Shown: positions 1 to 44,632 of the stretch, in pieces | How positions within the stretch are numbered: position 1 is the stretch's first letter | How the letters are laid out: every line of letters begins with the position of its first letter | Virus record (IMG/VR): IMGVR_UViG_3300025818_000031 | Coordinates: 1-44,632 of that record | Direction: 5' to 3' (one strand) | DNA: 44,632 nt | DNA from: a virus | Translations under genes and position numbers: made by a program | Notes under the pieces: generated by a model | Databases searched by the model: none | The model's input: only the letters and a program-made list of their open reading frames with translations | What the model was told of the DNA's origin: nothing

Positions 1-1156
1 AGCCTTGAGGTGCCTGAAACAGATTGCGGCACTCATGGCCATAGGGCGAATAGCCTGCTGGGACCTGACCCATGTTGGGATTGCGGTGCGCTGCGCGGCC
101 CGTGATGCATCCGTTGGTAACCAAGTCACCGTGCATACGACCGGTGGTGTTGTTTACCAGCTTGAGCCAAGCGTTACGTCCGTCTGCTATTTGGCCAAGA
201 CGTTTCTTAACCAACATGTATTCGGATAGAGGTGCTGCTTCTGGATAAGGAAGTGATCCAAGTACATCGTCATTAAGAATACAATTACCTTTCTCAGTAA
301 GAGCTTCAGGTTGCCATCCGTACTTGTCTTGTAAACGCTGCACAATTTGCTCGCGAGAGCCAGGATTAAATTCCTCCCAATGGGTTTTAGTAAAAGCTTG
401 ACCCTTAACATAACCCCTCTTGGAGTTATTAACCTTTGGGATGAACGTTTTTTCATGTTTGATTGGTGGGAAGATTTGCTTTAGATGAGCTTCGAGTTCT
501 TGTTGTTTTGCTCGCAGTACATCCACAAGATCAAGGCATGCATCAACATCAAATGGAATACCAGCTCTAATTTGTTTGTTAATGGCAAGAGCAAAGTCGT
601 GCTCAAGTTTAAGAGCGGCTTCCGGATAGTTTTGTGCAGCAATGAATTGCCAAAGGTTAAAGGTAACAACAACGTCTTGGACGCAGTAGTCAAGCATTTC
701 TTGACTGTATTGCGTGAAGTCTTTGAAGTCGATCTTATGGCTGGCCAAGCGCCATCCCCAGGCCTTAAGCGATGCAGATCCACGATTGGCCGGTGGAACC
801 TGCGGATATTGTTCTGTGTCAAGGACATCAAGCACCTCCTTAGGCCAGATCAAACGTGTACAAATAAGCGTGTCAATAATGCGTGCTTTGGCTACAAATG
901 AATGTAGTTTTTGGAGCACTGGGATGTCATAAAAAATAATGTTGTGACCAATTAAAACATCAGCGGTTGCCAGATGAGCAAGAGCATCAGCAATGTGATC
1001 AGGGCCATAAGTAAAAGTTTGTTGGGATCCAATGTCATGGATGACGATGCAATAGATAACAGTTACAGCGTCATACAATCCATCGGATTCCAGGTCAAAG
1101 ATTAACCAACGTTCACTTTTGGAAGCGGGCACTATCTTGAATTGTGATGTTTTCAC
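1..1156 (-). CDS. DNA polymerase, family A (phage T7-like), 3' end cut by window edge
   Basis: This is the N-terminal 385 residues of a replicative DNA polymerase with a 3'-5' proofreading domain. The exonuclease motifs are intact: DLESDG (Exo I), GHNIIFYD (Exo II) and DYCVQD (Exo III). The thumb/palm start is visible near the left edge as GRMHGDLVTNGCITGRA followed by a PNMGQVP and SPYGHECRNLF stretch. That order matches T7 gp5-like polymerases. The polymerase active site lies beyond the window. The start is uncertain. I chose GTG at 1156 (MKTSQFKIV...), and a second in-frame GTG is at 1132. There is no ATG and no clear ribosome site. The start overlaps the end of the 75-aa gene upstream by 44 nt, so coupled translation is likely. 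Confidence 0.9.
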   Translation of the reverse strand, partial: MKTSQFKIVPASKSERWLIFDLESDGLYDAVTVIYCIVIHDIGSQQTFTYGPDHIADALAHLATADVLIGHNIIFYDIPVLQKLHSFVAKARIIDTLICTRLIWPKEVLDVLDTEQYPQVPPANRGSASLKAWGWRLASHKIDFKDFTQYSQEMLDYCVQDVVVTFNLWQFIAAQNYPEAALKLEHDFALAINKQIRAGIPFDVDACLDLVDVLRAKQQELEAHLKQIFPPIKHEKTFIPKVNNSKRGYVKGQAFTKTHWEEFNPGSREQIVQRLQDKYGWQPEALTEKGNCILNDDVLGSLPYPEAAPLSEYMLVKKRLGQIADGRNAWLKLVNNTTGRMHGDLVTNGCITGRAAHRNPNMGQVPAGYSPYGHECRNLFQAPQG

Positions 1157-1340
1157 TGGCAAGACCACTGTCATTCTCCTGGATCCAGGACAAGATCTTT
1201 TGTGCACCCGAGCGATACGGATGGGTAAAGACTTTGCCCAATGCTGTTTCCGAGTCTAACGGAATAAGGACAAAAGAATTGTTGGAAGCCCGAATGCCGT
1301 ATGGCATACCAGACTTCCAACAAGCCAGGAGATAAGACAT
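1113..1340 (-). CDS. small hypothetical protein (75 aa)
   Basis: I do not recognise this protein. It is a mixed hydrophobic and charged 75-residue protein starting MSYLLACWKSGMPYGI and ending ENITIQDSARFQK. Its start is preceded by TCAACAACAG, the A/C-rich leader type shared by other leftward genes, with no Shine-Dalgarno site. It sits between the GP88 gene and the DNA polymerase, 35 nt after the former. It overlaps the polymerase start by 44 nt. A frameshift joining it to the polymerase was considered, but family A phage polymerases begin at the exonuclease domain, so a separate small gene is more likely. Confidence 0.5.
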   Translation of the reverse strand: MSYLLACWKSGMPYGIRASNNSFVLIPLDSETALGKVFTHPYRSGAQKILSWIQENDSGLASENITIQDSARFQK

Positions 1341-1375
1341 CTGTTGTTGATTAAGACGAACAGATGGTAGTGGAT

Positions 1376-2164
1376 TTATTTAGTTGTGCAAGGGGCTTCA
1401 GCTTTTTTCCTGAATGTCTTGCCGTATCCAACGAAGCTACCTTGTTTCTTACGTTGAGACAACGCAGCCATTGCTTCGGAACCAGCACGCTGACTGCCGT
1501 GGACTAGCAGTGCAAACGGCTTGTCACCTAAGCAATGACTGTCGTCATGGTCAATTTCAAGACCATGTTCAGCTGCTTGTTCTTCTGTGTACACAACGTA
1601 AGCAATACGCTGGAACACATTGGGATATTTGGGAATCAAGTAGTCAAGAGTACCACCGTATGATGCAGTCAGATAAAAGTTGGATGGCATCTGATCTTTA
1701 AGGTTTAGCCACATACCAAGAGATTTGGTATAGGCGTAGAACTGTTGTTGTGGTCGCTGTGCCGCAACCATTACCCATGCACGCATGTAGTTCTCTGTCC
1801 AGAAGTCACCCGACTCATGGATGCGTACCAGTTTTTTAGGTGGTTGCATGCTGAGTGACATGTCAATTAGGTCACGCAGTAACACGGCCTGGTTCCCATT
1901 GAGGTGAATGGCTTCACGTAACAGATCCCAGTTGTGCCAACGTGCCTCACGAACGTTTGGCCTAACCTCTGCCATGGCAGCAAAACAGCGATACTCATCT
2001 GCTGTGGTACCAGAGTGCTGAGGCAAATCAGTGATGGCACCTGTGACACGGTCAGCAAAAGTCTTGCAGACACCAGCATGAGGGCATGCATACCCCGCTG
2101 GTAACGAGAAGATAAGACGGTTCTTGAGCTTATTGTTGCCAGTAGAAAACTTAAGAAGTTTCAT
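1376..2164 (-). CDS. GP88-family phage protein
   Basis: This 262-residue protein has the layout of the phage 'Gene product 88' family. It starts with LLKFSTGNNKL, followed by a LPAGYACPHAGVC segment with cysteines at about 27 and 33. A conserved arginine/asparagine region (VRPNVREARWHNWDLL) follows, and then HESGDFWTENYMRAW at roughly residues 120-135. Known members occur in phages and plasmids and their biochemical role is not established. The start is clear: ATG after a CCAACTCAACTCAACCA leader, with no Shine-Dalgarno site. It is the first gene downstream of a sigma70-like promoter and a 21-nt hairpin, and it precedes the polymerase, which suggests a replication-linked role (inference). Confidence 0.8.
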   Translation of the reverse strand: MKLLKFSTGNNKLKNRLIFSLPAGYACPHAGVCKTFADRVTGAITDLPQHSGTTADEYRCFAAMAEVRPNVREARWHNWDLLREAIHLNGNQAVLLRDLIDMSLSMQPPKKLVRIHESGDFWTENYMRAWVMVAAQRPQQQFYAYTKSLGMWLNLKDQMPSNFYLTASYGGTLDYLIPKYPNVFQRIAYVVYTEEQAAEHGLEIDHDDSHCLGDKPFALLVHGSQRAGSEAMAALSQRKKQGSFVGYGKTFRKKAEAPCTTK

Positions 2165-2187
2165 TGGTTGAGTTGAGTTGGAATAAC

Positions 2188-2208
2188 GAACAGTTTAACG
2201 TCGTGTTC
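2188..2208 (-). promoter_or_regulatory. 5'-UTR hairpin (class 1), upstream of GP88 gene
   Basis: Read on the minus strand, stem GAACA pairs with TGTTC around the 11-nt loop CGACGTTAAAC. It ends exactly 23 nt before the ATG. It has the same 5-11-5 geometry as the hairpins at 7387, 8646, 15050 and 15566. Compared with the two GGACA/TGTCC copies, both stem strands differ by one compensating base (A-T for G-C), which supports a real structure. Confidence 0.6.
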
Positions 2209-2221
2209 AGGACGGGCTATG

Positions 2222-2251
2222 ATTATATAGGGTGAAGTAGAGCAGCGTCAA
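2222..2251 (-). promoter_or_regulatory. sigma70-like promoter for GP88 gene
   Basis: On the minus strand TTGACG (2251-2246) is followed 18 nt later by TATAAT (2227-2222), or 16 nt later by TATATA. The expected start of transcription, around 2215, would place the 2188-2208 hairpin almost at the 5' end of the mRNA. This is a sequence match only. Confidence 0.45.
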
Positions 2252-2315
2252 CCCCGAGGGAGTCAGGGTTTCTGCTGCTTCCCCTGACTGGAAAGTGAAT
2301 GACCTTGCGGAGTGA

Positions 2316-2378
2316 TCACCGTGAGGTCACACCCTCTAGTTCATCAGCGATGGCAAGGAATTGGGCACGCAATCTCAT
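2316..2378 (-). CDS. possible 20-aa peptide coupled to thyX
   Basis: An ATG overlaps the thyX stop codon as ATGA and opens a 20-codon frame (MRLRAQFLAIADELEGVTSR). The overlap style matches many gene junctions in this leftward cluster and the sequence looks amphipathic. At this length chance is a serious alternative. The rest of the 2165-2374 gap holds the promoter, the hairpin and further inverted repeats. Confidence 0.25.
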   Translation of the reverse strand: MRLRAQFLAIADELEGVTSR

Positions 2379-3055
2379 TCGTTCGACACGCTTGATTTCA
2401 CGTGCGCTGTATTTGTCATCGCTTGGAAGGCGGCTTCTGCAATGACTGGGAATTGTTGACAGAAGATACGTTTGATTTCTTCTGCGATGTGCCTGTGTTC
2501 GATTTGTGTGCTTGGGTCACAACGAAGTTGTAAGTAATGAATCCACGAACGGAGTGAACCGTTCATATAGATCTTAGTCTGGGTACCCATCGGCAAGATG
2601 TTCCTGGCGCACTCTTTGGCGATACCGTGACTGACCATCTCGCGATAAAGATGTTCTGAGTCTTCAAAGAGCTGACTGATGCGGCGGTAAAAACCACCGA
2701 TCTCCTCTGGGTGGAAGTCATCGATGCTGTTCTGCCTGTTCTTTACATCCTGACGACGCAGGTGTGGGATAACAGCAGAGCCCAACTCGTTGACATCAGC
2801 GTAACGCTGACTAAATTCCTGGAAACTGAATGAACGATGGCGAATAATCTGCGCTGATATGGCACGTGTTGTGTTGATTTCAACACACATGTTTGCCATT
2901 TCGTACGGTGAGTAGTGTTTATGTTTTAGTAAATAAGACAACAAACGAGGAGCTGTTTCAGTGTTCTTTGCGTTCTTTGGGTTTGACACTCTGGCCATTT
3001 CCACAATTAGGTTTTCTGCGTTCGGGGTGACCCACACTAATTCGACCTGAGACAT
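2375..3055 (-). CDS. thyX: FAD-dependent thymidylate synthase ThyX
   Basis: ThyX makes dTMP from dUMP using methylenetetrahydrofolate, FAD and NAD(P)H. It supplies thymidine for phage DNA synthesis. The signature RHRx7S is present at residues 72-82 as RHRSFSFQEFS, followed by QRY. The usual asparagine of the extended motif is replaced (FQE). The length, 226 aa, is normal. I chose the ATG at 3055 (MSQVELVWVTPN), because the longer reading adds an unrelated tail. The first 33 codons overlap, in another frame, the C-terminus of the HNH endonuclease gene, so that element abuts and runs into thyX. Confidence 0.93.
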   Translation of the reverse strand: MSQVELVWVTPNAENLIVEMARVSNPKNAKNTETAPRLLSYLLKHKHYSPYEMANMCVEINTTRAISAQIIRHRSFSFQEFSQRYADVNELGSAVIPHLRRQDVKNRQNSIDDFHPEEIGGFYRRISQLFEDSEHLYREMVSHGIAKECARNILPMGTQTKIYMNGSLRSWIHYLQLRCDPSTQIEHRHIAEEIKRIFCQQFPVIAEAAFQAMTNTAHVKSSVSNE

Positions 3056-3494
3056 AATCTGCTGCTTGTTGTAAAAGAAAGTAATTGTCGTGAAACTTAC
3101 CAATTGCTTGGTTGCATCTCAAGCAAAGAAGCCCACGTATCCTACCAGTTTGATGACAGTGGTCAATGGCAAAACGACGTCCAGATGAACATTGAAATGT
3201 TCCGCAAATTGCACATTGATTGTTCTGCGTGAATAACATTTCTTCATATTCTTTAATTGTCAAACCAAAAGTTTTTAAGTTTGCAACTCGCTTATGTATT
3301 CCCTTGTATTTATACCTACGCTTCTTTACGTAATTTCTATATTGATCAGGCTTATCAGCATAGTAATTACGCTGTGATTCTGAACAACATTTTTTACACT
3401 GTGATCTAGGTTTGCGATTTGTTTTTGATACACATGGAAATAAATCAAGTGGCTTCATTTGGTTGCATTTTGTACATTGTTTTACTTCAATCAT
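2958..3494 (-). CDS. HNH homing endonuclease, recombination endonuclease VII type
   Basis: This is a 178-residue freestanding HNH nuclease. It starts with a zinc-binding CTKCNQMKPLDLF segment and has KKCC in the middle. The endonuclease VII core NQCAICG...FAIDHCHQTGRIRGLLCLRCNQAIG lies at about residues 90-135. Such proteins usually spread themselves by cutting phage DNA lacking the gene. Family members normally end soon after the 'LLQQAADYV' helix seen here. The last 30 or so residues (GRISVGHPERRK...) are encoded in DNA that is also the 5' end of thyX, so that tail was probably acquired when the element inserted. No intron core is visible around it. Confidence 0.85.
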   Translation of the reverse strand: MIEVKQCTKCNQMKPLDLFPCVSKTNRKPRSQCKKCCSESQRNYYADKPDQYRNYVKKRRYKYKGIHKRVANLKTFGLTIKEYEEMLFTQNNQCAICGTFQCSSGRRFAIDHCHQTGRIRGLLCLRCNQAIGKFHDNYFLLQQAADYVSGRISVGHPERRKPNCGNGQSVKPKERKEH

Positions 3495-3498
3495 TTAA

Positions 3499-3798
3499 TC
3501 AAGCACCAATAGCAGCACAGGATTCGTTCATGATACGTTCGAAGTCATCGATGTGACAGATACGCATTTGTGAATGTTCACATGGTGTAGCAAGGTGATC
3601 CCATTGCACCATAAGGAATGCACGCTTACGCCCCTTGGCATCAGCCTTGTGCTGAATTGCAAGGACAGTGCCGTACCTCTGGTTGCGGTACTTGGCAATG
3701 CGTTCTTGCACTTCTTTGCGTACAGCAAACATACCGTGATTCTTGGGACGTTCTGCTACGCGATCACCAATAGCAAACTTGCGTTGAGGTTTAGTCAT
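3499..3798 (-). CDS. conserved small protein, 'FAIGDRVAERP' type
   Basis: A 99-residue protein beginning MTKPQRKFAIGDRVAERPKNHGMF and containing RYGTVLAIQ...RAFLMVQWD. The alternation of short strands with 'IGDRV' and 'GTV' resembles small SH3/KOW-like barrel proteins, but that is only a pattern impression. I recall similar proteins in cyanobacteria and their phages. The ATG at 3798 is favoured because it overlaps the preceding gene's stop by 8 nt, exactly as at the 7964/7971 junction. Function unknown. Confidence 0.7.
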   Translation of the reverse strand: MTKPQRKFAIGDRVAERPKNHGMFAVRKEVQERIAKYRNQRYGTVLAIQHKADAKGRKRAFLMVQWDHLATPCEHSQMRICHIDDFERIMNESCAAIGA

Positions 3799-4126
3799 CG
3801 AGTTGCTCCAAAGCGCGACGAATGGTGTCGTAAACAATGTCGTCAATTTTATCTCTGTTGTAAACGTCACTGAGCTCGATTAAAGCCTGCTCCTTCAAGC
3901 TCGGCGGCTTGGGGCGGCGAGCGGCTTGCATTTTTTCAGCAAATTTCTCGTACTTGTCGTAAACGAAATCAAAACACGCCTCCAGCTCCTGGTCGGCGCC
4001 CCACTGGGAAGCGCGGTTGGCAAGGTCAGTACAAGCCTCGCCCGGCACAATGTGTGAGCCGTAGAACTCGAACATCCACTGCTGCACCAGCTCCGGCGGT
4101 GGGGTGATGGGGTGTTGTGTTGTCAT
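3791..4126 (-). CDS. TPPP-family small protein, copy 1 (111 aa)
   Basis: The N-terminus MTTQHPITPPPELVQQWM and the C-terminus TIRRALEQLDD are shared with the gene at 7964-8335 (MTRQHFITPPPLDLVRKWM ... IIRRALEQLNE). A looser version occurs at 8332-8622. The middle contains ASQWGADQELEAC, also conserved between copies (ALWGADQQLL). It is predicted to be a soluble helical protein. Part of the gene (about 3890-4110) is richer in G/C than its surroundings, which may mark transfer from a host. Function unknown. I associate the family with cyanobacteria, which supports the proposed host. Confidence 0.75.
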   Translation of the reverse strand: MTTQHPITPPPELVQQWMFEFYGSHIVPGEACTDLANRASQWGADQELEACFDFVYDKYEKFAEKMQAARRPKPPSLKEQALIELSDVYNRDKIDDIVYDTIRRALEQLDD

Positions 4127-4129
4127 GAA

Positions 4130-4489
4130 CTAAATGTGTTTCCAGGTTTTGCGTTTGATGATGCGATCAACTGTTGATGGGTTAATACCAAAACGTTTGG
4201 CAAGAACCAACCGAGTGTACCCGGTTTCAGCTAGTTGACGCAGATGTTTGACATTTGTTTCAGTTAGCACTGCAGTGTGAACGTGTTCACCACATACCTG
4301 ATCATGTGCTTTGAAAGATGGTTTGTTGTTTTGCTTAGGACCAGTTGTTAAACGTGGCGCATAAGTCTCTTGAGTTTTAAATCTGGCGCCACAATCTAAG
4401 CAGCGATTGTAACGCCAAGTTGTTGTGTCATTAACATGATCTGTTGATGTAACACGAGTATTGGTGCTTTTGCAATCAACACATTTCAT
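4130..4489 (-). CDS. zinc-ribbon plus helix-turn-helix DNA-binding protein
   Basis: The N-terminal half is a four-cysteine zinc ribbon, CVDC...CLDCGARFKTQE, similar in spacing to the NrdR/Ogr type. The C-terminal half is a homeodomain-like HTH: LRQLAETGYTRLVLAKRFGINPSTVDRIIKRKTWKHI. That tail closely resembles the DNA-recognition tail of phage HNH endonucleases, including the one at 31767-32321, but no HNH is present here. It may be a small regulator or a remnant of a homing enzyme. The start ATG overlaps the upstream stop (ATGA). Confidence 0.7.
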   Translation of the reverse strand: MKCVDCKSTNTRVTSTDHVNDTTTWRYNRCLDCGARFKTQETYAPRLTTGPKQNNKPSFKAHDQVCGEHVHTAVLTETNVKHLRQLAETGYTRLVLAKRFGINPSTVDRIIKRKTWKHI

Positions 4490-4821
4490 TGAGGTTCAAT
4501 TGAACATGGGGTTGCATCAGTAGGTTCTTTGTATTTATCAAGTTCCATGCGATCAAGAACCTCAACAACTTGTTCAATGTTAAGGATCTTGATTGCATCA
4601 ATTAGAAGTTCACGTTCATAGCCAGGCATGATGTAATGATTGCGCAGGATTTCTTCTGCTTCATCAAAGCCATCAACTGATCCTGTCAGACGCTGAAGAA
4701 TATCAGACGTCATGTTGTCAACAAAGATCTCAATAAATCGATCCCTTATTACGGACCAAGTCCAGTGAGGGATGTGATCCATGATCTTATCGACAATGTC
4801 AAGATCAAGTTCTTCTGGCAT
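4486..4821 (-). CDS. hypothetical acidic helical protein (111 aa)
   Basis: An acidic, mostly helical protein (MPEELDLDIVDKIMDHIPHWTWSVIRDRF...). I do not recognise it. I preferred the ATG at 4821 over an upstream TTG, because that TTG lies inside a terminator-like hairpin (4831-4847). The gene ends in an ATGA overlap with the zinc-ribbon/HTH gene, so the two are probably translated together. Confidence 0.65.
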   Translation of the reverse strand: MPEELDLDIVDKIMDHIPHWTWSVIRDRFIEIFVDNMTSDILQRLTGSVDGFDEAEEILRNHYIMPGYERELLIDAIKILNIEQVVEVLDRMELDKYKEPTDATPCSIEPQ

Positions 4822-4830
4822 AGAGAAAGA

Positions 4831-4847
4831 CCCCGGCAATGCCGGGG
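4831..4847 (-). terminator. terminator-like hairpin
   Basis: CCCCGGC pairs with GCCGGGG around a 3-nt loop, followed on the minus strand by TCTTTCTC. It lies between the genes at 4869-5231 and 4486-4821, only 9 nt before the latter's start. It may be a partial terminator or a structure limiting access to that start. Confidence 0.5.
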
Positions 4848-4868
4848 CCTGAACATTCCAGGTGTAGG

Positions 4869-5231
4869 TTACGCAGGTTGTGCGCTGGTGTCGATGGTGG
4901 TGTCCAAGACTCCAGCATCTTTTAACTTTTCAAGCATGCCAACCATGATGGATGCATGCGATTGGGTCTGCTCCATGAACTGCTTGGCACGCTCGGCTGA
5001 GATGACGTGGACTGCGCCAGTAGGTTCGACGTAACGCCAGCTGCCATCAGGCTGAGGATCGCCCTGGAGCGCAAGACGCTCTGAGTTGTGGACATACCGC
5101 AGCTCAAGGTTGTGGTAGTCCTTGAGGCCGTCAGGTGCCGTCCATGTGGCGCCTAGGTTGTAGCGCTGCTCATCATCTGAGTATGCATGGAACTCAGGGA
5201 TGATGTGCTTAAAGCAGGAAAAGATAGACAT
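4869..5231 (-). CDS. hypothetical protein (120 aa)
   Basis: Starts MSIFSCFKHIIPEFHAYSDDEQ and contains GSWRYVEPTGAVHVISAERAKQFMEQTQ. It looks soluble, with a beta-rich N-terminal half and a helical C-terminal half. Not recognised. The ATG follows the leader ATTTAACTCAACACC, the clearest example of the A/C-rich leader used by leftward genes. It is the first gene downstream of tRNA-Leu, 23 nt from the tRNA 3' end. Confidence 0.65.
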   Translation of the reverse strand: MSIFSCFKHIIPEFHAYSDDEQRYNLGATWTAPDGLKDYHNLELRYVHNSERLALQGDPQPDGSWRYVEPTGAVHVISAERAKQFMEQTQSHASIMVGMLEKLKDAGVLDTTIDTSAQPA

Positions 5232-5254
5232 GGTGTTGAGTTAAATGTGTGGGT

Positions 5255-5340
5255 TGGTGCAGACGGCGAGAGTCGAACTCGCAAGGCCAATGGCCGACGC
5301 ATTTTAAGTGCGTTACGTATACCTATTCCGTCACGTCTGC
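5255..5340 (-). tRNA. tRNA-Leu, anticodon UAA
   Basis: A complete class II tRNA of 86 nt including an encoded CCA. The acceptor is GCAGACG/CGTCTGC with discriminator A. The anticodon stem is ACGCA/TGCGT with loop CTTAAAA (anticodon TAA). A long variable arm has GGCC/GGCC pairing, and the T arm is GCGAG TTCGACT CTCGC. It reads UUA, and UUG by wobble. It lies within a leftward transcript, and its first 18 nt are also the last codons and stop of the gene upstream, so 5' processing must cut inside that gene's coding sequence. Confidence 0.95.
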
Positions 5341-5544
5341 ATCACTTGGACTTACATCAATTGAATCTGACTGCCAAGTGTGATCTTGAGGTAGGACTTC
5401 CATTCCGTAAGTCCAGCTATCATAGTCATCCTCATTACGAGGATCTTCTTCAATCAATACATACTGTGGTGAATTGTCATGGATGTACTCACCAATATTG
5501 GCCATGGCCATGGCAAGCAGTTGGTCATCGGTGTAGTCAGTCAT
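5323..5544 (-). CDS. small acidic protein overlapping tRNA-Leu (73 aa)
   Basis: A very acidic protein (MTDYTDDQLLAMAMANIGEYI ... SDADVTE). Its last five codons and TAG stop are formed by the first 18 nt of tRNA-Leu. The codons GCA GAC GTG ACG GAA TAG are the tRNA 5' acceptor strand and D-arm start. I do not recognise it. The start ATG lies 8 nt after a 7-bp hairpin. The overlap means that tRNA maturation truncates this message. Confidence 0.65.
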   Translation of the reverse strand: MTDYTDDQLLAMAMANIGEYIHDNSPQYVLIEEDPRNEDDYDSWTYGMEVLPQDHTWQSDSIDVSPSDADVTE

Positions 5545-5552
5545 GGGTAGAA

Positions 5553-5582
5553 ACCAGCCCTAGTATCGAGGCTAAGGCTGGT
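5553..5582 (-). promoter_or_regulatory. 5'-UTR hairpin upstream of 73-aa gene
   Basis: On the minus strand ACCAGCC pairs with GGCTGGT around a 16-nt loop. It lies between the PcfJ-like gene stop and the next start, ending 8 nt before the ATG. It is another structured intergenic gap of the leftward cluster, but outside the 21-24 nt spacing rule. Confidence 0.4.
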
Positions 5583-5599
5583 AAGCCGTGCGGACTCAG

Positions 5600-7363
5600 C
5601 TACATGCTAGCTGTTTCTTGTGTTGCCGCAAGACCTCCTAGTTGGTTCTCGCGTTGCTGCAAAACCTCACGGAAAGCTTCTGTGTAATCGTCGCGTTCTT
5701 CTGACGTAAGACTCCTGTTGCCAACGCCAGCAATTTGCTTGACGGACATCATACCCTGGTCCACAGACAATTGAATTGTGAAAGTGGGCTTGTTATCAAT
5801 CATACATAACACAATGAAGTGCTTACGTTTCTTGATGTCATTGGCATAGTGGGATGCAGAGCCCACGCAATTACGTACGGCTTGACCCCACATGGATAGT
5901 TGATGTGTGTCAACAGGCTGGAAGAATGTCCACACTTTATCAAGACGTGTGACTTTGATGGGTTCAGGGAATAGATCTTGACGTAGAGACTCCTTTGGAT
6001 TCTCAATTTTCCATGCTTCAGTTTGTACATAGTCATGGAACTCAGTCAGACGCCAACGCTTCGGTGGCTCCAACGTCTTGCCTGCCTCCAGAATCTTGAG
6101 CATCATGGAGAATGTATCATTGAGTTCACCAAAGCGTTGACGCTGGTAACCAACATCACTATCAACCCAGCGACCATTGTATTCAGTAAGTTGTCTATCC
6201 AAGTACTTACGCATGATTGTAAACAGCGATGCAATGGGCATGTGTTCACGCAGCCAGTTGTGTAAAGACATATCTTGTGTAAATGTGCTGCGTACGCGCA
6301 CTTCAGTTAATCGAAGATACTTAAGCTCCTTAAAGTAAGTCTGATAGTAATCGATAGGACAGTCTGGCCAGATGTTATTGATCCATTCAATTGAGTTAAT
6401 GATCTGAACAAAGGCTGCAAAGCCTTGGCTAATGGGTTGCTGTTGTTTGTTATTAGGATCATTGTATGCATCAACACTACGGTTCAACTCTGCTTGCAAT
6501 AATTTCTTGATGGCAGGCTTAGTAACAATGTGCTGGATTCTTGTGACAACGGAGTATGTCATTGAGCTATAGCCATGTTCTTCTTTGAATGCAAGTGAAG
6601 CAGCAATAAAGTTATCAACAGTTAAGCCTTGACTTTCATCAAGATGTTTCGACATCATTGATGGGATGTTTGTTGCATCAAAGATATTCTTGCAGCGTAT
6701 ACGATCAAACAATCCACGTGAATCCTCCCATGTTGGGAGATCTTCCCTCAGGCTGTTATCAAATTCATTGACAACAGTATCACGAATTATATAACCCTTC
6801 TGGCAATAAAGGTTACCTGCTCGCCATGGATAACTACGCCAGCTATCGTAATCTTTCCCACGGATATCTTCTATGGTTGCTGTCTTTGTATAGACAAATA
6901 GTTGTGAGCCACGACCAATGTCATGGACTACGCAATCATCTTTGCTACGCCATATCCAAGTTGGCGCAACCTTCTGAGTAGTTGATGTGTTCTTGAATGC
7001 ATATGCATGGCCATACACATACTGATCCTTCTCTTGTTTAGAAGGTAGCCATGCTGCATACCACACTTGTTCATAGTGATACAAGATAGCAATGACCTTG
7101 AGCCTAGCCTGTGGTGTCGCTACATCTACAGGCGTAGTAAACACTTGGTAACGCTGTGGTGCTGGACGCTGATTGATCTGAGCAATTGCATCTTGCTGAT
7201 CAGCTTCACGCACAATGTGCGTTGGTATCAAGCAAGGGATCTTGCCAAGTGGATACGTAGGTTTCTTGGCTGCTGGTTTGTTAGCTTGCTTAGCCAACAC
7301 CTTGAGCTTTGGATCATAAGCAATCAGTTCAGTTTGCAAGTTGGACGGAAGTTGGAACTGCAT
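5600..7363 (-). CDS. PcfJ-like protein (587 aa)
   Basis: The C-terminal 100 or so residues match the PcfJ domain: MWGQAVRNCVGSASHYANDIKKRKHFIVL, then KPTFTIQLSVDQGMMSVKQIAGVGNRSL. The NCVG and GxxN elements are the family signature. PcfJ-like proteins occur on conjugative plasmids and in phages, and their activity is unknown. The first 480 residues are not recognised. They have an N-terminal basic/proline stretch, then a strand-rich segment (QVWYAAWLPSKQEKDQYVYGHAYAF). It is the largest complete leftward gene. The ATG at 7363 lies exactly 23 nt after a class 1 hairpin. Confidence 0.8.
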   Translation of the reverse strand: MQFQLPSNLQTELIAYDPKLKVLAKQANKPAAKKPTYPLGKIPCLIPTHIVREADQQDAIAQINQRPAPQRYQVFTTPVDVATPQARLKVIAILYHYEQVWYAAWLPSKQEKDQYVYGHAYAFKNTSTTQKVAPTWIWRSKDDCVVHDIGRGSQLFVYTKTATIEDIRGKDYDSWRSYPWRAGNLYCQKGYIIRDTVVNEFDNSLREDLPTWEDSRGLFDRIRCKNIFDATNIPSMMSKHLDESQGLTVDNFIAASLAFKEEHGYSSMTYSVVTRIQHIVTKPAIKKLLQAELNRSVDAYNDPNNKQQQPISQGFAAFVQIINSIEWINNIWPDCPIDYYQTYFKELKYLRLTEVRVRSTFTQDMSLHNWLREHMPIASLFTIMRKYLDRQLTEYNGRWVDSDVGYQRQRFGELNDTFSMMLKILEAGKTLEPPKRWRLTEFHDYVQTEAWKIENPKESLRQDLFPEPIKVTRLDKVWTFFQPVDTHQLSMWGQAVRNCVGSASHYANDIKKRKHFIVLCMIDNKPTFTIQLSVDQGMMSVKQIAGVGNRSLTSEERDDYTEAFREVLQQRENQLGGLAATQETASM

Positions 7364-7386
7364 TGTGTGGTGTAGGTAAGTGGAAT

Positions 7387-7407
7387 GGACAGTTTAGCGT
7401 CATGTCC
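7387..7407 (-). promoter_or_regulatory. 5'-UTR hairpin (class 1), upstream of PcfJ-like gene
   Basis: Minus-strand stem GGACA/TGTCC with 11-nt loop TGACGCTAAAC, ending 23 nt before the ATG. It differs from the 8646 copy by one loop base. ATTCCAC follows directly, as at several other copies. Confidence 0.6.
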
Positions 7408-7437
7408 AGTACGGTTGATCAAAGTTTACAACAATTA

Positions 7438-7971
7438 TTACTTGAGTTCTAGTTCTAACCACTTAACGGCATTGTAGCCAACATTGTTGTCATGCATCCA
7501 CGCGGCCACCTCGCGGATCGCGGCGCGGGCTTCGGATGCCCAGTTGGCCGCCTCCTCGTCCCGTTCCAATCCGTATTCGATGCCGCTGATAGCAAGCGCG
7601 ACCCGCTTTACCAGCGAACTATCTGGCTTGGCCGGATAGTTGTAACTTGTAAGCGTCGCTGATGGGTTGAGCGTGAGCAGGTCAGCAATCTGCTGCGCTT
7701 GTTCTGGCGTCCACTGTGGCAGATCACTAACATTTAGGACTTTTGACGCTTGGCGTTTGGCAGCTTCCAGCGCCTCAACCCGGCTCGCCAGAGCCAAGAT
7801 GTTGGCGCTGGTTTCGACAATGTGCTTGTGCGCCGCAGCCTCTAGCGCCTCGACCCTGGTGCGGAGTTCGAGGATGCAAGACTCACTGGCAATGGCGGCG
7901 AATTTCTGCACATTGGCCCATTGCCCCGGCGCCGTTGGATAGTACGACAGTGTTGCTTGGTAATCATTCAT
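7438..7971 (-). CDS. coiled-coil protein, G/C-rich, probably host-derived (177 aa)
   Basis: Contains two RVEALEAA heptad-type repeats around residues 42-75 (predicted coiled coil). A Gln/Pro linker with PQWTPEQAQQIADLL follows, then a helical C-terminal domain (EEAANWASEARAAIREVAAWM). The ATG at 7971 overlaps the upstream TPPP gene by 8 nt, the same join as at 3791/3798. DNA from about 7490 to 7940 is much richer in G/C than the neighbours, which suggests recent acquisition from a G/C-rich host such as a picocyanobacterium. Function unknown. Confidence 0.7.
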   Translation of the reverse strand: MNDYQATLSYYPTAPGQWANVQKFAAIASESCILELRTRVEALEAAAHKHIVETSANILALASRVEALEAAKRQASKVLNVSDLPQWTPEQAQQIADLLTLNPSATLTSYNYPAKPDSSLVKRVALAISGIEYGLERDEEAANWASEARAAIREVAAWMHDNNVGYNAVKWLELELK

Positions 7972-8335
7972 TAAGTTGCTCCAATGCGCGGCGAATAATG
8001 TTGACTTGATCTGTATCAAACACAATTAGTTCTTTAGCATCTTCTGGCTCTGTCTCAAGAGCTGCTAATGCTTGCACTTTCAGACTTAAAGGCCTGGGGC
8101 GCATTGCTTCAATTAAAGACTCGCCCACTGGAATAATTCTCAGATGTGATTCATTTAAAACATTGTGATCCAACCATTTTGCATCTTTTAAAAGTTGCTG
8201 GTCTGCACCCCATAGAGCTGATTGCTCTGCTATGTAGCATTCATAAAAACATGTGTCTTCGTCGTACTTGGTTTGTTCCATCCACTTGCGCACTAGATCT
8301 AACGGCGGTGGCGTGATGAAGTGTTGCCGTGTCAA
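7964..8335 (-). CDS. TPPP-family small protein, copy 2 (123 aa)
   Basis: Paralogue of the gene at 3791-4126, with the same MT.QH.ITPPP start, an ALWGADQQLL core and an IIRRALEQLNE end. This copy is A/T-richer and a little longer. The segment before the C-terminal helix differs (EPEDAKELIVFDTDQ). Its start overlaps the third member (8332-8622) by ATGA, and its end overlaps the coiled-coil gene. The tandem pair plus the distant copy suggest duplication within the phage lineage or repeated capture. Function unknown. Confidence 0.75.
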   Translation of the reverse strand: MTRQHFITPPPLDLVRKWMEQTKYDEDTCFYECYIAEQSALWGADQQLLKDAKWLDHNVLNESHLRIIPVGESLIEAMRPRPLSLKVQALAALETEPEDAKELIVFDTDQVNIIRRALEQLNE

Positions 8336-8622
8336 AGTTTTTCCTCATATTCTTTACGAAATGTAGCAAGCCATTCCATTAGATCGGCAACACGTACTAT
8401 CTGCTGGCCATCTTCTGCGCCACCTGCTACACGCCAATGAACAGGTGCCGTGTCTTTAATAGCTGATTCCAAAGCATTAGTAGCACCCCAGATAGCACCC
8501 CACATTGCAGCTTTAGTTGCAATGTACATCGGTTGTGTGTCATCTGTTTGGTTATCGTCATACCAATGTGTCATCCAATCATTGACAAGATCTAAAGGAG
8601 GTGTTGGAGAATTGATTTCCAT
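8332..8622 (-). CDS. TPPP-family small protein, copy 3 (96 aa)
   Basis: Starts MEINSPTPPLDLVNDWMTHWYDD, a divergent form of the TPPP start, and keeps an AAMWGAIWGATNALE core. The C-terminal helix has diverged (VADLMEWLATFRKEYEEKL). It is the first gene of the three-gene run 8622-7438, with ATGA overlap to copy 2. The ATG lies exactly 23 nt after a class 1 hairpin, with leader ATTTAACCCA. Confidence 0.7.
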   Translation of the reverse strand: MEINSPTPPLDLVNDWMTHWYDDNQTDDTQPMYIATKAAMWGAIWGATNALESAIKDTAPVHWRVAGGAEDGQQIVRVADLMEWLATFRKEYEEKL

Positions 8623-8645
8623 TGGGTTAAATGAGTAAGTGGAAA

Positions 8646-8666
8646 GGACAGTTTAACGTCATGTCC
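8646..8666 (-). promoter_or_regulatory. 5'-UTR hairpin (class 1), upstream of TPPP copy 3
   Basis: Minus-strand stem GGACA/TGTCC with 11-nt loop TGACGTTAAAC, 23 nt before the ATG. It is preceded by CGTCCT as at 2188. Identical geometry to the copies at 2188, 7387, 15050 and 15566. Confidence 0.6.
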
Positions 8667-8696
8667 AGGACGATGTGTTAAAGAACTAAGCTTTCT

Positions 8697-8900
8697 TTAA
8701 CGTGTACTTCTTAAGGTGTCAAGAAGTTCTTCATCGGTTTCATCACCAGGCCATGTGCCAATGCACTGGTCCAGTGTGTACGTATCGGTCGGTGTTATGA
8801 CTGGCATGCGTTTAGCAAAACCAGTTGCCAGATACACTCGACCTTTGGGACCACGCAGTACAAAGTACCAGCGCTTGAATTCAATTGAGAAACCAATCAT
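8697..8900 (-). CDS. hypothetical protein (67 aa)
   Basis: A small, probably beta-rich protein (FKRWYFVLRGPKGRVYLATGFAKRM) with an acidic C-terminus (GDETDEELLDTLRSTR). Not recognised. Its ATG overlaps the stop of the gene upstream (ATGA), so the two form a coupled pair. Confidence 0.6.
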   Translation of the reverse strand: MIGFSIEFKRWYFVLRGPKGRVYLATGFAKRMPVITPTDTYTLDQCIGTWPGDETDEELLDTLRSTR

Positions 8901-9172
8901 GAATCTAGATCGTAGTCAGAGGTGTCAACGAGTTGCCAGTGAGGATCGAGCTGATCAAGATAGCTGCAGAAGCCATCTTCGTCAAGAGGGATTTGTTCCT
9001 CTGGATCCAGCTCAATAGTTGTTGTGCACAATGCAGGAGCCCACTCTTCAGGGTCAAAGCGAGTTGCCCGATAGAGCAGGCGCATGTCGTCAACAACTGC
9101 TGTAACTGTGACATTGGATCCTTCAATGAATGTGTCTTCAATTGCAAGAACTGAACAACGTGTTGTAGTCAT
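8897..9172 (-). CDS. hypothetical acidic protein (91 aa)
   Basis: Acidic protein starting MTTTRCSVLAIEDTFIEGSNV, with a strand-rich N-terminal half and a DPEEQIPLDEDGFCSYLDQLDP segment. Not recognised. The start is supported by the leader GATTTAACTTGACACC and by tight coupling (ATGA) to the next gene. Confidence 0.6.
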   Translation of the reverse strand: MTTTRCSVLAIEDTFIEGSNVTVTAVVDDMRLLYRATRFDPEEWAPALCTTTIELDPEEQIPLDEDGFCSYLDQLDPHWQLVDTSDYDLDS

Positions 9173-9191
9173 GGTGTCAAGTTAAATCAGA

Positions 9192-9392
9192 TCAGATACC
9201 ATCAGGTTCCACATAATGGAACTGTTCACCGTTGATACGTTTGCTGATATAACACCGGTATTTCATCCAGCACTTAACAGTTCGGTACTCACCGGTAAAT
9301 TGTTCGTCGTTCATCAAATTGTTGCGTGCGCGTTGAGCCGCGCAGTTAGCAATGTTGAGACGATCGAATAATGACAGTGTGGTTTCGTACAT
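9192..9392 (-). CDS. hypothetical protein (66 aa)
   Basis: Small basic protein (MYETTLSLFDRLNIANCAAQ ... GEQFHYVEPDGI) with three cysteines. Not recognised. Its ATG lies 22 nt after the long inverted repeat at 9415-9477, which fills the entire gap to the upstream gene's stop. Confidence 0.55.
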   Translation of the reverse strand: MYETTLSLFDRLNIANCAAQRARNNLMNDEQFTGEYRTVKCWMKYRCYISKRINGEQFHYVEPDGI

Positions 9393-9414
9393 GATTGCAT
9401 TGGGTTGAGTGAGT

Positions 9415-9477
9415 AGATCTGGGGCTTACATCTACGGCGTGTCCCGGACGTAACGTTGCTTTCGAATGCCCAGATCT
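9415..9477 (-). promoter_or_regulatory. structured 5'-UTR element (class 2, long form)
   Basis: A perfect 9-bp inverted repeat, AGATCTGGG/CCCAGATCT, encloses 45 nt. The first nucleotides after the stem (CATTCG) and the last before it (GTAAG) match the shorter element at 10668-10697, which reads CTGGG-CATCCG...GTAAGT-CCCAG. The inside also carries CGTCCGGGACACG, close to the class 1 sequence. It starts right after the upstream stop codon and ends 22 nt before the next ATG. Confidence 0.5.
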
Positions 9478-9675
9478 TTAGAATAATTTAATGTTCCGTT
9501 TGCTAATGCCAGTGCCTGGAATACTAATTGATCCAAGCAATCCAGATTGACGGGCGTTAACCGTAAATTGGATAGGCCCTAGCTGAAACGATTTGGTATA
9601 GGATTTAACACCATGTTGAGTGATGTTAAATCCTGCGATTGTCTTGTCAAAATTGATTGGTGATTTGTCAGTCAT
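9478..9675 (-). CDS. DUF4236-like small protein (65 aa)
   Basis: The segment YTKSFQLGPIQFTVNARQSG followed by LGSISIPGTGISKRN resembles the DUF4236 pattern (short strands with 'LGP...N.S.SG....IPGTG.S.R'). Function unknown. Its ATG overlaps the stop of the 28-aa membrane peptide upstream (ATGA), so it is probably translated by coupling. Confidence 0.55.
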   Translation of the reverse strand: MTDKSPINFDKTIAGFNITQHGVKSYTKSFQLGPIQFTVNARQSGLLGSISIPGTGISKRNIKLF

Positions 9676-9758
9676 GATTTGTGAATGACTTCAGTAATAA
9701 CAATTGTTGAGCAAATGATTGTTGTAATAACAATCAATGCAATGGGCCATGTGATCAC
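9672..9758 (-). CDS. tiny predicted membrane peptide (28 aa)
   Basis: A GTG at 9758 overlaps the stop of the upstream gene (GTGA) and opens a 28-codon frame whose stop overlaps the next ATG (ATGA). The peptide is one hydrophobic segment, TWPIALIVITTIICSTIVITE, with polar ends. A frame that exactly bridges two genes with overlaps at both ends and encodes a membrane helix is unlikely by chance. Role unknown. Confidence 0.5.
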   Translation of the reverse strand: MITWPIALIVITTIICSTIVITEVIHKS

Positions 9759-9958
9759 GCAAGTTCCTCCGGAAGCATACGTTGCATGTCTTCATCTTCT
9801 AGATTTGTCATTACAAATTTCTGTCCATCGGGGGCCACAAAGCCACCGATGAATCCAATTCCATTTCGATCAGCTGATTCTTTCATTTGTGCAACGAGAC
9901 GCATTGCTGCTAAACGTTGCATGTCAGTTGAATCAGGAATACGGATGTTGTCAGGCAT
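9755..9958 (-). CDS. hypothetical protein (67 aa)
   Basis: Starts MPDNIRIPDSTDMQRLAAMRL, contains IGFIGGFVAPDGQKFVMTNLED, and ends with an acidic helix. Not recognised. It is first in a chain of three overlapping genes (9958-9478). Upstream is a 185-nt gap with a G/C-rich hairpin (10077-10113) and an A/T-rich stretch (10020-10070) suited to a promoter, though no convincing -35/-10 pair is visible. Confidence 0.6.
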   Translation of the reverse strand: MPDNIRIPDSTDMQRLAAMRLVAQMKESADRNGIGFIGGFVAPDGQKFVMTNLEDEDMQRMLPEELA

Positions 9959-10076
9959 GATTGAAGTGAATTAAAGGTTGGTACTCAGGTGAGTGGTTGA
10001 AGTCTATCAGGTATGTAAAGGATTACTTGGAATATTGATAAATGTAATTTATAAGGAATACTGATAGAAATAAGGG

Positions 10077-10113
10077 TGCCCCCCTGGTACTCCCTCGGGG
10101 GTCTGGGGGGTAC
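10077..10113 (-). terminator. probable terminator
   Basis: Six C pair with six G (with GT/AC extending the stem) around a loop that itself can fold (CCCTCGGGGG). On the minus strand the stem is followed by CACCCTTATTTC. It lies after the gene at 10144-10314 and before the next leftward group. Confidence 0.45.
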
Positions 10114-10143
10114 ACCCTCTACTCAGATCTGGGGTGGTGCCAC

Positions 10144-10314
10144 TCAATTACTGAGTAGCCTCACCTCATCGATCTGAGATTCGATTGGAATATCTTCTTG
10201 TCCAAGAAGATATGTCATCCAGTAATCCACAGCATCGTCAATGCATGTGCAGTCCTGGATCTGTGTCCAGCCAATGTCACCATGTGGACTAGACCATGTG
10301 ATTTCGTATGTCAT
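10144..10314 (-). CDS. hypothetical protein (56 aa)
   Basis: Starts MTYEITWSSPHGDIGWTQIQ and has a predicted strand-helix fold with IDDAVDYWMTYLLG. The N-terminus 'MTY.' followed by strands resembles the proteins at 14856-15026 and 13742 only loosely. The ATG at 10314 is chosen because it makes a 4-nt ATGA overlap with the upstream gene. Not recognised. Confidence 0.6.
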   Translation of the reverse strand: MTYEITWSSPHGDIGWTQIQDCTCIDDAVDYWMTYLLGQEDIPIESQIDEVRLLSN

Positions 10315-10637
10315 GAGTGAAGCTCCTGGTGCTGCTTCCAAGCTGCGCTGTGCATCTCGTCAGCAGTCATGGACGGCTCACCACACAGATCCTCATCTGT
10401 TGGTTCAGGCCACTCAGTTGCTTCATCAAGTAGGCACACAGCTTCCATGATTTTCTCGGTAGCATCCCATGGGAGTTGGCTGTATTTCATTGGACGTTTG
10501 TCTTCTCGCTGGCAAATGGCTTTAAGTTCATTGATGATCATGTCAATGCGCTTGTCATCGGACATTTGATATACAACTTCTGTACCATCTACACGTTGGT
10601 ACACAGTTGCTTCAAAATGAAGTTCAGTTTGTGCCAT
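10311..10637 (-). CDS. hypothetical protein (108 aa)
   Basis: Starts MAQTELHFEATVYQRVDGTEV and is mostly helical afterwards (DMIINELKAICQRED, ATEKIMEAVCLLDEA). Acidic overall. Not recognised. It is first of a coupled pair with the 56-aa gene. The leader is A/C-rich (AATCAACTTAACACAGACCC) and follows the class 2 hairpin at 10668-10697 by 30 nt. Confidence 0.6.
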   Translation of the reverse strand: MAQTELHFEATVYQRVDGTEVVYQMSDDKRIDMIINELKAICQREDKRPMKYSQLPWDATEKIMEAVCLLDEATEWPEPTDEDLCGEPSMTADEMHSAAWKQHQELHS

Positions 10638-10667
10638 GGGTCTGTGTTAAGTTGATTGTGTGTTAAA

Positions 10668-10697
10668 CCTGGGACTTACACCTTGCGGATGCCCAGG
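10668..10697 (-). promoter_or_regulatory. 5'-UTR hairpin (class 2, short form)
   Basis: Minus-strand stem CCTGGG/CCCAGG (extendable by A-T) encloses CATCCGCAAGGTGTAAGT. The CATCCGCAA part is the same as in the loop of the 15050 hairpin. It starts next to the upstream stop codon at 10700. Confidence 0.5.
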
Positions 10698-10699
10698 TA

Positions 10700-11032
10700 T
10701 TACTTGTTCTGTTGTTTGTTGCGAGCAGCATGTTCTGCTCGCTTACGTTTGAAATACACAGGACTAATCTGGTTTTCAAACTCTTCAAGTCTTGTAGTCA
10801 ATCGTTCGATTGATTCTACATACCAATCAGATTGGTTGTGAATAATGTCAGGATCATTCGTTCGTTTGATTTCAGCTAAACGCTGAGTCAAATATTGAAT
10901 ACGACCATGAAACATATTGGCGATTAGCCACCAGTCATCCTCTTCCAAGTCAAGCCATGTGACATTGTGTTTGCCTTGAGGATAATCTGGTGATGGCTGT
11001 GATTTACTTGAAGCTGATTTGGTTTTAGCCAT
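10700..11032 (-). CDS. hypothetical coiled-coil protein (110 aa)
   Basis: A lysine/serine-rich start (MAKTKSASSKSQPSPDYPQGK), then a helix with coiled-coil character (RIQYLTQRLAEIKRTNDPDIIH ... SIERLTTRLEEFENQI). It ends in a basic tail (KRKRAEHAARNKQQNK), suggestive of nucleic-acid contact. Not recognised. Leader ACCACACAACACAACACC before the ATG. A GAGGCA/TGCCTC hairpin precedes the leader. Confidence 0.6.
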   Translation of the reverse strand: MAKTKSASSKSQPSPDYPQGKHNVTWLDLEEDDWWLIANMFHGRIQYLTQRLAEIKRTNDPDIIHNQSDWYVESIERLTTRLEEFENQISPVYFKRKRAEHAARNKQQNK

Positions 11033-11104
11033 GGTGTTGTGTTGTGTGGTTGAGGCAGGTCAGTAGTTATCCGACATTGCCTCATGGAATATAACGATAT
11101 AACG

Positions 11105-11425
11105 CTATTGTTTACTTGGCGTTGAAGTATTGGCATGTATTGGCACATTCTCTGTGCCAGCCAATACTTCCTCTGGATCTTTCAAGATCCACTTGGTGTA
11201 AGGAACATTACTTCGATCCACAATAATAAGCTTCTTGTCCTCCAATGCTCTTAATGCAGTCAGATATTCTTTGATCCGACTTGATTGCATTGGCATTTTA
11301 GGGACATAACATGGTTGGTCCTTGTACTTCTTGCGGAAGTTCAAGTAATACATGTAAAGATTGCGTTGTGTAATGCTTAAACGTAAAGTACCTTGATCAC
11401 GGATCTGTTCTTTGGTTAATGGCAT
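11105..11425 (-). CDS. putative winged-helix protein (106 aa)
   Basis: Residues 20-75 read as helix, helix, then SRIKEYLTALRALEDKKLIIVDR, the 'recognition helix plus wing' pattern of small winged-helix DNA-binding proteins. The C-terminal tail is proline/threonine-rich. This is a fold impression, not a family assignment. It could act as a regulator of the leftward genes (inference). Confidence 0.5.
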   Translation of the reverse strand: MPLTKEQIRDQGTLRLSITQRNLYMYYLNFRKKYKDQPCYVPKMPMQSSRIKEYLTALRALEDKKLIIVDRSNVPYTKWILKDPEEVLAGTENVPIHANTSTPSKQ

Positions 11426-11443
11426 AGTGTGCTGGGTGCGTGC

Positions 11444-11812
11444 TCAGCAGTAGTGTGGACGGGTCTTAGGATAGCGTTCCGCTAAGGCGTTGGAGAAGCT
11501 AAGGTCGATGTTGGAGTAAGTTGTTGAATCTCCAAGAGACGGCTGGCTTTCGATTTCGTACTCTTCGAAGTACTGGATGAAGGTTTGGATCGCCTGCTTC
11601 TTGGAGAAGATACAGTGGCTTCGGACTGGGTATCCTGCTTCGTACCACCATCCACCTTCTTCAGGCCCACCGTAGTTGAGCGTGGTTTCGTGGATGGTGA
11701 TGACCGTTGGATCTTCGTGTTCGAAGTACTTGTGTGTGTTGTAGGCGTTGATTGCGTAACGGGCTTTGTAGGTGCTGGGGTAGAACTTCTTGAGTTTTGA
11801 GATGTAAGACAT
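11444..11812 (-). CDS. hypothetical protein (122 aa)
   Basis: Aromatic-rich soluble protein (MSYISKLKKFYPSTYKARYAIN ... LNYGGPEEGGWWYEAGYPV). It has a good Shine-Dalgarno site (GGAG, 8 nt before the ATG), rare among leftward genes. That site lies inside the coding sequence of the 143-aa frame that overlaps it. Of the two overlapping frames this one looks like an ordinary protein. Function unknown. Confidence 0.65.
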   Translation of the reverse strand: MSYISKLKKFYPSTYKARYAINAYNTHKYFEHEDPTVITIHETTLNYGGPEEGGWWYEAGYPVRSHCIFSKKQAIQTFIQYFEEYEIESQPSLGDSTTYSNIDLSFSNALAERYPKTRPHYC

Positions 11813-11913
11813 GATGCAAACTCCGTGATAATGATTGAAATGATGGTGATCAGGATGACGATGATGTCACCGTCCTCCCATGCTTGTTTCAGTGTGTAGT
11901 TAGCGGTAGTCAT
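11482..11913 (-). CDS. possible membrane-anchored Ser/Thr-rich protein overlapping 11444-11812 (143 aa)
   Basis: The N-terminus MTTANYTLKQAWEDGD is followed by a clear transmembrane segment (IIVILITIISIIITEFA). About 105 residues of Ser/Thr/Pro-rich sequence then run in a second frame over 331 nt of the 122-aa gene. The start overlaps the upstream gene by 14 nt, in the style of this cluster. The membrane segment looks selected. The Ser/Thr-rich part may only be the open shadow of the other gene, in which case the functional product would be the short anchor. Confidence 0.4.
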   Translation of the reverse strand: MTTANYTLKQAWEDGDIIVILITIISIIITEFASCLTSQNSRSSTPAPTKPVTQSTPTTHTSTSNTKIQRSSPSTKPRSTTVGLKKVDGGTKQDTQSEATVSSPRSRRSKPSSSTSKSTKSKASRLLEIQQLTPTSTLASPTP

Positions 11914-12097
11914 TGATTACATACCTTTCGTTGTAGTGGTCACAGGCGTTGCGTTCTGCTGAGCTGATATCTTCGATACCATCCCAGTCAGATTGATTGC
12001 TTTCACGCATGGCTTGCTCTTGTTCGTATGCAATGTCAGCCATTGCATCCAGCAAGTCAGCGTTGCGTTGTTCATCAATGAAATCAATGTCTTTCAC
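11900..12097 (-). CDS. hypothetical acidic protein (65 aa)
   Basis: Acidic helical protein (GTG start; KDIDFIDEQRNADLLDAMADI ... YVINDYR). GTG at 12097 follows CAATTCAACTC, the usual leader type, and lies 23 nt after the truncated class 1 element at 12121. It overlaps the membrane protein start by 14 nt. Not recognised. Confidence 0.6.
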   Translation of the reverse strand: MKDIDFIDEQRNADLLDAMADIAYEQEQAMRESNQSDWDGIEDISSAERNACDHYNERYVINDYR

Positions 12098-12120
12098 GAG
12101 TTGAATTGCAGTGGTGCATT

Positions 12121-12191
12121 GGACAGTTTAAGGACGCCGTAGGTGGATCCAAAGGAATGCAAAGATAACTCTTTGATCCTATTGAATCCAC
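12121..12191 (-). promoter_or_regulatory. structured intergenic element with truncated class 1 motif
   Basis: The part nearest the gene reads TTAAACTGTCC preceded by CGTCC, i.e. the class 1 sequence with its first stem strand and half the loop missing, still 23 nt before the start codon. Upstream lies a long hairpin: outer stem GTGGAT/ATCCAC (12143-12148 with 12186-12191), inner stems AGGA/TCCT and CAAAG/CTTTG. A further AGTAC-ATAA-GTACT hairpin lies near 12220-12235. No gene is visible between 12098 and 12239. Confidence 0.4.
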
Positions 12192-12239
12192 ACTGCGTGT
12201 ATCCAGGTCCAGTCGTAGTACTTATGTACTAGTGCGGTG

Positions 12240-12692
12240 TCAGATACTTACGTTCCTCCACGCAAGTCCTTTGTGAATGTTGGAGATCGTGTGGTAACTG
12301 ACGTTGAACTTAGCAGCAATTGCTTCGTAAGCTTGTTGCCTAGAATTAAATGCATTCATGAATTGCGCATCGTTCAGGATAACCCTGATCTGACGCACTT
12401 TCGATGAAGTTAACTTGCGGTTACCAACGGGTGAATGTTTAATCCACCTGGAACTTACTGGTTGATCCATTTGTTCTGCAGTGGAATCCTTAGCTTCCTT
12501 AACAGCCATCACCTGTGGTACCGGCTGCTGCAGAGGGGGTCTGGGGGTTGTGTTGAAGGCTTGGTTCTTGAGTGGAAAACCAAGGGTCACTGATGTTCCG
12601 TCTTTGACGACAGAGATTGTGACCTTGCCATCCCTGGTAATCACGCTGACATGATCAGGTGATTGGACGTCGAGTTGAGAGAGTGCTTCCAT
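12240..12692 (-). CDS. DNA-binding protein with homing-endonuclease-type HTH tail (150 aa)
   Basis: The last 60 residues (KLTSSKVRQIRVILND ... AYEAIAAKFNVSYHTISNIHKGLAWRNVSI) are the HTH recognition module commonly found at the C-terminus of phage HNH endonucleases, ending in the typical GxxWRNV. No nuclease motif is present. The first 90 residues are strand-rich then Pro/Gln-rich. The ATG at 12692 is chosen because of its leader (ATTCCAACTCAACCA), which is nearly identical to that of the GP88 gene. It may be a regulator built from a homing-enzyme module. Confidence 0.6.
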   Translation of the reverse strand: MEALSQLDVQSPDHVSVITRDGKVTISVVKDGTSVTLGFPLKNQAFNTTPRPPLQQPVPQVMAVKEAKDSTAEQMDQPVSSRWIKHSPVGNRKLTSSKVRQIRVILNDAQFMNAFNSRQQAYEAIAAKFNVSYHTISNIHKGLAWRNVSI

Positions 12693-12776
12693 TGGTTGAG
12701 TTGGAATCGTATGCAGGCTAGCGGCGGTGAGCCAAGTGGCAAGTACCACCACTAGCCATTGTTCAGGTACAGGACA

Positions 12777-13004
12777 CTAGTCGTGGGGTATGAAGTCAGT
12801 GTCGTTGAGCAGCTGATGGACTGACAAGCAGTCTTCAGCGATCTCGTCTTGCGTACTGTCTTCCCAGTCTTCTGTTTGTTCCTCGATCACCTCGCAGCCA
12901 ACGTCTTCGAGTTGATTGAGGAACTTGCCCCAGCTTGGAGCCTCGCCCCAAACGTGGGCGTAACGACTGGATGCGTCAGTGACGAGTGCGATGTGGATGC
13001 TCAT
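12777..13004 (-). CDS. hypothetical acidic protein (75 aa)
   Basis: Starts MSIHIALVTDASSRYAHVWGE and ends in an acidic region (EQTEDWEDSTQDEIAEDCLS). Not recognised. ATG at 13004 chosen for its ACCACAACTCAAC leader. The start overlaps the end of the membrane-protein gene upstream by 29 nt. Confidence 0.6.
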   Translation of the reverse strand: MSIHIALVTDASSRYAHVWGEAPSWGKFLNQLEDVGCEVIEEQTEDWEDSTQDEIAEDCLSVHQLLNDTDFIPHD

Positions 13005-13185
13005 GTTGAGTTGTGGTGTTGGGTGAGGTGATGTCGATGCCCAGCATGGCTGGGACAGTGATAGCACTGATGAGTACAGCGAGGAACGCGACCATCAGGT
13101 TGTTGATCCGTCGAGTCTTATCAGACTCACCGTAAGAATCCAGATTGATGTACTGGTTCTTGCTAAGGCGTACTGTGTGTTTCAT
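12976..13185 (-). CDS. small membrane protein (69 aa)
   Basis: A polar N-terminus (MKHTVRLSKNQYINLDSYGES), then one transmembrane helix (NNLMVAFLAVLISAITVPAML), and a histidine-rich polar tail (TTTQHEHPHRTRH). Could be an inner-membrane or lysis-associated protein, but no family is recognised. Coupled to its upstream neighbour by ATGA. Confidence 0.55.
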   Translation of the reverse strand: MKHTVRLSKNQYINLDSYGESDKTRRINNLMVAFLAVLISAITVPAMLGIDITSPNTTTQHEHPHRTRH

Positions 13186-13334
13186 CGATAATAATCACGT
13201 TGAGGTTGAATTTCTCCATCCTGGTACTTAATGACCAGTTCTTGAAGGTTCTTACGGTGGTAACAAACCTTCTCGTAGTCTGCTATTGGGATGTAACCCA
13301 ATGCATAGAAGATCTTGTCAATGAATTTGCGCAT
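13182..13334 (-). CDS. hypothetical protein (50 aa)
   Basis: Small basic/aromatic helical protein (MRKFIDKIFYALGYIPIADYEK ... QPQRDYYR). I chose the ATG at 13334, preceded by ACCCAACATCTCAACAG. A longer reading from a TTG at 13364 would run into the hairpin element at 13360. Not recognised. Confidence 0.55.
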   Translation of the reverse strand: MRKFIDKIFYALGYIPIADYEKVCYHRKNLQELVIKYQDGEIQPQRDYYR

Positions 13335-13359
13335 CTGTTGAGATGTTGGGTAATTGGTG

Positions 13360-13412
13360 TGCAAGATATTGAGTCCTGCAGAGAAGGCCCGAAGGCCCTC
13401 AGTGCAGAAGTC
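13360..13412 (-). promoter_or_regulatory. switch-like intergenic element, copy 1
   Basis: In transcription order (minus): segment C GACTTCTGCA, which overlaps the upstream stop; a GGCC-UUCG-GGCC hairpin; segment B TGCAGGACTC; then segment A TCTTGCA. B can pair with C (8 of 10) or with A (6 of 7), not both. This copy has the most mismatches of the four. A ends 25 nt before the next ATG. Confidence 0.45.
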
Positions 13413-13650
13413 AGTCTGCGTGCTGGTACTCCCACTTAAGTAACTCTCGGTTGAGATTTACCTGTCGTTGGAGCACCATGCAGAACGGAATAAGATCCTG
13501 AAACTCACGCATGCCATCCTGCCATTGAAAAAAGATTTCGAGTGCAGCTTGACGCTGTTGCTCAAGATCTTGGTCAATGATCGGGGCATCCCTCCTGGCA
13601 AGCAAGCGGGCATCTTGCGTGAGCAAATATTCGACAGCTTTAGGAGTCAT
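13411..13650 (-). CDS. hypothetical helical protein (79 aa)
   Basis: All-helical, Gln-rich protein (MTPKAVEYLLTQDARLLARRDA ... QRQAALEIFFQWQDGMREFQDLI). Not recognised. ATG at 13650 follows ACCACCAGGATTCAATC, which offers an AGGA at a workable distance, so this may be one of the few Shine-Dalgarno starts. Flanked on both sides by switch-like elements. Confidence 0.6.
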   Translation of the reverse strand: MTPKAVEYLLTQDARLLARRDAPIIDQDLEQQRQAALEIFFQWQDGMREFQDLIPFCMVLQRQVNLNRELLKWEYQHAD

Positions 13651-13686
13651 GATTGAATCCTGGTGGTGTGAATTAAATTGAATGTG

Positions 13687-13743
13687 TGCAGGATATTGAG
13701 TCCTGCAGAAACCCATCGTTGCCGATGGGAAAGTGCAGGAGTC
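13687..13743 (-). promoter_or_regulatory. switch-like intergenic element, copy 2
   Basis: Minus-strand order: C GACTCCTGCA (its GA is part of the upstream TGA stop), hairpin CCCATCG-GCAA-CGATGGG with a GNRA loop followed by TTTC, B TGCAGGACTC, A TCCTGCA. B:A gives 7 perfect pairs and B:C gives 9 of 10. The leader after it is longer here (36 nt). Confidence 0.5.
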
Positions 13744-13939
13744 AGATATAACGCTTGTCCATGCAATAAAATGCGTCACCAACAAACCCTGAAATCATCA
13801 CAAGTTGATGACCAGGCTTGCTGGGACAGGTCTTGATAGTGTGTTGATTCAACATCTTCTGTCCTGCTACAGACAAAAGTATGCCTGAACCAACACCTAA
13901 GACCATTGCAAGACAAGCATGTGTGAAGTGATTGTTCAC
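13742..13939 (-). CDS. small membrane or exported protein (65 aa)
   Basis: The N-terminus (NNHFTHACLAMVLGVGSGILLSVAG) has one hydrophobic segment that could be a signal anchor, then a cysteine-containing domain (KTCPSKPGHQLVMISGFVGDAFYC). GTG at 13939 forms a GTGA overlap with the upstream gene. Possibly periplasmic. Not recognised. Confidence 0.55.
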   Translation of the reverse strand: MNNHFTHACLAMVLGVGSGILLSVAGQKMLNQHTIKTCPSKPGHQLVMISGFVGDAFYCMDKRYI

Positions 13940-14118
13940 TTGATGTTCTCCTTAGGTGTGATAACGAATGCCATATCGTTGGGCATGATGAGTGCAGCTG
14001 TACGAATTCTGTATTCGTTCAGCTTCTCTTTGATGCCATTAACATTGGCATTCTCTACTGCTGCCGCAGTGTTAATCAATACAGAAGCAATGTTCTTCCT
14101 GATGTGTAATGCAGTCAT
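13936..14118 (-). CDS. hypothetical protein (60 aa)
   Basis: Small helical then strand protein (MTALHIRKNIASVLINTAAAVENA ... DMAFVITPKENIK). ATG at 14118 follows GCTCAACACCACACC, a typical leader, 24 nt after element copy 3. Coupled by GTGA to the membrane protein gene. Not recognised. Confidence 0.6.
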   Translation of the reverse strand: MTALHIRKNIASVLINTAAAVENANVNGIKEKLNEYRIRTAALIMPNDMAFVITPKENIK

Positions 14119-14142
14119 GGTGTGGTGTTGAGCTTTGGAATA

Positions 14143-14197
14143 CAGGATGTTGAGTCCTGCAAGAAACCCTGATTGCTCAGGGCTTGATGCAGGACTC
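14143..14197 (-). promoter_or_regulatory. switch-like intergenic element, copy 3 (most regular)
   Basis: Minus-strand order: C GAGTCCTGCA (14197-14188), hairpin CCCTGA-GCAA-TCAGGG with a GNRA loop then TTTC, B TGCAGGACTC (14161-14152), A TCCTG (14147-14143). B pairs perfectly with C (10 bp) or with A (5 bp, loop CTCAACA). C begins 3 nt after the upstream TAG, so a ribosome finishing the upstream gene would cover it. Confidence 0.55.
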
Positions 14198-14200
14198 AAT

Positions 14201-14431
14201 CTAGGTGTTTAGTGCACCCACTTGACAATAGTTATAAAAGTCCACAAGTTCTGTGTGTAGTTCTGACACGCCCTGTGGAACGCCACCTCCAAGAGTACGG
14301 ACGGAACGATCAATCCAATCTGGACTGCCGTCCCATCCATCTACCTGTTGTTCATAGTGAAGTTGAGTAGACTCACCTCCATACCACACAACACGGTCGG
14401 TGGCATTGACTGTGGGTTGATAAATAAACAT
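14201..14431 (-). CDS. hypothetical protein (76 aa)
   Basis: Starts MFIYQPTVNATDRVVWYGGES, contains WDGSPDWIDRSVRTLGGGVPQ, and ends in a helix. Soluble, mildly acidic. Not recognised. The ATG has the leader GCTCAACTCAAC and lies 21 nt after element copy 4. Confidence 0.6.
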   Translation of the reverse strand: MFIYQPTVNATDRVVWYGGESTQLHYEQQVDGWDGSPDWIDRSVRTLGGGVPQGVSELHTELVDFYNYCQVGALNT

Positions 14432-14452
14432 GTTGAGTTGAGCTGGTGGATA

Positions 14453-14501
14453 CAGGATGTTGAGTCCTGTTGAGGGGCCGTGTGGCCCCAGAGCAGGATT
14501 C
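14453..14501 (-). promoter_or_regulatory. switch-like intergenic element, copy 4
   Basis: Minus-strand order: C GAATCCTG overlapping the upstream stop, hairpin GGGGCC-ACAC-GGCCCC, B CAGGACTC, A ATCCTGT. B:A pairs 6 bp (ACAGGA/TCCTGT) around CTCAACA, and B:C pairs 7 of 8. The hairpin sequence differs completely from copies 1-3, but its position is kept. Confidence 0.5.
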
Positions 14502-14697
14502 AGAGTACCAATGTACTGTCCAACTTCATCATCTCATCAAAGGTGAGGAGCTGAATGTCGTTATGTCCCTGGATCCCATCATTTAACTCAGGTGAGTTAT
14601 AAATGTGATCCAATTGTGCAGCTTCTTCCAAAGCTTCTTGGTACTCATTAGCTGAGTATTGACGGTACTGTTGACCGTTAAGAATAATGAAATACAT
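14500..14697 (-). CDS. hypothetical protein (65 aa)
   Basis: Starts MYFIILNGQQYRQYSANEYQE. An N-terminal strand pair is followed by a helix (EALEEAAQLDHIY) and an acidic end. Not recognised. The ATG at 14697 overlaps the stop of the tiny membrane ORF upstream (TGATG), suggesting coupled translation. A GTG one codon earlier is possible. Confidence 0.6.
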   Translation of the reverse strand: MYFIILNGQQYRQYSANEYQEALEEAAQLDHIYNSPELNDGIQGHNDIQLLTFDEMMKLDSTLVL

Positions 14698-14798
14698 CAC
14701 TTACGAAGTTTGTTACGGATTAAATCAACAGCGCAAGGCGCTATAAGAATTAAACCAATGATCGTAATCACAGGAAACTCCTGTTGTGCGGTGCCCAT
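14697..14798 (-). CDS. tiny predicted membrane peptide (33 aa)
   Basis: MGTAQQEF followed by a hydrophobic helix (PVITIIGLILIAPCAVDLI) and a basic end (RNKLRK). The positive-inside rule would place the C-terminus in the cytoplasm. Its stop overlaps the next ATG, as with the 28-aa peptide at 9672-9758. A GGAG lies directly next to the ATG, too close for standard use. Role unknown. Confidence 0.5.
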   Translation of the reverse strand: MGTAQQEFPVITIIGLILIAPCAVDLIRNKLRK

Positions 14799-14815
14799 CT
14801 CCGCTGAGGGCAATA

Positions 14816-14859
14816 CTGAGTGGGGGATTCGATCCCCCGGCATCACGCCTGGTACTCAG
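14816..14859 (-). other. three-way-junction-like inverted repeats after 56-aa gene
   Basis: CTGAGT/ACTCAG encloses a 7-bp hairpin (GGGGGAT-TCG-ATCCCCC) and a small GGC-ATCAC-GCC stem. It contains the stop codon of the gene at 14856-15026. It superficially resembles a tRNA T-arm (ATTCGAT loop), but no acceptor or anticodon arm can be built. It may be a terminator without a U-run or a processing site. Confidence 0.4.
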
Positions 14860-15026
14860 AACGGAATGTCATCCCATGACGCAGGATGCTCTACCTTCTC
14901 CATGTGGATGTTGTCAAGACAATCATCCTCCCAGCGCCATGCACACATACAGGCTTCTTCCTGTGTGGCAAAGAGGCGCTTCATGGTGTAATCACCTTCG
15001 TCAGCTGTAACTAACCAATAAGTCAT
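14856..15026 (-). CDS. hypothetical protein (56 aa)
   Basis: Starts MTYWLVTADEGDYTMKRLFAT and continues through a Cys/Trp-rich helix (EEACMCAWRWEDDCL) to an acidic end. A plausible small alpha/beta protein, not recognised. The ATG has leader GCAATTGACACC and is exactly 23 nt after the class 1 hairpin at 15050. Confidence 0.6.
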   Translation of the reverse strand: MTYWLVTADEGDYTMKRLFATQEEACMCAWRWEDDCLDNIHMEKVEHPASWDDIPF

Positions 15027-15049
15027 GGTGTCAATTGCAATGGAATGTT

Positions 15050-15070
15050 CTGCGTGTTGCGGATGCGCAG
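15050..15070 (-). promoter_or_regulatory. 5'-UTR hairpin (class 1 geometry), upstream of 56-aa gene
   Basis: Minus-strand stem CTGCG/CGCAG, 11-nt loop CATCCGCAACA, preceded by CGGGGG and followed by AACATTCCA. It ends 23 nt before the ATG. Same geometry but different sequence from the GGACA group. Nearly identical to the copy at 15566. Confidence 0.55.
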
Positions 15071-15229
15071 CCCCCGATTAATCCCGACCTCTAACGTCGG
15101 ATATTATGTGGCTATACTTTGCGCCACCGTCTTATATGTAACTACAGCGCCAGAGAGCGCAATTCCCCTCGCATGTGAGGAAATCCTGACATTTCATGGG
15201 GAAAAAACAGGTGTTGAGGGCTACATAAA

Positions 15230-15247
15230 CCCCTGGTTGCCCAGGGG
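15230..15247 (-). terminator. intrinsic terminator with GNRA loop
   Basis: On the minus strand CCCCTGG-GCAA-CCAGGGG is followed by TTTATG, 12 nt after the stop of the 94-aa gene. A TGTTTTTT run follows 20 nt later. The rest of 15027-15229 has no gene. It holds A/T-rich stretches (ACATATAAG, AGTATAGCC, CATAATATCC) that could be promoter parts, and a short GACGTTAGAGGTC repeat. Confidence 0.6.
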
Positions 15248-15259
15248 AAGAGGTAACCG

Positions 15260-15544
15260 TCAGCCTACGCTGTGGATAACGACCAACTTCAGTCCTTCCT
15301 CGTTCTGATAAATGCGCATGCTCAGCTTATCGCTTCGCATGTCACTTACCACTTGGAAGAGATACTGTGGTTGGCATACTTGCCTGACGTCGGAGTAAGG
15401 AAACGCTGCGTGCTGAAACTCCTCGATCGCCTGGTACGCATACTCCACATACTGGTGGAATAGCTCGGCATTCTCAGATGTAGGACGCTCGCCTACCTTA
15501 CGACGCCAGTCGTACTGCCAACGCTTGGTCTTCTGTGCTTGCAT
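15260..15544 (-). CDS. hypothetical protein (94 aa), first of the main leftward series
   Basis: Starts MQAQKTKRWQYDWRRKVGERP and contains a helix (FHQYVEYAYQAIEEFQHAAF). It ends with paired strands (KLSMRIYQNEEGLKLVVIHSVG). Basic N-terminus. Not recognised. It lies next to the early intergenic region, so it would be transcribed first from any leftward promoter there. The ATG follows a class 1 hairpin by 21 nt. Confidence 0.6.
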   Translation of the reverse strand: MQAQKTKRWQYDWRRKVGERPTSENAELFHQYVEYAYQAIEEFQHAAFPYSDVRQVCQPQYLFQVVSDMRSDKLSMRIYQNEEGLKLVVIHSVG

Positions 15545-15565
15545 TGAACTAAACGCGATGGTACT

Positions 15566-15586
15566 CTGCGTGTTACGGATGCGCAG
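15566..15586 (-). promoter_or_regulatory. 5'-UTR hairpin (class 1 geometry), upstream of 94-aa gene
   Basis: Minus-strand stem CTGCG/CGCAG with 11-nt loop CATCCGTAACA, preceded by CGGGGG. One loop base differs from the 15050 copy. It ends 21 nt before the ATG. Confidence 0.55.
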
Positions 15587-15768
15587 CCCCCGTTCAATTA
15601 CTTACCTACCCCGCTATTCTTTTTTTTCTTCCCGTATTTCACTTCGCGAGGGGTGTTGTAGAAGCGTCAGGTAATTTTTTACCCTTTTTTGACCTATATA
15701 GGGCGCTTTTGTTGAAGTAAAACCGAAACAGTGTATGTATTTATATAGTTTTACCCAAGTTTTGATAC
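15587..15768. other. A/T-rich early intergenic region, presumed leftward promoter zone
   Basis: No gene is visible. The stretch contains a poly-T run (15619-15626), GGTAA-TTTT-TTACC, the palindrome CCTATATAGG, and several TATATA/TATATAA boxes. On the plus strand TTGAAG is followed 16 nt later by TATGTA. Promoters for the leftward genes, and possibly an origin, would fit here, but no single site is convincing by eye. Confidence 0.35.
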
Positions 15769-15795
15769 AAAAAAAGCCGGGGTTTTATCCCCGGC
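15769..15795 (-). terminator. strong intrinsic terminator
   Basis: On the minus strand GCCGGGG-ATAAAA-CCCCGGC is followed directly by TTTTTTT. It lies 31 nt after the stop of the gene at 15827-16033 and separates it from the main leftward genes. Confidence 0.85.
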
Positions 15796-15826
15796 TGACC
15801 TTTAATTTGTGGTTGTTTTTACTTAT

Positions 15827-16033
15827 TCAACTTTTATCTTTTGCTTTTTTAGCTGCAACTGCTGCATCAAAGTAATTTTCAACGTCTGGCCGTTGTTTTG
15901 CCAATTCTTTCCTGGCGCCAATCGTAAATTTTTGTACATCCAACGCATCTGCCCCACTTTCCGCCATTTTTTGCGCTTCATTTGCAATTGCATCTATTGC
16001 AATAACGCGTTCTGCACGATTTTTAGGGTTCAT
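15827..16033 (-). CDS. small helical protein (68 aa)
   Basis: All-helical, Ala/Lys-rich protein (MNPKNRAERVIAIDAIANEAQ ... YFDAAVAAKKAKDKS). Not recognised. It is a single-gene leftward unit, with its own strong terminator downstream and the divergent gap (16034-16155) upstream. That position suits a regulator or early protein, but no DNA-binding motif is visible. Confidence 0.6.
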   Translation of the reverse strand: MNPKNRAERVIAIDAIANEAQKMAESGADALDVQKFTIGARKELAKQRPDVENYFDAAVAAKKAKDKS

Positions 16034-16155
16034 TTCCGTCTTGCGCCCTTAATCAAAACCAAGTTTGTCTTTCTGTTACTACTTTAACGCATGTTATTGC
16101 GTTTTTATGACCTAAAATTAAATCACAAAGATGTATAGCAAACCATACAGTAACT
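16034..16155. promoter_or_regulatory. divergent intergenic region with inverted repeat
   Basis: Separates leftward and rightward transcription. It contains AACGCA-N6-TGCGTT (16086-16103), an operator-like inverted repeat, and TAAAAT (16113-16118) 43 nt before the first rightward ATG. That motif is similar to those found before other late genes. Confidence 0.4.
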
Positions 16156-18948
16156 ATGGCCCTGGCACCTGCAGATTTTTATGCGTATAGCCGTGCAACT
16201 GGAGTGCCAGTGCCAGAAGATCCTGAAGAACGGGCTGAATTAGTGCCTGATGTACTTGAATTTCGTCGCAATCAGCTGCGTGCACCACAACAAGAGTCAA
16301 ATCTCCCTGGAATCCTGGGACTTGCTGCTCTTGGACTCAGTGCTTTAGCTGGTGGTGCATATTTACTCGGTGGTCGTGGCACTAAGACGCGTCAACCAAT
16401 TCCTTCTTCACCACGTACGCCTAAACCTAGCGATATTTACGTTGCTCAAGCTGCAACTCCGCCGTCTGCAGAGGTGTATTCCAAGCTTGAGCAGGAAGTT
16501 AAACCATCAAAGGTTGCAACGCCACCTGCCGCTATCCCACAGGCCACAGTCGATCTAAATGCCTTTATTAATGATCCGGAGTTTCAAAAACGTTTAGAAC
16601 TGCAAGAAGCTGAGGAATATTCTTTAACACCAGAAGCACAAGCTGAAATGAGGCGTGCTGCTCGTGTGGTTCAGGGTGTTGAATCACAAGAAAAAGCACG
16701 TGCCAAAAATGTTCTTCTTCAGTTGCGTCGCGATGAAGAAACTGCAGCTATTCCTCAAGCAACTGTTGATCTTGAAGTTGTTGCTCAACAAAACCAAGCA
16801 AATGACACTGGCATTGACCAAGCAGTTGCACGTGTTACAACACAACCTGCACAACGTGACCTTAATTTTACAAAAACAGGTTTAACTCCAAGACAACAAA
16901 AAATAATGTTGGAGTTTGGCGGTGTTGCTGCTCCAGCAACTGAACTCAATACTTCAGAGGCCACAGAACAACGTGCTGCATATCTTGCTCAAGAAGCGCT
17001 TGCTGCTCAAAAAAGTAAAGCTCCTACTAATGCACGTGCGTTGCAAAAACTTGGTCCTCACTTTGGTTTAACACAAGAAGAAATTTTCCATCGTATTTCT
17101 GCATCTGCAAGTGACTATCGCCCCGGCACCATGGACCAAATGACGCAGCTAGATATTGCTGCTCTTTTGGATCCAGAAGTTCCTACTTCAGCTGTTTCAG
17201 ATCTTCTTGGGACAACATTGTCTGAACGTGGTGGTCGTGTTGGGCGCAATTTAACTTATGAAGTGCCAGAAGCGGGTGGAGGCATGACCGGTCGTGGAGA
17301 TGTAGAAGTAATTGGTGAATTTGGTTCAGACGTTCTTGCGTATAATCCACGCACTGGAAATTATGATATTGATCTTTCTCCGGATCTTGAAGCTATTAAT
17401 ACACAACGCGGTCGCACCAGTGATTACGATACCAATGCTGCTGATTATGGAGATGTTGAGGGTCCTGGCGGGTTTGTAGAAACCCGTGCATTTAAAGAGC
17501 GCACAAACAAAGGAACAACAATGGTTCCAGGACAAGTGTCTAATGCAGAAGCCATGGCATCTGGTTCACTGCGTCAAGAACGTGAACTTGATGTTGTCCT
17601 TCCTACACGCATGACTTTGGAAGGGGATGTTGCCCAAGGTTTCTTTATTGATCCTGAAACAGGGCGTTTAAGATTGGAAGGCGCGAGCCGTCGAATTGGT
17701 ACTCCACGGCAAGGTGTGCTTGAAACTTCAGACATTAATGTTGAAGGTTCTAAATTGGTTGGTGGTTATCAACCTTCTGTTCCTCATGTTTCTAATGCAG
17801 TCTCAACTCAACCTTTGACTGCTTATAGAGACAAAGTTGTAAAAGGATCTGATAATCGTTTATATGAGACATCAGGTCAAGAAGTTGTAGGCGAGGAACC
17901 TTTGGTTGGTTACCGTTTAACTAAACTTACGAAACCGGATGGCACTCTTCTTGGTTACCATAAACTTGGCAGTGAAAAACTTACAAACTTAACATTATCT
18001 CGCGAAAAACTTCAAAGTATCATTGAACAAGGTAACGATCTTTATTTCAATAATTCCACAGCTAAAAAAGCTTATTTCGAGACACATAATCCAGCCGCAC
18101 TTGCTACTGGCATTCAATCCGGACAACTGTTATCCGAGATTGGCACGCCTCTTGATTATCAGGGGTTTTTAATTCAGCACCTTGATAATGCACTAATAAA
18201 TCAAGGAATTGATCTTCCTGTTCTTAAACAACAAATTAGTAAAACAACTGGCAATCCTTATCATCCAGCAGCTGCTCATGCTTTTGTAACTGATTTGCGC
18301 AAAACTACAAAAGATACACCTGTCTATGGAAAACCTTATGCTTTAGATCCAGAAGGAAAACGTATTGTTAAACGAGATCCAAATACTGGTAAGGCCATTT
18401 TCCAAGGTGGTTACGTTCAATACGAAACAGAAAAGGGAGAGCCTCGGCCAATTCCAGGGCGTTACGACGTTCGCGGAGGAGGCGGTATAGATCCTATGAC
18501 CGTTGGTGATGAAGGAGCTGATGTTGACGTAGCGTTTTTTGCTCCCCGCGTAGACACTGCGTCTCAACGTAAAGTTATGCAACAAGCCAAAAGTCTTGGC
18601 ATCCCTGCCGCTGAAATAGTTGGAGCAAGCAGTACTCCTCTGGGAGCCCAAATGGCACAAATACGTTCTGGCATGGAAACAAAACCGGTTGGTTTAAAAG
18701 TGCGTTCTCCAGGTTCTTTTGCTCGCACTCAAAATCCATATACAGGACAAGCCGCCGCTGCCATGGGACCTGCATCGCGTGTTCTCAGTGGTGATTATCA
18801 ATATCCTGAACGACAACTTCAAATTAATGTGCCTTCTCCAAGTTTGGTAGAATTAGAGTATCAACCAGGGGCTTCCAATATGGAAGTGGTAATGAAACAA
18901 CTAATGGCGCAAGCTGGTCGTCGTGCCGGTAAACGTCGTAATCGTTAA
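16156..18948 (+). CDS. large putative virion protein with N-terminal membrane segment (930 aa)
   Basis: Not recognised. After a short polar start (MALAPADFYAYSRATGVPVPE) there is one hydrophobic Gly/Ala/Leu segment at about residues 50-74 (LPGILGLAALGLSALAGGAYLL). Long Ala/Gln/Glu-rich helical stretches follow. The motif AIPQATVDL occurs twice, near residues 125 and 197. The C-terminal half is mixed and strand-rich, and the last residues are strongly basic (RRAGKRRNR). Size, membrane segment and position at the head of the structural genes fit an internal or ejected virion protein, but this is inference. No lysozyme or tape-measure signature is visible. Confidence 0.7.
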   Translation: MALAPADFYAYSRATGVPVPEDPEERAELVPDVLEFRRNQLRAPQQESNLPGILGLAALGLSALAGGAYLLGGRGTKTRQPIPSSPRTPKPSDIYVAQAATPPSAEVYSKLEQEVKPSKVATPPAAIPQATVDLNAFINDPEFQKRLELQEAEEYSLTPEAQAEMRRAARVVQGVESQEKARAKNVLLQLRRDEETAAIPQATVDLEVVAQQNQANDTGIDQAVARVTTQPAQRDLNFTKTGLTPRQQKIMLEFGGVAAPATELNTSEATEQRAAYLAQEALAAQKSKAPTNARALQKLGPHFGLTQEEIFHRISASASDYRPGTMDQMTQLDIAALLDPEVPTSAVSDLLGTTLSERGGRVGRNLTYEVPEAGGGMTGRGDVEVIGEFGSDVLAYNPRTGNYDIDLSPDLEAINTQRGRTSDYDTNAADYGDVEGPGGFVETRAFKERTNKGTTMVPGQVSNAEAMASGSLRQERELDVVLPTRMTLEGDVAQGFFIDPETGRLRLEGASRRIGTPRQGVLETSDINVEGSKLVGGYQPSVPHVSNAVSTQPLTAYRDKVVKGSDNRLYETSGQEVVGEEPLVGYRLTKLTKPDGTLLGYHKLGSEKLTNLTLSREKLQSIIEQGNDLYFNNSTAKKAYFETHNPAALATGIQSGQLLSEIGTPLDYQGFLIQHLDNALINQGIDLPVLKQQISKTTGNPYHPAAAHAFVTDLRKTTKDTPVYGKPYALDPEGKRIVKRDPNTGKAIFQGGYVQYETEKGEPRPIPGRYDVRGGGGIDPMTVGDEGADVDVAFFAPRVDTASQRKVMQQAKSLGIPAAEIVGASSTPLGAQMAQIRSGMETKPVGLKVRSPGSFARTQNPYTGQAAAAMGPASRVLSGDYQYPERQLQINVPSPSLVELEYQPGASNMEVVMKQLMAQAGRRAGKRRNR

Positions 18949-18950
18949 CT

Positions 18951-19169
18951 ATGGCTGAAGAAAAAAAGAAAAATAAAAAGTGGATCCAGAGCATGGATAT
19001 GAAAGAGGGTGCATTTACGGCTAAAGCTAAACGTAAAGGCATTACCTCTGCTCAACTCCAGGAGAATGTTCTTGCAAATCCAGATGAATACGACGAAAAA
19101 ACTGTTAAACAAGCAAACTTACGTAAAACGTTAGTAGGATTACATAAGAAGAAAAAATCCAATAAGTAA
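18951..19169 (+). CDS. small basic virion-type protein (72 aa)
   Basis: Very lysine-rich. It has the pattern KKWIQSMDMKEGAFTAKAKRKGIT ... KQANLRKTLVGLHKKKKSNK. Small phage proteins with a KWIQ...GAL..KAKR start and a QARLA.TL...K end are common next to structural genes, and this fits that type. Their function is unknown, though packaging with DNA is plausible from the charge. It starts 2 nt after the upstream stop and ends in a TAATG overlap with the next gene. Confidence 0.65.
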   Translation: MAEEKKKNKKWIQSMDMKEGAFTAKAKRKGITSAQLQENVLANPDEYDEKTVKQANLRKTLVGLHKKKKSNK

Positions 19170-19765
19170 TGGCTAAAGATCATCGCCTGGCGCTAGACAG
19201 GTATATTGATTACACCAAAGATCCGTTTGTTAAAAAACGGAAGCTTAACTTTGATGACTCGTTTGCTTCTAAAGCTTCCACTGGTGCTGCACCGTGGATG
19301 CCGAGTCGCTTTGAACAGTCCGACTTATTGCGTCGAATTCAAACTCGCAAATTATCTTTAAACCCCAGTCTTAACTTTGTTGGTGATCTACCAGAGCAAT
19401 ACGAAGTATTTGCCAATATTGGACGTTTTGTACGCAATGAAAGCTACGACTTTAACGAAGGTCGTCCTTTGACGCCATTGAGACCAGAAGAACAACCTGG
19501 GTACTCTCCTATTTGGATGGATGCCTATCGCATTAGCCCAACCATGAATCCAGACAAAAAAACAACCAATCCAATGCCTCGTGTTGCCAACCCAGATCCA
19601 CGGGGTTACATGATGGCTGCCGCTGAAAAACGTGCATTAAATGAGACTGAAGACAATCGTTCAGTTGCTCAACTTTTGGAAAATAAAAACAACACAGATA
19701 AAACTTTAACTAAAGAAGAAACAAATAAAAAGGGTGAGCCAATTAAAAATCCAGAATCAGCATAG
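19169..19765 (+). CDS. hypothetical virion-region protein (198 aa)
   Basis: Soluble protein with many prolines and aromatics (APWMPSRFEQSDLLRRIQTRK, RPEEQPGYSPIWMDAYRISP) and a Lys/Asn/Thr-rich tail. Not recognised. It shares its first base with the last base of the upstream stop (TAATG). A TTATAATA motif follows in the gap before the next gene. Confidence 0.6.
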   Translation: MAKDHRLALDRYIDYTKDPFVKKRKLNFDDSFASKASTGAAPWMPSRFEQSDLLRRIQTRKLSLNPSLNFVGDLPEQYEVFANIGRFVRNESYDFNEGRPLTPLRPEEQPGYSPIWMDAYRISPTMNPDKKTTNPMPRVANPDPRGYMMAAAEKRALNETEDNRSVAQLLENKNNTDKTLTKEETNKKGEPIKNPESA

Positions 19766-19767
19766 TC

Positions 19768-19775
19768 TTATAATA
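19768..19775 (+). promoter_or_regulatory. putative late promoter -10 motif
   Basis: TTATAATA lies 24 nt before the ATG at 19792 in the only gap (26 nt) between these genes. It contains a perfect TATAAT, with no recognisable -35. It is one member of the recurring TTAnAATA set. Confidence 0.35.
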
Positions 19776-19791
19776 AAAAGAAAAAGATATC

Positions 19792-20343
19792 ATGGCTGCA
19801 GGGGTAGCATTTGGACAACTACTAAAACAAATTGCTGCTCCTGCTTTAACCAGTGGGGCACTTAGCGGTTTTGTATCCCTTCTTGGTGGCGCTTCACCAG
19901 GACAGGCAGCTGCATCTAGTTTGTTGGATACAGCGGCTTCTGCTGGATCTATTGGCTTATTGCGTAAATTACGTCCCAAAAGCTACTCAACTCAACGAAT
20001 TAAAGATTTAGATACCGGTGAAGTCAATACAGTTAATAAAACTAGCAAGCTTGAAACTCCCTTAAATATCGCAGCTTCTCTTGGTACAAGTTACGTTACT
20101 GCTCCACTTATTTATGGTGGACAACAAGAGCAAATTGAACAACAAATTCTTCAGCGTTCTTTAGTAAACAACCTGCCTCTCGAGCAGGAAATTGCATCTT
20201 TATCTCCTGGGACACAATATCAATTACCAGAGGCTCAATTTCAACAGCTATTAAATCAAGTTCCCAATAGTTCTTGGATGCAACACTTAACACCGCAAGA
20301 GCAAGAAGAGTTAATCAGTGCTCTTAACCCACGGATGATGTGA
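19792..20343 (+). CDS. hydrophobic Gly/Ala-rich protein (183 aa)
   Basis: The first 65 residues are a Gly/Ala/Ser-rich hydrophobic region (LTSGALSGFVSLLGGASPGQ), likely one or two membrane segments of glycine-zipper type. A second hydrophobic stretch lies near residue 90 (AASLGTSYVTAPLIYGG). The rest is a Gln-rich helix bundle. Similar small glycine-zipper proteins recur through 16-32 kb. Possibly a membrane-active virion protein. Not recognised. Confidence 0.6.
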   Translation: MAAGVAFGQLLKQIAAPALTSGALSGFVSLLGGASPGQAAASSLLDTAASAGSIGLLRKLRPKSYSTQRIKDLDTGEVNTVNKTSKLETPLNIAASLGTSYVTAPLIYGGQQEQIEQQILQRSLVNNLPLEQEIASLSPGTQYQLPEAQFQQLLNQVPNSSWMQHLTPQEQEELISALNPRMM

Positions 20344-20344
20344 T

Positions 20345-21328
20345 ATGTTTCAACAGCTTTTAAATACAATCGGCACTGCAAAAGACGAATTACTTGAAGG
20401 TGCTCGCAAAAGTGCAGAAGCCAGCAGGAAAGCTTATCTTGCTGGTGAACGTTATCCAAGTATCCTGAAAGATATTCCTGGTGTCAGTCAAGCAACTCAA
20501 CAAATTCGCGGCACACGCGACGTTTATCACCAACAGTTAAATAAGTTGGGCGTTTCCATGAAAGAAACGCCGGTTCAAGCAGTTGGTGCGTTTGGAGCAC
20601 GTCTGCTCACCGATCTAACTAATGATGGCACCAGGGGCATTTATTGGCGTTATAACCACCCTCTTGCCATCATGGGTGCTGCATCAGAAACGGCTATCGG
20701 CAAAGAAGCTTACCGTGCCCTGGGACCAACAAAAACAGGTTTGATTACCGCAGGCATTGCAATTCCTGCCACTGCGCTTTCCGGTGCTTACAACATCACA
20801 AATCCAGGGGAAATGTTTAGGCCCAAAGGGTTTGCTCAAACGTATGCAGAAGAAGGTTCCGAAGATCGACGTGAAACAACTCAACCTGTTACAGAATTGT
20901 TTGAACGTTTTTTCTTGGGACGTACAGGACGTCCTCTAAAGTATGAAACAGCTCAAGAAGAAATTCCTTCCTTAACGCCAGAACGCTACGGCAATTATTT
21001 GCGTAACTATTACCAGGACAAGGGATTTCTTGGTATTCTTAAAGTAACGCCTGAAAATCTTGAAGGTGTACCAGAGGCCCGAATGCTTGGATATCCAATT
21101 ACAATTCCATCTGTTACCACTGCGATCGGTGGAATTGCCGGCGCCGGAGCAGCTATTCGTACTGCACCTCTTGTTAAAAATGCTTTCCGCCGTGGTTTAG
21201 CGGGTGCGGTAACAGGCGCTGGAGCTGGTGCAATTTTAGGTAACTTGGCCAATGCAGCACTTGCAGCAAAACCAGCAGAACAACAGTTACCAACTACTGC
21301 TCAGTACGAAGCGATGAAACCGCTGTAA
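20345..21328 (+). CDS. putative virion protein with glycine-zipper C-terminus (327 aa)
   Basis: Helical N-terminus (LLEGARKSAEASRKAYLAGE). A hydrophobic patch lies near residue 135 (TGLITAGIAIPATALSGAYNI). The C-terminus has two Gly/Ala hydrophobic stretches (SVTTAIGGIAGAGAAI and LAGAVTGAGAGAILGNLA). It starts 1 nt after the upstream stop. The composition suggests membrane insertion during genome entry, but that is inference. Confidence 0.6.
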   Translation: MFQQLLNTIGTAKDELLEGARKSAEASRKAYLAGERYPSILKDIPGVSQATQQIRGTRDVYHQQLNKLGVSMKETPVQAVGAFGARLLTDLTNDGTRGIYWRYNHPLAIMGAASETAIGKEAYRALGPTKTGLITAGIAIPATALSGAYNITNPGEMFRPKGFAQTYAEEGSEDRRETTQPVTELFERFFLGRTGRPLKYETAQEEIPSLTPERYGNYLRNYYQDKGFLGILKVTPENLEGVPEARMLGYPITIPSVTTAIGGIAGAGAAIRTAPLVKNAFRRGLAGAVTGAGAGAILGNLANAALAAKPAEQQLPTTAQYEAMKPL

Positions 21329-21379
21329 CACCTTTGTGTTTAGACTGATAAAATTAACTTACATAAAAGAATAGAAAAA

Positions 21380-22228
21380 ATGGCCGTTAACTATGCGTTT
21401 CCAATGGAAGGGATGATGGGACCATCAACTCCCATTGATCGCATCACTGCAAAAAACAGTATGTTTGGGGTCAATGTAGATCCAGTTGCGGCTGCAACTC
21501 CTGCTGCTAATAACCAAACGCGTGAACAACTCAAGCAAAAACTTCAACGAGGTGCTCAGGGTGCTCAGGCTTTTTTAGGTAAGTACGCCATTCCTGCTCT
21601 TGGTGCAGCCTCTTTGATCCCTGGTGTAACAACTGCTCTCTCGGAGATCAACGAAGGCCGTCCCACAGGTGCTCTTGGCGCCTTGGCTCCAGGCGCCCTT
21701 AGCGCGGTTGGTACAGGCCTTGCAATGATCCCAAATCCCATTGCACGTGTTGCTGGCGTTGGTTTGATGGGCCTTGGTGCGCTACTTCCAGGTGCGGCTG
21801 CCTCTGGTGCTGAATCTGCCCGTCAATCTTTGACAGGTAAACCAACTAAAGGTAAAGAGCAAGAATTCAGTACCCAGATGGCCATGCGTGGCCAGTTAAT
21901 GAGTCAAAACTTGGATAGTTTAAATCGTGAGCTTGCAATTCGCATGCAAGCCACACAAGATTTAACGACATTCCAAAATCAAGCCATGCTGCAGCAATAT
22001 AAAGCTATGGCTCCAGAACTTGAAAAAGCCAAGATGAATGACTTTGCACGTTATCAAACTGCAATGGCTCTTCAAGGTCAAATTCAAGGTCAGCTTGGTG
22101 TTCTTGCCACTGCTGGTGCGATGGCACAACAAGGACAAGCTGGTAATTATGGCTTAGCCCAAACCGCTTTAACAACTAATCCGTATGCAGGCGCCACAAT
22201 CCAGGCCCCTCAAATTCGCTTTGGGTGA
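21380..22228 (+). CDS. putative virion protein with hydrophobic centre (282 aa)
   Basis: The centre (about residues 65-145) is a long Ala/Gly/Pro/Leu-rich hydrophobic region (YAIPALGAASLIPGVTTAL, ALAPGALSAVGTGLAMIP, VGLMGLGALLPGAAASG). It is followed by a Gln/Met-rich helical domain with coiled-coil character. Same general design as its neighbours. A TAAAAT motif lies 31 nt before the ATG, and AACAC-CTTT-GTGTT sits just after the upstream stop. Confidence 0.6.
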   Translation: MAVNYAFPMEGMMGPSTPIDRITAKNSMFGVNVDPVAAATPAANNQTREQLKQKLQRGAQGAQAFLGKYAIPALGAASLIPGVTTALSEINEGRPTGALGALAPGALSAVGTGLAMIPNPIARVAGVGLMGLGALLPGAAASGAESARQSLTGKPTKGKEQEFSTQMAMRGQLMSQNLDSLNRELAIRMQATQDLTTFQNQAMLQQYKAMAPELEKAKMNDFARYQTAMALQGQIQGQLGVLATAGAMAQQGQAGNYGLAQTALTTNPYAGATIQAPQIRFG

Positions 22229-22233
22229 TAAAC

Positions 22234-22665
22234 ATGGCTTTTAATTACGGCGGAACAATTAATACAGCTGGTTTTGGGCAAAGTGCTCTTGATCAAGAAG
22301 AGGAAGATTATTTACTGGCAAACACAAATAAACTTTCTCAGTACGCAAAAACACTCAAAGATCTTGGCATTGATTCCAACATTGCTGGGTTGTACGCTCT
22401 TACCAAACTAGAAAAACCAAATACTAAAAAACAACTTGAAGAAATTCTTGGTATCTTGGGACCCTATCAAAAGGAAGTGGCACGAGAAAACCAGCGTCTT
22501 GGGATGGAGTCTGCATTATTTGCAAACTTCCTTGATATGCCTAATAAATTCTCTCGTGCAATGGCTGCTCAGCATTATTATGTTCCTGAGACATTGCAAG
22601 CAATTTCTCAAACGGTTGGGCGCCCTTCCTCCTTCTTTACTCCCCGTCAATATGTAAGTCTTTGA
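22234..22665 (+). CDS. hypothetical protein (143 aa)
   Basis: Mostly helical, acidic in the first third (QSALDQEEEDYLLANTNKLSQ), ending with SSFFTPRQYVSL. Not recognised. ATG at 22234 chosen. An in-frame GTG three codons earlier overlaps the upstream stop and cannot be excluded. Confidence 0.6.
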   Translation: MAFNYGGTINTAGFGQSALDQEEEDYLLANTNKLSQYAKTLKDLGIDSNIAGLYALTKLEKPNTKKQLEEILGILGPYQKEVARENQRLGMESALFANFLDMPNKFSRAMAAQHYYVPETLQAISQTVGRPSSFFTPRQYVSL

Positions 22666-22667
22666 TC

Positions 22668-23126
22668 ATGAATTATTTCTTAGATCCTTCTTTTGCAATT
22701 GATTCGGCGGGTGCTTTTGATATTGGCGGGGCTTTAGCTGATAGTCCGTTTGGCGGCACTGACTTAAACGTCGGTGGTTTTGCTGGCACTGACTATGGAT
22801 CCTTTGGTGGTGGACAAGGTTTGTTCCAGGGTTTAGGTCCCATGATGGCCCTAAGCACGGGTGCAAACTCTGTTATGGCTGGCATGCAGCAGGGTGCCAT
22901 GAATAAATCTCTTGCCAATACCTATGAAGCGCAGAACGCAATGTTCGGCGCTAACTTTGGCCAGGGAATGCTTGCACAAAATATTGATCGTTTTCGTTCT
23001 TTAAACGATCCCATTCGTGCTGCACAAATCCAAGCAAATGCTGGTCCGTACCGTCAAGCTCGTTTGCGTGAAAACTTGCCAGCGTTAGCGGGTAAATATG
23101 GAGACTTTGGTGCTTTTGTCGCTTAA
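22668..23126 (+). CDS. Gly-rich hypothetical protein (152 aa)
   Basis: A Gly/Asp/Phe-rich first half (GGALADSPFGGTDLNVGGFAG) leads to a Met/Ala/Gln-rich helical second half (MNKSLANTYEAQNAMFGANFG). Not recognised. The ATG at 22668 lies 2 nt after the upstream stop. Probably a minor virion protein by position. Confidence 0.6.
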   Translation: MNYFLDPSFAIDSAGAFDIGGALADSPFGGTDLNVGGFAGTDYGSFGGGQGLFQGLGPMMALSTGANSVMAGMQQGAMNKSLANTYEAQNAMFGANFGQGMLAQNIDRFRSLNDPIRAAQIQANAGPYRQARLRENLPALAGKYGDFGAFVA

Positions 23127-23136
23127 ATTATTGTCA

Positions 23137-23145
23137 GTTAAAATA
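23137..23145 (+). promoter_or_regulatory. putative late promoter -10 motif
   Basis: GTTAAAATA, 31 nt (from its TTAAAATA) before the ATG at 23169, in a 42-nt A/T-rich gap. Identical to the motif at 24416. Confidence 0.4.
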
Positions 23146-23168
23146 AAAAAATAGACGACATCGGATAA

Positions 23169-23801
23169 ATGGATCCGTTTACAATGGGTGCACTTGGCTT
23201 AGGCCTTAGTGCAGGAGGATCATTTTTAGGGGGCGCTATCGGCGGCAGTGGTGTGCCTACCTATGAGCCGTCACCGTTAATGACGGCGTTAGAAGACTAT
23301 GGTATGCAACAAGTTGTTGCTCCCAAATCAACACGTAAAGCCATTAAAGCTGAAGCTAAAACATATACAGACCCTGGCTCCAGAGAAGCATATCTTCAGT
23401 CGCTGGCAGGTCGTTATTCTAATTCTAAATTTATTGATAAAGCTCTTCGCCGTAGTTATAAACAACCAATTGATTGGGAAGGCGGTCCATATCGCGAGTT
23501 TGCTTCCCAAGCCTATGGAGAGCAAGGTCTAAATCTTCCTGAGTCCGATTTTCAAAATTTAATTAATATTGCAAAATCTCAAAATATCCGCAGTCCTCAA
23601 GCATTTAGCACTGAAGTTCGACGCTCATTACTTGCATCTGGTAAAGCAAAAACACCTTACGACATTGCCTGGGAATCACAATATGGAAACATGCAACGCA
23701 ATCCAGATGGCACACTAAGGCGCGGCATGGTTAACTTTGATCTTGCCAAAGCAAAAGAAATTTCTCAATCAATGCTTGGCAGCGTGCTCGGCACAACTTA
23801 A
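23169..23801 (+). CDS. hypothetical protein with N-terminal glycine zipper (210 aa)
   Basis: Starts MDPFTMGALGLGLSAGGSFLG, a short Gly/Leu hydrophobic segment, followed by a basic then mixed helical domain (TRKAIKAEAKTYTDPGSREA, ALRRSYKQPIDWEGG). Not recognised. The membrane-type N-terminus on a soluble body matches several neighbours, suggesting a group of virion proteins with similar anchoring. Confidence 0.6.
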   Translation: MDPFTMGALGLGLSAGGSFLGGAIGGSGVPTYEPSPLMTALEDYGMQQVVAPKSTRKAIKAEAKTYTDPGSREAYLQSLAGRYSNSKFIDKALRRSYKQPIDWEGGPYREFASQAYGEQGLNLPESDFQNLINIAKSQNIRSPQAFSTEVRRSLLASGKAKTPYDIAWESQYGNMQRNPDGTLRRGMVNFDLAKAKEISQSMLGSVLGTT

Positions 23802-23837
23802 TATTAATTAAACTTAAGAACGCAAATAGAGGTTAAC

Positions 23838-24407
23838 ATGGGCATTAAAAAAGAGATCAAACAAGCCGAAAAAAGTGGCGGTGAATTAACAAAGAAAGAA
23901 ATTAAACAGCTTGCAGCTCAGTTTGATGTTCCCAAGTCGGAAATTAGAGAGCGTGCTGCAAACAACGCTTACGTATCGCCTGCTTCATCGTCAGTAGCTA
24001 ATCAGTCTGTTTATTCGCCTTCTCAAACTTCTTCTTTTGATTCTGTTCTTAATAATACAAGCTCTTCAACTCAAGTAGGGCCTTTTGATCTTGGTTATGC
24101 GTCTACAAATCCTTTAACGGCTACCATTGACGGCACCACAACTCCAGGTCAAGTTGATTTTGCAACACTTCAAGCTGCAACTGGTTTTTACGGAAAAGGC
24201 GTTGATAAACAAATCGAAGAAATTAGGCAGGCAGGTGCCACCGAACGCCAAAAATTAATCAACGAAAATAATCTTGCAGTTGGAGCACAAGAAGTTCAAG
24301 GTAAGTTGGACGTACAGAAAATTGTTAATTCAGGTTATCGTGAAATGCAAAGGATCAAGCGAGGCTCCGAGATGTTTAGTAGTCTGATGGGCGCCTTTAA
24401 TTTTTAA
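23838..24407 (+). CDS. hypothetical Ser/Thr-rich protein (189 aa)
   Basis: A charged helical start (MGIKKEIKQAEKSGGELTKKE) leads to a Ser/Thr/Asn-rich low-complexity middle and a helical C-terminus (QIEEIRQAGATERQKLINEN). It has a good Shine-Dalgarno site (GAGG, 7 nt before the ATG). Probably a virion component. Not recognised. Confidence 0.6.
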   Translation: MGIKKEIKQAEKSGGELTKKEIKQLAAQFDVPKSEIRERAANNAYVSPASSSVANQSVYSPSQTSSFDSVLNNTSSSTQVGPFDLGYASTNPLTATIDGTTTPGQVDFATLQAATGFYGKGVDKQIEEIRQAGATERQKLINENNLAVGAQEVQGKLDVQKIVNSGYREMQRIKRGSEMFSSLMGAFNF

Positions 24408-24415
24408 TTACAGGC

Positions 24416-24424
24416 GTTAAAATA
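24416..24424 (+). promoter_or_regulatory. putative late promoter -10 motif
   Basis: GTTAAAATA, with its TTAAAATA 33 nt before the ATG at 24450. Same sequence as at 23137. Confidence 0.4.
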
Positions 24425-24449
24425 TAGTTGTAAACCTTTAGGGTTAATA

Positions 24450-24725
24450 ATGGCTTATTCTTTTACGCAGCCAAACCGTGGTGCCATTCCTTCCGTAGCT
24501 TCCTTAACTCAAGGGGGGATGGGCGCAGCTGAAGCCCAAGAGCTCTATAACGAACTGCAAAACCGCGAATACGGCGGTGGCATGTCTAAAGCTGAGCTTC
24601 AAGACTTTGACACATTAATTAATCGTCTTGAGTCTTCCAAGCTTCGTCAAGGTGCCCAAAAAGGTCGTCAAGTTCAGCGTCAAACTGTCACTCAAGGCCT
24701 TGCCAATATGATGGCAAACTTCTAA
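24450..24725 (+). CDS. hypothetical protein (91 aa)
   Basis: Helical, Gln/Gly-rich (MAYSFTQPNRGAIPSVASLTQ ... GAAEAQELYNELQNREYGGGM), with a basic Gln-rich end. Not recognised. Starts a run of small genes leading to the terminase. Confidence 0.6.
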   Translation: MAYSFTQPNRGAIPSVASLTQGGMGAAEAQELYNELQNREYGGGMSKAELQDFDTLINRLESSKLRQGAQKGRQVQRQTVTQGLANMMANF

Positions 24726-24728
24726 TCA

Positions 24729-24896
24729 ATGGATTCTAAAAATTTAGATTCTGGTGAAACAACAGATTTACGCCGCTATCAACAAGCGGCGGATGTTGCT
24801 TATCGTTATGCAAAGCAAAAGTATAGCGATAAAACGAAAGAAAAAGACACAGCTGATAAAGAGGAGCCTTTTGACGCTGTGTCTGAAAACAAATAA
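24729..24896 (+). CDS. small charged protein (55 aa)
   Basis: Highly charged helical protein (MDSKNLDSGETTDLRRYQQAA ... KYSDKTKEKDTADKEEPFDA). The ATG lies 3 nt after the upstream stop and it ends 11 nt before the next gene, so it fits the operon. Not recognised. Confidence 0.6.
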   Translation: MDSKNLDSGETTDLRRYQQAADVAYRYAKQKYSDKTKEKDTADKEEPFDAVSENK

Positions 24897-24907
24897 GAGT
24901 ATTTATC

Positions 24908-25162
24908 ATGGCGTATGAAGATCCTGGAGCGTTTGACTCTCAGCTAAATCCCGATCCATATGATTTATTATTTGATGAGGACAAAGCTCGCAAAGCCGCG
25001 TCTGCTGTCAAGATCTTCCAGGATGTTTCCGTTGGATCCAGTAAAGAAAAGATGAGGGAAGCTGGTGCACAAGAACGTGAAACCGCAGCACAAAGGCAAG
25101 AGTTCAGTCAGTCGGACGAAGCCAGAGATTACGCACAAGCCCAAAGAGCTTATCGATATTGA
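24908..25162 (+). CDS. small charged protein (84 aa)
   Basis: Acidic start (AYEDPGAFDSQLNPDPYDLLF), then a Gln/Glu/Arg-rich helix. The last 33 codons overlap, in another frame, the start of the gene at 25065. Not recognised. Confidence 0.6.
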   Translation: MAYEDPGAFDSQLNPDPYDLLFDEDKARKAASAVKIFQDVSVGSSKEKMREAGAQERETAAQRQEFSQSDEARDYAQAQRAYRY

Positions 25163-25649
25163 GATCTTCGACCAATGGGTCGAAAATCTTGATGCACCAA
25201 CAGAAGAAACATTCAATGCTTTTTGCAAAGATAATTACTCTGTTATTGAGTGTTATCTCTACGCCCGGTTTCTTGGCTATGGTGGCAGCATCTCCGGTTG
25301 TGATCTTTGGGTACAAAGTCAATATCCAAAGCCCGATCACCGTTCTGTGCTTTTGAATGAAATTGTTGAGATGCAGGAAGATATTCGTAAATTAAGAGAA
25401 GACGTTGATAACGGCATTGTTAAACGTGATGCAGGCGTGGCGCGTATTGCTTCCATGCAAAAAGAACTCCGTGGAACAATCGCTCAGGTAGAATTGTTTA
25501 CATCGACCAAAGATCGCAAAGGCCTGCTTATGGCTGGAGCTGATCGTGCTATTCGTGAATTGTTGACTATCTTTAAGGATGACCCAATTGAGGTCCCCCT
25601 TGAGGAAGCAGCAATGAGCGTATGGTCTCACATGCAACTTGAAGAGTAA
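25065..25649 (+). CDS. candidate terminase small subunit (194 aa)
   Basis: The GTG at 25065 has a Shine-Dalgarno site (GAGG, 7 nt upstream) inside the previous gene, giving a 98-nt overlap. The N-terminal 30 residues are basic (HKNVKPQHKGKSSVSRTKPEI). The body has a helical domain (CKDNYSVIECYLYARFLGYGG) and then a coiled-coil helix (EIVEMQEDIRKLREDVDNGIV). Size, helical plan and position two genes before the large terminase fit a small terminase. The assignment is by context, not by a recognised motif. Confidence 0.5.
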   Translation: MHKNVKPQHKGKSSVSRTKPEITHKPKELIDIEIFDQWVENLDAPTEETFNAFCKDNYSVIECYLYARFLGYGGSISGCDLWVQSQYPKPDHRSVLLNEIVEMQEDIRKLREDVDNGIVKRDAGVARIASMQKELRGTIAQVELFTSTKDRKGLLMAGADRAIRELLTIFKDDPIEVPLEEAAMSVWSHMQLEE

Positions 25650-25954
25650 TGAGCCAAACGCCTCAACAACCTCAATATGGAGAAAATATTGCAGGTAGAC
25701 TATTTGATGTTGCGCGTCAACTTCAAAAAAATCGCGAGCGGTTGTTTCATTTCCAACGGCCTAACCCTGTTGTTGACAAAGTTGCAGAAGGTCAAAATGT
25801 AATGAATGCCTTAATGGCAAGCAAACAAAATGAGCAAGAACAAAATGCCGCCCCAGCTCCTGGAGCACTTCAAGAAAAAGGAAGCGAAGAACGAGGACGG
25901 CAGCGAAATGTCGGACAAGCAAAAGCACAAAGCAGCCCTGGACAAGGCACGTAA
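25649..25954 (+). CDS. hypothetical protein (101 aa)
   Basis: Starts MSQTPQQPQYGENIAGRLFDV with a helical first half. The Gln/Ala/Gly-rich C-terminus overlaps the next gene in another frame by 110 nt. TAATG overlap with the upstream gene. Not recognised. The C-terminal half could be a readthrough of the overlapping gene. Confidence 0.5.
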   Translation: MSQTPQQPQYGENIAGRLFDVARQLQKNRERLFHFQRPNPVVDKVAEGQNVMNALMASKQNEQEQNAAPAPGALQEKGSEERGRQRNVGQAKAQSSPGQGT

Positions 25955-25997
25955 ATATAAAGAACAAAAAGGTAAAAAACCAACAGAAGAAAAATAA
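25845..25997 (+). CDS. small Lys/Glu-rich protein, 'MPPQLLEHFKKK' type (50 aa)
   Basis: MPPQLLEHFKKKEAKNEDG followed by an almost entirely Lys/Glu/Ala helix (KHKAALDKARKYKEQKGKK). Very short phage proteins starting MPP.LL..FK are familiar beside phage packaging genes, and their role is unknown. Its first 110 nt overlap the 101-aa gene. The unbroken charged helix argues that this frame is coding. Confidence 0.6.
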   Translation: MPPQLLEHFKKKEAKNEDGSEMSDKQKHKAALDKARKYKEQKGKKPTEEK

Positions 25998-26001
25998 GTT
26001 A

Positions 26002-26023
26002 GTATTCAGTAATCATTGAATAC
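26002..26023 (+). terminator. terminator-like hairpin before terminase gene
   Basis: GTATTCA/TGAATAC, 7 bp, 8-nt loop, followed by TTCTTGTTGT. It ends 8 nt before the terminase GTG, so it may act on translation of the terminase rather than as a terminator. Confidence 0.4.
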
Positions 26024-26031
26024 TTCTTGTT

Positions 26032-27558
26032 GTGCCTGCATATCAACATCTTGCATATCGGCGTAATGCACAAGCTGCTGCACGCAGGCAACAAATCAGG
26101 CCACAACGCAACCTTGAGTCTTTAAAAAAAGCTCGAGAAGACTTTGGCTTTTTCTGTGATTATGTAGCTGACAAACCACCAGCTTCACATCATAAAGAGT
26201 GGCATCGGCACTTTGTCACAAACGAAGATAGTTCTTGTCTATTAAAGATTGCTGGTCCCAATATTGATCTTCTTGCTCCACGGGGCTCAGCTAAATCCAC
26301 AATCCTGGGCTTGTTTACGGCATGGGCTATTGGTATCCATACTCAAGCCAAGAAACCACTACAGATTCTTTACCTCTCTTATACGGTTGATATTGCTCGA
26401 TCCAAGTCGGCAACCATCAAGCGAATTATCGAAAGCAAGCGATATCAAGAAGTCTTTCCTTCAGTACGTCTTCTGAAAAATGTAACCAGTAATGAGTACT
26501 GGTCAATTGACCACAAATTTGCTGGCATCGATGTAACCGGTGAAGAACAGTTCACACTCTGTGCAGCTGGTCTTAAAGGCTCCGTGACCTCCAAACGAAG
26601 CCAACTGATCATCATTGATGACGCCATCAAATCTGCTGCAGACATTGCGAACCCTGACATCAGAAAGATGATGCAGGAGAACTGGAATGCGGTGATTGCT
26701 CCCACCATGTTTGAAGGCGGACGAGCAATCTGTCTTGGTACCAGATTTCGTCATGATGACATTCACGCCACCACATTCAACGAGCAAAACAACTGGACGC
26801 AGATTGTTCTCTCTGCTTTGATCAACGATCCCAAAACAGGGGAGGAGATTTCGTACTGGCCTGAGATGTGGTCCGTTGATTACCTCAGGGAGAAGCGCCG
26901 GCAAGCACCGATTGCTTTCTCATTCCAGTACATGAATCAAATCGTCAGACAAAACGAGCTGTCGTTGGCACCAGAACTTCTTATCAAAGCGGAAATCGCA
27001 ACGGAGTTTGATGCGCTTGGTATTGGGGTTGACTTATCCGCTGGCACTAAAGAAAAAAATGATTACACCGTGATGGTTCTTGGTGGTCGCATTGGCGACC
27101 AGATACACATTATTGATTACCGTCGTATTCGCGTGATGGGTAATCTTGAAAAACTAGATGCCCTCAAAGAGCTTCTTAACGATTGGTCTGTTGTCGGCAA
27201 GGATGACAACGGTAATTATTTCCCTACTTATTCAACGTGTGACATCTGGAGTGAAGCGGTTCAGTACCAGGCTTCTCTTGAGGCTGACTTTAAACGTGTC
27301 TGTTTAAATAACGAAGGTCTCTACAACTTAATTTGGCATCCTGTCAAAGGATTCCGCGCTGATAAACTTGCACGCTTCCGTGGCATTATGGGCATGTTTG
27401 AAGACCGCAAAATTATCTTTAATCGTTTCCGTAATTTCACAACGTTATTCGATGAGTTGACTAACTTTGGTGTCAGCAGTCACGACGATTGCGTCGACGC
27501 CTTGGTCTGGCTTGTTACCGGTTTAGCACGCAAAGGTCAATTGCATCTTGATTACTGA
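26032..27558 (+). CDS. terminase large subunit (508 aa)
   Basis: The ATP-driven packaging motor and nuclease that fills the procapsid. The Walker A-like motif is LAPRGSAKST (residues 81-90), Walker B is LIIIDDAI (about 192-198), and the coupling region is GTRFRHDDIH. The RNase H-like nuclease has GVDLSAGTKEKNDYT (about 332) and HDDCVDALVW (about 484). The full length is typical. GTG start (MPAYQHLAYRRNAQ). An ATG start is not available nearby. It follows small packaging-type genes and precedes the portal, with three small genes between. Confidence 0.95.
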   Translation: MPAYQHLAYRRNAQAAARRQQIRPQRNLESLKKAREDFGFFCDYVADKPPASHHKEWHRHFVTNEDSSCLLKIAGPNIDLLAPRGSAKSTILGLFTAWAIGIHTQAKKPLQILYLSYTVDIARSKSATIKRIIESKRYQEVFPSVRLLKNVTSNEYWSIDHKFAGIDVTGEEQFTLCAAGLKGSVTSKRSQLIIIDDAIKSAADIANPDIRKMMQENWNAVIAPTMFEGGRAICLGTRFRHDDIHATTFNEQNNWTQIVLSALINDPKTGEEISYWPEMWSVDYLREKRRQAPIAFSFQYMNQIVRQNELSLAPELLIKAEIATEFDALGIGVDLSAGTKEKNDYTVMVLGGRIGDQIHIIDYRRIRVMGNLEKLDALKELLNDWSVVGKDDNGNYFPTYSTCDIWSEAVQYQASLEADFKRVCLNNEGLYNLIWHPVKGFRADKLARFRGIMGMFEDRKIIFNRFRNFTTLFDELTNFGVSSHDDCVDALVWLVTGLARKGQLHLDY

Positions 27559-27560
27559 TT

Positions 27561-27568
27561 TTAGAATA
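27561..27568 (+). promoter_or_regulatory. putative late promoter -10 motif
   Basis: TTAGAATA, 28 nt before the GTG at 27589. Same motif with the same middle base as at 37963. Confidence 0.35.
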
Positions 27569-27588
27569 AGAAAAAAAGCAGTATTTCA

Positions 27589-27882
27589 GTGGGACCCGAG
27601 TATTTAGCTATTGGTCTAAGTGCCATTATTTCTGCGGTCACAGGCGGATCGTGGGTAGCCAATAAGATTTTGAATCGTCAAACTGATCAGATTCAACAAG
27701 CCATGAGTTATACAAGTTCGCAAAAACGTCGTATTGATTTACTTGAAGATCAAATTAACCGCATGCCACTTGACTACGTCCTTAAGGTTGACTTCTTAAG
27801 GGAAATTCAAGAAATGCACGACAATTTTCGCGAAATCAACAATAAGCTTGATAAGCTTATGGAAAAGCTTTTGTCAAAATGA
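27589..27882 (+). CDS. membrane-anchored coiled-coil protein (97 aa)
   Basis: An N-terminal hydrophobic helix (EYLAIGLSAIISAVTGGSWVANK) is followed by a long coiled coil to the end (SSQKRRIDLLEDQINRM ... EINNKLDKLMEKLLSK). This plan is seen in holin-like, spanin-like and neck-associated small phage proteins. Without other lysis genes next to it I cannot choose. GTG start. ATGA overlap with the next gene. Confidence 0.6.
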   Translation: MGPEYLAIGLSAIISAVTGGSWVANKILNRQTDQIQQAMSYTSSQKRRIDLLEDQINRMPLDYVLKVDFLREIQEMHDNFREINNKLDKLMEKLLSK

Positions 27883-28061
27883 GTTACATTCTTGAAGTTC
27901 AAGAAGACGAAAACGGAGATTCGTATATTGTTCTTCCTGATGAAGTAATTGAAGAGCTGGGCTGGGAAGAAGGCGATGTACTTGAGTGGGATGTTCGTGG
28001 CTCTGGAATCATCCTGACAAAAGTAAATGACGCCAGCGGATATGAAGTCATAGAAGAGTAA
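27879..28061 (+). CDS. AbrB/MazE-like (SpoVT-AbrB fold) protein (60 aa)
   Basis: The pattern GDSYIVLPDEVIEELGWEEGDVLEWDVRG followed by IILTKV is the swapped-hairpin SpoVT/AbrB DNA-binding fold ('lP.e..eelgw..GD.l....'). It is acidic for a DNA-binding protein. Members in phage structural regions are known and may regulate late genes. The domain fills the whole protein. Confidence 0.75.
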   Translation: MSYILEVQEDENGDSYIVLPDEVIEELGWEEGDVLEWDVRGSGIILTKVNDASGYEVIEE

Positions 28062-28065
28062 AATA
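28058..28065 (+). promoter_or_regulatory. putative late promoter -10 motif
   Basis: GTAAAATA overlaps the upstream stop codon and lies 29 nt (from its second base) before the ATG at 28088. Confidence 0.3.
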
Positions 28066-28087
28066 AAAGGATTGAAGAGTGTAGGGC

Positions 28088-28417
28088 ATGTTTTACGCAG
28101 GCGAATCAAATGTCCCTGGCGCACCAGGTAACTTAATCGCGGGTGGCAATGTAAATTGGCAAATTAACCGATCCCCAGGTGCGCTTGGTGGGCGTTCCGG
28201 TGAACAGCTAAAGCGTTTATACGAAGGCGGAACTCAACAAAATCAACAGCTTAATGATGAGTTGATGAGGCGTGGCATTATGCCTGGTGGCCCACAGCTG
28301 CCTCTTGCGTATCAGCAATATGGCGGTCAAGTTCCTATGGGAAACGCCGGTTTTTTTGCGGGTCCTCAACTGGGCCAAACAATTCCAATGGGCTTTCAAA
28401 ATAAATACGTTTCTTGA
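28088..28417 (+). CDS. hypothetical Gly/Gln/Pro-rich protein (109 aa)
   Basis: Low-complexity Gly/Gln/Pro/Asn-rich sequence (ESNVPGAPGNLIAGGNVNW, GGPQLPLAYQQYGGQVPMG) around one helical segment (SGEQLKRLYEGGTQQNQQLND). Probably flexible and a virion component. Not recognised. Confidence 0.55.
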   Translation: MFYAGESNVPGAPGNLIAGGNVNWQINRSPGALGGRSGEQLKRLYEGGTQQNQQLNDELMRRGIMPGGPQLPLAYQQYGGQVPMGNAGFFAGPQLGQTIPMGFQNKYVS

Positions 28418-28451
28418 AACTGTTAACATTAAAGAATAAAGAACACGAGTA

Positions 28452-30740
28452 ATGGCAGACGCTAAAGCCCGGCTTCAAGAAATCATTAATGCATATCTGG
28501 ATAAAGACAGCGATATCGTTGTTGATACGGGCATTGTTGCGTCCCATATTGCTCAGATGAAACTCTTTGGCATTCGTCAAGGAGTTGAATTTTTTCCGTC
28601 ACAAGATAACTTCGGTGCACAACGCAAGGACTTTCTTGACCGTGTGTTGAAGTACAACAAGATGGATACACGTCTGGATTCCATCTGGGAATACTTTTTG
28701 TGTGATGGTAAAGGACTGTTTTATATCCGACCTACACAACAAAATTATCGCCTTTACTACTTTCGTGAGCATGAATATCGCACCTATTACAACGTTGATG
28801 GCGAGCTTGATGAAGTTGTAATCATCTACAGCTATAAAATACGCCGAGCCAACGGTTTTGGTGATCAGTTAACAACGACGAATTTAACCGGCAATCAAAG
28901 CACATATAGCCCCGGAGCAAAACGTTATATTCGACTGTCAATTAAAGCAAGGGAAATCGAAGAAACTCACTCCGATAGTGAAATTTCTTTTGAAATGCCC
29001 AACTACGCAATGCCTGGGCAAACAAAACAATTTAAAAACAGTTTAGGTTTTATTCCCTGCGTTGAGATTTTTAACAATCCCCAAGGCTTCTCGTTTGAAG
29101 GCGTTGGTGAATTCGATGCAATGGCGAATCATATTTGCACGCATGATGAATTAATGCGCACCATGCGCAAAAACATTACATTCTTTGGCAATCCGACTCT
29201 TCTTTCTTCCAGGCCAAAGACCGATCTTATGGAGTCGGGTGGTGACTCAGTTGTTCAGCGTCCATCTATTGCAGCGAATTCTGGTTTCACAAGTCCTTCT
29301 ACATTAAGCCGTTCGATGTTTAAGGCTGATCCAGTCAGTCGTAGCATTGATGGTCAGATACGGGTTCCACGCGTTATCGCAAACCTGGAGCCTAACGACC
29401 GCGTTGGTTACATTGTTCCAGATGCAATCACTGGTGACCAAAACGCATTTGCACGTCAGTATCGAGAAGAAATTCGCACAGCTCTTGGTGGTGTTGATGA
29501 GCTTTCCATCTCTGCTGGCGTAACTGCAACTGAGTACAAATCACTATTTGGACGTGTGGCAGCTACATCCAAGAAAAAAGCAAATGCTATTTACACCCAT
29601 GGCATTTGTCGTTGTCTTGAGTTAATCATTTACCAAGAAGAGCAGTTATTTAAGACAACACTTGCTTCTGCTGCCAAATTAGAAAAACCCCTGGATCTTG
29701 GCCCTAATGCTTCACCGGAAGAAGAAGCTGCTTATGAAGGAGCAATGAAGCAATACAACGATCAACTAAAAGAACTTATGATGGCCTGTGTGGAAACACA
29801 GCAAATTCCACCTAGTGTCATTGGTTTAATTCCAGATGGCGATGTAACAGTGTTATGGCGTTGGATGGGTCCTGTTTATGAGGATTCAACTCAAGATATC
29901 CTTAACAACTCCATTGTTGTCCGAAATTTACAGGAATTAGGTGTTGATAGCATTGAAGCATTGAAATACCTCTTCCCGTCCAAGACGGATGAGGAACGAG
30001 CCGAGATGTTATCTGGGTTCCCTTTCAGGATGGTAAACGAATTACAGGGTGCTTACTCTGCGTTTGCCAAGTTAGTGGGGGGCATGATGCAGACTCCCCA
30101 CCCGCAAGCACCGGATCTTCCGATGGCTGCGGACCCAAGATTGGATTTAACGCCATATCTGTATCGAACTTTAGAAGCTCTACAAAAGGAGATGAGTTAT
30201 GCAGGACGCTACCGTCCAATCGATCCCACAGACGAGCCAAGTCCCGGCAGCGGTGGCTCCAAGCAGCTACGTGGCTCCAGCTCCGACCAATTACCAGGCG
30301 GCGCCGAGCCAAGCTCCAGTGGCGTATCAGGTGGGTACCAGTTACCCCCAGGCAGTTCCGCAGGCGGCCCCCAGTTACCAATCAGCCCCTACGCAGTACG
30401 CCCCCCAATCCCAATCGGAGGCCAGCAGCAATCCATGGGAATCGGCGTTCAACAAGGTGGTGAACCTTCTGAGCGCACCAGTTCAATCCCCGTTCCAGGG
30501 TCAACCGTCAGCTCCGACTCCACAGTACGCACCAGCGAACTACGGCCAGCAACTCAGCAGCCCAGCTACGCAACAATCGGCGACGCAGACCTGGTCACCC
30601 AACCAGGCTTACTCGCCCAGCTCTTCCCAAACCTCCTCGATTCAATCCTTGGAGGACGTGGCCAATCTCCTGGAGTGGAGCCCGGAAACCCGCCACGTGG
30701 TAAACGCGTACGGGGTCGAAGCACCCGCAATTCTAAATAA
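28452..30740 (+). CDS. portal protein with long overlapping C-terminal extension (762 aa)
   Basis: The portal is the dodecameric ring through which DNA enters and leaves the head. Residues 1-580 look like a portal: a helical start (ARLQEIINAYLDKDSDIVV), a strand-rich region (GKGLFYIRPTQQNYRLYYFRE), a central stem region (DELMRTMRKNITFFGNPTLL) and acidic C-terminal helices. Position after the terminase and before an assembly protein and the capsid supports this. From residue 583 the sequence becomes Ser/Gly/Pro low complexity (PSPGSGGSKQLRGSSS), and its 542 nt also encode the start of the next gene in another frame. That tail may be non-essential readthrough. Confidence 0.8.
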   Translation: MADAKARLQEIINAYLDKDSDIVVDTGIVASHIAQMKLFGIRQGVEFFPSQDNFGAQRKDFLDRVLKYNKMDTRLDSIWEYFLCDGKGLFYIRPTQQNYRLYYFREHEYRTYYNVDGELDEVVIIYSYKIRRANGFGDQLTTTNLTGNQSTYSPGAKRYIRLSIKAREIEETHSDSEISFEMPNYAMPGQTKQFKNSLGFIPCVEIFNNPQGFSFEGVGEFDAMANHICTHDELMRTMRKNITFFGNPTLLSSRPKTDLMESGGDSVVQRPSIAANSGFTSPSTLSRSMFKADPVSRSIDGQIRVPRVIANLEPNDRVGYIVPDAITGDQNAFARQYREEIRTALGGVDELSISAGVTATEYKSLFGRVAATSKKKANAIYTHGICRCLELIIYQEEQLFKTTLASAAKLEKPLDLGPNASPEEEAAYEGAMKQYNDQLKELMMACVETQQIPPSVIGLIPDGDVTVLWRWMGPVYEDSTQDILNNSIVVRNLQELGVDSIEALKYLFPSKTDEERAEMLSGFPFRMVNELQGAYSAFAKLVGGMMQTPHPQAPDLPMAADPRLDLTPYLYRTLEALQKEMSYAGRYRPIDPTDEPSPGSGGSKQLRGSSSDQLPGGAEPSSSGVSGGYQLPPGSSAGGPQLPISPYAVRPPIPIGGQQQSMGIGVQQGGEPSERTSSIPVPGSTVSSDSTVRTSELRPATQQPSYATIGDADLVTQPGLLAQLFPNLLDSILGGRGQSPGVEPGNPPRGKRVRGRSTRNSK

Positions 30741-31164
30741 TTATGCTCTCCAGCTGGAAAGCATGCTGGATAGCGCCGTTGCTTGGGGCACCAAAGCCCA
30801 AGAAACGCTCGGCCGTTATGCAACGTTTGCAACCAACGAGCATCAAGAAAATCTGGCTTACAACGAAATTCTGACCAATCCTGATGTGCTCAGCGATTAC
30901 ACGCTGAAGTTCTTTGGTCCAGAAGGTCCGTACCCCGTGTACGAAAGCGAAGATCAACTTGAGACACGTGGTTATCCCACAGCTCCTGTTCAAGCTGCAC
31001 TTGGTCAGTTCCCTGCTCCTCCTGCTGCAGCAGCTCCCCAGCAACCTGAAAACTTCTGGGGGACCTTTAAGCAGCAAATGGACATGGATCCCAGTAATGC
31101 CTGGCGCCTCCTGAACCAAGCTCAGCCTCAAGTTGTTGCAAACAAACTCTTTGTGATGGAGTGA
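30199..31164 (+). CDS. putative capsid assembly (scaffold-like) protein (321 aa)
   Basis: The first 145 residues are Pro/Ala/Gln/Ser-rich (AAVAPSSYVAPAPTNYQAAPS), typical of flexible regions in phage assembly proteins. The C-terminal half is helical and acidic (QSLEDVANLLEWSPETRHV, QENLAYNEILTNPDVLSDYTL, ENFWGTFKQQMDMDPSNAWRL). Position between portal and capsid fits a scaffold. The ATG has a strong Shine-Dalgarno site (GGAG, 7 nt upstream). The first 542 nt overlap the portal gene, and in that stretch codons of this frame mostly end in G or C, suggesting this is the selected frame. Confidence 0.7.
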   Translation: MQDATVQSIPQTSQVPAAVAPSSYVAPAPTNYQAAPSQAPVAYQVGTSYPQAVPQAAPSYQSAPTQYAPQSQSEASSNPWESAFNKVVNLLSAPVQSPFQGQPSAPTPQYAPANYGQQLSSPATQQSATQTWSPNQAYSPSSSQTSSIQSLEDVANLLEWSPETRHVVNAYGVEAPAILNNYALQLESMLDSAVAWGTKAQETLGRYATFATNEHQENLAYNEILTNPDVLSDYTLKFFGPEGPYPVYESEDQLETRGYPTAPVQAALGQFPAPPAAAAPQQPENFWGTFKQQMDMDPSNAWRLLNQAQPQVVANKLFVME

Positions 31165-31168
31165 GGCC

Positions 31169-31654
31169 ATGCGTGGCGCTCTTAAATACGGTGTACCCAT
31201 CGCTGCCGGTTTAGGCGTTGGTGGGTATGCCCTTTCTCAAGGTGAAGATCCAGGATCTGCCGCACTTGCTGCTGGTGCCGGTTTACTTGGCGGCGCCGCA
31301 GGTTTATTGGGAGCACGTGGTCTTGCTGGAAAATATATGCCAGAAGACGTGCAAAATAAGCTCCTTAATGCTGCGGTAAAAAATCGAGAAGGTGGCATGC
31401 GGCAAGCTGCTCTTTTACAAGCTGCAGAAGCAGCGGGTAAAGTAAACCCTCGTTCTTTAGGCAAAGCTGCCGCTGCAGGTCTTGTTCCCGCCGCTGCTCT
31501 TACCGCTGGTCTCGGTGGTGTGGCACTTGGAGCGATTCCTGGTTCTATGGGTGTTCCAGGTTTTGTTCAAGGTGGAGCAGTTGACCCTGAATCTTACGGT
31601 TCTAGTAACTCTACCGGCGCTCTATACAAGACGCCGACAATGCAGTATGTGTAA
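31169..31654 (+). CDS. hydrophobic Gly/Ala-rich protein (161 aa)
   Basis: Two Gly/Ala/Leu-rich hydrophobic regions (GVPIAAGLGVGGYALSQG, AALAAGAGLLGGAAGLLGARG near 28-50, and AAAAGLVPAAALTAGLGGVAL near 100) separated by a helical segment. Same glycine-zipper design as the proteins at 19792-21328. It lies 4 nt after the assembly gene. Not recognised. Confidence 0.6.
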   Translation: MRGALKYGVPIAAGLGVGGYALSQGEDPGSAALAAGAGLLGGAAGLLGARGLAGKYMPEDVQNKLLNAAVKNREGGMRQAALLQAAEAAGKVNPRSLGKAAAAGLVPAAALTAGLGGVALGAIPGSMGVPGFVQGGAVDPESYGSSNSTGALYKTPTMQYV

Positions 31655-31688
31655 CTTTTAAGTTCACCGTCTGCTAAAATTTTTGTTA

Positions 31689-31711
31689 GATAAGACACAT
31701 GTGTCTTTATC
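31689..31711 (+). promoter_or_regulatory. near-perfect palindrome upstream of capsid gene
   Basis: A 23-nt inverted repeat (GATAA.GACACATGTGTC.TTATC) lies between the upstream stop and the capsid start. As RNA it forms a long hairpin followed by TTTC, so it could be a partial terminator, an RNase processing site setting capsid mRNA levels, or an operator. Confidence 0.4.
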
Positions 31712-31752
31712 TTTCACCCGATAAAAACACTGACACTGGAGGATAAACCAAG

Positions 31753-31764
31753 GTGTTTATTGAT
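31753..31764 (+). other. proposed first exon of the major capsid gene (4 codons)
   Basis: GTG TTT ATT GAT (MFID) lies 10 nt after a GGAGG Shine-Dalgarno site and is closed by an in-frame TAG two codons later unless spliced. Joining it to 32589 gives MFID-NDFPKILGAELYRP. A splice 4 nt later on both sides keeps the frame and gives MFIDSYFP instead. I could not find a convincing internal guide pairing to decide. Confidence 0.5.
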
Positions 31765-32588
31765 AGCTAGTTCAGATCCTGGTAGGTATGACCTTTCAAG
31801 ATTTGGTAAATAGCTCCGTGATTGCAATCAAACTTTTCGGCAATCTTTCGATACGACAGACCAGCCTCTTTTAAAGCTTTGATTTGAATCACGTCATCCG
31901 AAGAAAACTTCCTTAAAGACTTCTTCGGTTTTCCTTTACTGGCAAAACCATTGTTCTTGTAACAACCCGTTGCCCAGGCCCTTGTTAAATTTTCTTGTTT
32001 GGTAACGATCTCAAGATTTTCAAGTCGATTATTTCTCTTGTCATTATCTTTGTGATCAACTTGCAGGGAAAAGTTACTGGTTCCATGAGAACGCAGATCT
32101 AATCCCAAAAAAGCAACAGCCATCAAGACATGAAGATGAAAACGTTTTCTCTTTCCATTAACAAGAACTGAAATACGGTCATAAACACTGGTGGAACGAA
32201 TAAGGATCTCTTGAAAATATTCTTGATTATCGGGATCAAGTCGTTTTTCAAAAGCTTTTCCCTCTTCCGTTAAGTAAAGATTACCAAATCCAGGAACAAG
32301 CTTTGGTTCCATGTTGTTCATAAACAAGTTTCCAAAGCATAACATACCTCAACTGAACGCTCAACGTTGTCACCCCACCGAGCAATCGATGGGTGCAAAC
32401 CGGATGAATTCAGGGAAGCCCTAACGTAAAGACGAGGGTAATCCTGAGCCAAGCCAATCAAGCGTGGTTGGAAGGTGCAGAGACTACTGGGTGTAACACG
32501 ACCTTGTTACGTAATACCAGATTTAGCGTCCGGCATCCCACAGGGATGAAGAGATAGTCCACCCCTCTAAGAGACTAGAGACCAGGAG
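31765..32588 (+). ncRNA. group I intron in the major capsid gene, carrying an antisense HNH gene
   Basis: The catalytic core is clear in the 3' part: P/P4 region GAATTCAGGGAAGCCC (32405), Q element AATCCTGAGCCAAGCC (32440), R element GGTGCAGAGACTA (32474-32486), P8 CATCCC-ACA-GGGATG (32534-32548) and S element AAGAGATAGTCC (32549-32560). P7 pairs GACTA with TAGTC. P9-like CTCTA/TAGAG follows. The intron ends in G. The 5' part, before the core, is occupied by an HNH endonuclease gene on the opposite strand. Boundaries are inferred from reading frame and may be off by a few bases. Confidence 0.85.
31767..32321 (-). CDS. HNH homing endonuclease, antisense within the capsid-gene intron
   Basis: The HNH core is LQVDHKDNDKRNNRLENLEIVTKQENLTRAW (about residues 85-115), the HNH_3 type of intron endonucleases. 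The C-terminal module has a basic linker (KGKPKKSLRKFSSDDVIQIK) and an HTH (GLSYRKIAEKFDCNHGAIYQILKGHTYQ). It should cut intronless capsid genes and spread the intron. Its TAG stop lies within the first bases of the intron. The start is uncertain: ATG at 32321 (used here), 32345 or 32312. It is transcribed against all flanking late genes, so it needs its own promoter, and none is obvious. Confidence 0.85.
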   Translation of the reverse strand: MNNMEPKLVPGFGNLYLTEEGKAFEKRLDPDNQEYFQEILIRSTSVYDRISVLVNGKRKRFHLHVLMAVAFLGLDLRSHGTSNFSLQVDHKDNDKRNNRLENLEIVTKQENLTRAWATGCYKNNGFASKGKPKKSLRKFSSDDVIQIKALKEAGLSYRKIAEKFDCNHGAIYQILKGHTYQDLN

Positions 32589-33740
32589 AACGATTTTCCA
32601 AAAATCTTAGGTGCGGAACTTTATCGTCCCCACCCTGCTTACATTGCCGAGATGGCCGTCGAGCCAGTGGTCGTTCATGACTTCACTCGTCAGCCTGGCC
32701 AAACAGTTCAGTTAGACCGCTATAAGTTCTGGGGGACCCCTGGCACCAAGGACAGCCGTGAGCGTATTGCCGATCAAACAATCGGTACCGCCAACAGCCG
32801 TAACATCACAAAGGAAAAGGTGTTGGTGGTGCTTAAAGAGTACACCGGCCCTGCTGATCCGGGTGATCCGACCCAGCCTAGCACCTTTAAGATTGCCCGC
32901 GAGACCCTGATCACGGCTCAGCGCCTGCTCTTGGACTCTGGCAACCTTAATATGTTCCACCAGTCGATCGGTAGCCTGACGCTGCTCGACGACTATCGCC
33001 GTTGGCGCGACCGGGTGTTCCTTGACGAACTCTCGAAAGCCGAAGCCAATGGTGCCGCTTCCACCACCCAAGGTGGTTACTACTTTGCTGGTGGTAAGAC
33101 CAAGGATTCTTCCGGTCGTATTAAGTACGAAACCGCTGAGTACACTGCCGAAGTTCAGCAGTTCCAGGTTCGCACTGACCTGCTGACCATTGTTAAGGAC
33201 CTGCGTAAGCGCAACGTCCCGACATTCGCCGATGGTCTGTATCGCTGCATCTGCGATCCTACCTTCATGATGCACCTGCGTCGTGACCCAGACTTCCGCG
33301 AGATCGCTCGTTACGCTGGTAATCCTGGTCAAGGCATGTACATGGGCAACCCCATGATGCCTAACAACGCCAGCTTCTACATGGGTCCCCAGGCTGGCCA
33401 AGCCTACTTCCTGGGTGGCGAGCCTGTCATGCCTACCGGTGTGCAGTTTGAAGGCGTCAAGTTCTTCGAGTCCACCAACTTCCCGACCAAGAACGTCACT
33501 GCTTCGTTTGATGGCGGCTCCACTTATGCTTCCAAGGAAGTTGCCCAAGGTTACTTTTTCGGCCCGCAGTCTGTGGGTGTTGGTATCGGTGGTCCGAATG
33601 CTCAGGTCCTCATCAACAACAACGACGATTTCAGCCGTTTCATCATTCTTATTTGGCAACTTTACGCTGGTTTTGAAATTCTGAACAAGGATTTTGTCAC
33701 GACCGCGTTTAGCTTTGTGCAGGATGACGGCACCGTCTGA
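32589..33740 (+). CDS. major capsid protein, main exon
   Basis: The open frame starts before the first ATG (32652). It reads NDFPKILGAELYRPHPAYIAEMAVEPVVVHDF directly from the intron's 3' end, showing that the N-terminus comes from an upstream exon. The full product is about 387 aa. Features consistent with an abundant capsid protein are its length, position after portal and assembly genes, strong preference for C-ending codons unlike most neighbours, and a strand-rich C-terminus (AQVLINNNDDFSRFIILIWQLY). The family is assigned by context. A possible internal start is ATG 32652. Confidence 0.8.
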   Translation, partial: NDFPKILGAELYRPHPAYIAEMAVEPVVVHDFTRQPGQTVQLDRYKFWGTPGTKDSRERIADQTIGTANSRNITKEKVLVVLKEYTGPADPGDPTQPSTFKIARETLITAQRLLLDSGNLNMFHQSIGSLTLLDDYRRWRDRVFLDELSKAEANGAASTTQGGYYFAGGKTKDSSGRIKYETAEYTAEVQQFQVRTDLLTIVKDLRKRNVPTFADGLYRCICDPTFMMHLRRDPDFREIARYAGNPGQGMYMGNPMMPNNASFYMGPQAGQAYFLGGEPVMPTGVQFEGVKFFESTNFPTKNVTASFDGGSTYASKEVAQGYFFGPQSVGVGIGGPNAQVLINNNDDFSRFIILIWQLYAGFEILNKDFVTTAFSFVQDDGTV

Positions 33741-33742
33741 TC

Positions 33743-33751
33743 GTTAAACTA
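33743..33751 (+). promoter_or_regulatory. putative late promoter -10 motif
   Basis: GTTAAACTA, followed by ATAC, with its TTAAACTA 34 nt before the ATG at 33778. Nearly identical to the motif at 34574. Confidence 0.35.
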
Positions 33752-33777
33752 ATACATCTACACAAAAGGGAAAATAA

Positions 33778-34569
33778 ATGACCTATTTGTCCGCTAAGAA
33801 AATCTTCCCAGGTAACTGGGCCGAGCCGCTGAACGGTTGGTACAAGAACATTGATACCAACGACAACGGCACTAATGATGGCTCCAAGGGTGGCCCCACT
33901 TCGGTGCTGGCTGTCCCTGGCTATCGCTACTTCCAGCAGCGTGGTTATGTGGCTGTCACCACCACCTCTGGTGCTGGCGCCATTGCTTCCGGCAAAGTGA
34001 TTGTTCCTTCGCCTTATCGCCAGGACGACACTCGCCCCGACATCACCGGCATGGTGATTTCTGGCAGCACCACACTGCCTGCTTATATTTATCGCGCCAC
34101 GATCTCCGTCGCTTCTGGCTGGGGTGACGGTCGTGTTGCTTCTGGCATCTACGCTGCTACCGGCAACGTGATCACCTTCGCCACCGGTCTGACTTCGACT
34201 GGCACTGTGGGTGAGGCTGTGTCCCAGGCCAACCTGACCTCCACTACTTCGGGTGAGCAGAATGGCGAAATCTTCTTCGCTGGTGGCACTGCTGGTTATA
34301 GCACTCAGCCCTTCCTGACTGCTACCGGCGCTACGGGTGTTCTGCCTACCAACGTCTACAAGCAGATCACTGGTGCGGCTCAGTTCTACGTGCAAGCCCG
34401 TGAATCGCAAACTGCTACCTCCACATCCGGTGGTTGGTACATCTCCAGTGGTGACGCATCTGCTGGCCGTACTGGTTACTTCGTGGTTGAAGTGTGCTAC
34501 CTCCAGCCTGACGAAGCTCCTGGCTACGAGGACATTGATGGCTACCTGCTGGGCCGCACCGTCAGCTGA
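33778..34569 (+). CDS. second abundant virion protein, capsid or decoration type (263 aa)
   Basis: Strand-rich, Gly/Ser/Thr-rich protein (MTYLSAKKIFPGNWAEPLNG, VLAVPGYRYFQQRGYVAVTT). It ends in EVCYLQPDEAPGYEDIDGYLLGRTVS. Codons end in C almost as strongly as in the capsid gene, which suggests high expression. Directly after the capsid gene, with an A-rich leader (AAAAGGGAAAATAA). A head decoration or minor capsid role is likely, but no family is recognised. Confidence 0.65.
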   Translation: MTYLSAKKIFPGNWAEPLNGWYKNIDTNDNGTNDGSKGGPTSVLAVPGYRYFQQRGYVAVTTTSGAGAIASGKVIVPSPYRQDDTRPDITGMVISGSTTLPAYIYRATISVASGWGDGRVASGIYAATGNVITFATGLTSTGTVGEAVSQANLTSTTSGEQNGEIFFAGGTAGYSTQPFLTATGATGVLPTNVYKQITGAAQFYVQARESQTATSTSGGWYISSGDASAGRTGYFVVEVCYLQPDEAPGYEDIDGYLLGRTVS

Positions 34570-34573
34570 TTAG

Positions 34574-34582
34574 GTTAAACTA
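34574..34582 (+). promoter_or_regulatory. putative late promoter -10 motif
   Basis: GTTAAACTA, with its TTAAACTA 31 nt before the ATG at 34606. It is followed by an ACCAG-GTAAATA-CTGGT hairpin (34586-34602) that sits directly in front of the start. Confidence 0.35.
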
Positions 34583-34605
34583 GGACCAGGTAAATACTGG
34601 TCCTT

Positions 34606-35034
34606 ATGACAACCTCTCCAGCAATGCTTTATCAGCATAAAAAAACAGGTGCACGTGTCAAAGTTGTAAGCGAATGGGATCAAGGCGATTGGTTCATGGT
34701 CGAAGATCAGGACGGTCGCCTTTTCACTGTTTACAAAACTGAGATTGAACCTGATGAAGAGGCAACCAAAAAAGTTAAGACTCTTCAAGTAAAAGATAAA
34801 GCAGCAAAAGAGGAGCCGCGTACATTCCCACCCGACCATCGCTTAAATATCAACTCAGCCACTGCCCAAATGATCGCTGATCACATCAAAGGCATTGGCT
34901 TAAAGACAGCTCGAGAGATTAAAGATCTTCAGATGTCCTTGTCGGGTGAAAGGTTTCACAACCTCGAACAGCTGAAACAGATTAAGCGTGTTGATTGGGA
35001 CGCAGTTCTTGCCGCTGACTTAATCCGAGTATAA
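34606..35034 (+). CDS. helix-hairpin-helix protein (142 aa)
   Basis: The C-terminal 60 residues form an HhH motif of ComEA type: LNINSATAQMIADHIKGIG..TAREIKD ... LEQLKQIKRVDWDAVL. These bind DNA without sequence specificity. The N-terminal part (TGARVKVVSEWDQGDWFMVED) looks like a small barrel. It could act at the head-neck where DNA passes, or in packaging. Its position after the capsid genes suggests a virion role (inference). A strong terminator follows. Confidence 0.75.
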   Translation: MTTSPAMLYQHKKTGARVKVVSEWDQGDWFMVEDQDGRLFTVYKTEIEPDEEATKKVKTLQVKDKAAKEEPRTFPPDHRLNINSATAQMIADHIKGIGLKTAREIKDLQMSLSGERFHNLEQLKQIKRVDWDAVLAADLIRV

Positions 35035-35056
35035 TAAAGTTTCCATACTAGGATGA

Positions 35057-35084
35057 CCCCCAGTTTTCTGGGGGTTTTTATTTT
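35057..35084 (+). terminator. strong intrinsic terminator
   Basis: CCCCCAG-TTTT-CTGGGGG followed by TTTTTATTTT. It ends the head-gene block. GTATAATA (35029) lies just before it. Confidence 0.92.
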
Positions 35085-35095
35085 AAAATTAATTC

Positions 35096-35797
35096 ATGGC
35101 AAATATCACACGCATAGGACAGCTTGGTTCCACGGGTGTTTCCAGTGGCCCACATCTTCACGCGTATGTAAGAAATCTCGAGACAAATCAATACGAAGAT
35201 CCTGGCATCCATAGAAGCAAATTTTTAAATGTTAGGGTCGGACCAAATCGCGTTCCTAAATATATTGATGACGGCAAAGGTGGATTGATTCTTAACCCAG
35301 CCGCAGGTCTTACAATGACATCTGGCTGGGGTCCACGAAATACCGGTATCCCTGACGCCAGTACTGATCATCGTGGTCGTGATTATGCAGGCAAAGAAGG
35401 AACTGATATTTTTGTCGAAGGAAACGTTAAATTCATCCCCAGACCTGATCAAGGTGGTCTTGGTAATGTTGCAGCATGGTTAACGCCAGATCAAAAATAT
35501 GAGCTTGGCTACGGCCACATGAAAAGCCTGGGAGAGGCATCTGATCTTACAAATACAACAACTGCGCAAGCTCCAGCCGAAGCAAAAGGGAATCAGTTTG
35601 AAACACTGCTGACAGGCCTTCTTTTAGGTATGCGCGCTGGCGGCAGAGAAACACGACAAGAAAGTTTTGAAACTAAATTACAGCGTGACTTGGTTAATCA
35701 ATTATTCCAACCTTCGCAAGAACAGAATTTTTTGAATTCTTTTATTGCGTCTAGCCTGCAATCAAATCCGTTTACTGTGCCCAATATTTTAGGTTAA
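35096..35797 (+). CDS. M23 (LytM-type) peptidase-like protein with permuted motif order (233 aa)
   Basis: M23 zinc peptidases cut peptide cross-links in peptidoglycan. All motifs are present, but the usual C-terminal one comes first: IGQLGSTGVSSGPHLHAYVRN (His20, His22). The usual first motif follows: GWGPRNTG...DHRGRDYAG (His92, Asp96), then GYGHM (His141). The rest (from about 150) is an unrelated Gln/Leu-rich helical region. The likely reading is a circularly permuted domain acting at the virion tip. Two degenerate fragments are the alternative. The start is fixed by the terminator only 12 nt upstream. Confidence 0.75.
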   Translation: MANITRIGQLGSTGVSSGPHLHAYVRNLETNQYEDPGIHRSKFLNVRVGPNRVPKYIDDGKGGLILNPAAGLTMTSGWGPRNTGIPDASTDHRGRDYAGKEGTDIFVEGNVKFIPRPDQGGLGNVAAWLTPDQKYELGYGHMKSLGEASDLTNTTTAQAPAEAKGNQFETLLTGLLLGMRAGGRETRQESFETKLQRDLVNQLFQPSQEQNFLNSFIASSLQSNPFTVPNILG

Positions 35798-35807
35798 TTC
35801 ATACCAT

Positions 35808-35815
35808 TTATAATA
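35808..35815 (+). promoter_or_regulatory. putative late promoter -10 motif
   Basis: TTATAATA, containing TATAAT, 28 nt before the GTG at 35836. Same sequence as at 19768. Confidence 0.35.
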
Positions 35816-35835
35816 ATTAAGACGCAAGAAGGACT

Positions 35836-36297
35836 GTGGAGCTTAGCGACTACGATAAAAGTAGAGTCCGATATCATTTGGGCTACTTCACAGTGTCTGT
35901 GCCAGCGGGTGATTACGCTCGTCTGGAAGAAGCTCTGAATACCATTCCGGATTCATACTTCTACAATAAAATCATCATCCAGATTGGACGATGTGACACA
36001 GCAGAGAAGAAGACGGAAGTGGCGACTTCGCCTTCGACTCGGTTGGAGAGCATTGCTGGTGACGTTGACCGTACAATTCGGTCAAGTAATGCCAAGGAGG
36101 CTCTCAAGGTTTGGGATGAAATCTATCTCTACGAGACGAATCGATTAGCCCAAATTCTTTACGTTCCTAATTACAAAGATCCGTTCCAGGCTCGTTACCG
36201 TTACGAACGTTCTGGCGCTGAATTTATCCAGGCATTACCTGGTCCAGCTGATACGGCTGTTGGTTCTAGTCTTTATTTAAATGAGGTTTGGCGGTAA
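35836..36297 (+). CDS. putative head-tail adaptor-like protein (153 aa)
   Basis: Helical protein beginning ELSDYDKSRVRYHLGYFTVSVPAGDYARLEEA, with IIIQIGRCDTAEKKTEV and a YERSGAEFIQALPG end. Helical proteins of this size with an N-terminal 'D..RVR.HLGY' are typical of neck/adaptor genes, but I assign it by position and shape only. GTG start with AAGGA just upstream. TAATG overlap with the next gene. Confidence 0.55.
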   Translation: MELSDYDKSRVRYHLGYFTVSVPAGDYARLEEALNTIPDSYFYNKIIIQIGRCDTAEKKTEVATSPSTRLESIAGDVDRTIRSSNAKEALKVWDEIYLYETNRLAQILYVPNYKDPFQARYRYERSGAEFIQALPGPADTAVGSSLYLNEVWR

Positions 36298-37046
36298 TGG
36301 CTGAAGGTCGTTGGATCAATGTTCCAGGTAAAGGCCGTAGGTGGCAGCAGCCTAGCGGTGAACTTATGATGACAAAGCCTGGTTTCGGACAGGGTGAGTT
36401 TTTCCAAACCAGAGCATCTCAACTCCTGGGAGGCCTCGGAGGAGCTTTAAGTGGTTTAAATTCCGCTTTTGGAGGCATCCCTGGAAATTATTATTCTCGC
36501 TATCGGCAGGGAAGTCCAAGTATTCCGGCAACAGCACAAGATACTGGAATGTATGGGCGTTATGTCCCAGGATCTCAACAACAATCTTTTTCGAGTACTC
36601 CTTCCGCAGCAGAACGCGCTTATCAACAAGAGGCATCTCGCGTCGCTCAATTGACAGCGCAAGACCCTGAACTTCAACGTTATGAAGCTGCTCGTCTAAA
36701 AGCTGTTGCACCTGGCGCCACACCAGAAGCAGTTCAGACCGCTGAGGATATCGGCATGCAGATGTGGGCTAAAGCTAATCCCACTCTTGCTGCAAAAGTT
36801 AAGCCTGGTCAATCTGGTTACGATGCGATTCGGGGTGTTGTTGCTGGTAATGCAGCACGTTCTGGGTTTGGCTTCACAACTCCCCAGCAATTGTTGACAA
36901 CACCTCCTCCAGGCGTCGAATCTCCCCAAGGCCTTCCCGCAGTTACTTCATTTGGTACAACTCAAGCATTTGGTCCTAATGCAGTCAATCTTGATCCAGA
37001 GTTACTTAAAAAATTCCAGGGTCTTATAAACCAAGCTAATATTTGA
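36297..37046 (+). CDS. hypothetical virion-region protein (249 aa)
   Basis: Starts MAEGRWINVPGKGRRWQQPSG. It has a Gly/Leu hydrophobic patch (ASQLLGGLGGALSGLNSAFGG), a long Gln/Ala/Pro-rich middle, and a Pro/Gly-rich end (TTPPPGVESPQGLPAVTSFG). Not recognised. ATG at 36297 chosen for the 1-nt TAATG overlap. A GTG/ATG pair slightly upstream is less likely. Confidence 0.6.
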   Translation: MAEGRWINVPGKGRRWQQPSGELMMTKPGFGQGEFFQTRASQLLGGLGGALSGLNSAFGGIPGNYYSRYRQGSPSIPATAQDTGMYGRYVPGSQQQSFSSTPSAAERAYQQEASRVAQLTAQDPELQRYEAARLKAVAPGATPEAVQTAEDIGMQMWAKANPTLAAKVKPGQSGYDAIRGVVAGNAARSGFGFTTPQQLLTTPPPGVESPQGLPAVTSFGTTQAFGPNAVNLDPELLKKFQGLINQANI

Positions 37047-37252
37047 TTTCTTGGCATTGCTCTGCATGTAAGTCCAACCCGCTGGATAACGAATCTTTGA
37101 TTCACGGAGGCCAGTGTTGTTGCTTTAAACCGATGATTCTCTGTCCTAATTTTGTCAAACGTCTTACTACCAAGCTCAGTTTAGTTCTTGCGCTGCAAAC
37201 TATCTTTGCTCCTGGTCTCAAGGCGGAGTCAAATTGGGTAGGAGGTTGTTAA
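37043..37252 (+). CDS. small Cys-rich or signal-peptide-like protein (69 aa, start uncertain)
   Basis: From a TTG overlapping the upstream stop (TTGA), the frame encodes a Cys-rich segment (HCSACKSNPLDNESLIHGG, then three Cys) and a hydrophobic stretch (KLSLVLALQTIFAPGLKA) that looks like a signal peptide with AxA-like end. Translation could instead start at ATG 37133, giving a 39-aa secreted or membrane peptide. It is directly before the muramidase gene, so a role in lysis is possible. Not recognised. Confidence 0.4.
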   Translation: MISWHCSACKSNPLDNESLIHGGQCCCFKPMILCPNFVKRLTTKLSLVLALQTIFAPGLKAESNWVGGC

Positions 37253-37253
37253 T

Positions 37254-37937
37254 ATGGCTGACCGCAAATTTTACGAACAATTCAGGCAAACACCAGAAGC
37301 TCAGGCTTTGCTTAGAATGCTTCGTTTTGCGGAAGGCACTGAACGCGGTGGGGCTGATTCTTATCGCGTAATGTTTGGTGGTTCGCTGGCTCCAAATCTC
37401 CAGCAACATCCAGACAAAGTCATGAGAGGAAGAAGCACCGCAGCAGGTGCTTATCAATTCCTTACGCCAACCTGGAAACAACAACAGCAAAAATTAAACC
37501 TCGGCTCGTTTGGCCCGCTGGAGCAGGATATTGCCGCTCTTGACCTTGCTCGCCAACGCACTCTTGGTCTTGGCGGTTTATCTTATCTGCAGAAAAAAGG
37601 TTTAACACCTGAATTTGTTGCAGCACTAGCACCTGAATGGGCGTCTCTTCCAACGTTGGCGGGTCGCAGCGCTTATGGTCAACCAGTCAAAAGTTTTTCT
37701 TCGTTAGAAGAGACTTACAAAAAAGGTTTAAAACCCTTAGCCGGCTCGGCGCCTGCTACGGAATCTCCTTCAAGTAATGAGATTTCAAGTGCAGACTTTT
37801 TAAAAGAGTTTACCAATGCACTGCTTGGTGTAGAAGAGAAACAGCCGACTATTACGGAGATGATTCAGCAACGCTTGTTAAAAGATTTGCTGGCGCCACA
37901 ACCAACAGGGCTAGAATTTCTTTCTGGTTTGATTTAA
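37254..37937 (+). CDS. GH104 (phage lambda R-like) peptidoglycan lyase/muramidase (227 aa)
   Basis: The domain covers residues 15-150. Catalytic Glu27 is in LLRMLRFAEGTERGGADSY, followed by MFGGSLAPNLQQHPDKV, the RSTAAGAYQFLTPTW segment and LAPEWASLPTLAGRSAYGQ. This is the order of lambda endolysin and GH104 lytic enzymes, which cleave the glycan strands of peptidoglycan. A C-terminal 70-residue helical extension is not part of the domain and may attach it to the virion. Strong Shine-Dalgarno site (GGAGGT). It may be the endolysin or a tail-associated enzyme. Confidence 0.85.
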   Translation: MADRKFYEQFRQTPEAQALLRMLRFAEGTERGGADSYRVMFGGSLAPNLQQHPDKVMRGRSTAAGAYQFLTPTWKQQQQKLNLGSFGPLEQDIAALDLARQRTLGLGGLSYLQKKGLTPEFVAALAPEWASLPTLAGRSAYGQPVKSFSSLEETYKKGLKPLAGSAPATESPSSNEISSADFLKEFTNALLGVEEKQPTITEMIQQRLLKDLLAPQPTGLEFLSGLI

Positions 37938-37962
37938 CAAAGTATTTGATTAGCCCAAACCA

Positions 37963-37971
37963 GTTAGAATA
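37963..37971 (+). promoter_or_regulatory. putative late promoter -10 motif
   Basis: GTTAGAATA, with its TTAGAATA 32 nt before the GTG at 37996, in a 58-nt A-rich gap. Confidence 0.35.
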
Positions 37972-37995
37972 CAAACAACAATAACGTAAATAACA

Positions 37996-38781
37996 GTGAG
38001 CTCGACATCTACAAACAAGCAGCCACTTCTTGTTGATCGCCCGTTATACGACACGGTTCGTGTAACAACACAGACTGTTGGCAGTTCGTCTGCTAATACC
38101 TTGTTTGTGCAAGGTGGACAGGCTCCATCCATCTTGGTGGACATGGATGCCAACCTCAGCGAAGATAATAACAGTGGCGGTGTTGTTGATTCGATCACCA
38201 TTACACGCAACGATTTTTATCGCGCAGCTGATTACACCGTCAATGTATCGACGTCTGGTACGCCCATCTCTTTGGTGAGCGGCCAGATTGTCTTTGTTTC
38301 TTCTACGGGTGTACTAACAGGTTCCGGTGCACCTTACAGCGGTTACGGTTATTACACATACACCGGTACTTCTACGCTGACAGGTGTCAATACGGCACTT
38401 AATTATTCGGGCGCCAGCACTTCTGGCTTTGAATACAAAGGCGTTGCTTACGGTTATCAACCAGCAGTAACCTTTGTTTTTTATCAGACACGTAATACAA
38501 CTGTTCCAATCCCTGGCTCGGGTGATTACCGTGTGCTGTTTGCCAAGACAGTCCCTGCCAACAGTGGTACGGTTGATTGCTCTGACGTAATGCCACAGCT
38601 TGCAGCGCCAGTAATGCATGCCGGTAACACAAATGGTTTAGGGGCTACGGCTCCTTTACGCAACAAAGGCATCTACCTGGAACGGGGCGACCGTATTTAC
38701 GTAGGTGTTTTCCCAGATGCTGCAAATCCATCTGGCTATACACCAGGTGCTCACATTATTGCTCAAGGCGGATTCTTCTAA
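37996..38781 (+). CDS. putative tail or head-fibre structural protein (261 aa)
   Basis: Strand-rich Ser/Thr/Gly/Tyr protein (SILVDMDANLSEDNNSGGVV, GAPYSGYGYYTYTGTSTL) ending in RGDRIYVGVFPDAANPSGYTPGAHIIAQGGFF. That C-terminal half resembles phage surface-type jelly-roll proteins. GTG start. It lies between the muramidase and a large tail protein. No family recognised. Confidence 0.6.
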   Translation: MSSTSTNKQPLLVDRPLYDTVRVTTQTVGSSSANTLFVQGGQAPSILVDMDANLSEDNNSGGVVDSITITRNDFYRAADYTVNVSTSGTPISLVSGQIVFVSSTGVLTGSGAPYSGYGYYTYTGTSTLTGVNTALNYSGASTSGFEYKGVAYGYQPAVTFVFYQTRNTTVPIPGSGDYRVLFAKTVPANSGTVDCSDVMPQLAAPVMHAGNTNGLGATAPLRNKGIYLERGDRIYVGVFPDAANPSGYTPGAHIIAQGGFF

Positions 38782-38784
38782 TCC

Positions 38785-40428
38785 ATGGGTAAATCATCAA
38801 ATGGTTTCGGCTCATTTGGTGGATTCAGTCAGGCAATAACAAAAGATCCATTTAAACTGAAGCCGATTACAACTGAGTTTTCCAGGGGAAGCGTACCGAA
38901 TTCTATCTATTCGGCAAACCGTGAATCCGCTTGGACGCGTTGGCGCAGGGGCTACGAAATAGCAACTGCGTCTTTGCATGACAATAATTACGTTTATAAC
39001 TTTAAATACACTGTCCCTTTTGCATCAGGCGTATTGCCACCCGGCACTGAATACCCAGACATCAACGGAACGTTTGCAGGTTTTCCCACTACGAATAAAG
39101 AGTTTGGTATTCATTGGGCTGGCACCAAAAAATCTGGCAGTGTACGCTTTGACCAGGTTGACGGTTATTCCGTTTTAGTAACCCAATATTGGCTTGATGC
39201 ACAGTTCACTGACTACGAAAATATTGGCCAATGGTTAGACGATGATGCAAAACAACAAAGCTTTGATTTGTACATTGAATCCGTTACAGAAGACAATGAT
39301 TATTGGTATGTAAAGCTCAATGGAGCCTGGAGTTCAGGCAATAAACTTCCACCTCCTTTATACGTTGATATCAGTCAAGCAATCGAAGGTCTAAAAGCAT
39401 TAAACGGAGAAGTGCTTGAAGATCGTATTTTGGAAGCAAATGGAGAAATTATTGACAGGGATACAATCAATCCAATAGAACAAAAACGATATGGCTATGT
39501 GCAAGCCGTATTAGTTGATACGAATGAAGAGACGGGTATATTAAAGCTTCGCAAGGCTGGTTCCGTCGAGGCAACTCCTGACCGTGCTTTGGTTACGCCT
39601 TCAACAAGGCCTCCAAATGTTGGAAGATATTTTATTACAGGCGCTAGGTACTGTTGTACGTGTCAGGATTTTACGCGTCGTGAATACAGCTACATGATGG
39701 ATCTAGGGAAAAGCAACAAAAAAGCTTTTCCTCGTAGTGCTATTTCCAGCGTTAAACCCGGTCGCAATGAATTGCTCAAACGACTTGGCATTGTTGATAA
39801 TGCAGCAATGACTCAAGCAGATGTCGATCGTATTCTTGAAATCATTGCTCCAAGTGAAAACCTGACTGTCCCTGGTACTGTTACTGATGCAACATCTGTT
39901 GATTTACGATCTGCTCGCGACAGCCCTGGTGTTTACTCGGAATTTGGTTCTTTGTACTTACGTACTACCAGCAATCCAGGATTAACAGGATCCACGGCAG
40001 AAGGCATGCCGTCTTACGAAGATTATGCTGCAACCAATAATGTCATCACTTCTTTGACTGATATTTGGTCTCCAGTATTAGATGAAATGCGCTACTGTAA
40101 GCATATTTACGCCCTTCGGTTTCAAGATGGTGTGTTCCCTCCAGAGCCGTCTGATTTCCCTGTTGAAATTGAAAGCATGGCAAGTTGGGAGCAAAAGCTT
40201 GTTGACGAATACGAAAAAGATCATCGTGCAATTACAAAGGATTTAGCGGCACGTGCGCTTACATATATGGATGTTCCGCCTTACAACTGTCAGTCACAAG
40301 TAATGCAACCCATGCTTCAAAGATTGTTTAATATACCACTGAACTACATCAAGATTGATGGGTTTACTATGTACGACAAAAACAATTTGTCATACGTTCC
40401 AGCGCTTGGAGAGAAACCAAGCCAGTGA
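38785..40428 (+). CDS. large putative tail protein with split SWIM-type zinc motif (547 aa)
   Basis: Starts with a Gly/Ser/Phe-rich segment, followed by a strand-rich domain (VYNFKYTVPFASGVLPPGTEY). A Cys-rich element RYCCTCQDFTRREYSYM (Cys291, Cys293) occurs mid-protein, and RYCKHIYALRF (Cys438, His440) later. CxC...CxH is the SWIM zinc signature, here separated by about 144 residues instead of the usual few to 25. A membrane segment is not seen. By position this is a tail or nozzle protein. The zinc binding is inference. Confidence 0.6.
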   Translation: MGKSSNGFGSFGGFSQAITKDPFKLKPITTEFSRGSVPNSIYSANRESAWTRWRRGYEIATASLHDNNYVYNFKYTVPFASGVLPPGTEYPDINGTFAGFPTTNKEFGIHWAGTKKSGSVRFDQVDGYSVLVTQYWLDAQFTDYENIGQWLDDDAKQQSFDLYIESVTEDNDYWYVKLNGAWSSGNKLPPPLYVDISQAIEGLKALNGEVLEDRILEANGEIIDRDTINPIEQKRYGYVQAVLVDTNEETGILKLRKAGSVEATPDRALVTPSTRPPNVGRYFITGARYCCTCQDFTRREYSYMMDLGKSNKKAFPRSAISSVKPGRNELLKRLGIVDNAAMTQADVDRILEIIAPSENLTVPGTVTDATSVDLRSARDSPGVYSEFGSLYLRTTSNPGLTGSTAEGMPSYEDYAATNNVITSLTDIWSPVLDEMRYCKHIYALRFQDGVFPPEPSDFPVEIESMASWEQKLVDEYEKDHRAITKDLAARALTYMDVPPYNCQSQVMQPMLQRLFNIPLNYIKIDGFTMYDKNNLSYVPALGEKPSQ

Positions 40429-40468
40429 TAGTAAAATGATTAAAGCACAGGCGTGATAAAGAGCAGGC

Positions 40469-43237
<2,769 letters not shown>

Positions 43238-43240
43238 CTT

Positions 43241-43963
43241 ATGACTGCCTGGACACTTGTTGCCGTTGGCGCAGCTTCTACAGCAAACGGCGGAAACCTT
43301 GCCATCACACTTCCGGCAGGTGGTCAGAAGGGGGATTTATATGTAGCTGTTATTGCGTACAGGAGTAACGTTGGTTTTACAGCACCAGCCGATTGGGCAA
43401 TCCACGAAACTCAAAACACAGGCAATACCAGTACAACAGCTAGCACGTCAATTGGATCTGGTTTAATTGCATCAATTGTTCGCGGCGATGCAGCACCGGC
43501 TAACACATTTACAAGAACAGGTGGTGATATTGGGCTTGGCCGTATCTTGATTTACAGGGCAAGCAACGGCACACCCAGATTTATGGCGTCTTCTTCCAGT
43601 ACTGCAGCAGCAAACGCAACAGCTCTTTCAACTGCAGCTATCAACGTAACAAGTAAAGACACGTTGATCGTTGCCGGATTCTGCGGTGCAGATAACACTA
43701 CAGTTTCTGCATTTGACGCCACGGATCCAAGTGTAGCAAGTGGCGCAACAAACACAACAACACAACCAACTGCGAATACCTGGTACGAACGTGCCGATTC
43801 AAATACCAACCTTGGTGCTGACACAACGCTTGGCATCGCTGATGGCGTCAAAGCAACCACTGGATCTACAGGCAGCATTCTTTGTACAGCTTCTGTATCT
43901 TCGCGTCATGTCATGGTTGCAGCTGCTTTCTACGTGCCAAAACGCTATATTGCGGTGACATGA
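43241..43963 (+). CDS. putative tail-associated beta-rich protein (240 aa)
   Basis: Ala/Thr/Ser-rich strand protein (MTAWTLVAVGAASTANGGNLA, QKGDLYVAVIAYRSNVGFTAP, TLIVAGFCGADNTTVSAFDAT, HVMVAAAFYVP). The pattern resembles small virion surface domains found in phage and environmental fibre-associated proteins. It lies 3 nt after the fibre gene, so it is probably a partner or accessory of the fibre. Not assigned to a family. Confidence 0.6.
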   Translation: MTAWTLVAVGAASTANGGNLAITLPAGGQKGDLYVAVIAYRSNVGFTAPADWAIHETQNTGNTSTTASTSIGSGLIASIVRGDAAPANTFTRTGGDIGLGRILIYRASNGTPRFMASSSSTAAANATALSTAAINVTSKDTLIVAGFCGADNTTVSAFDATDPSVASGATNTTTQPTANTWYERADSNTNLGADTTLGIADGVKATTGSTGSILCTASVSSRHVMVAAAFYVPKRYIAVT

Positions 43964-43972
43964 TCACCGTAG

Positions 43973-44632
43973 ATGGCAAAACCTCGTCTTCATTTGATTG
44001 GTATTTTCCATACCAAATCACAACTTAAATATTCGCACTGTGCTTTTACTGGCAAAGCATTGCGCTTTCCGCGCATGATGCAAGCACAGGGCTACGAAGT
44101 AATTGAATATTCCAATGGCACCAGCGAGGCAGGGGCATCGGTACATATACCAATTATCTCCGATACAGAATTTGACGACCTCTACAACAAGCGAAAAGCA
44201 ACCGATTTCTATGGTGATGATGCCACCATCGGTAGCGATGGCCATCGTCTCTTTGAGGACCGTCTGATCGTCCACCTGAAGGGCAACTTAGAACCAGAGG
44301 ACATCATCTGTCATCCCTTTGGCCACGCTCATCAAGTATTGATGGATCACTTCCCAGATCATCAGCACGTTGAAACAGGGATTGGTTATCCAACCTTGAT
44401 GCCGAAAAGCTACAGGATATTCGAGTCATACGCCTGGATGCACTACCACCAGGGCAAAGAAAACCGCAGTGGACGTAACTACGAGTGGGTGATTCCTAAT
44501 TACTTCGACATCACGGAGTGGAAACCTAAATACAAAGCAGGTGATTACCTGGCATTCCTTGGGCGTATCTGCAGCCAAAAGGGAATGGACACAATCAAAG
44601 CACTTGCAGACCACAGCCCCTGGCCAATCGTG
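43973..44632 (+). CDS. glycosyltransferase, GT4-like, 3' end cut by window edge
   Basis: The first 220 residues are visible, without a stop. The N-terminal part reads KPRLHLIGIFHTKSQLKYSHCAFTGKALRFPRMM, then EVIEYSNGTSEAGA, a Rossmann-like pattern. After a linker the sequence YLAFLGRICSQKGMDTIKALAD is the start of a GT-B C-terminal domain as in GT4 enzymes. Phage-borne enzymes of this type may modify DNA, virion proteins or host surface sugars. Its place right after the fibre genes leaves virion modification or surface alteration open. The donor-binding site lies beyond the window. Confidence 0.75.
   Translation, partial: MAKPRLHLIGIFHTKSQLKYSHCAFTGKALRFPRMMQAQGYEVIEYSNGTSEAGASVHIPIISDTEFDDLYNKRKATDFYGDDATIGSDGHRLFEDRLIVHLKGNLEPEDIICHPFGHAHQVLMDHFPDHQHVETGIGYPTLMPKSYRIFESYAWMHYHQGKENRSGRNYEWVIPNYFDITEWKPKYKAGDYLAFLGRICSQKGMDTIKALADHSPWPIV

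Follow-up and report, generated by a model that had tools for sequence, protein, structure and literature searches.

Why does the same short block recur between successive small genes of one virus, each time beside sequence that could fold with it in two mutually exclusive ways? The question is raised by the window, a linear IMG/VR virus record of 44,632 bp. Because the 762-aa virion protein encoded here shares 74% identity with one from Synechococcus phage S-EIV1, the sole relative found among GenBank phages, we took the window as part of the genome of an S-EIV1-like freshwater cyanophage. The element is located in a run of small genes that all point leftward, so it must be read on the minus strand throughout, and comparison with PHROGs gave no confident function for any of the small leftward genes that carry it. 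Elsewhere in the window, a group I intron (Rfam RF00028, E 3.3e-21) lies at 32340-32581 on the plus strand, immediately ahead of the gene for the major head protein (32652-33740).

Copies of the element in the window

The window contains the block CAGGACTCAAYATCYTG, which holds segments B and A, at four places only: 13362-13378, 13689-13705, 14143-14159 and 14453-14469 (0.13 matches expected by chance; four were reached in 0 of 100 shuffles). On the 5' side of each block stands an inner hairpin whose sequence differs between copies, and further 5' a segment C complementary to the block's first half, the order of parts on the minus strand being stop codon/C, inner hairpin, B, A, leader and next AUG. 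The four copies that the first-pass annotation had placed here are all present and all transcribed leftward (minus strand). Coordinates below refer to that strand, E values to the covariance model R1 (next section), and the inner hairpins of copies 1 to 4 were assigned from sequence and fold.

Copy 1 (13357-13413, E 1.3e-17) lies between a 79-aa gene (13650-13411) and a 50-aa gene starting at 13334. The UGA of its segment C, UGACUUCUGCA (13403-13413), is the stop codon of the upstream gene; the inner hairpin GAGGGCC-UUCG-GGCCUUC (13383-13400) follows, then segment B, UGCAGGACUCA (13370-13380), complementary to both C and A, and segment A, UCUUGC (13361-13366), which makes 6/6 pairs with B, one of them G-U. 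Between a 65-aa gene (13939-13742) and the 79-aa gene starting at 13650, copy 2 (13684-13744, E 1e-18) has C UGACUCCUGCA (13734-13744), again with UGA as the stop codon, the inner hairpin CCCAUCG-GCAA-CGAUGGG (13712-13729) with UUUC next, B at 13697-13707 and A, UCCUGC, at 13688-13693. Copy 3 (14138-14198, E 7.9e-18) separates a 76-aa gene (14431-14201) from a 60-aa gene starting at 14118, and its C, UUGAGUCCUGCA (14188-14199), is directly 3' of a UAG stop; the B:C helix, described earlier as a perfect 10 bp, is in fact an inverted repeat of 12 perfect pairs, which is exceptional among the copies. Its inner hairpin is AAGCCCUGA-GCAA-UCAGGGUUU (14164-14185), with B at 14151-14161 and A, UCCUGU, at 14142-14147. 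Copy 4 (14448-14502, E 1.7e-16), between a 65-aa gene (14697-14500) and the 76-aa gene starting at 14431, consists of C UGAAUCCUG (14494-14502, UGA being the stop codon), the inner hairpin GGGGCC-ACAC-GGCCCC (14474-14489) without a U-run after it, B ACAGGACUCA (14461-14470) and A, UCCUGU (14452-14457).

The number four holds for A-bearing copies, and a fifth copy, which has no A, is found at 15201-15262 (E 1.7e-11), with the next gene starting at 15026. It is made up of C UGACGGUUAC (15253-15262), a terminator-like inner hairpin CCCCUGG-GCAA-CCAGGGG (15230-15247) and B GUAGCCCUCA (15215-15224), and its C:B helix is compensated despite the missing A. The tetraloops listed for the four copies (GCAA, GCAA, UUCG, ACAC) are the right ones, but their order by coordinate is UUCG, GCAA, GCAA, ACAC. 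R1 also gave a weak match at 26017 (E 0.024), which lies about where the terminase gene begins and was taken as chance.

Related copies in other phages

In a pattern scan, 52 stretches of IMG/VR contained the B-A block, and almost all of them show the same plan; R1 (C:B plus inner hairpin), built from 24 copies, matched the five copies in the window and 48 of 49 records. The copy in S-EIV1 (KJ410740, 42668-42717, minus strand, E 5.8e-6) was detected by the covariance model only; BLAST of the region or of one element against annotated phages gave no useful match. Loci were also fetched via three flanking small proteins, so that these copies were not chosen by their B-A sequence, and the element was again common in the 64 protein-fetched loci from contigs outside the first set. 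The collection came to 157 distinct copies from dozens of IMG/VR contigs, plus one in the isolate S-EIV1, and since many of the contigs are related, these counts are not counts of independent events. A bacterial origin was rejected: in 257 Gb of bacterial and archaeal genomes, the conserved block matched at just 10 scattered sites, approximately the chance number. Rfam 15 has no family matching at the element with gathering cut-offs and only chance-level miRNA, snoRNA and SgrS matches at relaxed E-values, and literature searches (open-licence papers) found no description of it.

Covariation of the three segments

All six B:A pairs are standard in the 133 A-bearing copies (798/798 cells), and because the register of A was set by best complementarity, the foreign-B control that offsets this choice of A positions matters: with A taken from a copy having a different B, only 21% of copies were fully standard. 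The B/A pairs seen are GCAGGA/UCCUGC, ACAGGA/UCCUGU, CCAGGA/UCCUGG, GCAGAC/GUCUGC, GUAGUC/GGCUAC, GCAGGG/CCCUGC, GCAGGC/GCCUGC, GCAGUC/GACUGC and GCAGAU/AUCUGC, with G-C, G-U, A-U and C-G pairs at B position 1 and A-U, C-G, G-C and U-A among those at position 6. C changes to match B and A in most classes; in the CCAGGA class A is compensated (UCCUGG) while C is not at that pair, which provides independent evidence for B:A. The loop-trimmed alignment A9, used instead of a MAFFT alignment of the B-A part alone, which was gapped at its ends, was 100% paired at B:A versus 79% when shuffled, with a covariation score of 0.65 versus 0.20. The B:A cells contain 34 G-U and 0 A-C combinations, implying that the selected molecule is the coding-strand RNA, and this asymmetry rules out a DNA-level repeat or mobile palindrome as the sole explanation.

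In two samples, of 108 and 104 distinct rows, the C:B helix and the inner helix were paired in 91.3% and 90.5% of cells, respectively, the alignments having been fitted to that structure. Two-sided changes were counted in 347 and 340 cells, compared with ~90 and ~83 after shuffling (0 of 500 shuffles as high), and a shift of one base halved the pairing. The mean C:B pairing score was 13.5, versus 7.1 ± 0.34 when the C of other copies was used. The structure has an outer helix of 8-11 pairs, then an internal loop, then an inner helix of variable length. Helix position 4 is mismatched in 119 of 121 scorable copies (98%); as the make-up of the two columns already predicts ~97% mismatch, this is a fixed feature and not a covarying one, and it keeps the C:B helix weak. 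The inner hairpin varies freely in sequence, and widely in length, with its pairing kept. That hairpin sequences differ was thus correctly noted at the outset, but the loops do not keep one type, only 79 of 157 copies having a UNCG or GNRA loop, and the UUUC said to follow the hairpin often is not general.

A is missing from 24 of the 157 copies, all with a B of the xxAGCC/AGCU type, although this group is slightly over-counted because one or two members (e.g. a GCAGCC copy with GGCUGC downstream) have a possible A. C:B is still kept in them, so it has a function of its own. The proposal that B is complementary to C and to A in mutually exclusive ways is upheld by compensating changes in related phages, where B:C and B:A both covary. 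Nor is complementarity lost freely: in one flanking gene family, C:B and B:A are kept at 49 of 50 gene ends, a figure that we use as a supporting count only, since the loose detector behind it also responds at ~30% of random positions. The element is almost certainly a two-state RNA structure that was previously undescribed, and the comparison shows, at the level of sequence, both states to be under selection as coding-strand RNA. The window's four A-bearing copies are nearly identical, and successive junctions carry different B/A/C codes in some other genomes (L100, L102, L103, L120, L123).

Placement relative to genes and predicted stabilities

In 122 of 149 copies C opens with the UGA that ends the upstream gene, and every one of the 149 has a stop codon between -13 and +2 relative to C, so the earlier suggestion that C sits on the upstream stop, where a terminating ribosome could cover it, is well founded, and a choice of state by ribosome position is possible. 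Downstream, the next AUG of A-bearing copies follows A at a median of 24 nt (92% within 12-30 nt, n=130), while in A-less copies the median distance to it is 204 nt, and other conserved leader structures often intervene. This difference suggests that C:B serves the gene end and B:A the start of the next gene. The leader between A and the AUG contains 6% G and is unstructured in both states, and only 12 of 128 downstream genes have a Shine-Dalgarno-like motif.

ViennaRNA predicts that the C:B state is favoured by 3.4 ± 2.6 kcal/mol in the uncut RNA. With the RNA cut before B, the C:B complex would gain a median of only 2.4 kcal/mol over two separate hairpins, which is probably not enough to keep the two molecules joined at the concentrations found in cells, so refolding should win. 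For the GCAGGGC and S-EIV1 classes, the prediction is a balance between the states, or a preference for B:A, even in the uncut RNA.

Other conserved leader motifs

Several further RNA-like motifs were observed on the minus strand of the window and of S-EIV1 (locus L087), and in other loci. A leader hairpin, GGGGCUGCG-CAUCYGYAACA-CGCAG, stands before two genes at 15049-15075 and 15565-15591 of the window and again in S-EIV1 (~44067-44091), and it looks like the 5'-terminal hairpin of primary transcripts. Approximately 150-250 nt after A-less copies (L093, L097, L100, L102, L116, L119, L199, L267) there is a conserved motif, CGUCAAGCUGGACGUUAAACGUAGC, a possible H-type pseudoknot that is often preceded by a CCCGAC..GUCGGGAUUA hairpin. 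The sequence CAGCGGARAUGGGYACCGCACAACAGGAGNNUCCUGUG precedes a small gene at ~14760-14810 of the window, at ~43700-43750 of S-EIV1 and in L298; a repeated motif CCUGGGCAUCC...GGUGUAAGUCCCAGG, possibly a three-way junction RNA, is at ~10660-10695 and 9415-9475 of the window and ~41437-41480 and 40722-40785 of S-EIV1. Neither of these has an Rfam match. The motif GAUCCGUCAAAGCGGGU...GUGCAAACC occurs twice in S-EIV1 leaders (~43745-43790 and 43455-43500), and CCGGGGGAUCGAAUCCCCC (window 14820-14850) resembles a tRNA T arm, though the Rfam scan calls no tRNA.

Possible roles of the two states

To explain the element in the leftward early operons of S-EIV1-like freshwater cyanophages, we tentatively favour a process-and-refold junction. 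The sequences show the two states that it would use. In state 1, C, starting at the upstream stop codon, pairs with B around the variable inner hairpin; in state 2, B pairs with A to form a hairpin with a stem of 6 bp or more, located ~24 nt ahead of the next AUG. As we infer the mechanism, a host endonuclease would cut a long polycistronic early mRNA at a point 3' of the inner hairpin and 5' of B, and it could be either an RNase III-like enzyme, acting on the internally looped C:B duplex, or RNase E, acting in the U-rich loop. The upstream mRNA would retain the inner hairpin as its 3' end, whereas B, freed from C, would refold with A into a 5'-terminal hairpin on the downstream mRNA that could block 5'-monophosphate-dependent decay by RNase J and RNase E, the G-poor leader staying open once B:A forms. 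In this way C:B would be the state that serves one gene at its 3' end, and B:A the state that serves the following gene at its 5' end. Cyanobacteria possess RNase III, RNase E and RNase J, the last of which degrades RNAs with non-triphosphorylated 5' ends (PMC10989914), mRNA half-lives can be ~1 min (PMC7406221), and a marine cyanophage raises host RNase E during infection (PMC9692554). The long intercistronic hairpin with an internal loop that is typical of RNase III sites is present in the element. Against processing, the widely varying length of the inner hairpin gives no fixed RNase III geometry, the overlap of C with the stop codon is not required and fits a ribosome model better, and the GCAGGGC and S-EIV1 classes are not predicted to favour C:B before cleavage.

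Such a ribosome model would be a translation-coupled switch, in which a ribosome at the UGA masks C and B:A forms, while an untranslated upstream gene leaves C:B, with a change in downstream translation or stability, so that downstream output would depend on translation of the gene before. The position of the stop codons supports it, as do the small margin by which C:B is normally more stable and the length of C (11-13 nt), which is about what a ribosome covers beyond its A site. A ribosome-shielded RNase E site beside a stop codon is also known in T4 gene 32 (PMC3014915). We consider this switch a serious rival but somewhat unlikely, because no output element is seen (few Shine-Dalgarno motifs, no U-run after A, a leader unstructured in both states) and C:B is kept in the 24 A-less copies, mostly without a nearby downstream gene. 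The attenuator proposed in the first-pass annotation meets the same difficulty: two exclusive helices share one strand, as in leader attenuators, but a terminator or hidden start signal is lacking, the AUG lying beyond A in an open leader, and the absence of a U-run after A and of a terminator-like site at copies 1-4, together with the rarity of Shine-Dalgarno motifs, leaves no output for an attenuator-type switch visible. An intrinsic terminator or attenuator in which the inner hairpin and U-rich loop stop transcription, modulated by C:B and B:A, is improbable. Many copies do have a GC-rich inner hairpin with UUUUCU or UUUC, at least five U are found in the 8 nt after the hairpin in 48% of the 157 copies, and copy 5 was flagged in the intrinsic-terminator scan. 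The same scan did not flag copies 1-4, however, a GC-rich hairpin directly followed by a U-run is not the rule overall, some classes have almost no U there (CCAGGA class 0/8; GGUCCCCUCAACAGG type), and the U-tract lies 5' of B, so that B and A would be unmade when termination occurred.

The element could instead be a repeated palindrome serving mainly to shuffle small early genes, like the promoter early stem-loop (PeSL) cassettes that Arbiol et al. 2010 and Comeau et al. 2014 reportedly described in T4-like phages. The same B/A/C classes occur at many junctions, one junction type carries several classes, ~40 junction combinations exist among 24 protein families, and the repeats cluster within an operon whose small genes have no confident PHROG function. 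Yet shuffling does not need B:A, let alone its complete pairing with G-U and no A-C in 133 copies, and codes often differ within one genome, which reduces homology for recombination. Such a cassette is distinctly improbable as the main role and is disfavoured as the sole one by the RNA-level covariation; gene shuffling may be a by-product. Binding of a phage or host protein to the B:A hairpin, repressing or activating all downstream genes together, is very improbable. It would suit the constant hairpin geometry and fixed distance from each AUG in one operon, but stems change freely and loops of 3 to 14 nt differ in sequence, which disfavours a sequence-specific site and leaves only shape to be recognised, and C:B pairing would be left unexplained.

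Comparison with known systems

Closest to the element in kind are PeSL cassettes, T7 RNase III sites, T4 gene 32 processing and leader attenuators; each has some features in common with it, but none is shown to match it in every defining feature. Like PeSL cassettes, which are reported to be repeated intergenic stem-loops with variable stems and stable tetraloops among small early genes of unknown function, the element is a repeated stem-loop between reassorting small accessory genes. Unlike them, it has no early sigma-70-type promoter joined to the stem-loop (no promoter-like site was found on the minus strand, the coding strand, within 13357-14502), it has two alternative covarying helices, and its C overlaps a stop codon. 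RNase III processing sites lie between T7 early genes, and the element shares with them a two-helix intercistronic hairpin with an internal loop that would leave the upstream mRNA a 3' hairpin; the element differs in the variable length of its inner helix and in strand A, which would give the downstream product its own 5' hairpin, and cleavage here is proposed. The mRNA of T4 gene 32 is processed by RNase E near its start and stop, a process that ribosomes hinder and that is conserved in related phages (PMC3014915). The cleavage proposed here would likewise be close to a translation stop, but T4 gene 32 is a single gene with no repeated two-state hairpin. Leader attenuators (trp, erm) also have a middle strand common to two exclusive pairings and one strand that a ribosome can cover, whereas the element is intergenic, present in many copies and without a terminator or sequestered start codon as output.

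The process-and-refold junction could, we think with some doubt, represent a new class of RNA device, in which one strand is part of a 3'-end or processing helix and then, after cleavage, of the next message's 5' hairpin, possibly gated by the terminating ribosome and repeated from junction to junction across a phage lineage, with codes specific to each junction in some genomes. Few phage RNA elements give such clean two-fold evidence, with three segments changing together in more than 100 copies, and the proof of a bistable RNA from sequence alone, long difficult, becomes directly testable with this element. It might also provide interchangeable, ready-made gene junctions for expression work in cyanobacteria. 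If the proposal is true, one cyanophage early transcript would become a set of separately stable messages, despite fast decay and a 5'-3' exonuclease in the host.
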